Origin: a bacterium | GTDB lineage: Bacteria; Arandabacterota; Arandabacteria; Arandabacterales; Arandabacteraceae | Direction of reading: 5' to 3' | DNA length: 64,000 bases | Assembly: GCA_029933125.1 (NCBI GenBank) | Contig: JAOZOU010000001.1 | Coordinates: 194,073-258,072 of the forward strand | Shown here: one piece after another, positions 1 to 64,000 of the stretch | Numbering within the stretch: position 1 is the stretch's first letter | Layout: each line of letters starts with the position of its first letter | Made by a program: the position numbers and the translations under genes | Notes under the pieces: model-generated | What the model saw: the letters and a program-made list of their open reading frames with translations, nothing else | The model's database searches: none | Told to the model about the DNA's origin: nothing

Positions 1-3000
1 CTGAGAATAGCCGCCGGTTGAGAGTCGCACAAAATAGGTTCCAGGCGAGAGGTTCTGAGGCGACCAGGAGACAAGATGAGCCCCTGGTGCAACCTGGCTT
101 TCAAGAACCCTTTCGACGTTGCGTCCCGTAACATCGAAGATGTCGATGGTTACCTTATCGCTTTTAGCAAGTTCAAAAATGATGAACACATCTTGTGATG
201 AAGGATTGGGCGCAAGCCACACACGTGCCCTATTGGATGAGCCACGCTCTTCATCCAGCCTTACACTGGCCACATCATCAGCGATGACGACATCGTCGAT
301 ATACCAGCCTTCCTCTGAGCCAAAGTGCTCGCCACCTGCGAAGTTGAATCGAATCCACGCCGGTCCACTGTAAGCCGAAAGGTCAAACTCGACCATCTGC
401 CACCCAACGGTTGAGCCGAAGCAAGGTGTGCCCCCTGGGAGTGGAGTCGAGGTCCCGGGAACAATAAGATGCGTATAACCGCCAACAGGGACAAGTTGCT
501 GCCATGTTGATCCGCCATCGGTCGAGATCTCGACAATGCCACCATCAGAGGTATAGTTCGCACTTTCAGGTTCAGCCTCCATCCAGTGCCAGAACGTAAG
601 CTTAGCATTCGGACCCAAGCATACCTGAGGCGTTATGAGCCCACCGTGAGCATAGTGAGCATAAGGCTCCTGTCCTAAGCCACCAAACTTCCAACAATAG
701 CTACCCGCAGGCGTATGGTTGCGATAAGTTTCCCGATGCCATTGGTCAACATAGCCTTTCACAATTTCGGTATGTTGCCAGGGAAGCGAATCAGCCTCAA
801 AGCTATCCGAAAGCGAGCCGTTAAGACCAACTACGACCGATAGGGTCTCCTCAAGACCAGTTCCCAGCCTCAGGTTAAGATCGAGCTGAGTAACGTGGAG
901 CGGTGGGCAGTCGGGTGCGATGTAGAGTCCAAGCGGCTGGGTGGTAACTACAGTATGAGGATCGATATCACCAACCACCAATAAATCAGTCAGGAGTGTG
1001 ACCCATTGGTCTTCCTCGCTGGCATAGATGCGCACATCTCTTGCCTCACCAGAGCCTGAGTTCTTGATAGCTGACCGTAGAACAACTGTTTCGCCTGGCT
1101 CGACGCAACCATTACCGTTGCCAGTCAGACTATCTGCGATTTCTGCAGATGCCAGACTGAGCCTGGGCGCACTCAGGGTTATGACCACGGAACGCTTCAC
1201 TGATGTATCAGAATAGGAAATCTCGAAATCTATTTGCACAGCCTGGCTATCGGATACATTGGCATGGGCTTCGACAGGAAAGCCCCAGACAGGAGTCAGG
1301 AGTTCGCCAGGTGGGATATTGGCAAAACTGCCAACCGAGTCGAGCAATGTGATGTGAGGTGAAGCCGTCCGGATTGATGCGCTCACATCGGCTGCCTCAG
1401 TATCACCAACATTCCGAAGGTAGGGTATGAGTTCGACGACTTCACCGGCATCAATCACGCCATCACCATCACCAGAGCTTGAGACAACGCTGTCATCATC
1501 GACCTCAACCTGCTCAAGCACGACCAGAGGTCCGGAACCATCTATGACAGGGATTTTATCCGCGTAGGCATAGAAGTTGTGCGCGATGACAGCCACTGAG
1601 ACCGAATCCGAATTGGCTATCTCAAGGCTCAGATAGGCATTGCCGTTGCTATCGGTGAAAGCGCAATCATAAAGTGTGCTCTCATCGAAGATTGCTACCC
1701 GAGCGTCACCCACCGGTGAGGCTCCATCGGTGACTGTCACAACAACCTGGTCTGTGCCGGTTCGCGCAACTTGCGGCAACGAGACATAAAGACTGCCAGG
1801 TGTGTCAGTCCAGATATCCATTGAGGGATCACCTATGAGATTGAGTGTATAGTAAGTCCACCGCATTCCACGAAAGTCAATGTATGGGATATTGTCAATT
1901 TTGGAATCATCCTGGGCGTCGCCGATGGCTGTTATCCCCTCGCCGAAGATGGCATCGAAGAACTGGCGATCATAGTATTGAGCTGCACCTCGGGTATCTC
2001 CATGGAAGCCACAGCCGTAGCGGGAGTTGCCAATGTAAGCAACCGCTCCATTTTCAATCTTGGTAAAGTACTCAGCAACAGCATCGTCGACATAGGATCC
2101 ATCAGTTGTGCGGTTATCGAATGCAGCCGAATAGCAGCCCTGAGCATAGATGATGAGATAGGAGTTCGCGATGCCATCATTGGTGAAGCTCGTTGGTATC
2201 TGACTTGATGATATCCTCAGGCACATCCAGTTAATGCAATGCCCAGCGTGGTTGACAAGGTGACGACCGTCGTTCAACAGGGCTATAAGATCATTGCCCG
2301 TCCACTGGTCGGGATAAAGGTCGCGATCATAGAGTGTGTAGATGGTGTAATCCGGAGGAAAACCTACGGTTGTAAATCCATAAGCACTTGTCCCGTATCG
2401 GATTTCATCCTTCTCATCCGCTCCCCAGGTAGGCTCATCATAGATAAGCTCACCAGCCAGTTGAGCGACCTTTATCTGACTTGCTACAGGCGAAGTCTCG
2501 TAGCGAATGAGTTTTGTGACAAAGTTGGTTGCCTCTTGAGGTGTGCTTACCGATGCACGCCCGACGCTTACCTCAGGCAGAAGATCATCCTCACCAGGCT
2601 CACCCCAGCGACCGTCCATATCATCGTTCCATGTGCCGTCAAGAGTCCCGAAGTAAATGTCCGCAGGGATGTCATTGTCAGTTACATAGGGTAGAACCTC
2701 TGCGTAGAAGCCTCTGTGTGGAATGATCTCATCGTCGCCACCTAAAAGCACATACTCGGTTTCCCAGTAAAGATAAGCGTCCTTTATGAACTTTCTCATG
2801 CGCTCAGGTAGATCAGCTCCTTCGTAATTCCACACTATCTCAGAAATAAGAACTATTCTTGTCAGAAGCCCTCTTGAGTCTTTGTGAGCTTTGAGGACTT
2901 CAAATACGGGCTTAAGGTCTGCATTCGTAATTATGACGAGCGGATAAGTATCGGCAGGATCAACAAGAGTCGAAAAAGTCTGTAGGGAGACTGGTTGCCT

Positions 3001-3675
3001 GCTGGCTTCATAGGTCGATATCGCATCAAGATTGGTGACAATTTTTCTTAGCTTGGCAAGATCACCTGCGCGCGATCTGCCCTGCCGTAGCATCTCCTCA
3101 GACAGGGTACGTAGACGGGCGCTGGACCTTGTCTCGATGGTTAGACGAGCCCTCGGTATGTAGATGGCTTCACTTGACTTGCCAACATAGACCACTGGGT
3201 AGATTCGTATGAAAGCGATGTTATATCCACAATAGGTCTGGGCTGTCAAATGGAGTGCTCTTCTTTCAGGGTATGGATTTGAGCTTTCATAGATGGTCTC
3301 ATCAGGCATGACGGGTTGCCACCTATCAGCCATTGCAAGCGGAGCCATCGGTTGCCCCCACTCAATCGGATAGCGAAGCCTAATCACAGTAGAATCGTGA
3401 TAGGCAAGATTTATACTGCTTACAGCCTCACCCTGAGGAAGGAGCACCTTGATAGTGTAGATTGGGAGCACGGGCTCACCGGGTCTTCCCCACAAAGGGC
3501 AGCCGTCGATGTGAATGGTTGCCTTGCCGTCCCGGTTGCTAACCACGAACGGGGCAAAATCAACGTCTTCGATTATGACGCCTGCTTGAGATGAAACAGC
3601 AAAAACCAGCGTGCCAAGAGCTACCAGCGCAGCGCAGAATACCCTCGTCCATACCCCGATTTCCGAGGTCACCAT
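1..3675 (-). CDS. C25 (gingipain-like) cysteine peptidase with sorting domain, 3' end missing
   Basis: An open frame of 1225 codons runs from an ATG at 3675 off the left edge, so the C-terminus is missing. It starts with a hydrophobic signal segment (residues about 10-30). A propeptide-like beta region is followed by a C25 peptidase domain. The catalytic His is in the motif NHAGHC (about residue 475) and the catalytic Cys in YAQGCYSA (about residue 511), with spacing as in gingipains. After it come Ig/CARDB-like beta domains, a jelly-roll-like region, and a C-terminal FlgD-Ig/type IX-sorting-like domain (APNPSSQ, then DVTGRNV, then SPGTYFVRL) that reaches the edge. The family cleaves proteins outside the cell. 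The usual GHG after the catalytic His reads GHC here. The PorV-like protein at 60.8 kb supports a type IX-like export route. Confidence 0.88.
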   Translation of the reverse strand, partial: MVTSEIGVWTRVFCAALVALGTLVFAVSSQAGVIIEDVDFAPFVVSNRDGKATIHIDGCPLWGRPGEPVLPIYTIKVLLPQGEAVSSINLAYHDSTVIRLRYPIEWGQPMAPLAMADRWQPVMPDETIYESSNPYPERRALHLTAQTYCGYNIAFIRIYPVVYVGKSSEAIYIPRARLTIETRSSARLRTLSEEMLRQGRSRAGDLAKLRKIVTNLDAISTYEASRQPVSLQTFSTLVDPADTYPLVIITNADLKPVFEVLKAHKDSRGLLTRIVLISEIVWNYEGADLPERMRKFIKDAYLYWETEYVLLGGDDEIIPHRGFYAEVLPYVTDNDIPADIYFGTLDGTWNDDMDGRWGEPGEDDLLPEVSVGRASVSTPQEATNFVTKLIRYETSPVASQIKVAQLAGELIYDEPTWGADEKDEIRYGTSAYGFTTVGFPPDYTIYTLYDRDLYPDQWTGNDLIALLNDGRHLVNHAGHCINWMCLRISSSQIPTSFTNDGIANSYLIIYAQGCYSAAFDNRTTDGSYVDDAVAEYFTKIENGAVAYIGNSRYGCGFHGDTRGAAQYYDRQFFDAIFGEGITAIGDAQDDSKIDNIPYIDFRGMRWTYYTLNLIGDPSMDIWTDTPGSLYVSLPQVARTGTDQVVVTVTDGASPVGDARVAIFDESTLYDCAFTDSNGNAYLSLEIANSDSVSVAVIAHNFYAYADKIPVIDGSGPLVVLEQVEVDDDSVVSSSGDGDGVIDAGEVVELIPYLRNVGDTEAADVSASIRTASPHITLLDSVGSFANIPPGELLTPVWGFPVEAHANVSDSQAVQIDFEISYSDTSVKRSVVITLSAPRLSLASAEIADSLTGNGNGCVEPGETVVLRSAIKNSGSGEARDVRIYASEEDQWVTLLTDLLVVGDIDPHTVVTTQPLGLYIAPDCPPLHVTQLDLNLRLGTGLEETLSVVVGLNGSLSDSFEADSLPWQHTEIVKGYVDQWHRETYRNHTPAGSYCWKFGGLGQEPYAHYAHGGLITPQVCLGPNAKLTFWHWMEAEPESANYTSDGGIVEISTDGGSTWQQLVPVGGYTHLIVPGTSTPLPGGTPCFGSTVGWQMVEFDLSAYSGPAWIRFNFAGGEHFGSEEGWYIDDVVIADDVASVRLDEERGSSNRARVWLAPNPSSQDVFIIFELAKSDKVTIDIFDVTGRNVERVLESQVAPGAHLVSWSPQNLSPGTYFVRLSTGGYSQ

Positions 3676-3736
3676 CACGGTATGCTATCCTCCATTTCGC
3701 TTTCGTCAACTTTCTTTCAGTATACCACAAAACACA

Positions 3737-3965
3737 TTGGGGTCGGAGCTAAAAAGCTGCAGAGCGGTAGTCCCAGCACTCCGGGCTGGGTGGATAAGGG
3801 GCTAAGGCTGGTCAAGGCGGTGGATTCGGAAGAGGCAGAGGGGTTTGCCCCACATGTGAAAGGTACCAACACCCCGAGGTATTTTGCCTTCAAAGTAAAC
3901 TCTCAAGGTGTCAACCCAAAACTCCGCGGCAAGATTCACGGGATCCTAGTGCTCGCCATCGTCAG
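3737..3965 (-). pseudogene. Truncated lipoprotein gene remnant (repeat copy A)
   Basis: This is a 229-bp copy of 16669-16897. The first ~168 bp carry one visible mismatch and the rest is about 75% similar. On the minus strand it encodes the C-terminal part of the lipoprotein at 16.7-17.1 kb, through VYFEGKIPRGVGTFHMWG to a stop at 3804-3802. The 5' part is missing, and a Tyr codon (TAC in the intact copy) has become TAG, so it is dead. The coding part ends abruptly at 3965, about 60 bp from the stop of the DUF499 gene at the edge of the defence-like island. Confidence 0.75.
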
Positions 3966-3980
3966 GCCAGAAGGCCTGAC
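3961..3980. other. Perfect inverted repeat at island edge
   Basis: GTCAGGCC and GGCCTGAC are perfectly complementary arms of 8 bases around an AGAA loop. The hairpin overlaps the last five bases of repeat copy A and lies 48 bp past the DUF499 stop codon. There is no U-run, so it is not a classical intrinsic terminator. It could be an RNA 3'-end stabiliser or a scar of the rearrangement that joined repeat and island. Confidence 0.4.
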
Positions 3981-4027
3981 CCGCCATCTTGGGATGCGGC
4001 AGGCATTTCAGCCCGTTACTGTAAAGC

Positions 4028-6559
4028 TTACTTGAGTTCCTCGTCGATGAGGTGGATGTTGGATTGGTGGAGGGTTTCTTTGATCCTATCTTCGTATTCA
4101 CTGCGGCTGAGTTTGCCGTCGGTTGCCTCGATCTCGACGTTGACGGCAACGTCGCACCTGGCAAACTTCGTCTTCAGAAAGTTGACCATTCTTACGATGT
4201 TGGATACCTGACCGATGGGAACGGTCAGCTTGAGGTGGAGACCAGAGTATTCTTCAACGGCGGTTCCCGTCCCACGCTCTGTACTCGTTCCTGGCCTTCC
4301 CGGACCCTCACCCTTTTCTGTACCGGATCCACCAACTCCAACCGGCTCTTCCTTCTCACACAGCCGTTTGTCAATGATAACCTCGCCCTCGGCGAGCTCC
4401 ACCGAGGCACGCTCTTTGTAGTACTTGCAGGTTGGCTTATCGTCCTCAAGGTATCCCAGCCCGAACAATCCCTTCTCCACCCCTTCCCGGATGCCTTCCT
4501 TGAAAGCCTCTGCCGAGATGATTCTGAGCTCACCCGGGGTCTTCCACAGGGCTTCAAGGAGATTCTTGGTTTCAACATAACCTCTGCCCTCGAGGTACTT
4601 CTTCTCGATTGTCACATCTGCGATCTTCTCAAGAAGCTCCCCCTCGCTCTTCAGCCTGTTATACACCTCTGTATCTATGTGGGCTTCTCCGAAGGTGGGT
4701 ACACCCAGATCGATTTCTTTGAAGCCTCCCTTGGCAGGGACAAAGAGCTTGCGATAATACTTTCTGACTTCTTCGTAGGCTCTCTGCTCGTGGGTTTTGA
4801 CCTTGTTCTTTATCTCCTTCCTTTGAGCCTCGGTTAAGCTCAGCTTCTTATCCATCTCAATAGACCTGAGTGCTAGACTCCTCCTCACGAAGCCGTAGAA
4901 AGGCTCCTTCTGGTTTTCATCGATACACAGGAAGAATAGGGTATTGCGATAGACTCTTGGTGTTTCACCATGCTTTTCGAGAAATTCCATCTGGGGTTCA
5001 GGCTCGTTCAAGATCACGAGCTTCAGGTCGGTCGTATCAGGGACATCCTTGTGGTGGCGAGGCCAGATATAGACCGAAAGCTTCCCCTTTGAGATGTGCT
5101 CTTGGATCATGCTTTTCTCTTCTTCGACCAAGGCACCGGGCGGGACGTTCTCTTCCCTCGTGAGGAGTATCCGGTTGAGATTAGGCTGGTTGGTGAAGTA
5201 GAGCTCTTCATCGGATAGATAGAAGAGGGTTTCTCGAAGATGGCTGATTACGGTGTCTATCACTGTGCTTGAAAAACTGGTATCAAGGACACTCAGTTTT
5301 ATCTCCTTGATGCTGCTTTCCCTCTCACCCCTACCTGAGTGGGACAGCATGAAGATGGTTGTACTGACTGTAGTTCCGAGCTTATAGGGTCTATAAGAGT
5401 CTCCCACACTTGCGTCTACCTTCTTTGCTCCAGAATCTCTTGAGGTTATGTCCTGAGCAAGTATGCTATCCCATTCCTGCCCTACGTGTTTTATGAGTTC
5501 TCGCCTTATCTCATCGTTGCCGAGGTTAAAGTCTCCAAGTCGAATGAAGGGTATCTTCTCATCGAGAAGGTCATGGACGAGCAATGACAAGAGTCTTAGA
5601 ACGCCCCTCGTCCTCTGGAAGTCTGGAAAGGAACCCCATCTCTTGTAAAGCACGTCAATCACATCTGGCTTGAAAGGATAGCTCTTCTGGAACCTGTCTC
5701 GATACTCCGCAACCTCATCGCCTGAAAGGAGCCCTTCATTTCTGGCATATTCCACAAACTCATCCACCACCTCTTTCACTTGCCTTTCATTAACCTTCTG
5801 AAACAGCCTTTTCCTAATCACGCCGGCAATTTCGTCTTCCTCAACAGGCGTATAGATTTTCTCCATCCTTCCCGATATCTTCTGAATCTGCTGGAAGAGC
5901 CTCTCTCCATACTCGTCGTAGTGCTCAAGAAGACTCGAGGGGAGTGAGATCACAAGAAGTGCATTGCCCACTGCAGAGACAGCGCCGGTAAGCTCCTGCA
6001 TGAATGGAAGCATCTGAGCAGCAAGATTAGAATCACCCACCTTCACAGCTGCCGCTCTGGTAGCATATTCGAGAATCTCATCCATAAGGATAAGGGCGGG
6101 GGAGTTGGCAGAGATAATCTCGATGAGCTTTTCCTTGCCCGGTGCAACATCACCCTTCGTCGCCTTGACCTTCCCAGTCAGTTGCCTTTCAAGTTCTTCC
6201 CAGGGTTTTGTTTCATTTGGATTGAGGGCAGTTCCGTCGAAGACTACGACCTTTGCATTCCACTCCTCTGCCTTGTGATAAAGTGCAATCAGGGTGTGGG
6301 TCTTGCCACCGCCAAAAGGAGTTTGAAGTTGAATGACCGAATCACCGCTCTTGCCTTGAAGCCGCTTCCTGGCAACATCGAGGATGTTTTGGAGTCCCTT
6401 TGTCGGATAAGTCTTTCTGAAGAAGAGGTCGCCATCCTGGTAATCGACTGGTGCTTTTCCAGCTACTACCTGCCACAGATCGGCGGCGAACACATCCATC
6501 GTAAGCCTGCCCTCGAGAATGTCCTCATGGGGCTTGGCTATCTGGGTAAATGCTTTCAT
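4028..6559 (-). CDS. DUF499 AAA-like ATPase of a Hma-type defence locus
   Basis: 843 residues, cytoplasmic. The N-terminal half is the DUF499 ATPase: Walker A PFGGGKTHT at about residues 81-88 and Walker B ALILMDE at about 155-161. The C-terminal half has a charged region and a Gly/Pro/Thr-rich linker (about 740-770) before a small alpha/beta tail. DUF499 ATPases are regularly encoded beside DUF1156 methyltransferases and large SF2 helicases; the set is called Hma in defence catalogues. Its ATG overlaps the methyltransferase stop by 4 bases (ATGA), so the two are translationally coupled. It is the last gene of the minus-strand operon. Its biochemical role is unknown; nucleic-acid-dependent ATPase activity is an inference. 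Confidence 0.88.
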   Translation of the reverse strand: MKAFTQIAKPHEDILEGRLTMDVFAADLWQVVAGKAPVDYQDGDLFFRKTYPTKGLQNILDVARKRLQGKSGDSVIQLQTPFGGGKTHTLIALYHKAEEWNAKVVVFDGTALNPNETKPWEELERQLTGKVKATKGDVAPGKEKLIEIISANSPALILMDEILEYATRAAAVKVGDSNLAAQMLPFMQELTGAVSAVGNALLVISLPSSLLEHYDEYGERLFQQIQKISGRMEKIYTPVEEDEIAGVIRKRLFQKVNERQVKEVVDEFVEYARNEGLLSGDEVAEYRDRFQKSYPFKPDVIDVLYKRWGSFPDFQRTRGVLRLLSLLVHDLLDEKIPFIRLGDFNLGNDEIRRELIKHVGQEWDSILAQDITSRDSGAKKVDASVGDSYRPYKLGTTVSTTIFMLSHSGRGERESSIKEIKLSVLDTSFSSTVIDTVISHLRETLFYLSDEELYFTNQPNLNRILLTREENVPPGALVEEEKSMIQEHISKGKLSVYIWPRHHKDVPDTTDLKLVILNEPEPQMEFLEKHGETPRVYRNTLFFLCIDENQKEPFYGFVRRSLALRSIEMDKKLSLTEAQRKEIKNKVKTHEQRAYEEVRKYYRKLFVPAKGGFKEIDLGVPTFGEAHIDTEVYNRLKSEGELLEKIADVTIEKKYLEGRGYVETKNLLEALWKTPGELRIISAEAFKEGIREGVEKGLFGLGYLEDDKPTCKYYKERASVELAEGEVIIDKRLCEKEEPVGVGGSGTEKGEGPGRPGTSTERGTGTAVEEYSGLHLKLTVPIGQVSNIVRMVNFLKTKFARCDVAVNVEIEATDGKLSRSEYEDRIKETLHQSNIHLIDEELK

Positions 6560-9348
6560 TCAAACAGACCCCCCTGCTTGGTTGCGTCCTTGATCTCATC
6601 CATCAACTTGTCCTTGCCACTTAAGAAACCATCAAGCAACTTTTTCTCTCTGCTCTCTGTTGGCAATGTCTCAGATATTGCCTGGGCAACGCGATAGAAG
6701 GAGTCGCGTCTGCCATAGCCGGTTTGCTCGAGTATCGTTTTCATGTCACGTTTTGCCCCAGCCTTCCAGAGAAGGAGAACAGCGTGGAGAATATCTATGA
6801 GCTCATCGGAGTCTTCAAGCTCCTCGAGTTTCCTTTCCTGGGGTCCCAAGACCCGGATGAACTCCTTCTCCTTCAGTATGAATCCTCTGTTCCACTCGCG
6901 ATCGAGAGCTATGCCTGTGCTTTGAGCAAGCTTCCTCGCATCGTCGAAATGAACCTTTGCTTCGCCATAGGTCCATCGCCAGAGGATATAGAACCTCGTG
7001 AGGGGTGAAAGCTCAGCAGCTATGCCATTGTGGAGGATTTGCCGCACAGCATAGTCGGTGACAATCTCACGCACATATTCAAGGAGCCTGTCTGCCTTTA
7101 CGAGGCTACCTTCGAAGTCCATGATCTTCTCGTATCTACCAAAGATTTCAATCGCTGAGCCAATGGCTGAGATGAAGTAGTCCGCACCGCTTATGCCTTC
7201 ACCCCAAAGCCGCTCAAGCTTCTGGTATATGTGTTGCTTTATCTCCTCCTTGACTTCGTTAAGCCATCCTGTCTCGGCTCGTTCCATCTTACGGCATACG
7301 AAGTAGATTGAGGAGGCTAGCGCAGCTGACTCGTTGGCTCTCAACCTTGTTTTCATCTCAGTATCTACAGGCCAGGAGGCTGTGACCACAAGCCCCGAAT
7401 CAAGCAAGGAGTTTATTAGGGTTTCCCAACCAGAAGTGGACTTATGCGTATAGACAATTGTCGCAATGCCGTTGGGTTTTAGTACTCTCGCAATTTCCTC
7501 AAAGGCTTTCTTGAGCATTGTCTCGAAGAACCGCTTGCCCGCTTCAAAGCCATCCTCATCGCGAGAATATGCGACTATTTCTTTCGACTTTGGGGTGAGC
7601 GGTGTCATGAAAAGATCAGGATACATGTCGCCAACAGCCCTTTTGAGCCAAACATAGAAGAAGTCAGAAAGATAGGAATATGGAACATTGTCATAGTAGG
7701 GCGGATCGGTGAATACCGCATCAAAGTGATTGTCGGGATAGGGCAGCTCCGTAGCGCTTCCTTGCGTCACAGTAGTGAGAGGCGAGGAAGCTTGCGTGAC
7801 ACCAACTAAGATCTGAGTTGTTCCAGTGACCAGGTACTGTACTATGTGACAAGCTATCTCCGCTTGGGCGTCCCAGTTTCCCGTGAGATTACCAAAGGGG
7901 TTCTGTTCAGCATGGTCGAACACCATTGGCAGCGCTTGTCTGCCGAACACATTGAAACCCCTCTCTCCTATGGGTTCCCACCAGCACAGGGTCGAGTTGT
8001 AGCTCGAGTGTCTGCTTAGCACTAGCGATAGGTAGCTCACTACCGCCCCAGCGTAGTCCGGCTTGTAACCCTCAGCGAGCATATTGGAGTGGGCGGCGCG
8101 GACTTTTTCCACAAAAGTAATGAGGCTGAGCTTCTGGCGGGAGTTGAAGAGATCACCCCACCTTAGGAAGCCGTAGTTCTCACGCGGAGCAAAGGGACGT
8201 TGAGTTATCGTGTGGACGATCGGGATGTCCTCGTCCGGGACAGGGTCAATTCCCCATTCTTCGGCGAGTTTTGCCCGTTTCTTCTCAAGATACTTTTCTG
8301 CTTCTTTGAAGGTCTTAAGGTCCTTGTCGGTTGCCAGCCTGTAGTGCTTGCCCTTGCTACCGGGCTTGTGAAGAACAACTGCAACCATACGTTGACCAGC
8401 TTTGCCCTGTTGAAACAGTTTCCGTGTAGTGTTTGCCTCAACCATTGAGCCGCACACAAGGCAAGTTGCGACTGCCCGGGACACGGTGCCCCTCGCCGGG
8501 TCAAAGCCACTCGGCATTTTCGCATACCTGCCTGCCGCAATATCCGCAGCGCAGGCAGGACCATCCGCGACTATCCTGAATTTGACCTCGTTCTTCTCGA
8601 CATAAGGCTGTAGTGCAACCTTCTTGTTGCTTTTCTTGGCAAGCCAGAGGTTAGCAGTCAGGGGAATCTCTGCGCCACACGAGGGATTCTGACAGGGAAT
8701 CGTCCTCATCCAATAGTACCCAACGGGGATTGATCCATCGGGATCGTTGGGATAAAACTTGCCAATCTCCTTCTTGGCTTCCTTGAGGACCCAGTCACCC
8801 CACTTCTTAACATCTTCAAGCAGAGGGTTTACAGTTTTGCTTTCGGAAAGTCCAAGATCAGCACTTTTCTTCCCTCTCTCGCCAGCCTTGACTTCTTTTG
8901 GTTTGCCATATTTCTGGGGATACTCGAGCGTGCACCTGAGAATCAGCGTGGCAACCGGGTTGTATTCAACAGCGTGAACTTCGCAGCCAAGCCTTAATGC
9001 CTCGACCGGTATCGAGCCACCTCCGGCAAAGGGATCAAGCACGCGCAGAGGCTTGCCGCCATTAGCGGACAGAATATCCTTTCGCGCCTTGCCAATGATG
9101 TGCTCATTCAATGAACTTTCCCACCTGGCAAGGTCTATGATGAACTGCCGCTTTTTCTCCCATTCTTCCGGATTCTTTGGAGCAGGGATCAAGGCAGCAT
9201 AGGAAGTCGCCCTTGAAGAACCAAGCGGCTTGCGTGTCCACCAGATGTGTAGTGTCGAGATGTGCCCATGCCTTATGTTCTTCTCCTTCGCACTTATCTC
9301 GCTAACTTCCTTTACTGGAAAACTCACCTCTATAAATCGCTTATCCAT
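6556..9348 (-). CDS. DUF1156 adenine-specific DNA methyltransferase with zinc ribbon
   Basis: 930 residues. The N-terminal DUF1156 motif (HISTLHIWWTRKPL, residues 29-42) leads into the SAM-binding motif VLDPFAGGGS (about 103-112). A Zn-ribbon-like pair of CxxxxC/CxxC elements (CQNPSC and CLVCG) follows. The catalytic TDPPYYDN (DPPY type) is at about residues 546-553. DPPY marks an amino-methyltransferase, most likely N6-adenine. The order SAM motif then DPPY with a long insert between is normal for the family. In context it would modify host DNA for self/non-self discrimination with the helicase and the DUF499 ATPase. No restriction nuclease domain is seen in it. Confidence 0.9.
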   Translation of the reverse strand: MDKRFIEVSFPVKEVSEISAKEKNIRHGHISTLHIWWTRKPLGSSRATSYAALIPAPKNPEEWEKKRQFIIDLARWESSLNEHIIGKARKDILSANGGKPLRVLDPFAGGGSIPVEALRLGCEVHAVEYNPVATLILRCTLEYPQKYGKPKEVKAGERGKKSADLGLSESKTVNPLLEDVKKWGDWVLKEAKKEIGKFYPNDPDGSIPVGYYWMRTIPCQNPSCGAEIPLTANLWLAKKSNKKVALQPYVEKNEVKFRIVADGPACAADIAAGRYAKMPSGFDPARGTVSRAVATCLVCGSMVEANTTRKLFQQGKAGQRMVAVVLHKPGSKGKHYRLATDKDLKTFKEAEKYLEKKRAKLAEEWGIDPVPDEDIPIVHTITQRPFAPRENYGFLRWGDLFNSRQKLSLITFVEKVRAAHSNMLAEGYKPDYAGAVVSYLSLVLSRHSSYNSTLCWWEPIGERGFNVFGRQALPMVFDHAEQNPFGNLTGNWDAQAEIACHIVQYLVTGTTQILVGVTQASSPLTTVTQGSATELPYPDNHFDAVFTDPPYYDNVPYSYLSDFFYVWLKRAVGDMYPDLFMTPLTPKSKEIVAYSRDEDGFEAGKRFFETMLKKAFEEIARVLKPNGIATIVYTHKSTSGWETLINSLLDSGLVVTASWPVDTEMKTRLRANESAALASSIYFVCRKMERAETGWLNEVKEEIKQHIYQKLERLWGEGISGADYFISAIGSAIEIFGRYEKIMDFEGSLVKADRLLEYVREIVTDYAVRQILHNGIAAELSPLTRFYILWRWTYGEAKVHFDDARKLAQSTGIALDREWNRGFILKEKEFIRVLGPQERKLEELEDSDELIDILHAVLLLWKAGAKRDMKTILEQTGYGRRDSFYRVAQAISETLPTESREKKLLDGFLSGKDKLMDEIKDATKQGGLFE

Positions 9349-9437
9349 CCCTCTCTCCTTGCTTCACTTCCGTTGCCCCCGCCCAATGGGCGGTACGAAA
9401 TCCAAGCGAAGGTTCAGCGATAAACTGACCACCGATT

Positions 9438-9490
9438 ATTCGCCAGATAATCGCCAAGATAGCCAAGTAATCGCCAAGCAATCGCCAACT
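9438..9490 (-). repeat. Short degenerate repeats of TCGCCAAG type
   Basis: Five imperfect copies of a 9-12 base unit around (A)TCGCCAAG(A/C/T)A lie between the AlbA/RecG-like gene and the methyltransferase. Read on the minus strand in the frame of the AlbA/RecG-like gene, they continue for 24 codons past its TAG to a TGA. They encode a Trp-Arg, Leu-Gly-Asp repeat tail (WRLLGYLGDYLA) like the repetitive C-terminal tails of some AlbA_2 proteins. They are therefore probably a former coding tail, not plasmid-type iterons. Confidence 0.5.
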
Positions 9491-9911
9491 AGTGCCCGGT
9501 ACGCCGCAAGACGTAACACGTACTCCTGCCCTTGCCCTTTGGTACTAATACTCCCTTTTCCACCATCTGGCGTATATCGAGCCTGGCTCCCTCGTCGGAG
9601 AGCCCCGTAATCTCCCTGTACTCTCTATTCGTAATGCTCCCCTTTTCCTTGGCATACAAGACTGCTCTTACCTGCCTGTCATTCAGTCCGAGTTTGCTCA
9701 GATACGTCTCATTGTAAATATCCTTCCAGAATGTCACACAAAAGCCCCCTGCCTCCTCCTTGAATTCAGGCTCCGGGACACCCTGTGCTCGACAGGCATC
9801 TGCAATGTTCGTGGTTCCCGTTCCCCATTTCTCAATCAACCCAGCATAGTAGAATACCATCGCGACTAGCTTGTCTTTGAGTTCTACGGTTTGAGATTCT
9901 CTCAGTGTCAT
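9489..9911 (-). pseudogene. Internally deleted AlbA_2/RecG-like transcriptional regulator remnant
   Basis: This 140-residue frame starts at an ATG that overlaps the helicase stop (ATGA). It begins with RESQTVELK, the hallmark start of AlbA_2 (Schlafen-like) domains. It then jumps straight to KLVAMVFYYAGLIEKWGTGT, which is the C-terminal ATPase-like part of the same family. A winged-helix segment follows (ITNREYREITGLSDEGARLDI). Roughly 250 residues that normally separate the first two motifs are missing. The frame is open, so a short protein could still be made, but the nucleotide-binding core is gone. A TAG also cuts a repetitive tail. Full-length relatives are often regulators of mobile or defence islands. 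Confidence 0.65.
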
Positions 9912-12900
9912 TTTGACACCTTGCTTCCCTTTGACCTCCACTCATCTGAGGGGACGATGAATCGGACCACTTCTATTCTCTCACGAACAGCGAGATTCTC
10001 CACAGGATTTCTTATGACATAAAGCACAGGCTTGGTTGAGGCTTGAGCAACCACATACAGATAGTAGTCATCCTTAAACCTTCGGGCCTTGAGCCACTCA
10101 TTCATGGTGAGAGCCACATCCCCTTCACCAGCTCTTGCTTTGACTTCAATGTACCTGGTCTCGTCCTTCCCCTTTGAGCGGATGTCAAACCCGAGGTTTT
10201 CGGCTGATACATCCTCGGGGTCTCTTCCTTGCTGCCGTTCGTACTCCATTGCAATCTCCATCCCGATTCTTTCGATCTCTTTATCTTCAGCCATCTTACC
10301 ATCCTCGGGGACAACCCTTATCACGGTAAGAAGCGATGGCATAGTCATTGAAAGTGTCCGCTCAAGCCTTATCTCTTCCTCAAGCTCCCGCTTTGCAGAC
10401 TCATATCCACGCTTCCGCTCTTCCTTGTTTCTGATAGCCAGATCCACCCTTTCTCCTCTTGCCTGGCGCTCGTAGAGCTCGGAAAGATCAGCATCGTACT
10501 CACGGATGAAGTATTCCAGTGATCTCAAGCCATACTTCTCCTTGATACTCGCCTGTCGCTCCCGCTCCCTGGCAATCTCAGCCTTGTACTTGTCGACCGT
10601 CTTAATAACGAAGGGCTTCACCCTTGACTCTTCAACCGGGGTTGCCTCTTGCCCACCTTTTGCGGGTGCGAGATCCCAGAGGATCGCTGGGCTTACCTCT
10701 TTGAACTGGTTGCCATCATCGTAGACCGCGATCAACTTTCGACCGGCGACTTCCCCAGTTCCGTCCCTCACCTCCCCAACATAGAGCCAGAGGAGCCCAT
10801 CGAGGGAGCCTGAAGGATCCTTGAGAACTGTCCCCTTTCTGGCTTCCTCACCGTAAGTGCTGGTTACCCACTCGATGACCGCTTCGAGCACAGGGTGTCC
10901 GAAGGATATGAATTCTGCATCAGGATTCTTGAAGGCTTTGTCTTTGTCAAAGGTGGCTTTGGGGTATGAACGCTTTGCTATGCCAAATCTGATCTTGAAA
11001 TGCTCACTCTCAGCAATCCTTCTTATCTCGTGAGGAACCGAATCGATTGCAACGAAGCCGTCCTTGAACTGGCGAATCCTTCCACCGGTCTTTGCCATCA
11101 CCCGCTTGAAGAACTCCTCAACATACTCAGGTGTGAGACGATGCTCGCGTGCCTTTTCAGCCATCTCTTTGATTCGTGTATGGTCGATGTAACGGGTGGC
11201 GAGGGATTCACCTAACTGCGCTCTTATCTTCTCGAGGCGCTCCTCATCGACCTTTATGTCAAGCTCATTGAGGACTTCCTCGAGGGTCTTTGCATTTGTC
11301 ACAGCATCGATTATGAGCTGATGGAGATTCTTGCCTTCAAAGACGTCGCCAATTATATCGAATACCTTATCACTCCCGAGGCGCTGTCTTATCTCATCGA
11401 GTTTATCAAGTATTTTTGCAAGTACCTGTCCCTCGCGCGTGTCTTTGGCAACAAGATTGAAGATATAAACATCTTTCTGCTGACCATATCGATGAATCCT
11501 CCCCATTCTCTGCTCGAGTCGATTTGGATTCCACGGGATGTCATAGTTGACCATGATGTGGCAGAACTGGAGGTTTATGCCCTCGCCTGCTGCTTCGGTG
11601 GCAATCATGATCTCGGTATCGTCCCTGAACACCTTCTCCGCCATTATCCTGTCGGACATCGACATGCCACCATGGATAAAGTTCACTTTATAGCCCCACA
11701 TCTTTGCCTTGTTTAAGAGGTATTCGAGGGTGTCCTTGGCTTCGGTGAAAATGAGGATCTTGCGTCTGCCACCCATCTCCTTGATTCGCCTGAAGCCTTC
11801 ATCGATAGCACTTTTAAGCTGCGTCAGTTTGACCTCAGCCTCCGCCATCACAACTTGCTTTGCCTTCTCGATGAGCTCTTCGAGGGTGTGGATCTCCGCG
11901 CGGAGCTCCTGCGGGTCTCGGGCAAGGCTAAGCCCCTCCCATTCCTTCTCCTTCTCCCACCTTTCGCTCTCCTCCATATCCTCTATGTCTTCGAAGTCTG
12001 GAATTATCGGGATCTTGCGTTCCTCGAGCTGACCCTTAAGCAGGTCTTCAAGTCTCTGCTTCCTGCGCTCAAGTGACTTCAAGAGTGCATATGTGCTTGA
12101 TGCCATTCGGCGCTGTAAGACCATGAGGGCAAAAGCAACATTCCTGCTTCTCTCATTCTCAGACGCTTTATTGTACTGGTCGATAACATAGCGAGTCACG
12201 GCGTTGTAGAGATCCTTCTCAGCATCTGAGAGTTCGAACTTGAAGGTCTTGGGGAAGCGGCGTGTGAAAATAGGTTTGCCTTCAAAATCTGTGAGATCCT
12301 CCTTGAGGCGTCGTATGAAAAGTGGATTGTCTTTGCTCTGGAGAGATTCTTCGACCATCTGATTCGAAGCGAAGAAGCCAGGGACGAGGAGATCTATAAA
12401 GAGCCTGAAGTTATCTGGGTCACCCTTGTGAGGAGTTGCCGTTAGGAAGAGGAGATGATTCGAGGTTTTCGAGAGAACCTTGCCAAGGCGGTAGCGTTGA
12501 GTCATCTCGGTCTTATTTCCATATCGATAGGCTGCCATCTTGTGGGCTTCATCGACAATGGTGAGATCCCACTCGACCGAGCTGAGGCTTCCGAGAATGT
12601 CACTCTGCTTGGCAAAATCGATTGATGTTATGATCTGAGGACGGCTCTCCCAGGGGTTCTCACCGTAGTTGGCATTGAAGGTGTGCCTGTCGAGCATCAT
12701 GAATGACTCATCAAATTTCTCCTTAAGCTCCCTTCGCCACTGATCCTTGAGATGACCAGGAACGACTATGAGGATGCGGTTGGCAAGGCGTCTTAGTTTG
12801 AGCTCCTTTATTATGAGCCCGGCCATTATGGTCTTGCCAGCACCAGGGTCATCTGCGATGAGGAATCTTATCCGCGGTTGCTTCAGGACATACCCGTAGA

Positions 12901-13216
12901 CTGCCTCAATCTGGAAGGGAAGCGGATCCACTTTTGAGACATTCATCGCGAGCAAGGGGTCGAAGAGGGAAGCATAGCGGAAGCGTGTTGCCTCAACAGC
13001 AAGGAAGCATTCTTCTGGTGGCGATGAAAAGTCAATAGGCTGCTCAAGAACCTTGATTCTTTTGAGTTCTGTTTTAGGTATGAGTGTGTCGGCAAACTGC
13101 CCCGACTGTAGAGTTGAAACAACCAGCCGTATGAAATCTCCAAGGTCTTCGACTGTCTCTACCCTTACACCCTCACCCCAATAGGGTCCCGTTACAATAT
13201 CACCTTTCTTAATCAC
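9908..13216 (-). CDS. Large SF2 (SNF2-like) helicase with C-terminal DUF3883
   Basis: 1102 residues. Walker A is DDPGAGKTIMAG (about 122-133) and the DEAH box TIVDEAHK is at about 219-226. The motif III region is LFLTATPHKGDP. The second RecA lobe carries motif VI EQRMGRIHRYGQ. The region 370-480 is coiled-coil-rich. The C-terminal ~100 residues match DUF3883 (NLGFDIRS, then RYIEVKARAG), a restriction-endonuclease-like fold found in many defence helicases; the EVK triad is visible. It is the first gene of the minus-strand operon and resembles the large helicase of DISARM and Hma loci. It probably translocates on DNA; whether DUF3883 cuts cannot be told. Confidence 0.92.
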   Translation of the reverse strand: MIKKGDIVTGPYWGEGVRVETVEDLGDFIRLVVSTLQSGQFADTLIPKTELKRIKVLEQPIDFSSPPEECFLAVEATRFRYASLFDPLLAMNVSKVDPLPFQIEAVYGYVLKQPRIRFLIADDPGAGKTIMAGLIIKELKLRRLANRILIVVPGHLKDQWRRELKEKFDESFMMLDRHTFNANYGENPWESRPQIITSIDFAKQSDILGSLSSVEWDLTIVDEAHKMAAYRYGNKTEMTQRYRLGKVLSKTSNHLLFLTATPHKGDPDNFRLFIDLLVPGFFASNQMVEESLQSKDNPLFIRRLKEDLTDFEGKPIFTRRFPKTFKFELSDAEKDLYNAVTRYVIDQYNKASENERSRNVAFALMVLQRRMASSTYALLKSLERRKQRLEDLLKGQLEERKIPIIPDFEDIEDMEESERWEKEKEWEGLSLARDPQELRAEIHTLEELIEKAKQVVMAEAEVKLTQLKSAIDEGFRRIKEMGGRRKILIFTEAKDTLEYLLNKAKMWGYKVNFIHGGMSMSDRIMAEKVFRDDTEIMIATEAAGEGINLQFCHIMVNYDIPWNPNRLEQRMGRIHRYGQQKDVYIFNLVAKDTREGQVLAKILDKLDEIRQRLGSDKVFDIIGDVFEGKNLHQLIIDAVTNAKTLEEVLNELDIKVDEERLEKIRAQLGESLATRYIDHTRIKEMAEKAREHRLTPEYVEEFFKRVMAKTGGRIRQFKDGFVAIDSVPHEIRRIAESEHFKIRFGIAKRSYPKATFDKDKAFKNPDAEFISFGHPVLEAVIEWVTSTYGEEARKGTVLKDPSGSLDGLLWLYVGEVRDGTGEVAGRKLIAVYDDGNQFKEVSPAILWDLAPAKGGQEATPVEESRVKPFVIKTVDKYKAEIARERERQASIKEKYGLRSLEYFIREYDADLSELYERQARGERVDLAIRNKEERKRGYESAKRELEEEIRLERTLSMTMPSLLTVIRVVPEDGKMAEDKEIERIGMEIAMEYERQQGRDPEDVSAENLGFDIRSKGKDETRYIEVKARAGEGDVALTMNEWLKARRFKDDYYLYVVAQASTKPVLYVIRNPVENLAVRERIEVVRFIVPSDEWRSKGSKVSK

Positions 13217-13650
13217 ACCCCATCCCTCCAGCGTTGCCTGGATTTGGCTCGTTCCTGAGAGCGAGAATTGGGATACTCAAATGCAGCTAATATCAGCAAT
13301 CCAAGTACTCTCGCAGCCATCAACTCCCTCCGAGCTCTTGATTCCGGTGCGACACCACAAAACAATCGCTGCTCGGCCAGGCAAATCTTCCCCCGATATG
13401 ACGATATTGGTGCGACTGGAGCCGAGCCCCCCACATCATCACCGAAAACAAGCGCCCCATGGACCAGAGTGCAATTGTACCCCGAATCACCCCTTTCTTC
13501 AAGAGAATGTAAGCGGAATGGCATGCCGGACCACGCCGATTGATAAACACCACTCTTGGATTGCACTTCAAGGAAGTCTATGTTAGCCTCAACAACCGAT
13601 TTCACCCCCAAGACCAGATATTCACGAGAATCTTAGGAGGCAAGACCGCT
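13217..13650. other. Divergent intergenic region between helicase and PLD gene
   Basis: About 430 bp separate the helicase start from the nuclease start. Frames exist on both strands, but none has a convincing ribosome-binding site, domain or codon pattern. The region must hold the two divergent promoters. No strong -10/-35 pair stands out. Confidence 0.5.
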
Positions 13651-14622
13651 ATGAGAACCAAGTTCTTGCAGTCGGATCTCTGGAAAAACATAACTCATCT
13701 TGCCAAGAAGGCGAGGCGCCGATACGCAGCTGTTGCCTACATAGGTTCAGGTGCTAACCGCTTGCTACCGCTCGGAAAGGGTGACGTACTAATAGCAGAC
13801 TTTAGTAGAGGAGCCATTAGGAGTGGGCAGACTGATCCTCGTGAGATTCTCAGGTACATCGGTAAAGGGGTTGAAGTCCACTCCTGCTCGAACCTGCATG
13901 CCAAGGTGTTCGTTTTTGATAACAGAGCGATAGTGGGAAGTACGAACGTATCGAGAAATTCCCGTGACCAGCTGATCGAATCAGCACTGATGTCGAACGA
14001 CCCAGATGTGGTGAGATCAGCCAGAGGATTCATCCTGTCACTGAGAGCGGAGCCGGTCACCAGGAACTACGCTAGAGAATGTCTGAAGGAGTACAAGAGG
14101 GATTTCCGCCCGTCCCGGACTGGAACCAAGCGGGTTGGCAGAACTCCTGCCCATCCGAGGCTTTGGGTTCACCGCGTGTACGGCACCGACTTCACCGAAA
14201 GAGAGGAGGAAATTGCTAGAAGAGGCAAACGAGAGGCAAAGAAGCAGATCCGCAGTGCGGGACTCTATCGTATCGAGGAAGTGAAGTACTATCAGCCAAC
14301 TGCATTCATGAAAAAATGTAGCAAAGGCGACCTGGCCATCCACATATGTGAGGAAGGGAAACGGCTATACGTGTATCCGCCGGCTCGGATACTTCATATC
14401 AAGGGTTATAGGCTCTCCAGACAGGACACAGTGGCCAGGAAAATGGTTTTCTTTGAGTATCCAAAAGATCCCAGGCGCATAACTTGGGAAAGATTCGTTG
14501 AGATCTTGAAAAAGGCAGGAATGAAGCGCATAAGTGAACATATCGACAGAGAGATCACCAACCCGGAACTGAAGCACAGGCTGCTCGGTCTTTGGCCTGC
14601 AGCTTCTTGGGGTCGGAGCTAA
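13651..14622 (+). CDS. Phospholipase D-like (single HKD) nuclease-family protein
   Basis: 323 residues from the ATG at 13651, chosen because AGGAGG lies 10 bases upstream; an in-frame ATG at 13540 has no such site. One HKD motif is seen: H83-A-K85 with D90, followed by GSTN at 95-98. A single HKD implies a homodimeric active site, as in Nuc and BfiI. The last ~130 residues (after a 'WVHRVYGTDF' segment) are unassigned and could bind DNA. PLD proteins are accessory nucleases in several defence systems, for example DrmC in DISARM. The gene is divergent from the helicase operon. Its last codons lie inside repeat copy C. Confidence 0.82.
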   Translation: MRTKFLQSDLWKNITHLAKKARRRYAAVAYIGSGANRLLPLGKGDVLIADFSRGAIRSGQTDPREILRYIGKGVEVHSCSNLHAKVFVFDNRAIVGSTNVSRNSRDQLIESALMSNDPDVVRSARGFILSLRAEPVTRNYARECLKEYKRDFRPSRTGTKRVGRTPAHPRLWVHRVYGTDFTEREEEIARRGKREAKKQIRSAGLYRIEEVKYYQPTAFMKKCSKGDLAIHICEEGKRLYVYPPARILHIKGYRLSRQDTVARKMVFFEYPKDPRRITWERFVEILKKAGMKRISEHIDREITNPELKHRLLGLWPAASWGRS

Positions 14623-14732
14623 AAAGCTGCACAGCTGCAGCACACCAGAGTGGACAGATAAACACCTAAAGCCGGTCGCGGCGGTAAATCCGGAAAGGGT
14701 GGGCGGGTTTGCCTCACATGATGAAGGGACAT
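14601..14732 (-). repeat. Degenerate lipoprotein-gene 3' end (repeat copy C)
   Basis: This is a diverged copy of the 3' end of the 16.7 kb lipoprotein gene. It shares the stretch from AGCTTCTTGGGGTCGGAGCT through AAAAAGCTGCA. On the minus strand it still reads as a FIM-stop-GKP..FRIYR version of FHMWGKPLCLFRIH, with TGG changed to TGA. It overlaps the 3' end of the PLD gene and abuts the end of the next lipoprotein gene. Confidence 0.6.
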
Positions 14733-15488
14733 CTAATCAACCGGTACCCACGCCAAGCCTCCGTCGTCGATGACTCTGTAAGTAAGACTTGAATTATCCG
14801 CCTTCAGTACCTCTATCTTGACTGACTTGTATGTGATTATTGGTGACTGCTTGAGGTCATAAGTAAGCTCCTGACTAAACGCAGGTCGGGCCATATTGTC
14901 GATGTACTCTCGGTACAAGATTCTTATGGAGCTGCCGGATACCCCAGAGTAGGTCAGCTCGCATTGGAATGAGCCTACCTTTGCTGCGTCATCCGTCCGC
15001 ACGAACAGAGTCTCTTTAGTCCAAGCACTCTGAAATGGGAAAGTCACATCCATCAGGACGCGATCGGGTGCAATTCCACTTATGACTGCCCAACCCTTAC
15101 CCACAACACCCTTAGGAAGAATATGTATCCCGTGCCGGTGTGAGTATGACAGATTCCGGAGAATGTACCCGCTATCAGGCAGCGTAATCGCAACCACCCA
15201 CCACACCTGTCCAGGTATCAGCTTAGGTTTGTTAAAAATCCCGGCGTTCGGAGGGTCGTATTCGAAGGCAGGCGTATACGCTGGAGTGCGATAGCGATTT
15301 GTTATCCTTACCAGCGGTTCTCCTGGTGCCACGGTGTATGTTTCTCCTACTTCGTAACTTGTCAACCTCTCAAGCCGAGGCTGAATCGGTAGAATGTTCT
15401 CCTTTCTCATAATAGCCGCACCACACCCCACACAGAAGACGAGAATGGCAGATAACAAGCCGTAATGTAATCGAGCATTTCCTAACAT
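14733..15488 (-). CDS. Putative lipoprotein of unknown function
   Basis: 251 residues from the ATG at 15488, preferred over the ATG at 15506 because GGGGGTG lies just upstream. A short positive start, a hydrophobic stretch and FCVGC-G form a lipobox, so the mature protein should be lipid-anchored at Cys. The remainder is beta-rich and ends in DDGGLAWVPVD. No family is recognised. It sits next to repeat copy C, between the island and the unknown 235-residue gene. Its start region is isolated, with more than 400 bp upstream without a gene. Confidence 0.65.
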   Translation of the reverse strand: MLGNARLHYGLLSAILVFCVGCGAAIMRKENILPIQPRLERLTSYEVGETYTVAPGEPLVRITNRYRTPAYTPAFEYDPPNAGIFNKPKLIPGQVWWVVAITLPDSGYILRNLSYSHRHGIHILPKGVVGKGWAVISGIAPDRVLMDVTFPFQSAWTKETLFVRTDDAAKVGSFQCELTYSGVSGSSIRILYREYIDNMARPAFSQELTYDLKQSPIITYKSVKIEVLKADNSSLTYRVIDDGGLAWVPVD

Positions 15489-15506
15489 ATGAGCACCCCC
15501 ATTCAT

Positions 15507-15927
15507 AGGATTGTTTGGAGGGATACAATGCTCTCCTTCAGGTATCGGCTCCTACACATTCAACTTTAGCGGGCACGCCAGACCATGTGCATGGAGCACC
15601 AAGGCTGGCAGACTGTCCTTCCCAAAAGGTTATACCTTTCAGCGCTTGACATCGGCCTAGCTTAGCCAATTCCTAAGGATGTGTTGAACCTTCAGCAACC
15701 GGTCAGGCCGAGAAAAGCGACGCGCGAACCTGTGACCAACCCCTTGGACATCCCTTCGGGTCGGAGAGCAGAACCACCACATGAACTACGCCCCGTCCAC
15801 AGAGTAGAAGATTCAGGTTCAGTCTAAAGCGGACCTCAGGAATGACCGATAGAAAAGACAGGGACGACTGAGAAAAGTAGAGAGCAGCCTAAGCGGAGCA
15901 GCGATCACTCAAAGGAGGTACTACTTC
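15507..15927. other. Long intergenic stretch, no gene seen
   Basis: About 420 bp between divergent genes. No tRNA, convincing small ORF or strong promoter pair is seen. The plus-strand gene has a clear AAAGGAGG site at its end. The region may hold divergent promoters or decayed sequence. Confidence 0.5.
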
Positions 15928-16635
15928 ATGAACAGTCAGAAATCTTGGATACTGCGTGGCTATTTTGATTTTCGGGATCGAAACGGGGTCCAGACGTGCA
16001 CGCAGGCTATCCGCGATGCATTATCCACAGCCGTTGGACGTCAGCTTTCAATAGGTTTCTTTCCTGCTGGTCCAAGCCTAAAGCACACCTTCTGGTGGCG
16101 CGAAGGAGACGCACCTTTTGTCGAAGCTCAGTTCATATTAACAATCGACCAGCACTGTCCTGTTCTCTCCGCAGGACTATCAGTTGAGAAGGGACTCGCA
16201 GACCCGAAGGCTCTCAGCAGACCCGAGTCAGAACGAATGGACAGGGAAACATGGGATTGGCAACGGCTCATAGACAACCTAGATCATGTCCTGGATTCGG
16301 CTGTACACAACTTGGAACTGCAGCTTTCTCTGCCGCTCCAGCTAAAAACTCGCGTCCTAGGGGCATGCGATCGCAAGCTCGTTCTTGCCCAATCTGGATT
16401 AAGGACTTTCTCTTACTTCGAGGGGCAGTGGTTCGAACGCCACAATGAACCAACGGGCTCTCAACAAATCGCCGAGTACCTTAGGGATTTGGATGAGAAA
16501 CAAGACCACTGGGTTGATCTCTACCTTGTTGTTGATCTTGACCCAAACAGTGCTGACAGCATGACGCCGGGTGAAGTTGCAAACATCTTGGCTGCCTTTG
16601 ATCGCCTCAGAAAAAGGCTCAGAGGAAGGAGCTAA
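15928..16635 (+). CDS. Hypothetical protein beside the defence island
   Basis: 235 residues with a strong ribosome-binding site (AAAGGAGG, 10 bases before ATG). The protein is soluble, with no signal peptide or membrane segment. It is rich in Trp/Phe and acidic residues in the middle and ends in a basic helix (DRLRKRLRGRS). No domain is recognised. It shares no operon with its neighbours: a lipoprotein gene lies divergently before it and another converges after it. Its position between repeat copies C and B, within the repeat-bounded segment, makes it cargo of that segment. Confidence 0.6.
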   Translation: MNSQKSWILRGYFDFRDRNGVQTCTQAIRDALSTAVGRQLSIGFFPAGPSLKHTFWWREGDAPFVEAQFILTIDQHCPVLSAGLSVEKGLADPKALSRPESERMDRETWDWQRLIDNLDHVLDSAVHNLELQLSLPLQLKTRVLGACDRKLVLAQSGLRTFSYFEGQWFERHNEPTGSQQIAEYLRDLDEKQDHWVDLYLVVDLDPNSADSMTPGEVANILAAFDRLRKRLRGRS

Positions 16636-16668
16636 GGTTTCCATTAAAGGTCTGGAGGGTGAAGCTTC

Positions 16669-16897
16669 TTGGGGTCGGAGCTAAAAAGCTGCAGAGCGGT
16701 AGTCCCAGCACTCCGGGCTGGGTGGATAAGGGGCTAAGGCTGGTCAAGGCGGTGGATTCGGAAGAGGCAGAGGGGTTTGCCCCACATGTGAAAGGTGCCA
16801 ACACCCCGAGGTATTTTGCCTTCAAAGTAAACTCTCAAACTATCAACCCAAAACTCGGCAGGAAGGTTCAGGGGATCGTAATGCTCGCCATCGTCAG
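16669..16897 (-). repeat. Repeat copy B, intact lipoprotein gene 3' end
   Basis: Direct repeat of 3737-3965 in the same orientation, 12.9 kb apart. The most conserved ~168 bp span the ~65 bp after the lipoprotein stop codon and the last ~34 codons. Unlike copies A and C, the reading frame is open here, so this is the likely parent copy. Confidence 0.75.
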
Positions 16898-17057
16898 CAA
16901 CTATCCCGTAGAAACCACCTTCAAGTTGAACAAATACTATCATCCCGTCGCCTGAGACACACTCGCACGCTTCATCGGGTCCAAACAGCGAACACCCCAC
17001 CAATGTGACAGCCACAACTGATATTGCGACAATCACCTTGAGACCCGCGGTCTTCAC
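16734..17057 (-). CDS. Small lipoprotein
   Basis: 107 residues if the GTG at 17057 is used, preceded by GGGGG at a 7-base gap; an ATG at 17078 would add seven residues. The signal is a short basic start, a hydrophobic run and the lipobox VTLVGC-S. The mature part is a small beta domain with GFYGIVADDGEHYDP, a central LRVYFEGKIP and a C-terminal MWGKPLCLFRIHRL. This looks like a compact OB- or META-like barrel, but no family assignment is certain. Its 3' end is duplicated as dead copies at 3.7 kb and 14.6 kb. Confidence 0.6.
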   Translation of the reverse strand: MKTAGLKVIVAISVVAVTLVGCSLFGPDEACECVSGDGMIVFVQLEGGFYGIVADDGEHYDPLNLPAEFWVDSLRVYFEGKIPRGVGTFHMWGKPLCLFRIHRLDQP

Positions 17058-17099
17058 TGATTCACCCCCATCCGCCATCGCCTCAAGCCACATGTTCTA

Positions 17100-17717
17100 A
17101 AACGAGATAGGATCCCTTCCCAAAATAACCCAGGAGCACCAACCTGACAAGCCGAAAGGCAACTCAAGGCAACCCCGATCCTGACAGTCCCTCGAACAGT
17201 ACTGCGAAATACCACGTAGCCAGAGCAACGTTTCCCTGGCCAATCCAGAAGTTGAGATATCTAAACCCCGCATTTCCGCAAAACAAGGCTCTTTACCCCA
17301 CGACCGAGCACTCGAGCTGCTCTAAAAGAAGACAAGATACATCACTTTGATTGCGGCAGCCCAATTTGAAGTACCATCTTGCCTCCAGGATCATCCTTTA
17401 CGCGATAGGCGTTGGAGGGCAACATATAGCCAGCTTTTAGGCCTAAAGTTCTAAGCCAATAGAACCATCAAACGCTTCGTGAGACAGTCAACCCTGCCAG
17501 GGTCCGTGCCCGGAATTGGAAATACGAATTCATCGGAAATCTTAAAACTCATCACAGAGCTGATTCTAAACTCAACCCTTTGATTTGCTGTTGGCCGAAG
17601 CGCTTACATTATGCTTGTTGTATCCAACTCAGAACAGAGATTTGAATTCCACCCCAGTGAAACTCGCGGCTCAAGTGCCCAGCAGAAATCCTCGTAGAGG
17701 AACCATTGTATGCTCTG
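17100..17717 (-). other. Gene-poor region with a possible decayed coding tail
   Basis: No intact gene. On the minus strand, 17425-17342 reads as a plausible C-terminus (MLPSNAYRVKDDPGGKMVL, ending in QIGLPQSK). Just upstream in another frame is SHEAFDGSIGLEL and a stop, as if one gene had been frameshifted. The rest shows frequent stops in all frames. It is best viewed as decaying DNA at the edge of the island. Confidence 0.35.
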
Positions 17718-18854
17718 TTAACGCCTGGTGCGCTGCTTGCGAAGCGTGAACTCCTTGTCGAGAGCTTTCATTTTGGCGACGATGCCGCCATATTCGAGCT
17801 CCGAATAGGGTAGCATTGCTGGTCCTGAGAAGCCCTGCTCCCTTATCTCGATCGCCTTGCGACTGACCTCGTCACGCACATAGTCCCAGAAAGGATGATC
17901 AAAGGCGTCAGCAGGCTCAGTAAGCTTCCCCTTGTGAACGCAATAGGCTGAGCAACTCACAATTGGAGGTCCATCGAACCACGAGATGGAGCTGTTGCGC
18001 TTGACAGGCATGAGGGGTCCCGTGTGACTGCCGCGCATGAAACCACCAACGAAATGTCCTATGCGATAGGGTTGAAGCACTTCACCTGTTGCAGGAAATG
18101 CTCCTTGTACGCGGATAAGCATAACGGGATCGTCCTTACCAGTGTACTTGCCTGCTATGTTGTGGAGTCTTGTCGTGCTTACCGCCACGCACTGCTCGCC
18201 AGTCTGGCGAGAATGAATCGCTTCGACAACAAACCGTTCGTTGTCCCTCAAAAGAGCTGCAATGTCATATATTCGCTCAGGCGCATCTAGCTCAATAATG
18301 CGGTCACCTTCGGTGTAAGAGACATCCATGATGGTGAAGCGGAAACCCTTGAACATGCTCGGACTGAGGATGAGGCCTGCATTGTACATGGGATCGGCAA
18401 AGGCGAGATAGAGTGGCAGATTGTAAGCTCCAGGCTCGGTCTTATCAGCAGCAAAAACGAGGAATGGCTCATTGGGGCGCTCAACAAACTCCAGCTCACA
18501 AACGGCAGGACCGAGCCCTCGCACATTGCCACTGAAAGCATCTTTCAAAAGATCCTGCCCCGCACCATAGAGTCCTTGCTTGGCAGCATCCTCAGCTGCT
18601 GCCTTAAAGGCATCCCAGATGAGTTTGTGAACGCGCTTGTCATTCTTTCCACGTCTGTGGACAAGCAAGATAGCAATATCATCACCTGTATGCATTACGT
18701 CAAAATCGGTAAGGAGAGCCTTGCCCGTCTTCCTTACAAAACCTCTAACGAGCTCAAGTAAGCGCTCGCCAGGTTTGATGTGACCGCCTATGCTTCCCAC
18801 ATCAGCCTTCGCAAGTGTCAGGGTTGTTCCCATAGAAGCCCTTGCTCTTGGCAT
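17718..18854 (-). CDS. Fructose-1,6-bisphosphate aldolase/phosphatase (bifunctional)
   Basis: 378 residues, full length for the family. The start has GGGGAGG seven bases upstream. It matches the archaeal/thermophile FBPA family: metal-binding segment KADVGSIGGH near the start, FDVMHTGDDIAIL at about residues 44-56, and GKYTGKDDP (about 230) with the Tyr and Lys of the aldolase Schiff-base site. The enzyme joins DHAP and glyceraldehyde-3-phosphate and then removes one phosphate, making fructose-6-phosphate. This makes gluconeogenesis one-way. It stands alone as a single gene, divergent from the thioredoxin operon. It is common in archaea and in deep-branching or thermophilic bacteria. Confidence 0.95.
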   Translation of the reverse strand: MPRARASMGTTLTLAKADVGSIGGHIKPGERLLELVRGFVRKTGKALLTDFDVMHTGDDIAILLVHRRGKNDKRVHKLIWDAFKAAAEDAAKQGLYGAGQDLLKDAFSGNVRGLGPAVCELEFVERPNEPFLVFAADKTEPGAYNLPLYLAFADPMYNAGLILSPSMFKGFRFTIMDVSYTEGDRIIELDAPERIYDIAALLRDNERFVVEAIHSRQTGEQCVAVSTTRLHNIAGKYTGKDDPVMLIRVQGAFPATGEVLQPYRIGHFVGGFMRGSHTGPLMPVKRNSSISWFDGPPIVSCSAYCVHKGKLTEPADAFDHPFWDYVRDEVSRKAIEIREQGFSGPAMLPYSELEYGGIVAKMKALDKEFTLRKQRTRR

Positions 18855-19127
18855 AGCTCAACCTCCCCTCCTCATTGCCGCATTGGTCGTTAGTCCAGCC
18901 AATTAGCTTTGGCCTCGCTGATTGCGCCAGACACAAATCCTAGGCCCCCAGGTCTCAAGCCCCACGTGAAGAACTCTTACACTAAGATATCAGACAGGCA
19001 GAGAGGATTTCAACCTGATTGTTCTTGCCGGGGCACCAAAGGCCTTCTCTGCCACGAAATCTCAAGCAGCCAGGAAGAGTACCACCTCTCGAGCCCCTTC
19101 TCCGTTCAGGCGGTCTCACTCGTGAGG

Positions 19128-19157
19128 TTGCCAAGCCAGCACTGAACTTGTTATAAT
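19128..19157 (+). promoter_or_regulatory. Sigma-70-like promoter of the tlpA-type operon
   Basis: TTGCCA (19128-19133), an 18-base spacer and TATAAT (19152-19157). Transcription would start near 19165, exactly at the edge of the 21-bp tandem repeats that carry the ribosome-binding site. Confidence 0.65.
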
Positions 19158-19165
19158 GCCTCGGC

Positions 19166-19228
19166 AAAGATAAAAGGAGATACTGAAAAGATAAAAGGAG
19201 ATACTGAAAAGATAAAAGGAGATACTGA
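19166..19228 (+). repeat. Three perfect 21-bp tandem repeats carrying the ribosome-binding site
   Basis: The unit AAAGATAAAAGGAGATACTG+A occurs three times with no mismatch. Each copy contains AAGGAGA; the last copy places it correctly before the ATG, and its final A is the first base of the start codon. The mRNA leader would consist almost wholly of three identical ribosome-binding sites. Each of the first two copies ends in TGA followed by AA, so neither provides its own ATG. Confidence 0.95.
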
Positions 19229-19755
19229 TGAGACACAAATTGGTAATTTTGCTAATCGCTGTAATTGCCGCATGTTCAACATGCAGACCCTCCAAGGCTA
19301 CGAGGCTCGATATTGGTATGAAGGCGCCAAGCTTTGTGCTTGAAGACATGCTTGGAAACGGGCAAGTCAATTCGTCCAAGGTCTTTTACTACAACCGTGC
19401 AACGGTCGTGGTTATATGGAGCATGACATGCCCAACCTGCCGACAAGCTCTTCTTGAGGTCCAACACCTTTACGAAAAATACTCACCAAAAGCAGTAGCC
19501 TTCCTTGGGATAAACTACGACATTGAAAATATTCAGGGAGTTAAAGCCTTTGTAAAAGGTGAGCGAATCGGCTTCCCTATGCTCTGGGACAAGCGAGCGC
19601 GTGTTGCAAAATCATATCGGGCAGCTGACTACACCTTCAGCATTTTCATCGTGGATGAGAATGGGCGGATAGCACTTGCCCAGTACGATCATCCCCCCGA
19701 TCTCGAGCAACGCATAAGCCGTAAGCTCGATGCCCTGCTCAAGCGACAAAAGTGA
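19228..19755 (+). CDS. TlpA-like thiol:disulfide thioredoxin, membrane-anchored or lipoprotein
   Basis: 175 residues. The N-terminal hydrophobic segment ends in AACST, which may be a weak lipobox or a signal anchor. The thioredoxin fold carries IWSMTCPTCRQ, with the redox pair CPTC near residues 70-73, then GINYDIENI and a YTFSIFIVDENG strand. A Phe-Ser stands where the usual cis-Pro precedes the last strand. The family reduces or resolves disulfides outside the cytoplasm. It is the first gene of an operon with a barrel protein and a DUF1573 lipoprotein. Its expression may depend on the triplicated leader repeat. Confidence 0.85.
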   Translation: MRHKLVILLIAVIAACSTCRPSKATRLDIGMKAPSFVLEDMLGNGQVNSSKVFYYNRATVVVIWSMTCPTCRQALLEVQHLYEKYSPKAVAFLGINYDIENIQGVKAFVKGERIGFPMLWDKRARVAKSYRAADYTFSIFIVDENGRIALAQYDHPPDLEQRISRKLDALLKRQK

Positions 19756-19763
19756 GGACGAAA

Positions 19764-21197
19764 ATGAGGACTCTATCGATGAAGGTAAGCCGCGCAAGCT
19801 TCCTCGCATGCATCCTGGTCATAGTGTTTTCACCGGCCTGGCTCCGAGCATCACTTGAGGACTTTGATCTTACAGGTGACGTGAGATTACGCTTGAGATT
19901 TACAGATTCAGACTACACAGGTCATCTGACATCAACTTATGGTGAAGAAGTGAGCCGCGGCTTTTCACTCAGGCACAGAGCGCTGTTCGAGATAACATAT
20001 CCTTTGGGCACAGATATAAGCATTGGAGGGCTCATAAGGGTCTCCAATGAGCCTGATGAGGTTATTAGATCAGGTCCTGAGTATCTGTCATCGGAGTTTG
20101 GCACAGCATTCATCGCGTATGAAACCCAATCCTTAGCCGCTCGCTTTGGATACTATCGCATCGCATTCTCTCCCTTAAGCCTCATGCGCTGGGACTTAAA
20201 CGATGATCCCGAGGGGGGCGGAGGTGTCTGCGCTGTGTGTGCTGGACCAGGTGTGGCGGGTGCGATTCTGGGTGAGACACTTGAGGAGCTTGGTCCTGAA
20301 GTTGGATTTGAGGGCCTCAAGTTTTCAGCCTCGCCAACTGAAGCGATAAGCCTTGAGGGCTATTTTGCACGACCAGAGATTGCCGGTGAGACCTATCCCG
20401 TCGTCACCTATGGAGCAAGGGCTGGCTTCAGGCACTACCTTAAGCACGCAGGCTCATTTCTTGAAGTGTCCTTGATAGGGTTAAGGTCGCAAGATGATCA
20501 TAAGACACTCAAAGATGATACTGGACCACTTGGAAGAGTGTTCGAGAACGATGTCTATGGTGTCTCCTGGAATGTGCCTATCATAAGGATGCTGGGCCTA
20601 GAAGGTGAGTGGATATTGACAAGCTCTCAGGGTAGCTACCTTGATAGACCTTGGGATCCTGGCTGGGATATGAAGGGGCGTGGAGGACGCTTCACACTTT
20701 CACTCCGTCCCACTTCGCGCCTGCTCTTCGATGCAACCTATATCTACCTTTCGCCCAACTGGGATTCTTACTTCAGGGGACTATCGTATCAGAGAAATAG
20801 GCGTGGTCTGCGCTTGAGATGTGAATATGCAGGTGAGCAACTTGTCATAGCGCTTTTTGCAAAATTCCTCTCGACGATTGACAATGTTGCTTTTGGACCC
20901 CAGGCGGAGCCATCGAAGGTACACTATCCCACCCTGAGTGCGAGGCTATACTACAAGGTGCTTCCCAATCTCAACTTGGGCTTGGCAACGATTTTCTCAG
21001 GCGAAGGAACATCGGAGAAGACCGTTACAACAGACGTTGAGTATAAGCGCACAACATGGCTTGCGACCTTCACATATGAGCTCACAAAGAAATCAAGCAT
21101 AAACCTCGAGGAAAGATACGTGCGCAGACGGAGTGACTTCGAACCAGACTATGATGTCTCTCTTACCTCCCTTTATGTGAGAACCAAAGTATGGTGA
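19764..21197 (+). CDS. Outer-membrane beta-barrel (porin-like) protein
   Basis: 477 residues from the ATG at 19764, with GAGGA before it; a GTG at 19752 also overlaps the preceding stop. A signal peptide ends near ASLEDF. After that the chain shows alternating aromatic/polar strands throughout and finishes with a typical barrel strand (SLYVRTKVW, terminal Trp). Residues about 150-165 hold a Gly/Cys-rich loop (GGVCAVCAGPGVAG). No named porin family is assigned. The DUF1573 gene starts inside its last codons (ATGGTGA), so they are coupled. Confidence 0.75.
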   Translation: MRTLSMKVSRASFLACILVIVFSPAWLRASLEDFDLTGDVRLRLRFTDSDYTGHLTSTYGEEVSRGFSLRHRALFEITYPLGTDISIGGLIRVSNEPDEVIRSGPEYLSSEFGTAFIAYETQSLAARFGYYRIAFSPLSLMRWDLNDDPEGGGGVCAVCAGPGVAGAILGETLEELGPEVGFEGLKFSASPTEAISLEGYFARPEIAGETYPVVTYGARAGFRHYLKHAGSFLEVSLIGLRSQDDHKTLKDDTGPLGRVFENDVYGVSWNVPIIRMLGLEGEWILTSSQGSYLDRPWDPGWDMKGRGGRFTLSLRPTSRLLFDATYIYLSPNWDSYFRGLSYQRNRRGLRLRCEYAGEQLVIALFAKFLSTIDNVAFGPQAEPSKVHYPTLSARLYYKVLPNLNLGLATIFSGEGTSEKTVTTDVEYKRTTWLATFTYELTKKSSINLEERYVRRRSDFEPDYDVSLTSLYVRTKVW

Positions 21198-21871
21198 CAG
21201 GTAAACTCACGATAGCAATAGTTGCTGTAGCCACACTCTTCGCGAGTTGCACCTATCCTTTGAGAAAGCATGAGTCAGGGATCTTTGTTGAGCCAAGAGT
21301 GTGGGACTTTGGAACTGTAAAGCGTGGCGAGACTGTCACAGGTAAGGTAATTCTCCGAAACTTTACTGACACAACCTTCACAGTTTCCGTCTATTCGACT
21401 TGCGATTGTCTTGAGGCTTCTCTCGAGGCTGAAGAGATCTCGCCCAACACCAGCATCACCATAAGCCTTTCATACCTCGGTGACGCTGTTAAAGAACATG
21501 TCTCCAAGAGTCTCTTTGTCAAACTTAACAATAGTGCCGAAAGACAACTTCGCGTGGACGTCACAGGTAAGGTAATTCCTGGTGAGAAGCCCCATCTTGT
21601 TGCTTTGCCAAATCCCATACCTATCGAACGATCGCATGGCACAAGCAATTTTCTCGAAATTTCGAATCGGGGTAAGGAGGAGCTCGCCATAAGCCAGATT
21701 CGATGCTATGGCTGTGAGAGTAATGCAATGAATCTAAGACTCGGCAGTGGTGAGAAAGCCGTGATTGTAGTGAAACTCGTCCCCGAATGGCAGGGTAAGA
21801 GGTGGCTAGAAATCGAGTCTAATGATCCCGTTACACCTCTTCGCAAGATAGCAATCATCGAGCTACCCTAG
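21191..21871 (+). CDS. DUF1573-domain lipoprotein
   Basis: 226 residues. Signal peptide with the lipobox LFASC-T. The first beta domain is DUF1573-like: VWDFGTVKRGETV, then LRNFTDTTF and STCDC at about residues 75-79. A second Ig-like domain has LEISNRGKEELAIS and CYGC. DUF1573 proteins are extracytoplasmic Ig-like modules of poorly known function, often near thioredoxin-like proteins; the paired Cys residues could be partners of the TlpA-like protein two genes upstream. It is the last gene of the three-gene operon and converges with the Spy-like gene. Confidence 0.8.
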   Translation: MVTGKLTIAIVAVATLFASCTYPLRKHESGIFVEPRVWDFGTVKRGETVTGKVILRNFTDTTFTVSVYSTCDCLEASLEAEEISPNTSITISLSYLGDAVKEHVSKSLFVKLNNSAERQLRVDVTGKVIPGEKPHLVALPNPIPIERSHGTSNFLEISNRGKEELAISQIRCYGCESNAMNLRLGSGEKAVIVVKLVPEWQGKRWLEIESNDPVTPLRKIAIIELP

Positions 21872-22050
21872 GGAGGCTATGGCACCCCTTGCACCGAAAG
21901 CAGCTGTATCAATTTCCATAGCCCGCCTGATAAGTTACGCGCATGACAAAATACATTTTAAGGTTCCCATTCAGCCCCCCCCACTACCCAGCGATGGTAT
22001 CACAGCAAGCAATCGCATCAGGCTAAGCTCCTGTAGCAGCCCTTGAGGCT

Positions 22051-22578
22051 TCACCTTATGCCTTTGAAGCTATGAGATCCTCTTGGCTTACCAAAGCCGC
22101 CATCACCTCCAGGACCAGGCACTCTTCCCGAGCGCTTCAACGCACGAGCTCTTTCGACTATCTCCCTTAGATCCTGTCTGAAGCGTTCTTCGAAAAGGAC
22201 ATACTGACAGCGTTGCCTTGGCGTAAGCATTTCCATAAGATCGCTTCGCAGCTTCCGAACTTCATCAATGCGTCTTTTCCTTGCCTCATCATACTTGGCG
22301 AGTGCTGTCTCGAGCTGCTCTTCACTAACGTTATCCATTGCGAGAAGGTGTTTTATGTCCTTAAGCGCATCGAGCTCTGCCCGTCTAAGGGCTGCTTCCC
22401 TCTCATCTACCTCTCTTAGCTTGGTGAAGAACACTGGCATTTGCTCATCTGATAGATCAAGCATTTGAGTAAGCTTCCAGATGCGATAGGCCTCGACAGC
22501 CTCTCGGGGACTCTTTCCCGAGAGCGCTGGTGTGGCAAGAAGCAAAGCTAAGACAATAAAGAAACACATCGTTCTCAT
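22051..22578 (-). CDS. Spy/CpxP/ZraP-like periplasmic stress protein
   Basis: 175 residues with a signal peptide ending near ALSGKS and a good site (GGAGG) before the ATG. The mature part is almost wholly helical and charged, with LDLSDEQMPVFFTKLREVDE and LTPRQRCQYVLFEERF, the pattern of Spy/CpxP-type chaperones and metal-responsive sensors. The C-terminal tail is Gly/Pro-rich (RVPGPGGDGGFGKPRG). It is the third gene of the operon after the sigma and anti-sigma genes, which suggests envelope or metal stress, as does CopA just upstream. Confidence 0.75.
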   Translation of the reverse strand: MRTMCFFIVLALLLATPALSGKSPREAVEAYRIWKLTQMLDLSDEQMPVFFTKLREVDEREAALRRAELDALKDIKHLLAMDNVSEEQLETALAKYDEARKRRIDEVRKLRSDLMEMLTPRQRCQYVLFEERFRQDLREIVERARALKRSGRVPGPGGDGGFGKPRGSHSFKGIR

Positions 22579-22599
22579 AGCTTACACCTCCATTTCGGG

Positions 22600-23181
22600 T
22601 TAGCTTGCACCAGAGGTTTGCGATTTCATTTCCTTCTCTATCTCAATCACAAGCTGTTCACCTTCAGCCGGGCTCAAGGCCTCGATTAGATCATAGGGAG
22701 TCTCATCCATCAGATATTCATCTGCTGGTTCGAGTGCCTGCCCCGCCTCATAGAGTAAGACATCGTAGCCATCTTCATCGGAGACAACATCGATGAGATC
22801 TACCATAGACATTTCGCTCATCATGAGATCAATTGTGTCGAACTCAGGCTGAGCCGGAAAACGAAAAACAACAAGGAGAAGCACAACAACGCTGGCAACT
22901 GCAACAACAGGTGCAAAGGCAAACCTCCAGGATCGCCTGCTTGCGGATGCCTGGGATCTCTTAAGAATTCTCTGGGGCAGATAAGTGAAAAAGGATTCCT
23001 CAACCTGGGGCACACTATCGTGAGAAAGAAGACGGAATATCTGTTGAAGCGATTGAACATATGCCGAACACCGCTCGCAACTTTCGAGATGCTCAACAAT
23101 TGCCTTGCGATCATCCTTGGTAATAGTGCCATCGACATAATCGATGAGCTTTTCGTCCCCCGGATGGCCATTAGACTTCAA
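22600..23181 (-). CDS. Anti-sigma factor with zf-HC2 domain
   Basis: 193 residues if the TTG at 23181 is used. It has GGGAGG upstream with an 8-base gap, better than the TTG at 23202 or the GTG at 23190. The zinc anti-sigma domain shows H..HLESCERC (HxxxCxxC). One membrane segment lies at about residues 90-110 (FAFAPVVAVASVVVLLLVVF), followed by an acidic extracytoplasmic tail. It would hold the cognate sigma factor at the membrane. The start overlaps the sigma gene end by 11 bases, so translation is coupled. Confidence 0.88.
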   Translation of the reverse strand: MKSNGHPGDEKLIDYVDGTITKDDRKAIVEHLESCERCSAYVQSLQQIFRLLSHDSVPQVEESFFTYLPQRILKRSQASASRRSWRFAFAPVVAVASVVVLLLVVFRFPAQPEFDTIDLMMSEMSMVDLIDVVSDEDGYDVLLYEAGQALEPADEYLMDETPYDLIEALSPAEGEQLVIEIEKEMKSQTSGAS

Positions 23182-23725
23182 AGTCTTCACCTCCCTGAGC
23201 AAGTCGCCTCAGATGTTCAACAGCAAAATGGTAATTTGCCTTTGCCGCGCCGATGCTTGTTCCAGTAACCTCTGCTATCTCCTTGAAACTCAGCCTCTCG
23301 TAGAATCTCAATATGAAAACGGCTCGCTGCTTGGGCGGTAGAGCTTCAATGAGTTTTGCTATGACATCCTTTAGCATCTGCGACTTGGTATCCGGCAGGC
23401 TCGTTCGACTCGCAAGGCGATAGGCAACATCATCAAGCGGAACCGTTTGCACCCTCGTGCGCTTGATCTGGGAAAGACAAAGATTCACAGCAATACGGTA
23501 GATCCAGGTATAAACAGAAGAATGCCCCTTGAAAGACTTCCTCTTAACATAGACCCTCGTGAAGACCTCCTGAACCATATCCTTAGCCTCTTCGGTATCT
23601 CTCAGTATCCTGAAACAAACCGCGAAAACCTGCCTTGAGAAGCGTTCGACGATCTGTGTGAAAGCATCCTCATCACCTTTAGCCAGCCTCCGACCAAGTT
23701 CATTCATCAGGTTTCTTTCTTCCAA
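23171..23725 (-). CDS. rpoE: ECF (RpoE-like) sigma factor
   Basis: 184 residues from a TTG at 23725, or 178 from the ATG at 23707. Region 2 has AKDMVQEVFTRVYVKRKSF, with WIYRIAVNLCLSQIKR. Region 4 has LPPKQRAVFILRFYERLSFK, then EIAEVTGTSIGAAKANYHFA. It belongs with the following anti-sigma and Spy-like genes in one operon. A sigma-E-like promoter ends so close to the TTG that the transcript would barely include it, which favours the ATG at 23707. The gene symbol reflects family, not proven orthology. Confidence 0.9.
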   Translation of the reverse strand: MEERNLMNELGRRLAKGDEDAFTQIVERFSRQVFAVCFRILRDTEEAKDMVQEVFTRVYVKRKSFKGHSSVYTWIYRIAVNLCLSQIKRTRVQTVPLDDVAYRLASRTSLPDTKSQMLKDVIAKLIEALPPKQRAVFILRFYERLSFKEIAEVTGTSIGAAKANYHFAVEHLRRLAQGGEDFEV

Positions 23726-23729
23726 TGCG

Positions 23730-23757
23730 TTAGACCCTCTTTTGTCCCAAAAGGTTT
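23730..23757 (-). promoter_or_regulatory. Possible sigma-E-type autoregulatory promoter
   Basis: On the minus strand AAACCTT (23757-23751), a 15-base spacer and GTCTAA (23735-23730). This compares with the E. coli sigma-E pattern GGAACTT-N15-GTCTAA: the -10 is identical and the -35 matches in four of seven. ECF sigma factors usually transcribe their own operon, so the position is right. Seen by eye only. Confidence 0.4.
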
Positions 23758-23859
23758 AATCAAGGTTTGCAACTTTTAAGAGCAGATTAAACTCGTGGCA
23801 AATCGAGTGTCGAGCTTTTTTCAACGTCAAGCCCCCGGACGAACAGCAAGGTTCAAGAT

Positions 23860-23997
23860 TTGACTTCTAAGCCTCTGGCGCCTAAGCTTTACACTGAAGA
23901 TCGGCCCCTTGACCATGACGATACATCAGATGAAGTCTTGGTTGCCAGAAAAGCAAGGTTTCTTGAGGAAACCGAAGCATCTTCAAAGCATCACTAG
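23860..23997 (+). other. Possible 45-residue ORF before copA
   Basis: A TTG-initiated frame of 46 codons ending at TAG, acidic and polar (LDHDDTSDEVLVARKARFLE), ends 36 bp before copA. It has only a weak ribosome-binding site (AGCAAGG). It may be a small protein or chance. Confidence 0.25.
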
Positions 23998-24012
23998 AGT
24001 GAGGAGGCCTCG

Positions 24013-24030
24013 ATGCGAAAGGTGAGTTAA
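24013..24030 (+). other. Five-codon mini-ORF directly before copA
   Basis: GAGGAGG is followed 5 bases later by ATG CGA AAG GTG AGT TAA. The copA ATG comes three bases after that stop. The strongest ribosome-binding site thus serves the mini-ORF, and copA may be translated by reinitiation. This arrangement can be regulatory, but there is no direct evidence. Confidence 0.4.
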
Positions 24031-24033
24031 GAT

Positions 24034-26445
24034 ATGCTAAAGACTGTAAGACTTAAGCTTGAAGGACTCCACTGTGCTGCATGCGCTGCAGCCGTTGAGA
24101 AATCTGTCGGAAAGCTTCCCGGGATAAGCTCGGCTGCAGTCAACCTGGCAGCTTCAACCGGTACCTTCGTCTATGATAGCGAGAAAGTATCGATTGATGA
24201 CATAAAGCAGGCTGTAAGATCGGCTGGTTATGATGTTGCACCTGAGACAGAGACAACGCGTCTTAAGATAGGCGGCATGAAATGCGCATCATGCGCCATA
24301 AATGTTGAGAAAAGCCTCAAAGGTGTTCCTGGAACAAAGGATACAGCAGTAAATCTGGCTAGCGAGACTGCGACCGTCACCTATGATCCCCAAGTGACAG
24401 ATCCTGAAAGTCTCAAAAGAGCTGTAGAGGCTTCGGGCTATAAGGCTGAACCAGAAGAAGCTCTTACTGGTGGAATAGATGAAGCCAAGCTTGCTCGAAA
24501 GCGCATGTTTACGGGCTGGGCATTTGCGATCCCTGTCATTGCTGTGATGCTTCTTTACATGTTCGGAATCTGGCGGAGCACCTCAGCTCAAGTCCTCATG
24601 GTCATCCTTACACTCCCTGTTCTCTTCTACGCAGGTGGCACTGTCTATGTGAGCGCATGGCGAAGCGCTCGCCACCTTGCTCCCAATATGGATGTACTCA
24701 TAGCCTTAGGAACCCTTGCCTCACTTGTGACAGGCATTCTTAGACTCGCTGGCATGCCAGTTGAGTCCTATGCTAGTGTTGCCGCAATGATAATGGCAAT
24801 CCACCTTACAGGTCGATCCATTGAAGCAAGCGCAAAGGGAAAGGCTTCAGATGCTGTCAGGAAGCTGCTAGAGCTTGCAGCAAGAACAGCTCGCGTGGTA
24901 ACAGACGAAGGCGAAAGAGAAGTCCCCGTAAGCGAGCTAAAGGTCGGCGATCTCTTCATTGTCAGGCCTGGTGAGAAGATTGCGACAGATGGAGTAATTG
25001 AATCAGGACATACGAGTGTCGATGAGTCGCTTGCAACAGGTGAGTCAATGCCAGTTGAGAAAAAAATGGGAGATGGTGTCATTGGCTCAACAATAAATCA
25101 AGAGGGAACCATAACGGTTAGAGCAACAAAGGTTGGCAACGAGACTTTTCTCGCACGGGTTGCTGAGGCTGTGCGGCAATTTCAGGAGCAGAAAGTCCCT
25201 GTTCAGAAGTTTGCAGACAGAGTTACTTCCATTTTTGTACCCGTTGTTCTTGGAATTGCAGCTATCACTTTTCTTATGTGGCTCTTCGTGCCTCAGCTGT
25301 CAACGCTTTCATGGGTCAATCCCCAAGTTTCAAGTCTTACCCTGGCAATCTTCGCCACTGTGGCTGTACTTGTCATATCGTGTCCGTGCGCTCTGGGACT
25401 TGCCACTCCTACCGCAGTAATGGTTGGAAGTGGTGTGGGGGCGAGATTGGGAATTCTTCTGCGCGGAGCCGAAGCTATTCAGGTTATGAAGGATGTGCGA
25501 GCTATTGCACTTGATAAGACTGGAACCTTAACCGTTGGCAAGCCATCTGTCGTAGCAGTTGCACCTGCAAGAGGTTTCGATGAGGATTCGCTTCTTAAGC
25601 TTGCTGCCTCAGTTGAGCACTCCTCAGAGCATCCAATAGCTGCAGCGATAGTTGATTTTGCAATGAGGAGAGGTCTGGAGCCGGGTGAGGTTGATGCTTT
25701 CAAGGCTGAACCTGGAATGGGGATAACTGCAAAGGTTGATGGGAAGCAAGTTTTCCTCGGAAAGCTTAGCTTCCTTGAGGAAAAGGGAATTGAAGTAAGC
25801 GAGCTATCAGGGAAAGCAGATAGTTTTGAATCCCAGGGCTACACTGTTGCCGGAGTTGCCATGGATGGAAAGCTTGCGGGACTCATAGCGATTGCTGACA
25901 CACTCAAGCCTGATTCACGCGAAGCGATAAAGAGGCTTAAGGAAATGGGGCTGACCGTCATTATGCTTACAGGTGATAATGAGACAACTGCAAGATCAAT
26001 TGCAAAGCAATGCGGAATAGAAGTTGTGGTTCCCGGCATTCTTCCAACTGAGAAGGCTGCGAAAATAAAAGAGCTCCGCCAGCAATATGGGACCGTCGCA
26101 ATGGTTGGCGATGGCATCAATGATGCCCCCGCCCTGGCTGAAGCGGATGTTGGAATTGCCATTGGAACTGGCACAGACATAGCAATCGAATCATCAGACG
26201 TCACCCTAATTGGCGAAAGTCTCAAAGGTGTTGTAAGGGCAATACTCCTTTCCAAGGCGATTTTCTCGAAGATAAAGCAGAATCTCTTCTGGGCTTTCTT
26301 CTACAACGTGATTGCAATCCCTGTTGCAAGTCTTGGCCTTATGCATCCCATAATTGCTGAGGCTGCAATGGCTCTGAGCTCAATCAATGTAGTCACAAAC
26401 TCCCTCCGTCTCTCCAAACTCCATAAGAGCCTTACGGCCGTGTAG
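24034..26445 (+). CDS. copA: Copper-exporting P1B-type ATPase CopA
   Basis: 803 residues. Two N-terminal HMA metal-binding domains carry CAAC (about residues 14-17) and CASC (about 88-91). Eight membrane segments follow, with the metal-site motif [13 protein letters not shown] (about 447), the phosphorylation motif DKTGTLT (about 493), the SEHPIA motif and [10 protein letters not shown] (about 692). CPC with paired CxxC domains is the Cu(I) exporter class. It pumps Cu(I) out of the cytoplasm using ATP. A stress sigma operon is divergent to it and a five-codon leader ORF precedes it. Confidence 0.95.
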
Positions 26446-26524
26446 ATGCGACCATATCCATATCGCCCGCTAGGCCACTGAATCTCAATACGGTGACCCC
26501 AGTAGTTGCCTCACAAGAAATGGC

Positions 26525-26552
26525 TTGAAGGCTCCGAGGTTTTGGCTATAAT
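26525..26552 (+). promoter_or_regulatory. Sigma-70-like promoter of the kbl operon
   Basis: TTGAAG (26525-26530), a 16-base spacer and a perfect TATAAT (26547-26552), about 60 bp before the kbl start, whose ribosome-binding site is GAGGAGGG. Confidence 0.55.
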
Positions 26553-26614
26553 CTTTAGGATTTCGTTAGGAGAGTGAATCATCTTTGGTTGACTTTGAGA
26601 GGAGGGTCTAGGCT

Positions 26615-27805
26615 ATGTATCCAGCTGCAGTTAAAGACGCACTTGTGACCCAGCTTAAAGAGATCAGAGAAGCTGGTCTTTATAAAGACGAATGGATCAT
26701 TCTGACACCACAGGGTGCGCAGATCAAGGTGAAACAGGGCGAGGTCATCAATTTCTGCGCCAACAACTACCTTGGTCTGGCGAACCACCCAAGAATTGTC
26801 GAAGCTGCAAAGAAGGGACTTGAAAAGTATGGTTATGGGATGTCCTCGGTGCGTTTCATCTGCGGTACCCAGGACATTCATAAGGAGCTCGAGCGCGAGA
26901 TAAGCAATTTCCTCGGAACGGATGATACCATCCTCTACTCCTCATGCTTCGATGCCAACGGCGGTCTCTTTGAGACTCTTCTCGATAAGGAATGTGTGGT
27001 CATCACAGATCAGCTCAACCATGCCAGTATCATCGATGGGATCAGACTGTGCAAGGCTGAAAGAAAGATCTTCAAGCATGGTGACATGGCAGATCTCGAG
27101 GAGAAACTCAAGGAATCCAAAGGTGCAAAGATTAAGCTCATTGCAACCGATGGTGTCTTCTCAATGGACGGAGACATAGCCAAACTCGATGAGATCTGTG
27201 ACCTCGCTGACAAGTATGAAGCTCTCGTTATGATTGATGATGCCCATGCAACAGGTTTCTTTGGCAAGACCGGTAGAGGTACACCTGAATTTAGAGGTGT
27301 CCAAGGCAGGGTTGACATCATAACAAGTACGCTTGGTAAAGCCCTTGGTGGGGCATCGGGCGGCTTTACTACTGGCAGACAGGAGATAATCGATACCCTG
27401 CGCCAGAGATCAAGACCTTATCTTTTCTCAAACACAATTGCGCCTCCCATCGTGTGTGCGGCAATTGAGACCTTCAGGATGCTTGGCGAGACAACCGAGC
27501 TCAGGGATAGACTCGAACAGAACACTCGCTACTTCAGGGATGAGATGACTGGAAGAGGGTTCGACATTAAGCCAGGCATCCATCCTATCGTTCCTATTAT
27601 GCTTGGCGATGCCAAGCTTGCTCATGATATGGCACGCGACATGCTGGCAGAAGGCATCTATGTAATAGGCTTCAGCTATCCAGTCGTTCCCAAAGGTGAA
27701 GCTAGAATCCGTGTGCAAGTCTCAGCAGCTCATACCAAGGAGCATTTGGATCGGGCCATAGAGGCATTTACAAAGGTCGGAAAGAAGCACGGCGTCATCA
27801 AGTAG
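26615..27805 (+). CDS. kbl: 2-amino-3-ketobutyrate coenzyme A ligase (glycine C-acetyltransferase)
   Basis: 396 residues, normal length. PLP-dependent alpha-oxoamine synthase family: [15 protein letters not shown] near residue 45, [15 protein letters not shown], and the PLP lysine in [13 protein letters not shown] (about 240). It splits 2-amino-3-ketobutyrate, the product of threonine dehydrogenase, with CoA into glycine and acetyl-CoA, or runs in reverse. No threonine dehydrogenase is seen in the window. It is followed 49 bp later by an aldehyde dehydrogenase with its own strong site, probably one operon. Confidence 0.93.
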
Positions 27806-27854
27806 ATTTTGCATCGAGAAATATCGCAAGGAATATCGGTGGAGGGGATAAAGG

Positions 27855-29402
27855 ATGAAAGCATTCAGGAATGAGCAGCTAACCAATTTTCGCTCGCCAA
27901 AGAACAGAAAACTCATGGAGAGTGCTCTCAGAAAGGTTGAGCGCTCACTCGGCAGGGAATACCCAATAATAATCGGTGGCAAGCACATCCGTATGCGAAG
28001 CAAGTTCAGATCAATAAATCCTGCCGACCCGGATCAAGTTGTTGGCATTTTTCAGAAGGCAGATTCCAAGGTTGCAACAAAAGCAATAGAGACTGCTCTT
28101 AAGACATTCGAGTGGTGGAAATTTGAGAAGCCTGAGAAGCGAGCAAGCTACCTTTTCAAGATGGCTAGGATAATGAGACGCCGAAGGCTCGAGCTTGCTG
28201 CCTGGATGGTCTATGAGGTTGGCAAGTCATGGGCTGAAGCAGATGCTGATGTTGCTGAGGCTATTGACTTCTGTGAATTCTACGGTCGCGAAGCCATACG
28301 CTATGGTGGACCCCAACCCATAACCCACATTCCGACCGAGCGCAGTGAGCTCGTCTATATCCCACTCGGAGTGGGTGCAGTTATACCTCCATGGAATTTC
28401 CCCCTTGCCATTCTAACCGGCATGACAACTGCCTCCTTCGTAAGTGGAAATACCGTTGTGCTCAAGCCCTCAAGTGATGCACCGACGATCGCTGCGAAGT
28501 TTATGGAGGTTGTTGAGCAGGCGGGAGTGCCTGATGGCGTTGTTAACTATGTCACGGGCCCAGGTAGAATCGCGGGCGAGGTACTCGTTCAGCATCCCAA
28601 AACAAGATTCGTAGCTTTTACAGGTTCGAAAGAGGTGGGTCTGAGGATAAATGAGGTTGCAGCTAAACTCCAACATGGTCAGATCTGGATCAAGCGTGCT
28701 GTCCTTGAGATGGGTGGCAAGGATGCCATAATCGTTGACAACGAGGCAGATATCGACGACGCGGTTACTGGTGTTGTCGCTTCAGCCTATGGCTTCCAGG
28801 GTCAGAAGTGCTCCGCCTGCTCACGCGCAATTGTTGTCAAGGATGTATATAAGACCTTCCTTGATAAGTTGATACCCCAGGTCCAGGCGATTGAGGTTGG
28901 ACCTCCAAGGGATTACAACAACTGGATGGGACCCGTCATAAATCGAGGAGCTATGAACAGCATTCTCAACTACATTCGCATCGGTAAGAAGGAGGGTCGT
29001 CTCCTTACAGGCGGTTCTCGCATCCCGCGCAAAGGCTATTTCATTCAGCCAACTGTGATTGCTGATGTCAAGCCTGATGCAACCATAGCGCAGGAAGAGA
29101 TCTTTGGACCTGTTCTTGCGGTGATAAAAGCACGCAACTTTGATCACGCCCTCGAGATCGCAAATGGCACGGTTTATGGGTTGACTGGCGCTGTTTACAC
29201 AAAGAATCGCAAGAAGATCGAGGCTGCCAAGAAGCACTTCCATGTAGGTAATCTCTACTTCAACCGCAAGTGCACAGGGGCCTTGGTTGGCGTGCATCCC
29301 TTTGGAGGATTCAATCTCTCGGGAACCGATTCGAAGGCCGGTGGCAGAGACTATCTCCTCCTTTTCTTACAGGCAAAGTCAATGTCTGAGAAGGTCAAGT
29401 GA
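27855..29402 (+). CDS. rocA: L-glutamate gamma-semialdehyde (1-pyrroline-5-carboxylate) dehydrogenase
   Basis: 515 residues, the length of RocA/PruA-type enzymes. GGAGGGGATAAAGG precedes the ATG. Aldehyde dehydrogenase motifs: PPWNFPLAIL (substrate/NAD pocket), the NAD-binding FTGSKEVG, the general base in LEMGGKDA and the nucleophile Cys in FQGQKCSACSR. The N-terminus (LTNFRSPKNRKLMESALRKV) is typical of the P5C dehydrogenase subgroup. It oxidises glutamate semialdehyde to glutamate with NAD(P). No proline dehydrogenase is adjacent; a different aldehyde substrate is possible. Confidence 0.85.
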   Translation: MKAFRNEQLTNFRSPKNRKLMESALRKVERSLGREYPIIIGGKHIRMRSKFRSINPADPDQVVGIFQKADSKVATKAIETALKTFEWWKFEKPEKRASYLFKMARIMRRRRLELAAWMVYEVGKSWAEADADVAEAIDFCEFYGREAIRYGGPQPITHIPTERSELVYIPLGVGAVIPPWNFPLAILTGMTTASFVSGNTVVLKPSSDAPTIAAKFMEVVEQAGVPDGVVNYVTGPGRIAGEVLVQHPKTRFVAFTGSKEVGLRINEVAAKLQHGQIWIKRAVLEMGGKDAIIVDNEADIDDAVTGVVASAYGFQGQKCSACSRAIVVKDVYKTFLDKLIPQVQAIEVGPPRDYNNWMGPVINRGAMNSILNYIRIGKKEGRLLTGGSRIPRKGYFIQPTVIADVKPDATIAQEEIFGPVLAVIKARNFDHALEIANGTVYGLTGAVYTKNRKKIEAAKKHFHVGNLYFNRKCTGALVGVHPFGGFNLSGTDSKAGGRDYLLLFLQAKSMSEKVK

Positions 29403-29421
29403 ACTTTCGCAGGAGGCGCTT

Positions 29422-30678
29422 ATGCGATCAGGCTTATGGATTCTCATTGTCGTGATAATCGCCGGGCTCGTTGTTGGTACCCTGCTTAAGCAGAGGCTTG
29501 AGAAGATGGAGATGAGTGGCGAGTTTTCGAAGCTTCAGGAAATAACCCAGATAGAGGATCCTCAAGTCAAGATATCTCGCCTCAAGCAATTCATCGCTGA
29601 GGAGCCACCCGGGCGTGAGAGGCAGTATGCCTATCGTGCGCTTGCTAGCGAGATGATTCAAACTGTAAAGGATACATCAGGCTTCGAGAATTTCGCTCAG
29701 ACAGCTCTTGATAAGGAAGATGACCCCTCAAGCCTGGCCATGATCTACTACTGGCTTTACAAGATAAGATCAGACTCTTCAAGTGTGAGAAAACTTGCAG
29801 GATCTTTGCTTGAAGGCAAGGAGGCTGCTTCCTGGATCTATAACTATATAAGCTGGGACCTGGCGGAGAAGTCACAAGACCTCGACATTGCTCTCGACCT
29901 CTGTGATCGCGCAATTGAGCTGGCAACTGAAAGGATGGACAGCGCAAGCTATATCGACACCAAAGGTTGGATATTCTTCAGGCAAGGCAACTATGATGAG
30001 GCAGTAAAGTATCTCGAGACAGCCGTGAGTCTTCTCGAAGAGCCTGAGGAAGAGATCCTACGGCATCTTGCCTATGCCAGTCTGGCAGCTGGCGATGGAG
30101 ACAAGGCTTTCAAGACCTTTAAGTCGATTCTGATTCTAGGCGAATATGACTATGCAAGATCTGCTCTCGACTCCTTGATGACTGCTCGGGGCTATACGCC
30201 ACAACAGCGGAAACAATTTGATGAGGCTATCTGGAAGGAAAGGATGGCATCTGCCAGGTTCGCTGATGCCTTTACGCTTCCTATGCTGTCAGGGGGAAAT
30301 TATGAGTTCAAGCCTCCCCTTGATGAAGTGACAGTGATAAACTTTACAGCTCCTGGCTGACCTGCCTGCTTTGCGGAGTTGCCGCATCTAGAGAATATGC
30401 ATAGGGAGCTTGATGATCAGGGTGTCGATATTGTCGTCATTGATGCAACTAACAGCAGGGACCTTATGGAAAAGATCGTCAGGGATGATTCTCTTACATT
30501 ACGAATACTTTTAGATGATAAGCAAATCGCTGATAAGAATTACAATCTCATGGCCACTCCAACCACGCTGATCGTTGATCGTGGCGGGCGCATAGTTTTC
30601 AAGCACATCGGATTCAGCCCTGGCATGGAAGAAATGCTTACCAAAGAAATCCAGGAACTGCTCAAGCTCCCAACATGA
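29422..30678 (+). CDS. TPR-thioredoxin protein with probable selenocysteine (UPAC) active site
   Basis: Read through one in-frame TGA (30358-30360), this is a 418-residue protein. The ATG at 29422 has AGGAGG five bases upstream. A signal anchor (LWILIVVIIAGLVVG) is followed by helical TPR-like repeats (about 60-280). A C-terminal thioredoxin domain begins at VTVINFTAPG, residue 313 is the TGA, then PACFAELPHLE. The active site therefore reads U-P-A-C where relatives have C-x-x-C. A cis-Pro loop (MATPTTLIVD) lies downstream. The frame stays open for 106 codons after the TGA with clear family features, which argues against a random nonsense mutation. Other genes here use TGA as stop. It follows rocA by 19 bp, likely in the same operon. 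Confidence 0.82.
30361..30386 (+). promoter_or_regulatory. SECIS-like hairpin after the UGA codon
   Basis: TGCGG (30372-30376) pairs with CCGCA (30382-30386) around a five-base loop AGTTG. The loop begins 16 bases after the UGA and has G as its second base. Bacterial SECIS elements have a short stem of at least four pairs, a loop with G in one of its first two positions, and a loop 16 or more bases from the UGA, so all three criteria are met, the distance at its lower limit. Confidence 0.6.
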
Positions 30679-30744
30679 TCTGCTCTGGCTTCACAGACAT
30701 CGCCAGGTGCAGAGCCTCAAGGCTTTGTACTTGTGGCTTCTTGT

Positions 30745-31201
30745 TCAGTGCTGCCAAAATCTGTCACCGTACGTTGAGAAAATAGACAGCCACCCTCGCC
30801 TACTACCCTGGCTGCCTCGGTGAGTAGATCTCTCTCGTCGAGCCAGAATGAACAGATGGCGTTCTGGATGCAGAGTACTATATCGAAGACTCCCCGAGCA
30901 AACCGAGCTCTGTTGCATCCATGACTGCAAGGTCACACTTTCCAGGTGGAAGAGTTTGCTGAGCAAGTTTGATATTGTCCGAGGATATATCGAACCCCAC
31001 GAGGCGCTCTGCTCAGGGTATAAAGCGCCGAAGAACGCGTCCATAGCCGCATCCCAGCTCGAGAATTCGAGCCCTTCCTTGTATTTGCTCAAGCACATAG
31101 GAGATTTCCACCTCGAAGTATCGTCTGACCCCTGGAGGTGCTATTTCATAGCATCTTCTGAGTCTCTCACCTGAAAGATGCCCGTCATAATAGTTTTACA
31201 T
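30745..31201 (-). pseudogene. Dead class I SAM-dependent methyltransferase gene
   Basis: On the minus strand an AGAGAGGAG site precedes ATG, but codon 2 is TAA. The same frame then reads YYDGHLSGERLRRCYEIAPP and the SAM motif ARILELGCGYGRVLRRF, then an in-frame TGA (31015-31013). It continues AERLVGFDISSDNIKLAQQ and stops, while FDIVLCIQNAI appears in a shifted frame and STYGDRFWQH in another. Two nonsense codons and at least two frameshifts make this a pseudogene. The internal TGA is not a selenocysteine candidate, given the other lesions. Confidence 0.8.
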
Positions 31202-31328
31202 CACTCCTCTCTTGGTCGATTCCCTATCCTTCCCGGGTCCCGGATTCGGTCCTTATCTCCACGATTTTATCGACTTGAAACCTCAGACCGGATATGCTAT
31301 GATAGCAGTACGCGGGGAGGTAAACTGC

Positions 31329-31649
31329 ATGCGCCGCCTGGTGCTCATGACGAGCCTTGTATCCATCCTGCTGCTCCTGGTCTTGACTCCCTATGTTTCG
31401 TCTGAGGTCACTCCAGGTCGTCAATCCCCGCCAGGGCACACTGATAAGTCGTATCTTATGCAGCAGAGTGACTACTACCGACGTCACATGAATCGAGAGC
31501 CTGAGGAGCAACCTGAGCCCCTTGCCGCCACAGTGGTCGAAGAAAGCAGCAGCCTTGACTATATCGCTCTTTTCCTGCTTGTTACCTCAATAGTCGCGCT
31601 GCTTCTTATATCCAAGCGCAACCAGATTGGCAAGCGCTCCCGCACCTAA
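31329..31649 (+). CDS. Small membrane protein, unknown function
   Basis: 106 residues from the ATG at 31329, chosen for GGGGAGG seven bases upstream. An N-terminal signal or membrane segment (LVSILLLLVLTPYVSS), a polar Gln/Glu/Pro-rich stretch, then a C-terminal membrane segment (LDYIALFLLVTSIVALLLIS) and a basic end (KRNQIGKRSRT). No family recognised. Its stop overlaps the nth stop on the opposite strand (CTAA). Confidence 0.6.
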   Translation: MRRLVLMTSLVSILLLLVLTPYVSSEVTPGRQSPPGHTDKSYLMQQSDYYRRHMNREPEEQPEPLAATVVEESSSLDYIALFLLVTSIVALLLISKRNQIGKRSRT

Positions 31650-32314
31650 CCCCGACGCTTGCCCTTAAGCTCGCTTGAAGGACAATAGGATTCAATGTCG
31701 CATAGGTGACAAAGTGGCTTTCTCGCCTTGCAAATCTCCCTGCCATGTAGCGTAACCATGAAGGAGAATTCGCCCCAGACACGTCGTGGCAGTATCTTCA
31801 TGAGATCGAATTCTATCTTGACCGGATCCTTCTCCCTGGTGAGGCCGAGCCTGTTGGCAACCCTAATCATATGAGTATCAACAACTATGCCAGGTTTATT
31901 GAATGCAGCAGCAAGCACAACGTTGGCTGTCTTACGTCCCACACCAGGCAGTTCAACGAGCCTTTCCAGTTTGTCGGGCACCTTGCCACCATGCTTCTCG
32001 ACAATGGCTTTCGAAAGCGAGATAATACTGTTAGCCTTGTTCCTGAAAAATCCCGTTGGCTTTATCATCCTCTCAAGAGTCGAACGCCTTGCCTTTGCAA
32101 AATCCTCAGGGCTTCGATATTTTCTGAATAGCTTCGCAGTGACCTCGTTGACCTTCTTATCCGTGCACTGGGCAGCAAGCACTGTTGCAACCAGGAGTTC
32201 ATGAGGAGTTGAGAAATTGAGTGCTGTTGTTGCGCCACGATAACGCTTCCTCAAACCTGTCACTATTTTTCGGGCTCGCTTCTTAAGGTCTGCTATCTTT
32301 TCCCTCGGCGACAT
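31646..32314 (-). CDS. nth: Endonuclease III (DNA glycosylase/AP lyase)
   Basis: 222 residues from the ATG at 32314, with GGGGAGGGG upstream. Helix-hairpin-helix LPGVGRKTANVV contains the catalytic Lys, and VDTHMIRVANRLGL contains the catalytic Asp. The C-terminal 4Fe-4S cluster ligands are seen as CKARKPLCHLCDIESYC (C-x6-C-x2-C-x5-C). It removes oxidised pyrimidines and cuts the resulting abasic site in base-excision repair. It is near the endonuclease V gene in the same orientation. Confidence 0.95.
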   Translation of the reverse strand: MSPREKIADLKKRARKIVTGLRKRYRGATTALNFSTPHELLVATVLAAQCTDKKVNEVTAKLFRKYRSPEDFAKARRSTLERMIKPTGFFRNKANSIISLSKAIVEKHGGKVPDKLERLVELPGVGRKTANVVLAAAFNKPGIVVDTHMIRVANRLGLTREKDPVKIEFDLMKILPRRVWGEFSFMVTLHGREICKARKPLCHLCDIESYCPSSELKGKRRG

Positions 32315-32335
32315 GATCACCCCTCCCCTATCACT

Positions 32336-32965
32336 TTAATAGAGCTCTGTTACTTTCTCAGTCAGATGAGCATTGTTGTTCCAGCTGATAAGGGTGAAGG
32401 TCCCATCCGAAACCTCGAAGATCGAGAAGGCTGCATTGTCAATGTAGAATTTCCAGAAGTAGGGTGGATTGACATCAAGCATAGCAGCTGCAAGCGCTTT
32501 TATCACTGAACGATGGGTCACTATAGCAAAGGTCTCCTTGCGGCTTCCTATGATGTGTTTCAGCCCCTGGAAGGCGCGTCTTCTGACCTGCTCCACAGTC
32601 TCACCATTCGGGATCGCAAGCTTCTCAGGTTCAGTAGTCCAGAGATGCCAAAGATCAGGATAATCCTGCTTGATTTTTGACTTCGGCACACCCTGCCACT
32701 CCCCCAGGGCTATGTTATTGAATGCCTCATCGGGAGTATATTCGACCTTGAGGATCTCGGCTATCATCCGGGCTGTCTCAACAGCCCTGCTGAGTGGACT
32801 TGTAAGCAAGAAGCTGATTCCGCAACCTTTTAGTGCCTTTCCTATCTCCTGAGCCTGCCTGCGCCCAGTATCATTAAGATCAACCTCATAGCGCCCTCTG
32901 AAGATACCGAGGCGATTGAATTCGGTTTCACCATGTCTGATTAGATAGATCCTCTGCTTTTCCAT
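32336..32965 (-). CDS. Histidine phosphatase family protein (phosphoglycerate mutase-like)
   Basis: 209 residues from the ATG at 32965, one base after the endonuclease V stop, with GGGAG upstream; longer starts would run into that gene. The catalytic motif is LIRHGETEFN with the phospho-acceptor His near residue 10. ALGEWQG and VTHRSVIKAL complete the pocket. Substrate unknown: it could be a cobalamin-pathway (alpha-ribazole-type) or general phosphatase. Transcribed with nfi and probably nth. Confidence 0.88.
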   Translation of the reverse strand: MEKQRIYLIRHGETEFNRLGIFRGRYEVDLNDTGRRQAQEIGKALKGCGISFLLTSPLSRAVETARMIAEILKVEYTPDEAFNNIALGEWQGVPKSKIKQDYPDLWHLWTTEPEKLAIPNGETVEQVRRRAFQGLKHIIGSRKETFAIVTHRSVIKALAAAMLDVNPPYFWKFYIDNAAFSIFEVSDGTFTLISWNNNAHLTEKVTELY

Positions 32966-32966
32966 C

Positions 32967-33650
32967 TTAGAAGAGACTCCCTTCCTCATCCGATGCGTCA
33001 ACATCAATGACTTCACCCACACTCAGCTTGTGAGCGAGCCTTAAGGGTTCAGGAATACGATATTTGGGCGAGCAGGCAAGGACAACCTCGATCGCCTTCT
33101 CGAGATCTATTCTGTGGCCAATGGATACATAAACCGGCTTGACTCCCTTTCTTGTTCTTACAGCCGCGCCGATAACATCGCCAAAATCGTCGTACATGTA
33201 GGAGATGGAACCTTTTTCATCGGAGGACTCCTCATAGGTGCCATAGAGAACAGACTTGGCACAGCCTATTGCTGGTTTATCGAGCAGAATACCCAGATGG
33301 GTTGCGAGCCCCATTCTTCTTTGATGAGCCAGCCCCTGAGCATCGCAGAGCAGAAGGTCAGGTTCCCTTCTTATTTTGGAAAGCCCAAAAAGAAGAACAG
33401 GAACTTCTCTGAAGGCAAGAAGACCCGGCACATATGGGAAGCGGCATGGCTGAGTGACTGTTTTCGTTTCGAGCACCTTGAGATCTGGCCATGAAAGGAT
33501 AACTATTGCACCCAGCACCGTTTTCTTGTCAGGAAAACTTACATCCAGCCCTGCCAATGTTGAGACCTTTCGCCCATCCCAGGACAGATTGATGAGCCTG
33601 TTTAGACGATGCTGAATCTGTATGGCTTCCCTCGGAGTGACATCCCACAT
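32967..33650 (-). CDS. nfi: Endonuclease V (deaminated-base repair)
   Basis: 227 residues. Family motifs: AGLDVSF (first catalytic Asp), FPYVPGLLAFRE (wedge motif), LLLCDAQGLAHQRRMGLATH (second Asp and metal site) and KPVYVSIGHRIDLE. The family nicks DNA one base 3' of deoxyinosine. Directly followed by the phosphatase gene with a one-base gap. The start has AGGGAA upstream. Confidence 0.95.
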   Translation of the reverse strand: MWDVTPREAIQIQHRLNRLINLSWDGRKVSTLAGLDVSFPDKKTVLGAIVILSWPDLKVLETKTVTQPCRFPYVPGLLAFREVPVLLFGLSKIRREPDLLLCDAQGLAHQRRMGLATHLGILLDKPAIGCAKSVLYGTYEESSDEKGSISYMYDDFGDVIGAAVRTRKGVKPVYVSIGHRIDLEKAIEVVLACSPKYRIPEPLRLAHKLSVGEVIDVDASDEEGSLF

Positions 33651-33667
33651 GTGTAATTCCCTGTACT

Positions 33668-34459
33668 TCAGAATCTCTTCCTCCCCTGTTGCTCAAGAAA
33701 CCGACGCTCACGCCTTGATAGCGATTCCATACCCTCGCTTGCTATTTTGTCCAGTATGCGATCTATCTCAGCACTGATTTCTGCCTCCCGCTTTCGCTTC
33801 TTGATTTCAGCCCGCTCCTTGATACGCCCCCGCCAATCTGCCACCTGCCTTCTTACGCGCCACTCATAGATCTCTCGCTTGAGGTAGAAATAGCCTACGA
33901 CGAGTCCGCCAAGGTGGGCAAATCTTGCGATGGATGAATTGGGCATCATTAAAAGAGCAACAAGCTCAATCAAACCCACAAGAACCGCAAAGTTCTTTGC
34001 TTTCATGCGAATGACAAAATACAAGAGGATCTCTCTTTCCGGGAATGCAAGAGCAAAACCAATAATCAATCCAAAGATCGCACCTGATGCACCAATCGTT
34101 GGTATGCGTGAGTAAGGCTGAACAAGCACATTTATGAGGCCAGCCCCGATGCCAGTCACAAGATAGTACTTCAGAAAGAAGCGAGAGCCCCAGTATCTCT
34201 CAAGCTCCGAACCCAGCATCCAGAGGAAGATTAGATTGAAAAATATGTGAAGCACGCTGGCATGCAAGAACATGTAGGTTAGAAGCTGCCAGAGTGCACC
34301 ATGCAGGACACCAGCAGGGACCAAGCCTAGAAGATGGAGGTAGCGATTTAGGAAAAACTGCTGAAGTACAAAAACGACACCATTGGCTATGAGAAGCCAT
34401 ACAACAACTGGTGTTGGCACAACAGAATATGTGTATCGATATTGCCTGTACATATCCAT
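33668..34459 (-). CDS. Rhomboid-family intramembrane serine protease
   Basis: 263 residues with six or so membrane segments. The catalytic Ser is in IGASGAIFG (about residue 125) and the catalytic His in ARFAHLGGLVVGY. The conserved first-segment motif is HASVLHIFFNLIFLWMLG. The C-terminal ~65 residues form a charged cytosolic tail (RIKERAEIKKRKREAEIS) found in many bacterial rhomboids. It cleaves membrane proteins inside the bilayer. It lies divergent to the CHAT operon and 17 bp upstream of nfi. Confidence 0.93.
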   Translation of the reverse strand: MDMYRQYRYTYSVVPTPVVVWLLIANGVVFVLQQFFLNRYLHLLGLVPAGVLHGALWQLLTYMFLHASVLHIFFNLIFLWMLGSELERYWGSRFFLKYYLVTGIGAGLINVLVQPYSRIPTIGASGAIFGLIIGFALAFPEREILLYFVIRMKAKNFAVLVGLIELVALLMMPNSSIARFAHLGGLVVGYFYLKREIYEWRVRRQVADWRGRIKERAEIKKRKREAEISAEIDRILDKIASEGMESLSRRERRFLEQQGRKRF

Positions 34460-34525
34460 CCAACCAATTTGCCCAATTATTTAAACTCAATTGTCGATCA
34501 GTGGCAAGTGTGAACTGCTGGGATC

Positions 34526-34554
34526 TTGAATCCTCAAGCTTGATAGCCTAACAT
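34526..34554 (+). promoter_or_regulatory. Possible promoter of the CHAT operon
   Basis: TTGAAT (34526-34531), a 17-base spacer and TAACAT (34549-34554); four of six bases match at each box. The predicted start falls just before GAGGGAG and the CHAT start codon. Moderate match by eye. Confidence 0.35.
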
Positions 34555-34569
34555 GGCATTGAGGGAGCT

Positions 34570-35943
34570 ATGGAAATTCAACTGAGCTTGAGATCACATG
34601 ATAGAATTGCTGTGAGCCTCGACTATAAGAGGAAGGAACCCCTGATCAAGAGATGGGATGTTAGCAGGTCTGTGATAGATGCCATCTATGCCGATGTCCT
34701 TGATCTCGTGGAAAGATCTCTCTATGTGGAAAATCTGGAAGTTGCTTCACCCCAGGCAGAGACCCGTGAGAAGCTTAAGGCTCTTGGACTTGCACTCTTT
34801 GAGGCAACGTTCCTTGCAGCTGCAGATGAATTCAGAGAGACAATTCGGCAACCGCATGGACCTGAATCGGTGACTTTTGAGATTGATCGTGAGCTGGCCT
34901 ATCTCCCGATTGAGATACTTTTCGACGGGGAAACTTTTCTAGCGCTAAGGCTGTCTCTTGGCAGACGCATCTTCGCTGAAGGGATTAGAAGCGTAGCCTC
35001 CGGAGCACGTACTTGCTCCGTACTTATTGTTGGGGATCCAAGTGATGATCCTTTGATAAGAAGTGACATTGAAAATGAGATAGATGGAATCAGGGATATC
35101 TTCAGAAAGAGCAAGGTGGCAATGAAAATTGCCACGGGTAGCAAAGTTGATGAGGGCTATTTCCTAACCCATCTTCCGAGCAAAACTATTTTCCATTTCA
35201 CAGGACATGGTGCTCTGTCTGAAGACTTTGCTACCTCCGGTATCATGCTTGCGGACGGTATTTTAAGCGAAAAGTCACTTTCAGGGCTTCAGCATCCGCC
35301 AGTCATTACCTTCCTCAACATGTGCACCGCATCCTGGCATGAAGCCTGGAAGAGCTCTGTTGGCCTTGTCGAGACTTTCTTGAGAAGAGGAACCCGGTGC
35401 TGCATAGCCACCCTCTGGGATGTCCGAAGCTCGTCTGCAGCAACGCTGGCCTCGAGCTTCTATGGGAATCTTCTTGATGGGAAGACTGTTGGAGAAGCTT
35501 TACGCCAAGCCAGGCTAGATGTGGTTGAAAAATTTGGCCTCAATGATATGTCCTGGGCAGCCTACACACTTTATGGTGACCCCAATGTTACGCTTGAGTC
35601 CCTGCTAAGAGAGTCACCCAGGAAATCTCCATCGTATGTTGTAGGTCTCGTCGCTACAGCTATCTTTGTTGGATCGCTCCTGCTTCCGTCTAGCATTTCA
35701 AGGGAACCGACGTATCAGGCAAGGACAGAATTCGGTTACATCGTCGCATCTTCAAATCCAAAGGGCGCCACGGTGATTGTTGACGGCAACCCCATGGCAG
35801 TAACCCCATCAGCCATTGAGGTTCCCGAAGGTAGCCACAAGGTAGCCATTGTGAAAGAGGGCTTCAGGCGCTGGGAGGCATGGGTAGAGGTAACACCTTC
35901 GCAACGCACCGTGATTGAAGCAACGCTGGAGGGAATTCAATGA
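34570..35943 (+). CDS. CHAT-domain cysteine peptidase with membrane segment and PEGA domain
   Basis: 457 residues. An N-terminal region of ~110 residues is unassigned. The CHAT (caspase-like) peptidase domain spans about 110-345, with the catalytic His in FHFTGHG (about 216) and the catalytic Cys in FLNMCTAS (about 256). Then ATLWDV and the AAYTLYGDP signature. One membrane segment (VVGLVATAIFVGSLLLPSS, about 357-375) is followed by a C-terminal PEGA beta domain (SSNPKGATVIVDG, VPEGSHKVAIVKEGF). Peptidase inside, PEGA outside is the likely topology. It heads a four-gene operon with redoxin, sigma and anti-sigma genes, and the redoxin ATG overlaps its stop. Confidence 0.88.
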   Translation: MEIQLSLRSHDRIAVSLDYKRKEPLIKRWDVSRSVIDAIYADVLDLVERSLYVENLEVASPQAETREKLKALGLALFEATFLAAADEFRETIRQPHGPESVTFEIDRELAYLPIEILFDGETFLALRLSLGRRIFAEGIRSVASGARTCSVLIVGDPSDDPLIRSDIENEIDGIRDIFRKSKVAMKIATGSKVDEGYFLTHLPSKTIFHFTGHGALSEDFATSGIMLADGILSEKSLSGLQHPPVITFLNMCTASWHEAWKSSVGLVETFLRRGTRCCIATLWDVRSSSAATLASSFYGNLLDGKTVGEALRQARLDVVEKFGLNDMSWAAYTLYGDPNVTLESLLRESPRKSPSYVVGLVATAIFVGSLLLPSSISREPTYQARTEFGYIVASSNPKGATVIVDGNPMAVTPSAIEVPEGSHKVAIVKEGFRRWEAWVEVTPSQRTVIEATLEGIQ

Positions 35944-36488
35944 AGCTTTCCATCATTGCTCTCCTATTGCTCCTTTTTCCTCAAAACCTCTTTGCCACCG
36001 AAACTGATCTCAGCAACTTTGCCCTCGTCGATCTATGGGATAATAGCCACAAGATCAGTGAAATATCTCAGGGCAAAACTCTCCTCATCTACCTCTGTAA
36101 GCCCGAACTAAGCGAATGTCGTGAGGGGGCGATTTATTTCGAGAGCCTTGCATTCAGGATAAGGGCAAAGGGTGCCGAGCCAATTTGTGTTTTTCTCGGG
36201 AAGCCTGAGCAAGTTAGAGATGTGGCAGTTGATCTTGGCCTTCGAATGCCCGTATTCATTGATCCCAGTGGCTCCTTCTTTGGAGCTGCGCTTGACCAAA
36301 GGATACTCCCAGCCTTGATTGCGATTGATACCAAAGGAAGAAGAATCGCAACCGTTTACGGAGGTGGGGATGCTCTTGCGACAAATCTTGATGTCATCCT
36401 GGCAAAGATCTCGCGTGATCACAAGTGGCTCTTGATAACTCTCATCGCAGTGGTTACGACTACGATAGTCTTGATCTTAACGAGATGA
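35940..36488 (+). CDS. Exported redoxin-like protein with C-terminal membrane anchor
   Basis: 182 residues. A signal peptide (LSIIALLLLLFPQNLFA) precedes a thioredoxin/AhpC-TSA-like fold: FALVDLWDNSHKISEI, then YLCKPELSECREGAI with two Cys seven apart, not CxxC. A cis-Pro-like PALIAIDTKG strand follows, then a C-terminal membrane segment (WLLITLIAVVTTTIVLILT). It is coupled to the CHAT gene by an ATGA overlap and lies 14 bp before the sigma gene. It could sense oxidants or thiol state for the module; this is an inference from context. Confidence 0.72.
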   Translation: MKLSIIALLLLLFPQNLFATETDLSNFALVDLWDNSHKISEISQGKTLLIYLCKPELSECREGAIYFESLAFRIRAKGAEPICVFLGKPEQVRDVAVDLGLRMPVFIDPSGSFFGAALDQRILPALIAIDTKGRRIATVYGGGDALATNLDVILAKISRDHKWLLITLIAVVTTTIVLILTR

Positions 36489-36502
36489 TCTGACGAGACC
36501 TC

Positions 36503-37081
36503 ATGACTGAAAAGGAACTCATAAGGCGCTGCATTGCTCGAGATGAAAAAGCCTGGAAGGAGTTTCTTTTCAGGTATGAAGCCTGCATATATGGAACCAT
36601 TTACAGACTGCTTTCGAGATATTCAATTAGGGAGCCAGAGGTGGCAGCTGACATATTTGCGAATGTTATTCAGAAGCTGCTTTCAGACAACTGCTCTGCC
36701 TTAAGGAGGTTCAATTGGAAGTCGAGGTTCTCCACATGGCTCATCAGCGTTACCAGAAACAAGACATTTGACTATTTACGCCAAAAAATGCGTAAGCCGA
36801 CGATATCTCTTTACACGCCAATAGGGGATGATGAGGAGCTGGAAAGAATAATCAAGGACGAGTTTGATCTCGAGCATGTGCTCGATACAAACCTGACTGC
36901 GCGGGAGGTTCTTGATCTCCTCGATCCCAAAGACAGATTGGTCTTGAAACTTTATTACATAGAGGGTATGAAAGAAAAGGAAATCGCCGAACTCTTGAAA
37001 ACGACGCTTGATGCAGTATCGGCTCGAAAGTCAAGAGCTCTTAAAAAGCTGAGATCCCTCGTAAGAAAACAATCACAATAA
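36503..37081 (+). CDS. ECF sigma factor linked to CHAT peptidase
   Basis: 192 residues. Region 2 with FKxR-type segments (FNWKSRFSTWLISVTRNKTF then DYLRQKMRK) and region 4 with LDPKDRLVLKLYYIEGMKEK, EIAELLKTTLDAVSARKSRA. It differs clearly from the RpoE-like factor at 23 kb. It lies between the redoxin and anti-sigma genes. No cognate promoter was recognised. Confidence 0.88.
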   Translation: MTEKELIRRCIARDEKAWKEFLFRYEACIYGTIYRLLSRYSIREPEVAADIFANVIQKLLSDNCSALRRFNWKSRFSTWLISVTRNKTFDYLRQKMRKPTISLYTPIGDDEELERIIKDEFDLEHVLDTNLTAREVLDLLDPKDRLVLKLYYIEGMKEKEIAELLKTTLDAVSARKSRALKKLRSLVRKQSQ

Positions 37082-37105
37082 GCGTCCAAAATAAAGGTGC
37101 TAGCA

Positions 37106-37732
37106 ATGAAAGAAAGATGCCTAACCGATGAGGAGATAAGTGCCTACATTGATGGTGTCGTATCTGCTGAAGAACGCGCCAGGATTGAAGATCACCTGGC
37201 AAAGTGTAGTTTTTGCCTTCACAATGTTGCGGAACTTAGGCAGCTGGTCTCTGCAAATGATGTAAACCCGATTTCACCAACTGAGGCAGCTCTTGCCCAG
37301 GCCGAAGCAGTCATCGAGGCGGAAACAGTAAGTCCCGTCCATTTCGATATCGCCCTAGTGATAAAGAATGGGATATGTAAAGTCCTGGATTCCACGGGCA
37401 ATCTCCTGCCACCACGAAGGCTATCTCCGGTTGCCGTAAGAAGGCAAAGAAGTGCTCAGACTGTAACGAGGATATCAAAATCGATCTCTGGCTTCCTTGT
37501 GACAGTGGAGCTCATGCCTCACAAGCACATGGTCAAGCCTGAGGTTATTGTTGTTGAGGAAAGCACATCCGAGAAACCCGATGGACTCAAGGCAAAACTC
37601 TATTCTCCGGGCGCCTGTGAAACCAAGTATAGCGAAAATGGAAGAATAGTCTTCTCCCCCCTCGCCACTGGCTACTACCGCATAGAGATAGAGGAAATTG
37701 GGACAATAGGATTGGATGTCAAAGCAGGCTAA
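37106..37732 (+). CDS. Soluble zf-HC2 anti-sigma factor
   Basis: 208 residues from the ATG at 37106, with AAGG eight bases upstream; a GTG at 37097 is in frame. The zinc anti-sigma domain (DEEISAYIDGVVSAEERARI then EDHLAKCSFC) has the HxxxCxxC site. No membrane segment is seen, unlike the 22.6 kb anti-sigma. The C-terminal ~70 residues form a beta domain (GLKAKLYSPGACETK, SPLATGYYRIEIEEIG). It could be the direct target of the CHAT peptidase. Its stop overlaps the site-2 protease stop on the other strand. Confidence 0.8.
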   Translation: MKERCLTDEEISAYIDGVVSAEERARIEDHLAKCSFCLHNVAELRQLVSANDVNPISPTEAALAQAEAVIEAETVSPVHFDIALVIKNGICKVLDSTGNLLPPRRLSPVAVRRQRSAQTVTRISKSISGFLVTVELMPHKHMVKPEVIVVEESTSEKPDGLKAKLYSPGACETKYSENGRIVFSPLATGYYRIEIEEIGTIGLDVKAG

Positions 37733-38856
37733 TGACCAAGGTCTGAAAAGATACGAAGGGCTTCCATTATATCCTTTCGGGTTATGATCCCGACCACCTT
37801 GTCTCGGTCAACAACTGGCATCTTGCCACACCTGTCTCTTACAACTCTTCTCAGAACCTCGGCTGCATCGTCCTGCGGTCTCACTCTTAATCTTTCCAAA
37901 TCCTTAAGCATAACTTCCGAAACAGGCGTGTCTTGCCATCTTTCCCTCGGAACGTGGCGGATGCTCTCCAATGTTACAAGCCCCCTGAGATTGCCGCCCT
38001 CTGTAACGGGAAAACAGTCATAGTGATATCTGAAGAAGTAGTTGTCGATAAGATCCTGAACAGTTATGTCTGGTGCCACGGTTACGACCTCTGCCTTCAT
38101 TATGTCTCCAACCTTCACACCTTTAAGGGTATTGGTCACGACGACCTGGAGATAGCTTGCTTGAGCAGCCTGGCGAAGGAAGAAACCAATGAGAACCATC
38201 CACAGCCCAAAGACGAAACGACCCAGAAAGACAGAAATGAAACCGAAAGCCACAAAAGCCAATCCAATTGCACCTCCGACCTTGCTTGCGATGTAAGTAG
38301 AGCGCTGGAGATCGCCAGTTACCTTCCAGATGAATGCCCTGAGGAGGCGTCCACCATCGAGCGGAAACCCTGGAATAAGATTGAATGTACCCAGGATTCC
38401 ATTTACATAGACAAGATACTTGAGCACAGGAGCAACGGGTCCACCCTGAGAAGCATCAGAAACGATGCGATAAAAGATGAAGAAAATAACCATGAGGGCA
38501 AAACTCACACCTGGACCAGCAATTGCGATCAGGTATTCGGTTCGAGGATCAGCAGATTCTTTCGAAAGCTGCGATACGCCGCCGAAGAGGAATAGAGTTA
38601 TCCTTTTGATGGGTACCCCACGAGTCTTCGCAACGTATGAGTGACCAAGCTCGTGGAGGAGGACAGAAACGAAAAGCAGAAGTGCAGCAGCAAGTCCCAT
38701 TATCCAGTACGCAGCAACAGAAAGATGAGGATAGGCTGAAGGAAAATAGCCACTCACAAGGCTCCATGAGACCAGCGCGAATATGATAAACCATGAAATG
38801 TTGAGCTCCACGGGTATACCGAATGCCTTGAAAATCCTGATGTTCGTATTCACCAT
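37729..38856 (-). CDS. Site-2-type zinc metalloprotease with CBS pair
   Basis: 375 residues. M50 peptidase with zinc ligands in LLHELGHSYVAK (HExxH, about 67-78) and NLIPGFPLDGGRLLRAF (the third ligand Asp). Six membrane segments are followed by two CBS domains (about 250-370: VGDIMKAEVVTVAPDITVQD, VSEVMLKDLERLRVRP). CBS pairs usually bind adenine nucleotides and may control the protease. It faces the sigma/anti-sigma operon tail to tail. S2P enzymes often release anti-sigma-bound factors, but the neighbouring anti-sigma has no membrane segment. Confidence 0.93.
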   Translation of the reverse strand: MVNTNIRIFKAFGIPVELNISWFIIFALVSWSLVSGYFPSAYPHLSVAAYWIMGLAAALLLFVSVLLHELGHSYVAKTRGVPIKRITLFLFGGVSQLSKESADPRTEYLIAIAGPGVSFALMVIFFIFYRIVSDASQGGPVAPVLKYLVYVNGILGTFNLIPGFPLDGGRLLRAFIWKVTGDLQRSTYIASKVGGAIGLAFVAFGFISVFLGRFVFGLWMVLIGFFLRQAAQASYLQVVVTNTLKGVKVGDIMKAEVVTVAPDITVQDLIDNYFFRYHYDCFPVTEGGNLRGLVTLESIRHVPRERWQDTPVSEVMLKDLERLRVRPQDDAAEVLRRVVRDRCGKMPVVDRDKVVGIITRKDIMEALRIFSDLGH

Positions 38857-38957
38857 TTCTCTCCAAGCAGACTCTAGACTGCCCGTATGTTACCACAATT
38901 ACGACATCCTTGACTATCAAAATGAGCTTAAATAGTCTTTGACTGGAGGCGAGAGTA

Positions 38958-43438
<4,481 letters not shown>

Positions 43439-43442
<4 letters not shown>

Positions 43443-44431
43443 GTGTGAAGCTCTATGATGTCACCATCCTCAAGCACGTAATCTTTGCCAACCGCCTGAC
43501 CGTCGAAGCGAGCATGTCCCCAGACCCTCGCATACTTAAGACTGTGGAGAAAATCCTTGTGGATCTGTCCAGCCATATCAATCACCGTCGTGCCTCTGGG
43601 AACAACATATGGCCGTGACATATCGGGTTTCTTCCCGGGAACCTTGGTATATACACGCACAACGCTCAGGGCTTGGTAGATTAGCTTGCGCAACTTCTCG
43701 ATGCCTTCGCCTGTCTTGCATGAGACCTCGACAATAGGGATAGCACCGATTACAGGTTTGATTAGCTCTCGCGCAATCGCCACGCCTCCAAGATCGACCT
43801 TATTGAGTGTAAGCATCGTTTTCTTCTTAATCGTTCTGAAATCTGGCAGATCTTCGCGCTTGACATCCTCTCCAGTGAAGAGAATTCCTGAGTCAGCAAG
43901 GTGAGCATAGATTGCCTTGAGATTGCCATCGGGATCAAGATCGTCAAGGCCAACGACAAGAAGCACAAAGTCACATTCTCTAACGATATTGGATATCCAG
44001 CCTTCGTAATAGGACTCAGTTATTGGAGGCATATCCACGAGCTGTATCTGGATATCCTCATAAGGCATCATGGCTGGGAATGGCTTCTTTGTCGTAAAGG
44101 GATATGGAGCGACATCGGGTTGACCGTGGGTTAGAGCCCGAATCAAGCTGCTCTTACCGGAGTTGGGAGGGCCAACGAGTATTACCTGTCCGGCCCCCTC
44201 AGGTTTGACATATTCTGTGTGTCTGCGGACACCTGTCTTTTTTGCCTGCTGAATCTCTTCATTGAGCTTGGAGATGCGCCGTTTTATATCAGCCTGGAGC
44301 TTCTCCGTTCCTTTATGCTTGGGCATAACGGCATACATCTGCTTGAGCGCATGGAGCTTCTCCTGTGGTGTCTTTGCTTCGCGATAGCGTTGCTCAGCTT
44401 CGTGGTATTGTGGTGGCAAGTTGGCTGGCAT
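43439..44431 (-). CDS. OBG/DRG-like GTPase with TGS domain
   Basis: 330 residues from the ATG at 44431 (GAGGTGAGGG upstream). A helical N-terminus (YREAKTPQEKLHALKQMY..) precedes the G domain: G1 GPPNSGKSSL, G2 PFTTKKP, G3 VDMPPI, G4 LNKVD. A C-terminal TGS domain follows (YVVPRGTTVIDMAGQIHKDF, HARFDGQAVGKDYVLEDGD). G3 reads DMPP, not the usual DxPG. Such GTPases act in ribosome or RNA-linked functions. Single gene, divergent from the M16 operon. Confidence 0.88.
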
Positions 44432-44492
44432 TCTGGATCCCTCACCTCTATTGTAATCTTTGAGGTAACCGATTTTCAAGTCCACAACAGCA

Positions 44493-44521
44493 TTGAATAA
44501 GTCCTTCCCTATGCCTATAAT
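44493..44521 (+). promoter_or_regulatory. Strong sigma-70-like promoter of the M16 operon
   Basis: TTGAAT (44493-44498), a 17-base spacer and a perfect TATAAT (44516-44521). The start codon at 44567 has AAAGGAGG upstream. Confidence 0.7.
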
Positions 44522-44566
44522 AGCGCCTAGTCTGATAGAAGCTCCTACCTAAGAAAGGAGGTTGCA

Positions 44567-46444
44567 ATGCGTAAGCTCACCTACGTGCTTTTAACTATCT
44601 CGCTGATTATCCTCCCTGTAGCTATCTCAGGGCAACAGTTTGAGAAGAATGTTACGGAATTCAATCTTGACAATGGCATGAAATTCATTGTTTACGAGCG
44701 CCATGTCGCACCTGTTTTCTTCGCAGCCATTATCTTCAACGTTGGCAGCATCAATGAATGGGATGGAGTGACGGGCATTTCTCATCTTCTCGAGCACATG
44801 ATGTTTAAGGGAACCAAGACAATTGGCACGAAAAGCTATGCACGCGAGAAAAGATATCTTCAAAAGGAGGATCGCATAGCCCAGGAAATTGCTGAGATCA
44901 GACGACAGATAGGCAGCTGGCGGCTGAAGATCTTTGATGATTTCGCAAGGAAGATCATTGCCGACTTGCCAGCAGATGTTAAGCAGGAGATAGGCAGCGA
45001 TAAGGCGAAGGAACTTACGGCTCTCATCGATGTTCTTAAAAACAGAGAAAGTCTTCCACCTGAGGCTGAGGAACACCCAGAGCTAATTGAAAGCGACGGC
45101 ACTGACTATTTTGATCTCTACATAGCCTCCAAAGCCAAAGAACGTGAGCTCGAAACAACAATGGCTGAGCACAGAAATCTCATTATCAAGGATGAACTGT
45201 GGGACACATATTTGCAAAATGGTGCTCGAGTCCTCAATGCGTTCACCGCAAACGATCTTACTGCATACATTGTTTATCTGCCTGCCAACAGACTTGAACT
45301 CTGGGCAATGATCGAGTCTGATCGCATGAAGAATGCAGTCTTCAGGGAATTCTACTCCGAGAAAAATGTGGTATGTGAGGAAAGGCGCCTCGGTGAAAAC
45401 GATCCTGACAATGTTCTGGGTGAAGCACTTCTTGCTGCTTCCTTCGAGGCAAGCCCTTACAGAAGACCTGTTGTGGGATGGATGAGCGACATTCAGAGCA
45501 TTACCCGACAGGAGCTCATAGCCTATCACGAGCGTTTCTATGCGCCAAACAACGCTTTAGCAATTCTTGTTGGAGATATCTATCCAGAAGACGTCAAGCG
45601 GCTGGCAAGACGTTATTTCTCAAGGATACCCCCTCAGCAACCACCCGAACCTATTGAAACCATCGAGCCCGAACAGCGTGGGGAGCGACGTGTAACCATT
45701 GAATTCGATGCTGAGCCTGAGGTAATGATTGCCTACCACGTTCCAGTTGCACCTCACCCTGACAGCTATCCCATCGGCGCCCTGATTTCTATACTTGGAT
45801 TGGGAAGAACCTCAAGGCTTTACAAACGCATCTATGAAGAGTTAGAGCTCACCTCAGCACCACCATATGTGTTTACAGAGCCAGGCGAGAAGCTTGACAA
45901 TCTTGTCATAATCCAGGCAAAGCCAAGACATCCTCACACTACGGAAGAAGTTGAAGCAGCTATCTATGATGTCATTGAAGAGCTGAAGAAAGAGCCACCC
46001 ACAGATCGTGAAATGCAGAGGATACGTAACCGGCTGGATGCCAATATGGTAAGAACGCTTGGAAGTAACTGGGGTCTTGCCTTCAACCTTGGTCTATATG
46101 CCACTATACGAGGCGATTGGCGAGCCTACCTTGAGGATATTGAAAAGACAAAGGCTGTGGAGGCTCAGGACGTATCACGCGTTGCGAGGAAATATCTTAC
46201 TCAGCAAAACAGGACGGTCGCAACCCTCGTTAAGGTAGAGAAAGAGGCTAAGGAAGGTGAACAGCCTCAGGGGCTTGACCTGAGAGCTCTTATGCAATGG
46301 ATTCAGGAGCTCCCTGAAGATGAGCGCCAGCAAATCTTCCAGCGTTTCCAATCGATGTCCACTGAAGAACGCAAGGCTTATGCTAGGGAACTCATGGAGC
46401 GAATGAAGGCTGAGAAGAAGCAGACAAAGACTCATGCAGAATAA
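44567..46444 (+). CDS. Secreted M16 zinc peptidase (catalytic subunit)
   Basis: 625 residues with a signal peptide (ending near ISGQQ). Zinc motif HLLEHMMFKGT at about residues 73-83 (HxxEH). An insert of about 110 residues, mostly charged helix (REKRYLQKEDRIAQEIAEIR and on), separates this motif from the rest of the active domain (NAFTANDLTAYIVYLP, then EKNVVCEERR with the third ligand Glu). The C-terminal ~60 residues are an acidic, Gln-rich helix. It pairs with the next gene, which lacks the zinc motif, as in mitochondrial processing peptidase-like heterodimers. Confidence 0.92.
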   Translation: MRKLTYVLLTISLIILPVAISGQQFEKNVTEFNLDNGMKFIVYERHVAPVFFAAIIFNVGSINEWDGVTGISHLLEHMMFKGTKTIGTKSYAREKRYLQKEDRIAQEIAEIRRQIGSWRLKIFDDFARKIIADLPADVKQEIGSDKAKELTALIDVLKNRESLPPEAEEHPELIESDGTDYFDLYIASKAKERELETTMAEHRNLIIKDELWDTYLQNGARVLNAFTANDLTAYIVYLPANRLELWAMIESDRMKNAVFREFYSEKNVVCEERRLGENDPDNVLGEALLAASFEASPYRRPVVGWMSDIQSITRQELIAYHERFYAPNNALAILVGDIYPEDVKRLARRYFSRIPPQQPPEPIETIEPEQRGERRVTIEFDAEPEVMIAYHVPVAPHPDSYPIGALISILGLGRTSRLYKRIYEELELTSAPPYVFTEPGEKLDNLVIIQAKPRHPHTTEEVEAAIYDVIEELKKEPPTDREMQRIRNRLDANMVRTLGSNWGLAFNLGLYATIRGDWRAYLEDIEKTKAVEAQDVSRVARKYLTQQNRTVATLVKVEKEAKEGEQPQGLDLRALMQWIQELPEDERQQIFQRFQSMSTEERKAYARELMERMKAEKKQTKTHAE

Positions 46445-46455
46445 AGGAGGGGATC

Positions 46456-47901
46456 ATGAAGCATCATAGTGGTCTTTTTCGCTTAGCAGCCATGGCTGCA
46501 CTCCTGCTTATTGCAACCATGCTGATACCAAATCAATCCCATGCGCGCCTTCCCAAGCAGCTTAAGTTCAAACCCATTGAATTCAAGACACCGAAGGTTG
46601 ATACGCTTAAATTCTCGAATGGTCTCCATGGATACCTTATTGAGGATCATGAGATACCAGTCATAAATATCACGATTGTTTTCCGAAGCGCCTATCCACC
46701 TGAAGACAAGGTTGGGCTTCCCTCGGTTGCAGGCTGGGCTATAAGGAACGGTGGTAGCAAGAACTACCCAAAATCCGAAATCGATGACCAGCTTGAATTC
46801 GTTGGAGCGTCAATCGAATCAAGCGCTGATCCTCGTACAGGCAGAATCTCAGCAAATTTCCTCACCAAAGATATGGATCTTGTCCTCGATATCCTTGCTG
46901 ATCTTCTTGTCAATCCAGCTTTCGATCCTGACAAGATTGAGCTCCGCAAGAAAACCTTGATCGAGCAGATAAGACGCAAGGCGGATGATCCCAATGCCCT
47001 TGGTAGAAGAGAGTTTTCCAAGCTGATCTATCGCGGTCACCCGGCTGGACGTGAACCAACAGAGGAGACGATATCGAACATCACAAGAGAAGATGTCATT
47101 GCGTACCACAACAACTATGTTAGACCAAACAATGCAGTCATCGGCGTAGCTGGGGACATAAGCAAGGATGAGATCATCGCCAAGCTCAACAAGGTCTTCG
47201 CCGAATGGCTTCCTGGGGGTGTGAAGCCAGAGTTTCCTGAAATGAAATATGAACTCAACCCGTCGGTGAACTACATTTACAAAGATGTCAACCAGGGTTA
47301 TATCTTTGCAGGTCACATGTCAATGAATAGCTCCAATCCCGACCGACCGATTGCAACCATTATGAACTACATTCTTGGCGGTGGAAGCTTCACATCCTGG
47401 ATTACCCAGCGCATAAGGAGTGATGAGGGACTTGCCTATCATGCTGGTTCTAGCTATTATGCATCTCCCTGGGGATACGGCATCTTCAGAGCAACCTGCC
47501 AGACAAGATCAGATGCGGCAATGCGTGCTCTTGAGCTACTCATTGAGCAGATTGAAAGAATGAAGAATGAAGGTCCAACAGAGCAAGAAGTAGAAGATGC
47601 CAAACAGGCACTTGTTAACAGGCAGGTCTTTGAATATGAGTCGCCAGCAAGGCTTGTAAGCAGACTCATATGGTATGACATTGCTGGTCTGCCTCTTGAT
47701 ACCCTCGAGAAAGATTTTGAAGCCTATCAGGAGGCAACAGTCGAGGATGTCAAGCGCGTAGCCAGAAAATATCTTCATCCCGAAGCCTTGACCATCCTCG
47801 TTGTTGGAGATGAGTCAAAGTTTGATCGACCCCTTAGCGATTTCGGAAAAGTCACGACTATCGAAATCGAGAAGGAGACCAAGGAGGTTGAGGTAAAATG
47901 A
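46456..47901 (+). CDS. Secreted M16-family protein (non-catalytic subunit)
   Basis: 481 residues with a signal peptide (MAALLLIATMLIPNQSHA). M16 fold, but the HxxEH site reads VAGWAIRNGG, so no zinc is expected. The substrate-binding RY pair of the second half is kept (RSDEGLAYHAGSSYYAS). It starts 11 bp after the catalytic subunit. Together they likely form an active heterodimer in the periplasm or at the surface. Confidence 0.9.
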   Translation: MKHHSGLFRLAAMAALLLIATMLIPNQSHARLPKQLKFKPIEFKTPKVDTLKFSNGLHGYLIEDHEIPVINITIVFRSAYPPEDKVGLPSVAGWAIRNGGSKNYPKSEIDDQLEFVGASIESSADPRTGRISANFLTKDMDLVLDILADLLVNPAFDPDKIELRKKTLIEQIRRKADDPNALGRREFSKLIYRGHPAGREPTEETISNITREDVIAYHNNYVRPNNAVIGVAGDISKDEIIAKLNKVFAEWLPGGVKPEFPEMKYELNPSVNYIYKDVNQGYIFAGHMSMNSSNPDRPIATIMNYILGGGSFTSWITQRIRSDEGLAYHAGSSYYASPWGYGIFRATCQTRSDAAMRALELLIEQIERMKNEGPTEQEVEDAKQALVNRQVFEYESPARLVSRLIWYDIAGLPLDTLEKDFEAYQEATVEDVKRVARKYLHPEALTILVVGDESKFDRPLSDFGKVTTIEIEKETKEVEVK

Positions 47902-48488
47902 AGCAGGGTTGGCTTGTGGTTGCCATCTCGCTTGCCATGGCTGTCGTGGGCTATGCTACCGCTGAGCAAGAGGTCCGGCCAGTCCAGACACCTCCGCTTG
48001 AGATCCACATCAAGCATACTGAGCCTCGAACAGTCGCTGTGATGACACATAAGGGTCCGTATGAGGAGATTCCCGATGTCATCCGTTCGCTTACTGCTCA
48101 AATTGAGAAGGGTAATCATTTTGTGGCAGGACCTGTGATGGTGCGCTATCTCAACAATCCTGAGAATGTGCCACCTAAAGAGCTCCTGTGGGAAGTGATG
48201 ATTCCCGTTGCCAAGCCTGGACGTCTTGGTGGAGTAGAATATGACAAGATGAACTTTAAGTACCTCGATGTTATGAATGTCGCCTACTACTATCACATAG
48301 GTCCGCTTGAGAAGGTTGGCGAAAGCTACTCTAAGATGTTTGGATGGTTGGGCAACAGCGGATACGAAATTGTAGGCCCTCCCATGGAAATCTATTGGGC
48401 GAATCCTGAGACAACCCCCAAAGATAAGCTCGTTGTGGAGCTCTGGATTCCCATTAGTGAGGAACGAAAGCCACGGGTTGTGCGGTGA
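47898..48488 (+). CDS. Exported GyrI-like (SOUL/AraC effector-binding fold) protein
   Basis: 196 residues with a signal peptide ending near ATAEQE. The GyrI-like/AraC effector-binding fold appears twice: TVAVMTHKGPYEEIPDVIRS then the LWEVMIPV strand; VAYYYHIGPLEKVGESYSKM then VVELWIPI. The cytosolic versions bind small molecules; an exported form has unknown ligand. ATGA overlap with the M16 gene ties it to the peptidase operon, and the beta-CASP gene starts in its stop codon. Confidence 0.8.
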   Translation: MKQGWLVVAISLAMAVVGYATAEQEVRPVQTPPLEIHIKHTEPRTVAVMTHKGPYEEIPDVIRSLTAQIEKGNHFVAGPVMVRYLNNPENVPPKELLWEVMIPVAKPGRLGGVEYDKMNFKYLDVMNVAYYYHIGPLEKVGESYSKMFGWLGNSGYEIVGPPMEIYWANPETTPKDKLVVELWIPISEERKPRVVR

Positions 48489-49900
48489 CGAAGGGAGGGA
48501 ATGTTAAGCTACATTTTCTGGGTGCTGCCCAGAATGTTACAGGCTCAAGATATCTCCTTGAGAATGGTAAGTCACGTATTCTCATCGACTGCGGACTCTA
48601 TCAGGAGCGTGACTTTAAGGAGAGAAATTGGAATCCCTTCCCTGTGGAACCGTCATCAATTGAGGCAATTGTTCTTACCCATGCACATCTCGACCATTCG
48701 GGTTTCATACCACGTCTAGTGAAACTGGGATTCAGGGGAAAGATTTATTCAACCCCTGCAACTGCTGAGGTAACCAAGATCGCCCTCCTCGATTCTGCTC
48801 ATCTTCAGGAAGAAGATGCAATGTATAAAAAGAAGCGCCATGAAAGAGAGGGGAGAAAAGGACCATATCCTGAAGTTCCTCTCTACACTACCGAGGACGT
48901 TAAAACCTGTCTTCCATTGTTTGAGGGCGTGCCATATCGCAAGCCTTTTGAAGCTCAACCTGGCTTGAAGGTGACATTTCATGATGCTGGACACATCCTT
49001 GGATCTGCAATGGTAAGTGTGGAGATTGGCTCTTCACCCCTGAGGCGGATCATCTTCTCTGGGGACATCGGCAGATGGGGCAAACCCATACTTAAAGATC
49101 CTACACTTTTTGATGAGGCTGACTATGTAGTGACCGAATCCACCTATGGAAACCGTCTTCATGAAGATCCGGCCGATATCGAAAGCTTGGTAGCCGATGT
49201 TATAAACACAACGAAGCAGGCTGGTGGCAATATTGTTATCCCAAGCTTCGCCATTGAAAGAGCCCAGGAGGTTCTTTACACCCTCAACAATCTCTTAATG
49301 GATAACCGCATCCCTAACCTCATTGTGTTTCTTGACAGCCCCATGGCAATAAGGGTAACCGAAGTTTTTCGTCGCTTCCCTGACCTTTACGACAAAGAGA
49401 TGACCGAGCTCGTGACGTCTGGACACTCACCCTTCAGATTCCCGAGTCTAAAGATGGCAACAAGTGTGGAGGACTCCAAAGCCATCAACTACATCAGGGG
49501 TAGCATTATTGTAATTGCCGGCTCGGGAATGTGCACAGGAGGAAGAATAAAACACCACCTGGTGAACAATATCGAGCGGCCTGAGTGCACCATTCTCTTT
49601 GTTGGCTATCAGGCAAAAGGAACGCTTGGAAGAGAGCTGGTGGATGGTCGAGGTCAGGTGCGCATCCTCGGTGAGCAAAGAAGGGTTAGGGCAAAGATAG
49701 TGCAGATCCAGGGTTTCTCAGGACATGCTGACCGCAAGGAGCTCTTTAAATGGATCTCCCACCTCAAGCACGCTCCAAAGCACGTTTTCATAACCCACGG
49801 AGAATCTGAACAATCTGAAGCTCATGCGGAGCACATCAGATCTGAGCTTGGCTGGGAGTGTACAACACCTTCCTATGGAGATGTGGTCGATCTGATCTAA
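48485..49900 (+). CDS. Beta-CASP metallo-beta-lactamase RNA nuclease-like protein
   Basis: 471 residues from a GTG overlapping the preceding stop. Metallo-beta-lactamase zinc site THAHLDHSG (about 62-70), DAGHILGSA and GDIGRW; beta-CASP motifs in VTESTYGNR, ECTILFVGYQAKGTLGR and GFSGHADRKEL. It resembles the CPSF73/Ysh1-like bacterial subgroup that acts as RNA endo/exonuclease. Cytosolic: no signal peptide, unlike the three genes before it in the operon. Confidence 0.92.
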   Translation: MTKGGNVKLHFLGAAQNVTGSRYLLENGKSRILIDCGLYQERDFKERNWNPFPVEPSSIEAIVLTHAHLDHSGFIPRLVKLGFRGKIYSTPATAEVTKIALLDSAHLQEEDAMYKKKRHEREGRKGPYPEVPLYTTEDVKTCLPLFEGVPYRKPFEAQPGLKVTFHDAGHILGSAMVSVEIGSSPLRRIIFSGDIGRWGKPILKDPTLFDEADYVVTESTYGNRLHEDPADIESLVADVINTTKQAGGNIVIPSFAIERAQEVLYTLNNLLMDNRIPNLIVFLDSPMAIRVTEVFRRFPDLYDKEMTELVTSGHSPFRFPSLKMATSVEDSKAINYIRGSIIVIAGSGMCTGGRIKHHLVNNIERPECTILFVGYQAKGTLGRELVDGRGQVRILGEQRRVRAKIVQIQGFSGHADRKELFKWISHLKHAPKHVFITHGESEQSEAHAEHIRSELGWECTTPSYGDVVDLI

Positions 49901-49961
49901 GAAGTGTCCGCTAAGGTGAGACCTTTGCTAAGCTATCCCCTACCTCGGGCTATCTCCTGGA

Positions 49962-50450
49962 TCAGCGATAGAGAATAGCCTCAACCTCTTCCTTAACATC
50001 CTCGACACTTTTGTTTGTGGCAAGGGCGAGCTCTCTTACGAGTGTCCTCAGAGCCTTATTAGCAATCTCTGCCTCTCTCACATTCAGCGACTTTCTTATG
50101 GAGAGCCTGACAAGGTCACGAACAGTCTCTGCAAGTTCAATCGGATCACCTGAAAGCACTTTGTCCCTGTAAAGTTGAGCCCTCTCTTTCGCCTTCTTGC
50201 CCGTCCGAAAGCGGGCACGGCTCTTAAGCACCTTCATTATCTTGTTCGCCATATAGCGCGACATCGGTTTACGCACCTTCGTCTGCCTCAGGCGTTCCTC
50301 TGGAACCCAGACCGTCATGTGCATCGCTGGAAACCGAATGAGAACTCCTTTGGTCCGCCTCCCGGTAGGTAGCTTGCGATACTTTACCTCGAGAATCTTC
50401 CCTAATCCATACTTGGGATAAACTATGTCCTGCCCAACCTTAAACTCCAT
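49962..50450 (-). CDS. carD: CarD-like transcription regulator
   Basis: 162 residues from the ATG at 50450 (GGGGGGAAAG upstream). The N-terminal CarD/TRCF RNA-polymerase-interacting domain (FKVGQDIVYPKYGLGKILEV, VLIRFPAMHMTVWVPEERL) is followed by a helical C-terminal domain with basic residues. The family binds RNA polymerase beta and stabilises open promoter complexes, especially at rRNA genes. It overlaps the MscS gene end by 11 bases. Confidence 0.88.
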   Translation of the reverse strand: MEFKVGQDIVYPKYGLGKILEVKYRKLPTGRRTKGVLIRFPAMHMTVWVPEERLRQTKVRKPMSRYMANKIMKVLKSRARFRTGKKAKERAQLYRDKVLSGDPIELAETVRDLVRLSIRKSLNVREAEIANKALRTLVRELALATNKSVEDVKEEVEAILYR

Positions 50451-51540
50451 CTTTCTTCCCCCCTCCCCGTTGCGACGGGGTCTCACCTCTGAAGAGCAGT
50501 ATGTCCTCGCGCTTGATGTCCAGAGTTCTAATCGGGAATGGTATTACTATACCTTCCTGCTTAAACCTCTTATGAAGCCTTTTGACGAACTCATGCTTGA
50601 GGAGATAACCGTCAACGAATTCCTCAGCCCTGAGGATTACCGTGAAATTGATGCTCGATTCGCCAAAGGTGTGATATCGGATAAAGGGCTCGAAGTCCTT
50701 CTTACCACCAGGGACATCCTGCAACACCTGCTTGGCTACCTCACATGTGACTCGCTCGACCTGCTCAAGATCGCTATCGTAATGGACTCCAACCTGAACG
50801 AGAATCGAGAGTTCACGCTCGGGCTTGTAGTAGTTGGTTATGATTGCATCCATTATGCGTGAATTAGGTATAACGATGAGATTGTTTGGCAGGGCTCTTA
50901 TCGTAGTACTTCGCCAGCCTATGTTGGCCACATAGCCCTCCTCGCCACTATCAAGGCGAATATAGTGACCAACCTCGATTGGTCTGTCGGCAAGTATCTG
51001 TATGCCAGCAAAGAAGTTAGCAAGTGGGGATTGTAAGGCTAAGGCAACTGCAAGGCTGCCCACTCCAAGGGATGCAACGAGAGGCGTTATTGAAACTCCA
51101 GCAGTATCAAGGATAATGAGAATGGCTATCAGGATGATTATGCCACGTATCGCCGTTTGGACTATCCCTGAGGAAGTCCTGAGGTAGGTAGCTTTGCGGG
51201 ACGCACGCCAAAGCAATGCCTTGATGAGACCGTCGGCGAAGAGAACACCTGCCGAGATAATTGCCAGTTTTGCAGCGAGATTCACGCCTTTATCCCATTC
51301 GGGAGAAAGCGGCAGGATGCGGGCAAGGATCAATCCACCCGTAACGAGGATTACAAGAAGCACAGGCAGGCGCAGGGCACTAACTATGAGATCGTCTATG
51401 TCAGTTGTTGTTCTTGCAGCAAGAGCATGGATACGTCGGTAAGCTATTCGCATTATTAGAGATAACCCGATGAGCCAACCGATGAAGACAATTGGGCCTA
51501 TTATCCACGGTGATGCTAGCTTGGCTAAGAGCCCTCCCAT
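50440..51540 (-). CDS. MscS-family mechanosensitive channel
   Basis: 366 residues from the ATG at 51540, with GGAGGTGAAGT upstream; longer frames to 51660 lack a site. Four or five membrane segments, the pore helix LVASLGVGSLAVALALQSPLANF (Gly/Ala pattern), and the beta domain with FAGIQILADRPIEVGHYIRL, RALPNNLIVIPNS. The C-terminal domain ends in a basic tail (TPSQRGGGKKDGV). It opens under membrane tension to release solutes. Upstream of carD in one transcript. Confidence 0.92.
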   Translation of the reverse strand: MGGLLAKLASPWIIGPIVFIGWLIGLSLIMRIAYRRIHALAARTTTDIDDLIVSALRLPVLLVILVTGGLILARILPLSPEWDKGVNLAAKLAIISAGVLFADGLIKALLWRASRKATYLRTSSGIVQTAIRGIIILIAILIILDTAGVSITPLVASLGVGSLAVALALQSPLANFFAGIQILADRPIEVGHYIRLDSGEEGYVANIGWRSTTIRALPNNLIVIPNSRIMDAIITNYYKPERELSILVQVGVHYDSDLEQVERVTCEVAKQVLQDVPGGKKDFEPFIRYHTFGESSINFTVILRAEEFVDGYLLKHEFVKRLHKRFKQEGIVIPFPIRTLDIKREDILLFRGETPSQRGGGKKDGV

Positions 51541-51709
51541 GGACTTCACCTCCATCGATATGATACCATATTTCCAATTCGTGTCAAAGGTTTCCCGGGG
51601 AAGCCATGAAGCAAGGTGTGGAAATGAAACATAGTTTATCTTATGATAGTGGCGGGGCAACAGGTTAAAGATCCAGGGACCAGCAGGACGAGCTTGAAGG
51701 AGAGAGGCT

Positions 51710-54082
51710 TTGCATAAACGCTGGATTGTGCTGTTGGTTTTCGCTTCATCGCTGCTGCTTTATGTCATCACGTTACCCCGAGGGCTACTACCCGGTGATA
51801 GCGGAGAGCTGATTGCAGCCTCACATACCCTTAGCATATCCCATCCTCCAGGCTATCCCCTTTATACACTTGTGGGTAATCTCTTCTCCCGTATTGTCCC
51901 ATTCGGTTCGCTGGCATGGCGGTATAACCTCCTCTCAGCAGTTGCAGTTTCCGCAATGATGGCACTCATATGGCTCATGCTTGCCCAGCTCGGCATATCC
52001 AAGGCAGTGGCAACCGCTGTCACACTGGCAGTAGCCACGCTGAGCTCAACCTGGCTCCAGGCGACCACAGCTGAGGTCTATGGCTTCAATGGCTTCCTGG
52101 CTACCTCCCTCCTGCTTGTTCCCTTGCTTCACAGGCGCCTGGGTTGGCGTATCTGGCTCTTGATTGGCTACCTCGGAGGCCTCAGCATGTCTCACCACCT
52201 TACGCTCATTTATCCACTTGCCGTCTCGGCAGTCCTTGCTTTGAGGATGAAAGGGAAGCCAGATTCCCGCTGTGCCATATTGGCAGTTCTCATGTTCATT
52301 CTCGGTCTTGCTATGTGGCTCTATATCCCTGTACGATCATCCTTGGAACCGCCGTTAGTCTGGGGAAAGACCCACACCGTAGGCGGCTTTTTTGCACACA
52401 TAAGTGCTCAGGGATATCGCTGGCGCTTGAGAGCCTTTTCCCCTCTTGCGCGTGTCAGGGATTTCTTAGAGTTCTTCAAGCTCTGTCTATCCGAGTTTGG
52501 CATTCCGCTTTGTCTAATTGCCGCCTGGGGAGCGTTCTCGGGTTTGCGCAGGACCCCGGCACTAACGGGTGCCTTTGTCGCCTTGCTCATCCTGTTTGCT
52601 GGTCACTTTGCCATGTATAATATCCCGGATATCAGTAGTCACATTTTCACCAGCCTTATCTCCATAGGTGTGCTAGCGGGCATAGGTGTACACGAAGCGG
52701 CCCGGTGGTTTCTGCTTCGTCGCTCAAACCTCGTTGCGAGTCTTGCTGTCTCGGCTATCCTCATCCACAACCTTATTGGGATAGAGCCAAGGAGTGATGA
52801 ATGGCTGGCGGATGACTATGCCCGAGCAATTTGTGAAAGTGCAATCTCAGCTTGTGGCAAGGATTGCCTCATTATAACAAGTGGTGACCTTTCAACGTTC
52901 CCCATTCTATATCTTGCCCTTACCCAGGATGCTCAAGTAAAAATCTATGACCTGGGCGCTTCCAATCCAGAGATTATCGGACAGCAAGAGCGGCCTCCTT
53001 CGCTTGAGGCATGTGCAGCTCACGCAACCAGGTTCTATGGAAGCCACAAGGTGGCCTTCGTTGGACTTATGCCATCCCGACTTCTGGGAAAGCAACCTAG
53101 GATCTGTGGAATGGTAAGTATCATTGACAAGCCTGTAGGTACATGTCTTCAACCAACGCAGTTGAAAATCAGAGGTCTGGGTGCTGAGTCAAGAGACTAC
53201 TCCTCGAGGCTCCTCAGTGCCAGCTACTATCTCCACCTTGCTCGATGGTACCTCCAGCAAGGCGATACCCTAAGCTTCGACGAAGCAATAACCAAGGCTA
53301 CTTCAGTTGCGTATGATGATGTTGGAACATTCATCAATGCCGCAAGCCTTTGTCTCGCAATTGGCAAACTCGGGGAAGCCTTAAGCATCGCTTACAAGGC
53401 GATAAACGTCGATCCTGACTTCTTTGAAGCCCATGATCTTCTTGCCAACATTCTAGTCTCCACTGGCAGGGTGAATGAAGCAATAAGTGAATACAAGCTC
53501 GCTCTCAGGGGTAATCCTTCACCTGCCATGGTTCACTCCAACCTTGCAAACGCTTACGCCTCAAGAGGTGATTATGAGCTCGCTCTTGAGCATTTCTCAA
53601 GAGCTCTAAGCCTTGATTCAACACTCATAAATGCCCACATAGGAATGGGACGAGTATACGAAGCAACACATAGGTATGACGATGCCATCCGAAGCTACCG
53701 AGCTGCACGCAGCCTTGATCCCTCATCAGTCAATGCCTATCACGCGGAAGCCACACTTTACCTCGCTCTGGAGCGATATGATGATGCCGTCGCCCTCCTC
53801 AGGAAGGGCCTAAAGACGTCCCCAGGCGAAGCGCTACTTCTTGCAGATCTCGGTGTTATTTTCCTGCGCAGGGATAGACCCGATAGTGCAATTTTCTACC
53901 TTGAACAAGCTGTGAGGAAGGATGCCAGCCTTCTTACAGCACATGGGAATCTGGCGGTTGCCTATGAACGCATGGGGCTTAGACAAAAGGCAATCGCTGA
54001 ATATCGCGCTTATGTAGAGATGGCACCACCCGGACGCCTTCGCCAGAAAGCCCAGGATGCACTCAAGAGGCTAGGGGGCTAA
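51710..54082 (+). CDS. DUF2723 membrane protein fused to TPR repeats
   Basis: 790 residues from a TTG with AAGGAGAGAGG upstream. The N-terminal ~360 residues are multi-pass membrane, with LPRGLLPGDSGELIAASHTL and HPPGYPLYTLVG, the DUF2723 signature of GT-C-type (protein O-mannosyltransferase-like) enzymes with the catalytic Asp in PGDSGE. Residues about 520-780 hold at least six TPR units (YKLALRGNPSPAMVHSNLAN, FSRALSLDSTLINAHIGMGR). The TPR part lies outside the membrane and could bind acceptor proteins. Single gene, converging with the sulfatase pair. Confidence 0.88.
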   Translation: MHKRWIVLLVFASSLLLYVITLPRGLLPGDSGELIAASHTLSISHPPGYPLYTLVGNLFSRIVPFGSLAWRYNLLSAVAVSAMMALIWLMLAQLGISKAVATAVTLAVATLSSTWLQATTAEVYGFNGFLATSLLLVPLLHRRLGWRIWLLIGYLGGLSMSHHLTLIYPLAVSAVLALRMKGKPDSRCAILAVLMFILGLAMWLYIPVRSSLEPPLVWGKTHTVGGFFAHISAQGYRWRLRAFSPLARVRDFLEFFKLCLSEFGIPLCLIAAWGAFSGLRRTPALTGAFVALLILFAGHFAMYNIPDISSHIFTSLISIGVLAGIGVHEAARWFLLRRSNLVASLAVSAILIHNLIGIEPRSDEWLADDYARAICESAISACGKDCLIITSGDLSTFPILYLALTQDAQVKIYDLGASNPEIIGQQERPPSLEACAAHATRFYGSHKVAFVGLMPSRLLGKQPRICGMVSIIDKPVGTCLQPTQLKIRGLGAESRDYSSRLLSASYYLHLARWYLQQGDTLSFDEAITKATSVAYDDVGTFINAASLCLAIGKLGEALSIAYKAINVDPDFFEAHDLLANILVSTGRVNEAISEYKLALRGNPSPAMVHSNLANAYASRGDYELALEHFSRALSLDSTLINAHIGMGRVYEATHRYDDAIRSYRAARSLDPSSVNAYHAEATLYLALERYDDAVALLRKGLKTSPGEALLLADLGVIFLRRDRPDSAIFYLEQAVRKDASLLTAHGNLAVAYERMGLRQKAIAEYRAYVEMAPPGRLRQKAQDALKRLGG

Positions 54083-54092
54083 GGCACCATCT

Positions 54093-55916
54093 CTATTGAA
54101 TATAACCCAGTGCCTTAAGCTTGGCTCGCGTCTTCTCACCTATGGCTGTTGGTTCTCGAGACCCCGCGCCCAGAGGCGTATGCCAGATGAGAATGTAGGG
54201 CTCCTCGGGGCACCTAGCTGGCTTACCCTCTGCCGTGGCAGTACTCATTGTGAAGCTGAAGGGTATCTTGGCTGGATGCCTCAAGCCCTTACCGATAAAG
54301 ATGCGCTCGCCAGATCGTTTGCCATCAATCTCAACATCAAATTCACACTGACTATCAAAAGGATCACTGAGGACACAAAGTTTCACAACACCCTCTGGAG
54401 CAAAGTCAGACAAAGTAAGCACAGCATCCCTATCCTGCCTCAACTTGTGCACCATGACTTGATCGTCAAGCACGTGACCCGAACTGTCAAAGAGACACCA
54501 GAGAGTGAAATCGCCTGACCGACCTATCCCGCGGAGGCGCAGGCTCAAGTCGAAGCGATGACCAACGCCTCCAATCTCGATGTTCCAGCAAGGCGATGTT
54601 GCGAAAATTGTTCCAAAGAGAGCATCCTCCATCAGATCAAGAACCCTATTTTTTGTGGTGACGATCGGAGCCTTCTCACTGGGATCAGATTCGAGATTGA
54701 AGCATTCAACCTTTGAGAGTTCGACATCGAATATGATCTTCCAGGGATAGGTGACCAAAGCCTTCTTCTCAGTTCCATAGAGGACGCACTCTGCATATGC
54801 AAAATCCCGTGGCAATGTTGCTGCCCTGGCTTCTTCAACACCTTCCCCACGCATAAGACCAAGAAGACTCACGCCCTCCATCCTTCCAGAATTGCTTATC
54901 CTGAGCACCTCAAGCACAGTTGGCATGACATCAACCAGTCGAACCTGCTCTTCAATCCTTATGCCCTCAGGGAGTCTCCCCGGCAGAGAAAATATGAGAG
55001 GCACCTTTATCAACTCATCATAAAGCGTATGACCGTGCTCAAAGCCATCGTGATCAAGAAATTCCTCACCATGGTCACTCAGAAGTACAATGAGTGTCTT
55101 ATCATTCAACTTGAATTGCTTAAGTCCGGATAGCAACATGCCTACTGCACTATCAGTAAAGGCTATCTCGCCATCGTATAGTGCGACGATATGCTTCCAG
55201 GCAGCACGCACCTCCGGATCATCCGTATTTGAAAGCCAGGATTTCATTTCGAGATACCTCTGGCGGTCAAATCCACGCTCTATTCTTCCTTCATAGGAGG
55301 GATCAAAAATCATATCGAAAGGTGGAGGTGGCTTGTAAGGAACATGGGGATCAAAATAGTGAACGAAAAGGAAGAAGGGCTTATTCTTATGGCTATCGAT
55401 CCAGGCAAGTGCTTGCTCAGTTGTCTCAATCGCATCCCGCTCTCTCCAATTAGGAGGCACAAGATATTCTCCGAAACCCCGATTGACCTTAAACTCACGC
55501 GAAAGAGTGGCTCCATTTATGAAAGCGCAGGTTTGATAGCCTCTCATCGCGAGCACCTCAGCGAGGGTATGCACATCGGACCGCAAAGGATTTCCAAAGG
55601 CACCAACACTGTGACTTTTGCTGCTCCTTTCATGAACACCAGCACGGTGCTGACTGGGATAGAGCGAGGTAAAAACTGTAGCAAAGGATGGAAGCGTCCA
55701 CGGTGCCACACTTACAGCATCTTCGAAAACAACACCATGGGAAGCCAGGGTGTCTATGTTGGGACTTGTTTGCCTGCTATAGCCATAGCAGCCAAGGTGA
55801 TCCCTTCTTAAAGTATCGATACCTATGATGACCAGGTTTACCTGTGGCGAGCTTCTTATGCATGTAGCCGCAAAGGCAATCCCGAGAGTCGCAATCAGGC
55901 AGAGCCATCTTCTCAT
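54093..55916 (-). CDS. Sulfatase-fold (alkaline phosphatase superfamily) enzyme 1
   Basis: 607 residues from the ATG at 55916 (GGAGG and a second GAGG upstream). Signal segment ending near FAATC. Metal-binding IGIDTLRRDHLGCYGY, then the nucleophile region APWTLPSFATVFTSLYPSQH. This has no C/S-x-P-x-R sulfatase signature, so Thr is the probable nucleophile. LSDHGEEFLDHDGFEHGH is the second metal site. The C-terminal ~180 residues are a beta domain. Adjacent to a close paralogue 95 bp upstream. Confidence 0.85.
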   Translation of the reverse strand: MRRWLCLIATLGIAFAATCIRSSPQVNLVIIGIDTLRRDHLGCYGYSRQTSPNIDTLASHGVVFEDAVSVAPWTLPSFATVFTSLYPSQHRAGVHERSSKSHSVGAFGNPLRSDVHTLAEVLAMRGYQTCAFINGATLSREFKVNRGFGEYLVPPNWRERDAIETTEQALAWIDSHKNKPFFLFVHYFDPHVPYKPPPPFDMIFDPSYEGRIERGFDRQRYLEMKSWLSNTDDPEVRAAWKHIVALYDGEIAFTDSAVGMLLSGLKQFKLNDKTLIVLLSDHGEEFLDHDGFEHGHTLYDELIKVPLIFSLPGRLPEGIRIEEQVRLVDVMPTVLEVLRISNSGRMEGVSLLGLMRGEGVEEARAATLPRDFAYAECVLYGTEKKALVTYPWKIIFDVELSKVECFNLESDPSEKAPIVTTKNRVLDLMEDALFGTIFATSPCWNIEIGGVGHRFDLSLRLRGIGRSGDFTLWCLFDSSGHVLDDQVMVHKLRQDRDAVLTLSDFAPEGVVKLCVLSDPFDSQCEFDVEIDGKRSGERIFIGKGLRHPAKIPFSFTMSTATAEGKPARCPEEPYILIWHTPLGAGSREPTAIGEKTRAKLKALGYIQ

Positions 55917-56011
55917 GAGGACCTCGACCTGCCTCCAGACAGCCAAGAACTCCAAGCGGACTTAAATCGATTCAGTCATCACCCAATGCCCGATGGAACT
56001 TCCTCGGCAAA

Positions 56012-57856
56012 CTACTGGATGTAGCCTAGCGCCTTAAGCTTCCTCTTGGTGTCGTCACTTATCTTGGCGGGCTCGTGCAAGCCATACTCCGTACCCGTAT
56101 GCCAGACAAGAACATAGGGTTCATGTGGCCTTACCCTCGGCTCCCCACGCGTTATACCCCTCTTGCGCATCTTAAAAGTGAATGGGATAGCTGTCGGATG
56201 CTGGAGTTCTTCGCCAAGGTAGATGAGATTGACATCCTTCTTGCCATCAACACTGATTTCGAAAGTGCAGGGAATTCGCTCAGGCGCCACTTGAACCAGC
56301 AATTGAAGTCTCCTGCGTAGAGTCGAAGCCTCCATTTCGAGATTGACTTCAGAACCACCTTGTTCTTGCCTAACACTAATGCCGCCTGCCTCCATATCTT
56401 TCGGCTTAACAAGGTGGCCTTCGCCATCGAATACTCGCCATATCTTGAATGTTCCTGATGTCGGACGCATCGGTAAGCTGAGAGTGATGTCAAAAGTGTT
56501 GCCCTCTGAGCCTGGTGCAATCTCTACATGCCACGTTTCTGACATGGTAAACATTGTTTCGAAGAGCACCTGCTCAAGCAAAGAAGCCGTCTGTGAGTCT
56601 GTCTCTATGAGGTTCTCATGCTCATGGGGATCATGTGCAAGGTTAAAGAGCATCTCATCCTGAGATACTGTGTCGAAGATGAGCTTCCAGGAATAGGCTG
56701 TAACTGCCTTCTTTTCGCTCCCATAGAGCATGGATTCGGAATAGCCGAAGCCAGAAGGAAGCAAAACCTCGCCTGAGTTGGCAAGCTCTTTTCCTTTCAT
56801 CAGAGGATAAAGACTTGTGCCCTCTAGATGTGCACTCGTGCTTATCCCCATGATATCAAGCATGGTCGGGAGTACATCTATTGATCTCACTTGCTGTCTT
56901 ATCCTTTTTCCAGCCGGCAACTTTCCTGGAAGTGAAATGATTAAGGGGACCTTTATGAGCTCCTCATAGAGGGTGTGGCCATGCTCAAATCCCTTATGAT
57001 CAAAAAACTCTTCACCGTGATCGCTAATAAGAACTATCAAAGTATTGTTTCTCAGTCCCAGCTTCTCAAGGCCATCAAGAAGATCACCTACTGCCTTATC
57101 TGTAAACGCTATCTCTCCGTCGTAGAGCGCTCTTATATGATCCCAGGCTTTCCTGACCTCAGGGTCATCGAGATTCGATAGCCATTTCTGCTTCTGAAAG
57201 TAGGTATCGCGGTCGAAGGAGTTTCCGAGTGGGCCAGTGTAATCAGGATCGAAAAGCGTATCATAAGGCGCAGGTGGTTCATATGTGACATGCGGATCGA
57301 AATAGTGGACAAACATAAGGAAGGGTTCGGAGTTGTGCCTGCCAATCCATCTTAGGGCATCCTCCGTAGTCTCATCGGCAGTACGCCTATCCCAGCGCGG
57401 TGTAGTGAGGTAATATTCGAAACCCCTGTCAACTCCAAACTCAGGCGCCAGAGCAGGAGCATTTATGATAGCAGCAGTGGAGTAACCCTGCTTTAGAAGC
57501 ATCAAGCCTAGGGTAGGGAAACCTGAGCGCATGCGATGCCCAAAACTGCCAGCTCCTGGCTCGATGAAGCCTGCCCCATGTTGACTTGGATAAAGTGATG
57601 TGAAAATGCTTGCAAAGGATGGTAGAGTCCATGGCGCCTGGCTGACAACATTTTCAAATAGGACACCTTCGCTTGCTAACTTATCTATGTTAGGGCTTGT
57701 TTGCCTGTCATAGCCATAGCAACCAAGATGATCTCTCCTTAGGGTATCAATGCCTATAAGAACAAGATTAAGGCGGGTCTGTTGCTTGGAGCATAAGAGG
57801 CTGAATCCACAAACGAGGAGAAGCAGTAAAACAAAAGGTCGCCTCAAAACTTGCAT
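56012..57856 (-). CDS. Sulfatase-fold (alkaline phosphatase superfamily) enzyme 2
   Basis: 614 residues; paralogue of the 54-56 kb gene with the same layout. Signal/lipoprotein-like start (LLLLLVCGFSLLCSK). IGIDTLRRDHLGCYGYDRQ, the APWTLPSFASIFTSLYPSQH nucleophile region with Thr, and ISDHGEEFFDHKGFEHGH. The C-terminal beta domain ends in a shared KLKALGYIQ tail, also present in the neighbour. The two likely arose by tandem duplication. Substrate (sulfate, phosphate or phospho-lipid headgroup) is not known. Confidence 0.85.
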   Translation of the reverse strand: MQVLRRPFVLLLLLVCGFSLLCSKQQTRLNLVLIGIDTLRRDHLGCYGYDRQTSPNIDKLASEGVLFENVVSQAPWTLPSFASIFTSLYPSQHGAGFIEPGAGSFGHRMRSGFPTLGLMLLKQGYSTAAIINAPALAPEFGVDRGFEYYLTTPRWDRRTADETTEDALRWIGRHNSEPFLMFVHYFDPHVTYEPPAPYDTLFDPDYTGPLGNSFDRDTYFQKQKWLSNLDDPEVRKAWDHIRALYDGEIAFTDKAVGDLLDGLEKLGLRNNTLIVLISDHGEEFFDHKGFEHGHTLYEELIKVPLIISLPGKLPAGKRIRQQVRSIDVLPTMLDIMGISTSAHLEGTSLYPLMKGKELANSGEVLLPSGFGYSESMLYGSEKKAVTAYSWKLIFDTVSQDEMLFNLAHDPHEHENLIETDSQTASLLEQVLFETMFTMSETWHVEIAPGSEGNTFDITLSLPMRPTSGTFKIWRVFDGEGHLVKPKDMEAGGISVRQEQGGSEVNLEMEASTLRRRLQLLVQVAPERIPCTFEISVDGKKDVNLIYLGEELQHPTAIPFTFKMRKRGITRGEPRVRPHEPYVLVWHTGTEYGLHEPAKISDDTKRKLKALGYIQ

Positions 57857-57994
57857 ATCACGCTCCCCATTTCAACGATTCCCAGCAACAAGCGGCTTCT
57901 TGCGACACAAACTAGAGTATAAACTACTCGCTACCCTTATGCCAATATTTTGAGACCTTGAAGTTACTAACCATTTCGGAGTCGGCTAAATATT

Positions 57995-58023
57995 TTGCTT
58001 GCCCGAACGAGATTTTGTAATAT
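57995..58023 (+). promoter_or_regulatory. Sigma-70-like promoter of the TonB receptor operon
   Basis: TTGCTT (57995-58000), a 17-base spacer and TAATAT (58018-58023), 54 bp before the receptor start. Four of six bases match at each box. Confidence 0.5.
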
Positions 58024-58076
58024 CATTGTGCGAACCGAAGCATCATGTTGTCTTAGTCTGACACGAAGGAAAGCAC

Positions 58077-60839
58077 ATGCGGTGCGTTTTCGCTTTTATA
58101 GCTCTTGGCATTACCCTCGCAACGACGATTACAGGAGCCAGCGCGGACCCGGGCAACATCACTGGCAAGGTAATCGATGGTAAAACAAAGGATCCCCTCC
58201 CATTTGCCAATGTTATAATTGTTGGTACCCCATATGGTGCCATGTCAATGGAGGATGGCTCCTTCTTCATTCGTAACGTACCCGAAGGTACCTATACTGT
58301 CAAAGCATCCTACATGGGATATGAATCAGTCGAAAAGAAAGGGATCGTTGTCAAGCCCTATCAGACAACCGATGTCGATTTCAAACTCTTCCGAACCGTC
58401 CTAAAAGCAACCAAAGAGGTTGTTGTAACTGCTGAAAGACCCATGGTTGAGGTTGATGTACCCTCAACTGTGAGAAGCGTTAGTGAAGAAGATCTCAAAG
58501 AAATGCCTGTCACCAACATTGAAGACATTGTCGGGCTGCAGGCAGGTGTTATCGAAAGCGATGACGAAATCCATATAAGAGGTGGACGCACAGATGAAAC
58601 TCTTTACATAATAGACGGCGTGAAGATGAAAGATCTTATCTCTGGCAAATCCTCCCTCGTTGATGTAAGTGCCAGATCGGTAGCTGAGATGGACGTCATC
58701 ACGGGTGGCTACAGTGCAGAGTTTGGTCAGGCTCTCTCGGGTATAGTCAATGTAAAGCTTAAAGAGGGTGGAAGTAAGACAGGAGGCTACATTGACTACT
58801 CAGCCGACCACATGCCCTTCATAAGCACGGCACTTGACTACTTCAATACAGATCGTTTCGAGGTCGGTATAGAAGGTCCCGAACCAATCACATCCAAGCT
58901 CTTCCGCAGAATGGGGATCAATGTTCCAGGGCAGGTAACTTACTTCCTTGGTCTGTCAGCTCGCTTCTCAGACACCTATCTACCATCGATAAATGATATT
59001 CCCGGTGCTCACGGACTTGTTTCATCATACGAAGACCATTTTCTTGGTATGAAGATAAGTTACAAGGGAATGGCGCCGAGGGCTGAGAACAAGTGGCAAC
59101 TTTTTGGCAAGATGGTCTGGCGTCCGTCTTCAAGCAACAAATTCGGTCTTTCTTTCACAAAGACCATTTCCATCGATCAAGGCTACAGACGCTATGATCC
59201 TTACGATGTTACTCGTGAACTCTCAGGCTATCAGCACGAATGGTCGCGTTACCTGGACAGCGCTCTTGTCTATACTGAGGATACCAACACACTCGCTCTG
59301 ACATGGAATCAGTTCCTGGGTCAAAATGCATTTCATGTTTTGAGAGTCTCTCGCTTCTTCAACTGTGTCCACGCAGATGTTGCAGGTAAGCACTGGCATG
59401 ACTATACCGAGCCCGATGATCAGGGCATTCTCGGAGACAAGGATACGCCATACTTTATTGAGACAGGAAATGCAGATCTCTGGCACGATCGCTATGTTGA
59501 GACGTATAATATCTCCTGGGATCTCACACGCCGCTTCCCTCCCCATCATCAGGTGAAGACAGGCTTTACAACCTCCCTCGAGAATGTTCAATACATCTTC
59601 ATAAGAAGACCATGGATTCACGATCCGGACAGTCTTGGCGAGTTCCATGACATCTTCCACATCTATCCAAGTCGTGGTGCTTTCTACATTCAGGACAAGA
59701 TAGACTTTGAAGGTTTAATTGGCGACATTGGCTTGCGCTATGATTACTGGTTCCCTGGTGAACAAGTTGAACGTGCAGTTGCTGATACGACAGCTCTCGC
59801 TATCACACCGACCACCCGACATAACTTCTATCGTGATACCCATGAGATTTTCGGACGCCGTTTCAAAGGACATCTTAGCCCCAGAATCGCAATTTCCCAT
59901 CCCATCACGGATCGTGACAATCTCTTCTTCAATTATGGCCATTTCTCACAGATTCCGAGCTACATCTGGGTCTATTCCAAGCTCTCCTCGGTCTCGAGCG
60001 AGCGCTTTCCACTCATAGGTAATCCAAATCTTAATCCCGAAATCTCAGTCCAGTATGAGATTGGAGCAAGGCATCAATTCACAGAAACAATTGCTGGCAA
60101 CATAACCCTCTTTTACAAGGACATCTATGACTATCCAACTTCGACCAAGTTTGAGAAGCCTGGCGTGGGTGAGATGTTCATCTATAGAAATATCGACTAT
60201 GCACGCTCCCGGGGAATTGAAGTCGAGTTGCGCATGAAGCGCAAGGGCTTCTTCGGTGGCTCACTTGTTTACACCTACTCAATTGCAACAGGGAAGAGCT
60301 CAGATCCCAACACGCTCAAACTGATTCAAGAACAAGGCGGGGATGTCGGAGCAAGGGAGGCAAGTCTTGCTGAGGAATATCTCTTCTGGAACCGCCCTCA
60401 CAAGCTTAACATCCATATGGAGTTCCGAGTTTACAAGGATGAAGTATACCGAATCTTCGGCTTCAGACTACCATCGGACTGGGCACTCAATCTTCAGTGG
60501 CTCATTCAAAGTGGTAAGGCATACACACCGCAAAAACACGGTCAGGACATAGGCAAGCGCTATAGCAAAAATGGTCCCCATGACAATCTACTTGATCTTA
60601 AGTTCACCAAATACTTTACGGCTGGACGTGCAAAGGTGAAGGCTTATCTGGAAGTCAAAAATGTCTTTAATCAGAGAAGGGTGAGGAGAATCGATCCCGA
60701 GACAGGCAAACCACCCAAGCCAGGTGTTGGCACTTATCGCGATCAGGGCAACAGTGAATACGTCCGCAACATGCTGAGCGACCCAAGCATTTATGGTCCA
60801 CCACGAAGGGCTCGAGCAGGGATTGGTTTCGAATGGTAA
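58077..60839 (+). CDS. TonB-dependent outer-membrane receptor with carboxypeptidase-like regulatory domain
   Basis: 920 residues with a signal peptide ending near GASADP. A CarboxypepD_reg-like beta domain (about 27-110: GKVIDGKTKDPLPFANVIIV, SMEDGSFFIRNVPEGTYTV) is followed by a plug domain (PVTNIEDIVGLQAGVI, HIRGGRTDETLYIIDGV) and a barrel ending in ARAGIGFEW. This is the SusC/Oar-like layout; Oar-like members often import or secrete unknown ligands. AAGGAA site before ATG. First gene of an operon with a PorV-like gene overlapping its stop. Confidence 0.92.
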   Translation: MRCVFAFIALGITLATTITGASADPGNITGKVIDGKTKDPLPFANVIIVGTPYGAMSMEDGSFFIRNVPEGTYTVKASYMGYESVEKKGIVVKPYQTTDVDFKLFRTVLKATKEVVVTAERPMVEVDVPSTVRSVSEEDLKEMPVTNIEDIVGLQAGVIESDDEIHIRGGRTDETLYIIDGVKMKDLISGKSSLVDVSARSVAEMDVITGGYSAEFGQALSGIVNVKLKEGGSKTGGYIDYSADHMPFISTALDYFNTDRFEVGIEGPEPITSKLFRRMGINVPGQVTYFLGLSARFSDTYLPSINDIPGAHGLVSSYEDHFLGMKISYKGMAPRAENKWQLFGKMVWRPSSSNKFGLSFTKTISIDQGYRRYDPYDVTRELSGYQHEWSRYLDSALVYTEDTNTLALTWNQFLGQNAFHVLRVSRFFNCVHADVAGKHWHDYTEPDDQGILGDKDTPYFIETGNADLWHDRYVETYNISWDLTRRFPPHHQVKTGFTTSLENVQYIFIRRPWIHDPDSLGEFHDIFHIYPSRGAFYIQDKIDFEGLIGDIGLRYDYWFPGEQVERAVADTTALAITPTTRHNFYRDTHEIFGRRFKGHLSPRIAISHPITDRDNLFFNYGHFSQIPSYIWVYSKLSSVSSERFPLIGNPNLNPEISVQYEIGARHQFTETIAGNITLFYKDIYDYPTSTKFEKPGVGEMFIYRNIDYARSRGIEVELRMKRKGFFGGSLVYTYSIATGKSSDPNTLKLIQEQGGDVGAREASLAEEYLFWNRPHKLNIHMEFRVYKDEVYRIFGFRLPSDWALNLQWLIQSGKAYTPQKHGQDIGKRYSKNGPHDNLLDLKFTKYFTAGRAKVKAYLEVKNVFNQRRVRRIDPETGKPPKPGVGTYRDQGNSEYVRNMLSDPSIYGPPRRARAGIGFEW

Positions 60840-61837
60840 GAAACGTTCTCACATATATCTTGATTATTCTGGCAATTGCGCTAGGGTCAGGTGAGGCTTT
60901 TGCTCAAACTGCGCTCGGTGACCAGCGAGTTGGCACTTCATCGGGGAGCTTCCTGCGAATCGGTGTTGGTGCAAGACCTGTAGCAATGGGCGGAGCCTAT
61001 GTTGCAATATGCGATGACATCACAGCATGCGCATGGAATCCCGCTGGCTTGACGCACATCAAGGGAAGTGAGATTGCAGTAAGTTACATCGCCCTACCCG
61101 CAGACATAACTTACAATCATGCTTGCTACGGGAAGCCGATTGCCTTTTTCGATGGGGTTATCGCCCTTCAATTCGGATCGCTTTCGACAGAGCTCCTTGA
61201 GACAACCGAGTATCATCCATTCGGCACTGGAAGGAAGTTCACTTTCGGCGATTGGCTCTTTGGCATCTCAGTAGCAAGGCGTTTCACGGATCGCTTCTCG
61301 GGCGGCTTTGCAGTCAAATATGTGCGTGAGGAACTCGGCGTCGAGGTCGGTGGTCCTGTGACAACTGCTTTTGTTCTCGATGCTGGCACATATTATGAGA
61401 TTGGACCCAAGAATATGAGACTGGCTGTTGCCCTGATGAATTTTGGACCCGACATGACACCAAGTGGTAGCTTCACCAAAACGGTTGGTGTGACAACTTC
61501 GGAAGCTCTTTATCAAGGCTTTGCTCCTGCAACCGAGTTTAAGTTTGGCATAGCTATGGAACCCTTCGAGACTCCGTGGATAAAAAGTATAGTCGATTTT
61601 GAGCTCACCCATCCTGCTGACAACATGGAGACCTTCAGAATGGGTGGGGAGATAGTTATCTCAGACATGCTTGCTATTCGAGCAGGCCATGACATGAATG
61701 CAGATGAACTCAAGACGAGTCTCGGAATTGGAACGCAAATGAGATTTGGCTCGAGACAGGCAAGGTTTGATTATGCAGCCACACTGAGTGACCATCTTGG
61801 AACTGTTCACAGATTTACACTGGTGCTTGACCTTTGA
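60833..61837 (+). CDS. PorV/PorQ-family outer-membrane beta-barrel protein
   Basis: 334 residues with a signal peptide ending near EAFAQT. The family start GSFLRIGVGARPVAMGGAYV and the NPAGL motif (CAWNPAGLTHIKGSEI) are typical of PorV/PorQ and FadL-like barrels. It ends with RFTLVLDL, a barrel strand. PorV shuttles type IX cargo at the outer membrane, and a possible cargo protein (C25 peptidase) is encoded at the left edge of the window. ATGGTAA overlap with the receptor gene. Confidence 0.9.
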   Translation: MVRNVLTYILIILAIALGSGEAFAQTALGDQRVGTSSGSFLRIGVGARPVAMGGAYVAICDDITACAWNPAGLTHIKGSEIAVSYIALPADITYNHACYGKPIAFFDGVIALQFGSLSTELLETTEYHPFGTGRKFTFGDWLFGISVARRFTDRFSGGFAVKYVREELGVEVGGPVTTAFVLDAGTYYEIGPKNMRLAVALMNFGPDMTPSGSFTKTVGVTTSEALYQGFAPATEFKFGIAMEPFETPWIKSIVDFELTHPADNMETFRMGGEIVISDMLAIRAGHDMNADELKTSLGIGTQMRFGSRQARFDYAATLSDHLGTVHRFTLVLDL

Positions 61838-61848
61838 GGGATGCTCGA

Positions 61849-62799
61849 ATGAATAGAATCTTGTTTGTGTCCATCCTTGTTGTGGTGGTGATGCTGGCTG
61901 CCTGTGGTGGCAAGTATGATAAACCTCTTGAGGCTGAAAGAACTCCAAGAACAGGAGCATACAACTATGCAGGCGAATATCATGGTTTCGAGGGGGCAAC
62001 CTCTATGGGTATGACTGGGGGCAACCTCTATGTAGCTTTTAAGGAAAAGGGTGAAGTGGCAAGATATCTCAGCACAGGCAAGCATGTGAGCGATGTAACT
62101 TTCAACGATCTCATTAGACCGTTCCTCGTCGGTGTTGGACGGAGGGAAATCGCGGTTGCCGACTCTGATCCTGGCCTCTATGTGAAGGTCTATGCTGTGA
62201 GCGGTGGAAATCCCATCCTCAAGTTCACCGATCCTGACTGGCAAGATATTGCAGGGCTTGCAATAGATGATGACGGTAATATCTATGTAGCCGATGCTGT
62301 ACGCAATTTTGTCCGCTCATATGATTCCCAGGGCATTCCCCGCTTCACCACTGATCTCGCCGACAGCGGCTTTGGCATTGGTCATGTCCTGAGTCCACAT
62401 GGTATCTATTTCGATGGTAAAGGCTTGCTTGTTGCCGAAGCTCATACCGAGAAGGCACAAGTGCAGCGCATCGATTTTAACGAGCCGCAGAAAGGAATGT
62501 GGTTCTCCGAGCAGGTTCCTTTTATCAGCTCCTTCACTGATACCATGGGAAATGAAATGAGTCTCATCGATCCAATAGCGGTTGCAAGTGATAGGGATGG
62601 CAACATCTTTATACTCGATAGCCATCTGAGTAAGCTCATGCGGTTCACATCTGAGGGCTACTCGGATGCGATAGTTAACACCGTGGAAGCAGGCGGTCCC
62701 GACAGCTTCGTGAACCCTGTTGCAATCGGAACTTACGAGAACAGAGTCTATTGCCTTGATGCTGGAACAGGAATTGTCCATCGGTGGGATGCTCAATGA
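61849..62799 (+). CDS. NHL/beta-propeller lipoprotein
   Basis: 316 residues from the ATG at 61849 (GAGGGA before it). Lipobox VMLAAC-G. The mature part holds NHL-like blades with the DDDGNIYVADAVRNFVRSYD pattern, again as DRDGNIFILDSHLSKLMRF, and a C-terminal blade (NRVYCLDAGTGIVHRWD). NHL propellers bind proteins or sugars. Third gene of the operon; its stop overlaps the next start (ATGA). Confidence 0.85.
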   Translation: MNRILFVSILVVVVMLAACGGKYDKPLEAERTPRTGAYNYAGEYHGFEGATSMGMTGGNLYVAFKEKGEVARYLSTGKHVSDVTFNDLIRPFLVGVGRREIAVADSDPGLYVKVYAVSGGNPILKFTDPDWQDIAGLAIDDDGNIYVADAVRNFVRSYDSQGIPRFTTDLADSGFGIGHVLSPHGIYFDGKGLLVAEAHTEKAQVQRIDFNEPQKGMWFSEQVPFISSFTDTMGNEMSLIDPIAVASDRDGNIFILDSHLSKLMRFTSEGYSDAIVNTVEAGGPDSFVNPVAIGTYENRVYCLDAGTGIVHRWDAQ

Positions 62800-64000
62800 C
62801 GAAAAGCCAATTGGCAGTTGCTTTTACAATTTTGTTTTGGGCAAATGCTGCAGTGGCGCATGATGCGCCAGTCGCAGAAGAATCTCCAGTATCGCTTCTA
62901 AGCGATGCAGCCCCATTTGTTCGGAAGCAGACCGATGGCAACGCAATGGGGCTCGTGATCTCCAATTATGGCTTCTTTGGCAACAACTTTGTAACTCGTA
63001 ATCCCTCAATGGAATATCCTCTCGGCTCCGAGATTGACCATCTGATAAGAGCTGGTCTTTGGGTTGGAGCTATCAATGCAGATGGTGATACAGTCGTCTC
63101 GACGGGCTCAATATCTGGCTATTGGGGAACATCAACATCCCAAGCGACAGAGTTCACACCCCAGATGACTATCAAAGAGCGCTCCATCCTTATAACGAGC
63201 CGATCCTATTCCAAGGATGCAATAAGCGAACAAGATTTCGTTACGCTCTATACCGATTATCCCAAGCGTGGCACAAACGATCACATCCTTGGGGTAAGTG
63301 TTCACCAGGAATCCTATCTCTGGAGCTATCGCTTCGCCGAAGCCTTTGTGATAGTAAGCTTTACGATCAAGAACGAGAGCGAAGGAAGTTTGAGAAACCC
63401 CTATCTGGGCATTTTCGCAGAGCTCGCCACTGGCTGGAAAGGCCAGTATGATACCTGGCGACCTTCAGGCTCTGCATGGTTCAGGAAGAAGGTCCTTGAG
63501 TACTTCCCCGACCTTATGATGATAGGTGAACATCATTATACGTATGATATGGGTAATGCGCCATCGTGGGGAGCAATTGCAATCCTTGGCTGGCATACAG
63601 TCGTGCCTGCGAATGTGCGTGTAAACTTCAACTGGTGGGACTGGTACTGGGAAAGAGACAATCCCATGGAGGATCCTGATAGGTATCTTCTCATGTCCAA
63701 TGGTGAAGTTGATCACACAGACGATATCATGCCAGAGCGTGACGATCCGGTTGAGTTGCTTTCTGCTGGACCATTCCCTGAACTTGCTCCAGGCGATAGC
63801 ATCGTCTTTGTCTGTGCCTTCATTGGTGGAATGGATAGAGCAAGCCTGATTCAAAATGCAGAATGGGCACACAGGGCATTTGATAATAATTACGTACTTC
63901 CCTCGCCACCCCAGATGGGAAGGTTCAGAATAAAACCTGCAAGTGGCAAGGTGACAATTTACTGGGATGATTATCCTGAAAGCCAGCTCGATCCTTTCTA
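62796..64000 (+). CDS. Large exported protein of unknown function, 3' end missing
   Basis: An open frame of 401 codons runs off the right edge from an ATG in the preceding stop codon. The signal peptide (LAVAFTILFWANAAVA) ends near AHDAP. The visible part is beta-rich and aromatic, with blocks DHLIRAGLWVGAINADGDT, SYRFAEAFVIVSFTIKNESE and FAELATGWKGQYD. Relatives in similar genomes usually end in a FlgD-Ig/type IX-like sorting domain, but that part is outside the window. No enzymatic motif is seen. Confidence 0.85.
   Translation, partial: MTKSQLAVAFTILFWANAAVAHDAPVAEESPVSLLSDAAPFVRKQTDGNAMGLVISNYGFFGNNFVTRNPSMEYPLGSEIDHLIRAGLWVGAINADGDTVVSTGSISGYWGTSTSQATEFTPQMTIKERSILITSRSYSKDAISEQDFVTLYTDYPKRGTNDHILGVSVHQESYLWSYRFAEAFVIVSFTIKNESEGSLRNPYLGIFAELATGWKGQYDTWRPSGSAWFRKKVLEYFPDLMMIGEHHYTYDMGNAPSWGAIAILGWHTVVPANVRVNFNWWDWYWERDNPMEDPDRYLLMSNGEVDHTDDIMPERDDPVELLSAGPFPELAPGDSIVFVCAFIGGMDRASLIQNAEWAHRAFDNNYVLPSPPQMGRFRIKPASGKVTIYWDDYPESQLDPF

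What the first reader, a model, noticed from the sequence alone, without database searches (positions are those of the whole stretch)
29422..30678. Candidate selenoprotein: TPR-thioredoxin with UPAC active site
An in-frame TGA (30358-30360) replaces the first Cys of the thioredoxin CxxC motif. The frame stays intact for 106 codons after it, with PACFAELPHLE and a cis-Pro loop. A hairpin (TGCGG/CCGCA, loop AGTTG) lies 16 bases after the UGA with G at loop position 2, as bacterial SECIS elements need. Automatic annotation would cut the protein at the UGA and lose the redox domain. The fusion of an N-terminal signal anchor and TPR array to a U-x-x-C thioredoxin domain looks unusual.
Basis: partly seen in the sequence, partly recalled or inferred. 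Interest (0 to 1): 0.88.

Follow-up and report, generated by a model that had tools for sequence, protein, structure and literature searches.

The report
Membrane-anchored TPR–thioredoxin selenoprotein
A bacterial membrane-anchored protein-binding (TPR) protein carries a thioredoxin-like redox domain whose key cysteine is replaced by selenocysteine, encoded by a UGA that ordinary annotation would read as a stop; the same arrangement recurs in relatives inside and outside its phylum, which makes a chance stop codon very unlikely.

Summary
The finding holds. The frame 29422-30678 has one in-frame TGA (30358-30360) at the first position of a UxxC motif in a TlpA/ResA-type thioredoxin domain, followed by 105 open codons. 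The genome has selA, selB, selD and tRNA-Sec(UCA). Two orthologues from other genera of the same family, about 48% identical, keep the TGA; a third has Cys. Outside the phylum, two more genomes carry the same anchor/TPR/TlpA architecture with TGA at the same codon, and three have Cys. A hairpin whose loop starts 16 nt after the UGA sits in the same register in all five Sec genes, and three of its six base pairs show compensatory changes. It is a relic in one Cys gene and absent in the other three. Purifying selection is similar on both sides of the UGA. I call it a real selenoprotein: a new subfamily of a known kind (Sec-containing TlpA-like UxxC oxidoreductases). The TPR fusion was not found in the 2026 review, nor over any NCBIfam cut-off. 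Redox function, periplasmic location and the TPR partner are inferred, not shown. The hairpin alone would have been weak evidence: 7% of all TGAs in the window have one as good.

The parts
29422..30678 (+). Whole selenoprotein gene (418 residues, Sec at 313, TGA stop at 30676-30678); AGGAGG ribosome-binding-like site at 29411-29416
   Evidence: orthologues at 48% identity over the full length
29434..29487 (+). N-terminal hydrophobic membrane anchor (residues about 5-22), in a nearly invariant MxSGLWIL start
   Evidence: alignment; predicted helix 3-30
29518..30249 (+). All-helical TPR-like domain (residues about 33-276)
   Evidence: Pfam TPR_12/TPR_2; helical array in the AlphaFold model, pLDDT mostly above 90
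30262..30666 (+). TlpA/ResA-type thioredoxin-fold domain (residues 281-415)
   Evidence: Pfam AhpC-TSA/Redoxin; Foldseek top hits 3gl3 and ResA, TM by target 0.84-0.89
30358..30360 (+). In-frame TGA read as selenocysteine 313, first residue of UxxC
   Evidence: TGA in G003, G004, G076, G217; Cys in G005, G346, G137, G274
30367..30369 (+). Resolving Cys316 codon (second residue of UxxC)
   Evidence: replaced by Ser in the Cys form of G005
30372..30386 (+). Bacterial SECIS hairpin UGCGG-AGUUG-CCGCA, loop 30377-30381
   Evidence: same register in five Sec genes, compensatory changes at three of six pairs; synonymous-codon tests
30559..30561 (+). cis-Pro codon (Pro380 of the TPTT loop)
   Evidence: invariant Pro in the and alignments; cis conformation inferred from the thioredoxin fold
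27855..29402 (+). Upstream neighbour: L-glutamate gamma-semialdehyde dehydrogenase (P5C dehydrogenase), directly before the selenoprotein gene in every genome of the phylum where the junction can be read
   Evidence: TIGR01237 over cut-off; same order in L065, L066, L067, L068, L077
26615..27805 (+). Glycine C-acetyltransferase (kbl), conserved next neighbour
   Evidence: TIGR01822 over cut-off; same order in L065, L066, L068

Best explanation
The gene encodes a selenoprotein: an N-terminal membrane anchor, a TPR helical domain and a TlpA/ResA-type thioredoxin domain with active site U313-P-A-C316. The UGA is decoded by tRNA-Sec(UCA) and SelB, guided by a SECIS hairpin overlapping codons 317-322. 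Supported by sequence comparison: the conserved UGA/Cys column, the conserved and covarying hairpin, selection across the UGA, and the presence of all four sel genes. Inferred: the thioredoxin domain faces the periplasm, Sec313 is the attacking nucleophile and Cys316 resolves, the protein reduces (or isomerises) disulfides of a client held by the TPR domain, and electrons come from a CcdA/DsbD-type membrane carrier. Without selenium, translation would stop at residue 312 and leave an anchored TPR protein with no redox domain.
For: selB 398 bits over cut-off, selA 580 bits, selD, tRNA-Sec 76.6 bits with UCA anticodon. TGA kept at the same codon in G003, G004, G076 and G217, and all four genomes have selB over cut-off. 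Cys at that column in G005, G346, G137, G274; G137 and G274 show no selB. pN 0.31-0.35 downstream against 0.34-0.36 upstream for the window versus G004/G003, pS 0.79-0.89. Hairpin: 29 of 30 cells paired, three of six pairs with double changes, covariation score reached by 3/500 shuffles; synonymous-codon P 0.003, 0.001, 0.002, 0.08, 0.005. Model pLDDT 87.4, ResA/TlpA fold. CcdA-like gene in G000 and G004. TGA is also a normal stop in 14 of 39 ORFs, so no reassigned code.
Against: No protein-level evidence. The genomes of the window's phylum are all multi-contig assemblies. The window's own hairpin is the shortest (5 bp) and folds no better than shuffles when taken alone. The DsbD_TM search found nothing in G003 (94% complete) or G005 (73%), so the electron donor is uncertain. 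The charge pattern around the anchor does not settle topology. The Cys form of G005 lacks the resolving Cys (CGPS), so a simple dithiol mechanism may not hold throughout.
Confidence: 0.85

Rival explanations
1. The TGA is a genuine stop or an inactivating mutation: a 312-residue anchored TPR protein is made and the thioredoxin part is a decaying relic or a separate gene.
For: Standard use of TGA as a stop elsewhere; the truncated product would still contain the anchor and TPR domain.
Against: The same TGA survives in five genera, inside and outside the phylum, at 48% identity and lower. Downstream codons evolve about as slowly as upstream ones. Cys occupies the column in the rest of the family. 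The hairpin covaries.
Confidence: 0.02
2. Sequencing or assembly error: the true codon is TGC or TGT.
For: Reads were not available; related records are metagenome-derived.
Against: The identical TGA is found in independent assemblies of four other genera, all with selB.
Confidence: 0.01
3. It is a selenoprotein, but acts mainly as a peroxidase, a cytoplasmic reductase, a sensor or an isomerase, not as a periplasmic TlpA/ResA-like reductant.
For: Pfam's best hit is AhpC-TSA; the anchor's charges do not fix the topology; the G005 Cys form lost the second Cys.
Against: Closest solved folds are ResA, DsbE and StoA types, which from general knowledge are extracytoplasmic thiol-disulfide oxidoreductases; UxxC rather than the TxxU of Sec peroxiredoxins; N-terminal anchor conserved.
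Confidence: 0.25
4. The hairpin conservation is only a by-product of the conserved AELPHLE peptide, and Sec insertion uses another signal.
For: The stem codes for the conserved peptide; 59% of TGAs have some hairpin; the synonymous test is not significant for G076.
Against: Synonymous-codon controls keep the peptide fixed and still give P of 0.001-0.005 in four of five Sec genes. Rare GCG and CCG codons are used in the window (0.12 and 0.15). The Cys genes G346, G137 and G274 lack the hairpin.
Confidence: 0.05

Closest known systems
Sec-containing TlpA/ResA-like and 'Prx-like thiol:disulfide oxidoreductase' selenoproteins (UxxC; cd02966, PF00578, PF08534 rows in the review PMC13188914)
   Same: Thioredoxin-like domain with Sec at the first position of UxxC, Cys homologues, bacterial SECIS downstream.
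   Different: No TPR fusion was seen in the review ('TPR' occurs 0 times in its text); this protein has a membrane anchor and about 240 residues of helical TPR-like domain before the redox domain.
ResA / DsbE / StoA (Bacillus subtilis ResA; Chlorobium tepidum 3gl3)
   Same: Same thioredoxin fold (TM 0.84-0.89 by target).
   Different: Cys in place of Sec, no TPR domain; only 55.9 bits against the 170-bit ResA cut-off.
NCBIfam NF041054 WAxxUGC_long and NF053656 TUGYCR (seleno)protein families
   Same: TlpA/thioredoxin-fold families with a Sec-bearing motif in their names.
   Different: About 17 bits against cut-offs of 300 and 100; different motif.
Cys TPR-TlpA fusions (G137, G274, G346 here)
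   Same: Anchor, TPR and TlpA in the same order, alignable end to end.
   Different: Cys instead of Sec and no hairpin.

Membership tests
Bacterial selenoprotein | In-frame UGA at a column that is Cys in homologues | tested here: met
   Sec codon in five genes, Cys in four
Bacterial selenoprotein | selA, selB, selD and tRNA-Sec in the same genome | tested here: met
Bacterial selenoprotein | bSECIS model of PMC13188914: 3-9 nt loop, 4-16 bp stem, G in first two loop positions, 16-37 nt from UGA to loop | tested here: met
   5-nt loop AGUUG, 5 bp, spacing 16; rules
Bacterial selenoprotein | Minimum free energy of the element at or below -7.5 kcal/mol | tested here: met
   -7.7 for the 42-nt and -11.1 for the 53-nt piece; borderline for the shorter piece
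Bacterial selenoprotein | Selenium or Sec detected in the protein | not testable with these tools
   needs mass spectrometry or 75Se labelling
TlpA/ResA-like thiol-disulfide oxidoreductase | Thioredoxin fold of the AhpC-TSA/Redoxin type with CxxC/UxxC and cis-Pro | tested here: met
TlpA/ResA-like thiol-disulfide oxidoreductase | Extracytoplasmic location | tested here: inconclusive
   one N-terminal hydrophobic helix present; topology not determined
TlpA/ResA-like thiol-disulfide oxidoreductase | Disulfide reductase activity | not testable with these tools
   needs an enzyme assay
ResA (NCBIfam NF002854) | Score over curated cut-off | tested here: not met
   55.9 of 170 bits
NF041054 WAxxUGC_long ResA-like family | Score over curated cut-off | tested here: not met
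   17.2 of 300 bits
Sec peroxiredoxin (TxxU) | TxxU motif | tested here: not met
   motif is GUPAC; the genome's Sec peroxiredoxin is elsewhere with TFVUPTE

The most novel reading that the evidence does not exclude
A previously undescribed selenoprotein family: membrane-anchored TPR-TlpA proteins with Sec shared by lineages inside and outside the window's phylum, ancestrally Sec with repeated Sec-to-Cys replacement (G005, G346), in which selenium supply decides whether the TPR anchor carries a redox domain.
Probability: 0.6. Interest if true: 0.6.

Novelty: new member of a known kind. Interest (0 to 1): 0.52.

Why it matters
It adds a conserved subfamily, which standard gene calling would cut at the UGA, to the bacterial selenoproteome, in a phylum with few genomes. 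It gives a natural set of Sec and Cys versions, including one Cys version with a relic SECIS that also lost the resolving Cys, in which the cost and benefit of Sec can be tested. It also shows how gene callers would drop the redox domain of a membrane protein in every such genome.

Tried and rejected
Reassigned genetic code (TGA=Trp): rejected, TGA ends 14 of 39 larger ORFs including the gene just upstream. Hairpin alone as proof: rejected, too common and not more stable than shuffles in the window. A first pair count on four rows (three Sec plus the G005 Cys form) was inconclusive, with covariation no better than shuffles, and one row's coordinates were 9 nt off; it was replaced by the count on the five Sec genes, two of which were found later. 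Rfam: no hit in the window at gathering thresholds. Plasmids: no record covers most of the query, the listed hits are generic TlpA/ResA-like. Papers joining selenocysteine with TPR and TlpA, or with Eisenbacteria: none in the library. Absence of the gene in G001, G002 and G006 looked meaningful but is not: the contigs end before or inside the gene.

Full report
What is there. Window 29422-30678 (+) is one frame interrupted only by TGA at 30358-30360; read as Sec it gives 418 residues with motif APG-U-PAC-FAELPHLE. An AGGAGG box lies at 29411-29416. Pfam finds TPR repeats and an AhpC-TSA/Redoxin domain running through the TGA. An AlphaFold model from the window protein and four related sequences (mean pLDDT 87.4) shows an N-terminal helix, a helical array and a thioredoxin fold, whose best solved matches are DsbE-like 3gl3 and ResA.

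Machinery. The window's genome (96.7% complete) has selB (630 aa), selA, tRNA-Sec with UCA anticodon directly downstream of a selD whose own active site is CAG-U, and a second selD fused behind a cysteine desulfurase. A Sec peroxiredoxin (TFVUPTE) is also present.

Orthologues in the phylum. Only eight genomes of the phylum are held. G004 and G003 have TGA at the same codon (TUGPC, TUDPC) at 48% identity; G005 has TCGPS. Contigs of the same lengths in the named collection are JALGZP010000031, JALGWN010000061 and JAUXGG010000244 (the last labelled Candidatus Eisenbacteria). In every genome where the junction can be read the gene directly follows P5C dehydrogenase, usually with kbl before that. 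In G001, G002 and G006 the contig ends before or inside the gene, so nothing can be said about their active site. Upstream and downstream of the UGA the proteins evolve at similar rates, with pN well under pS (pS is near saturation, so this is a comparison, not a dN/dS estimate).

Beyond the phylum. A profile search of 386 genomes found five further anchor-TPR-TlpA proteins. G076 and G217 have TGA (FWSYG-U-GPC, FWGAG-U-GPC); G346 of the same family has Cys; G137 and G274 of another family have Cys. selB is over cut-off in G076, G217 and G346 and not found in G137 and G274. The nine proteins align from anchor to C terminus with all Sec/Cys in one column. In the protein tree each of the two Cys genes in Sec lineages (G005, G346) pairs with a Sec gene; a tree of kbl plus P5CDH, read with G006 as the distant member, also nests G005 among Sec genomes, with support around 88 and only part of G005 available. 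The simplest reading is two Sec-to-Cys replacements, though independent gains are not excluded.

SECIS. The review PMC13188914 gives the bacterial model. The window hairpin meets it: 5-nt loop with G second, UGA-to-loop spacing 16. Alone this is weak: 59% of TGAs in the window have a hairpin of the model and 7% one as strong. Across the five Sec genes it sits in exactly the same register; 29 of 30 pair cells are standard, and three of six pairs show changes on both sides (3 of 500 shuffles reach the covariation score; sliding the partners destroys it). One of these pairs couples Ala-to-Val (GCG to GTG) with CCG to CCA in G217. With the protein sequence held fixed, synonymous recoding gives stems as long in 0.3, 0.1, 0.2, 7.9 and 0.5% of draws (codon usage for G076 and G217 rests on little sequence, and the five genes are related, so the product should not be read as a probability). 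G005 (Cys) keeps a relic hairpin; G346, G137 and G274 do not have it.

How it most likely works. Sec insertion by SelB is strongly supported by comparison but not demonstrated experimentally. The rest is inference from the fold: a membrane-anchored, probably periplasmic TlpA/ResA-like reductant in which Sec313 attacks a client disulfide, Cys316 resolves, and the TPR domain holds the client. A CcdA/DsbD-type carrier exists in G000 and G004 but was not found in G003 or G005, so the electron donor is open. The G005 form with CGPS hints that the first residue matters more than the second.

Novelty. Sec TlpA-like UxxC proteins are known. No TPR fusion was found in that review, no NCBIfam model reaches its cut-off, and the library has no paper joining selenocysteine, tetratricopeptide and TlpA. 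I therefore call it a new member of a known kind; whether it is wholly undescribed cannot be settled with the sources here.

Noticed in passing
window 30690-31190, minus strand: Remnant of what looks like a class I SAM methyltransferase (ILELGCGYGRVLRR...) with an in-frame TGA at 31013-31015 and a later frameshift; L065 has only about 500 bases between the selenoprotein gene and nth. Looks like a decayed gene, not a second selenoprotein.
   Followed up: partly
L056:4973-7177 (G000 contig C76): A 734-aa fusion of a NifS/IscS-like cysteine desulfurase with SelD, beside a separate Sec-containing SelD next to tRNA-Sec on contig C171 (L055): two selenophosphate synthetases in one genome.
   Followed up: partly
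L087 (G000 C42:429774-430175); also L082 (G001) and L081 (G002): Sec peroxiredoxin with TFVUPTE motif, outside the window; another selenoprotein of this genome.
   Followed up: partly
L100 (G004 contig C24:35467-35835): TlpA-like domain with in-frame TGA in FGACW-U-PVV inside a long, apparently secreted protein; possible UxxV selenoprotein, seen in one genome only.
   Followed up: no
window 19228-19755 and 35940-36488: Two further AhpC-TSA/TlpA-type proteins in the same window.
   Followed up: no
L067:1339-2835 (G005): The Cys orthologue has an extra N-terminal block resembling a duplicated helical unit, and has Ser in place of the resolving Cys (CGPS).
   Followed up: partly
L066 (G003): The Sec orthologue lacks about 15 residues within the thioredoxin domain (after EEYRL); real deletion or assembly error not determined.
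   Followed up: no
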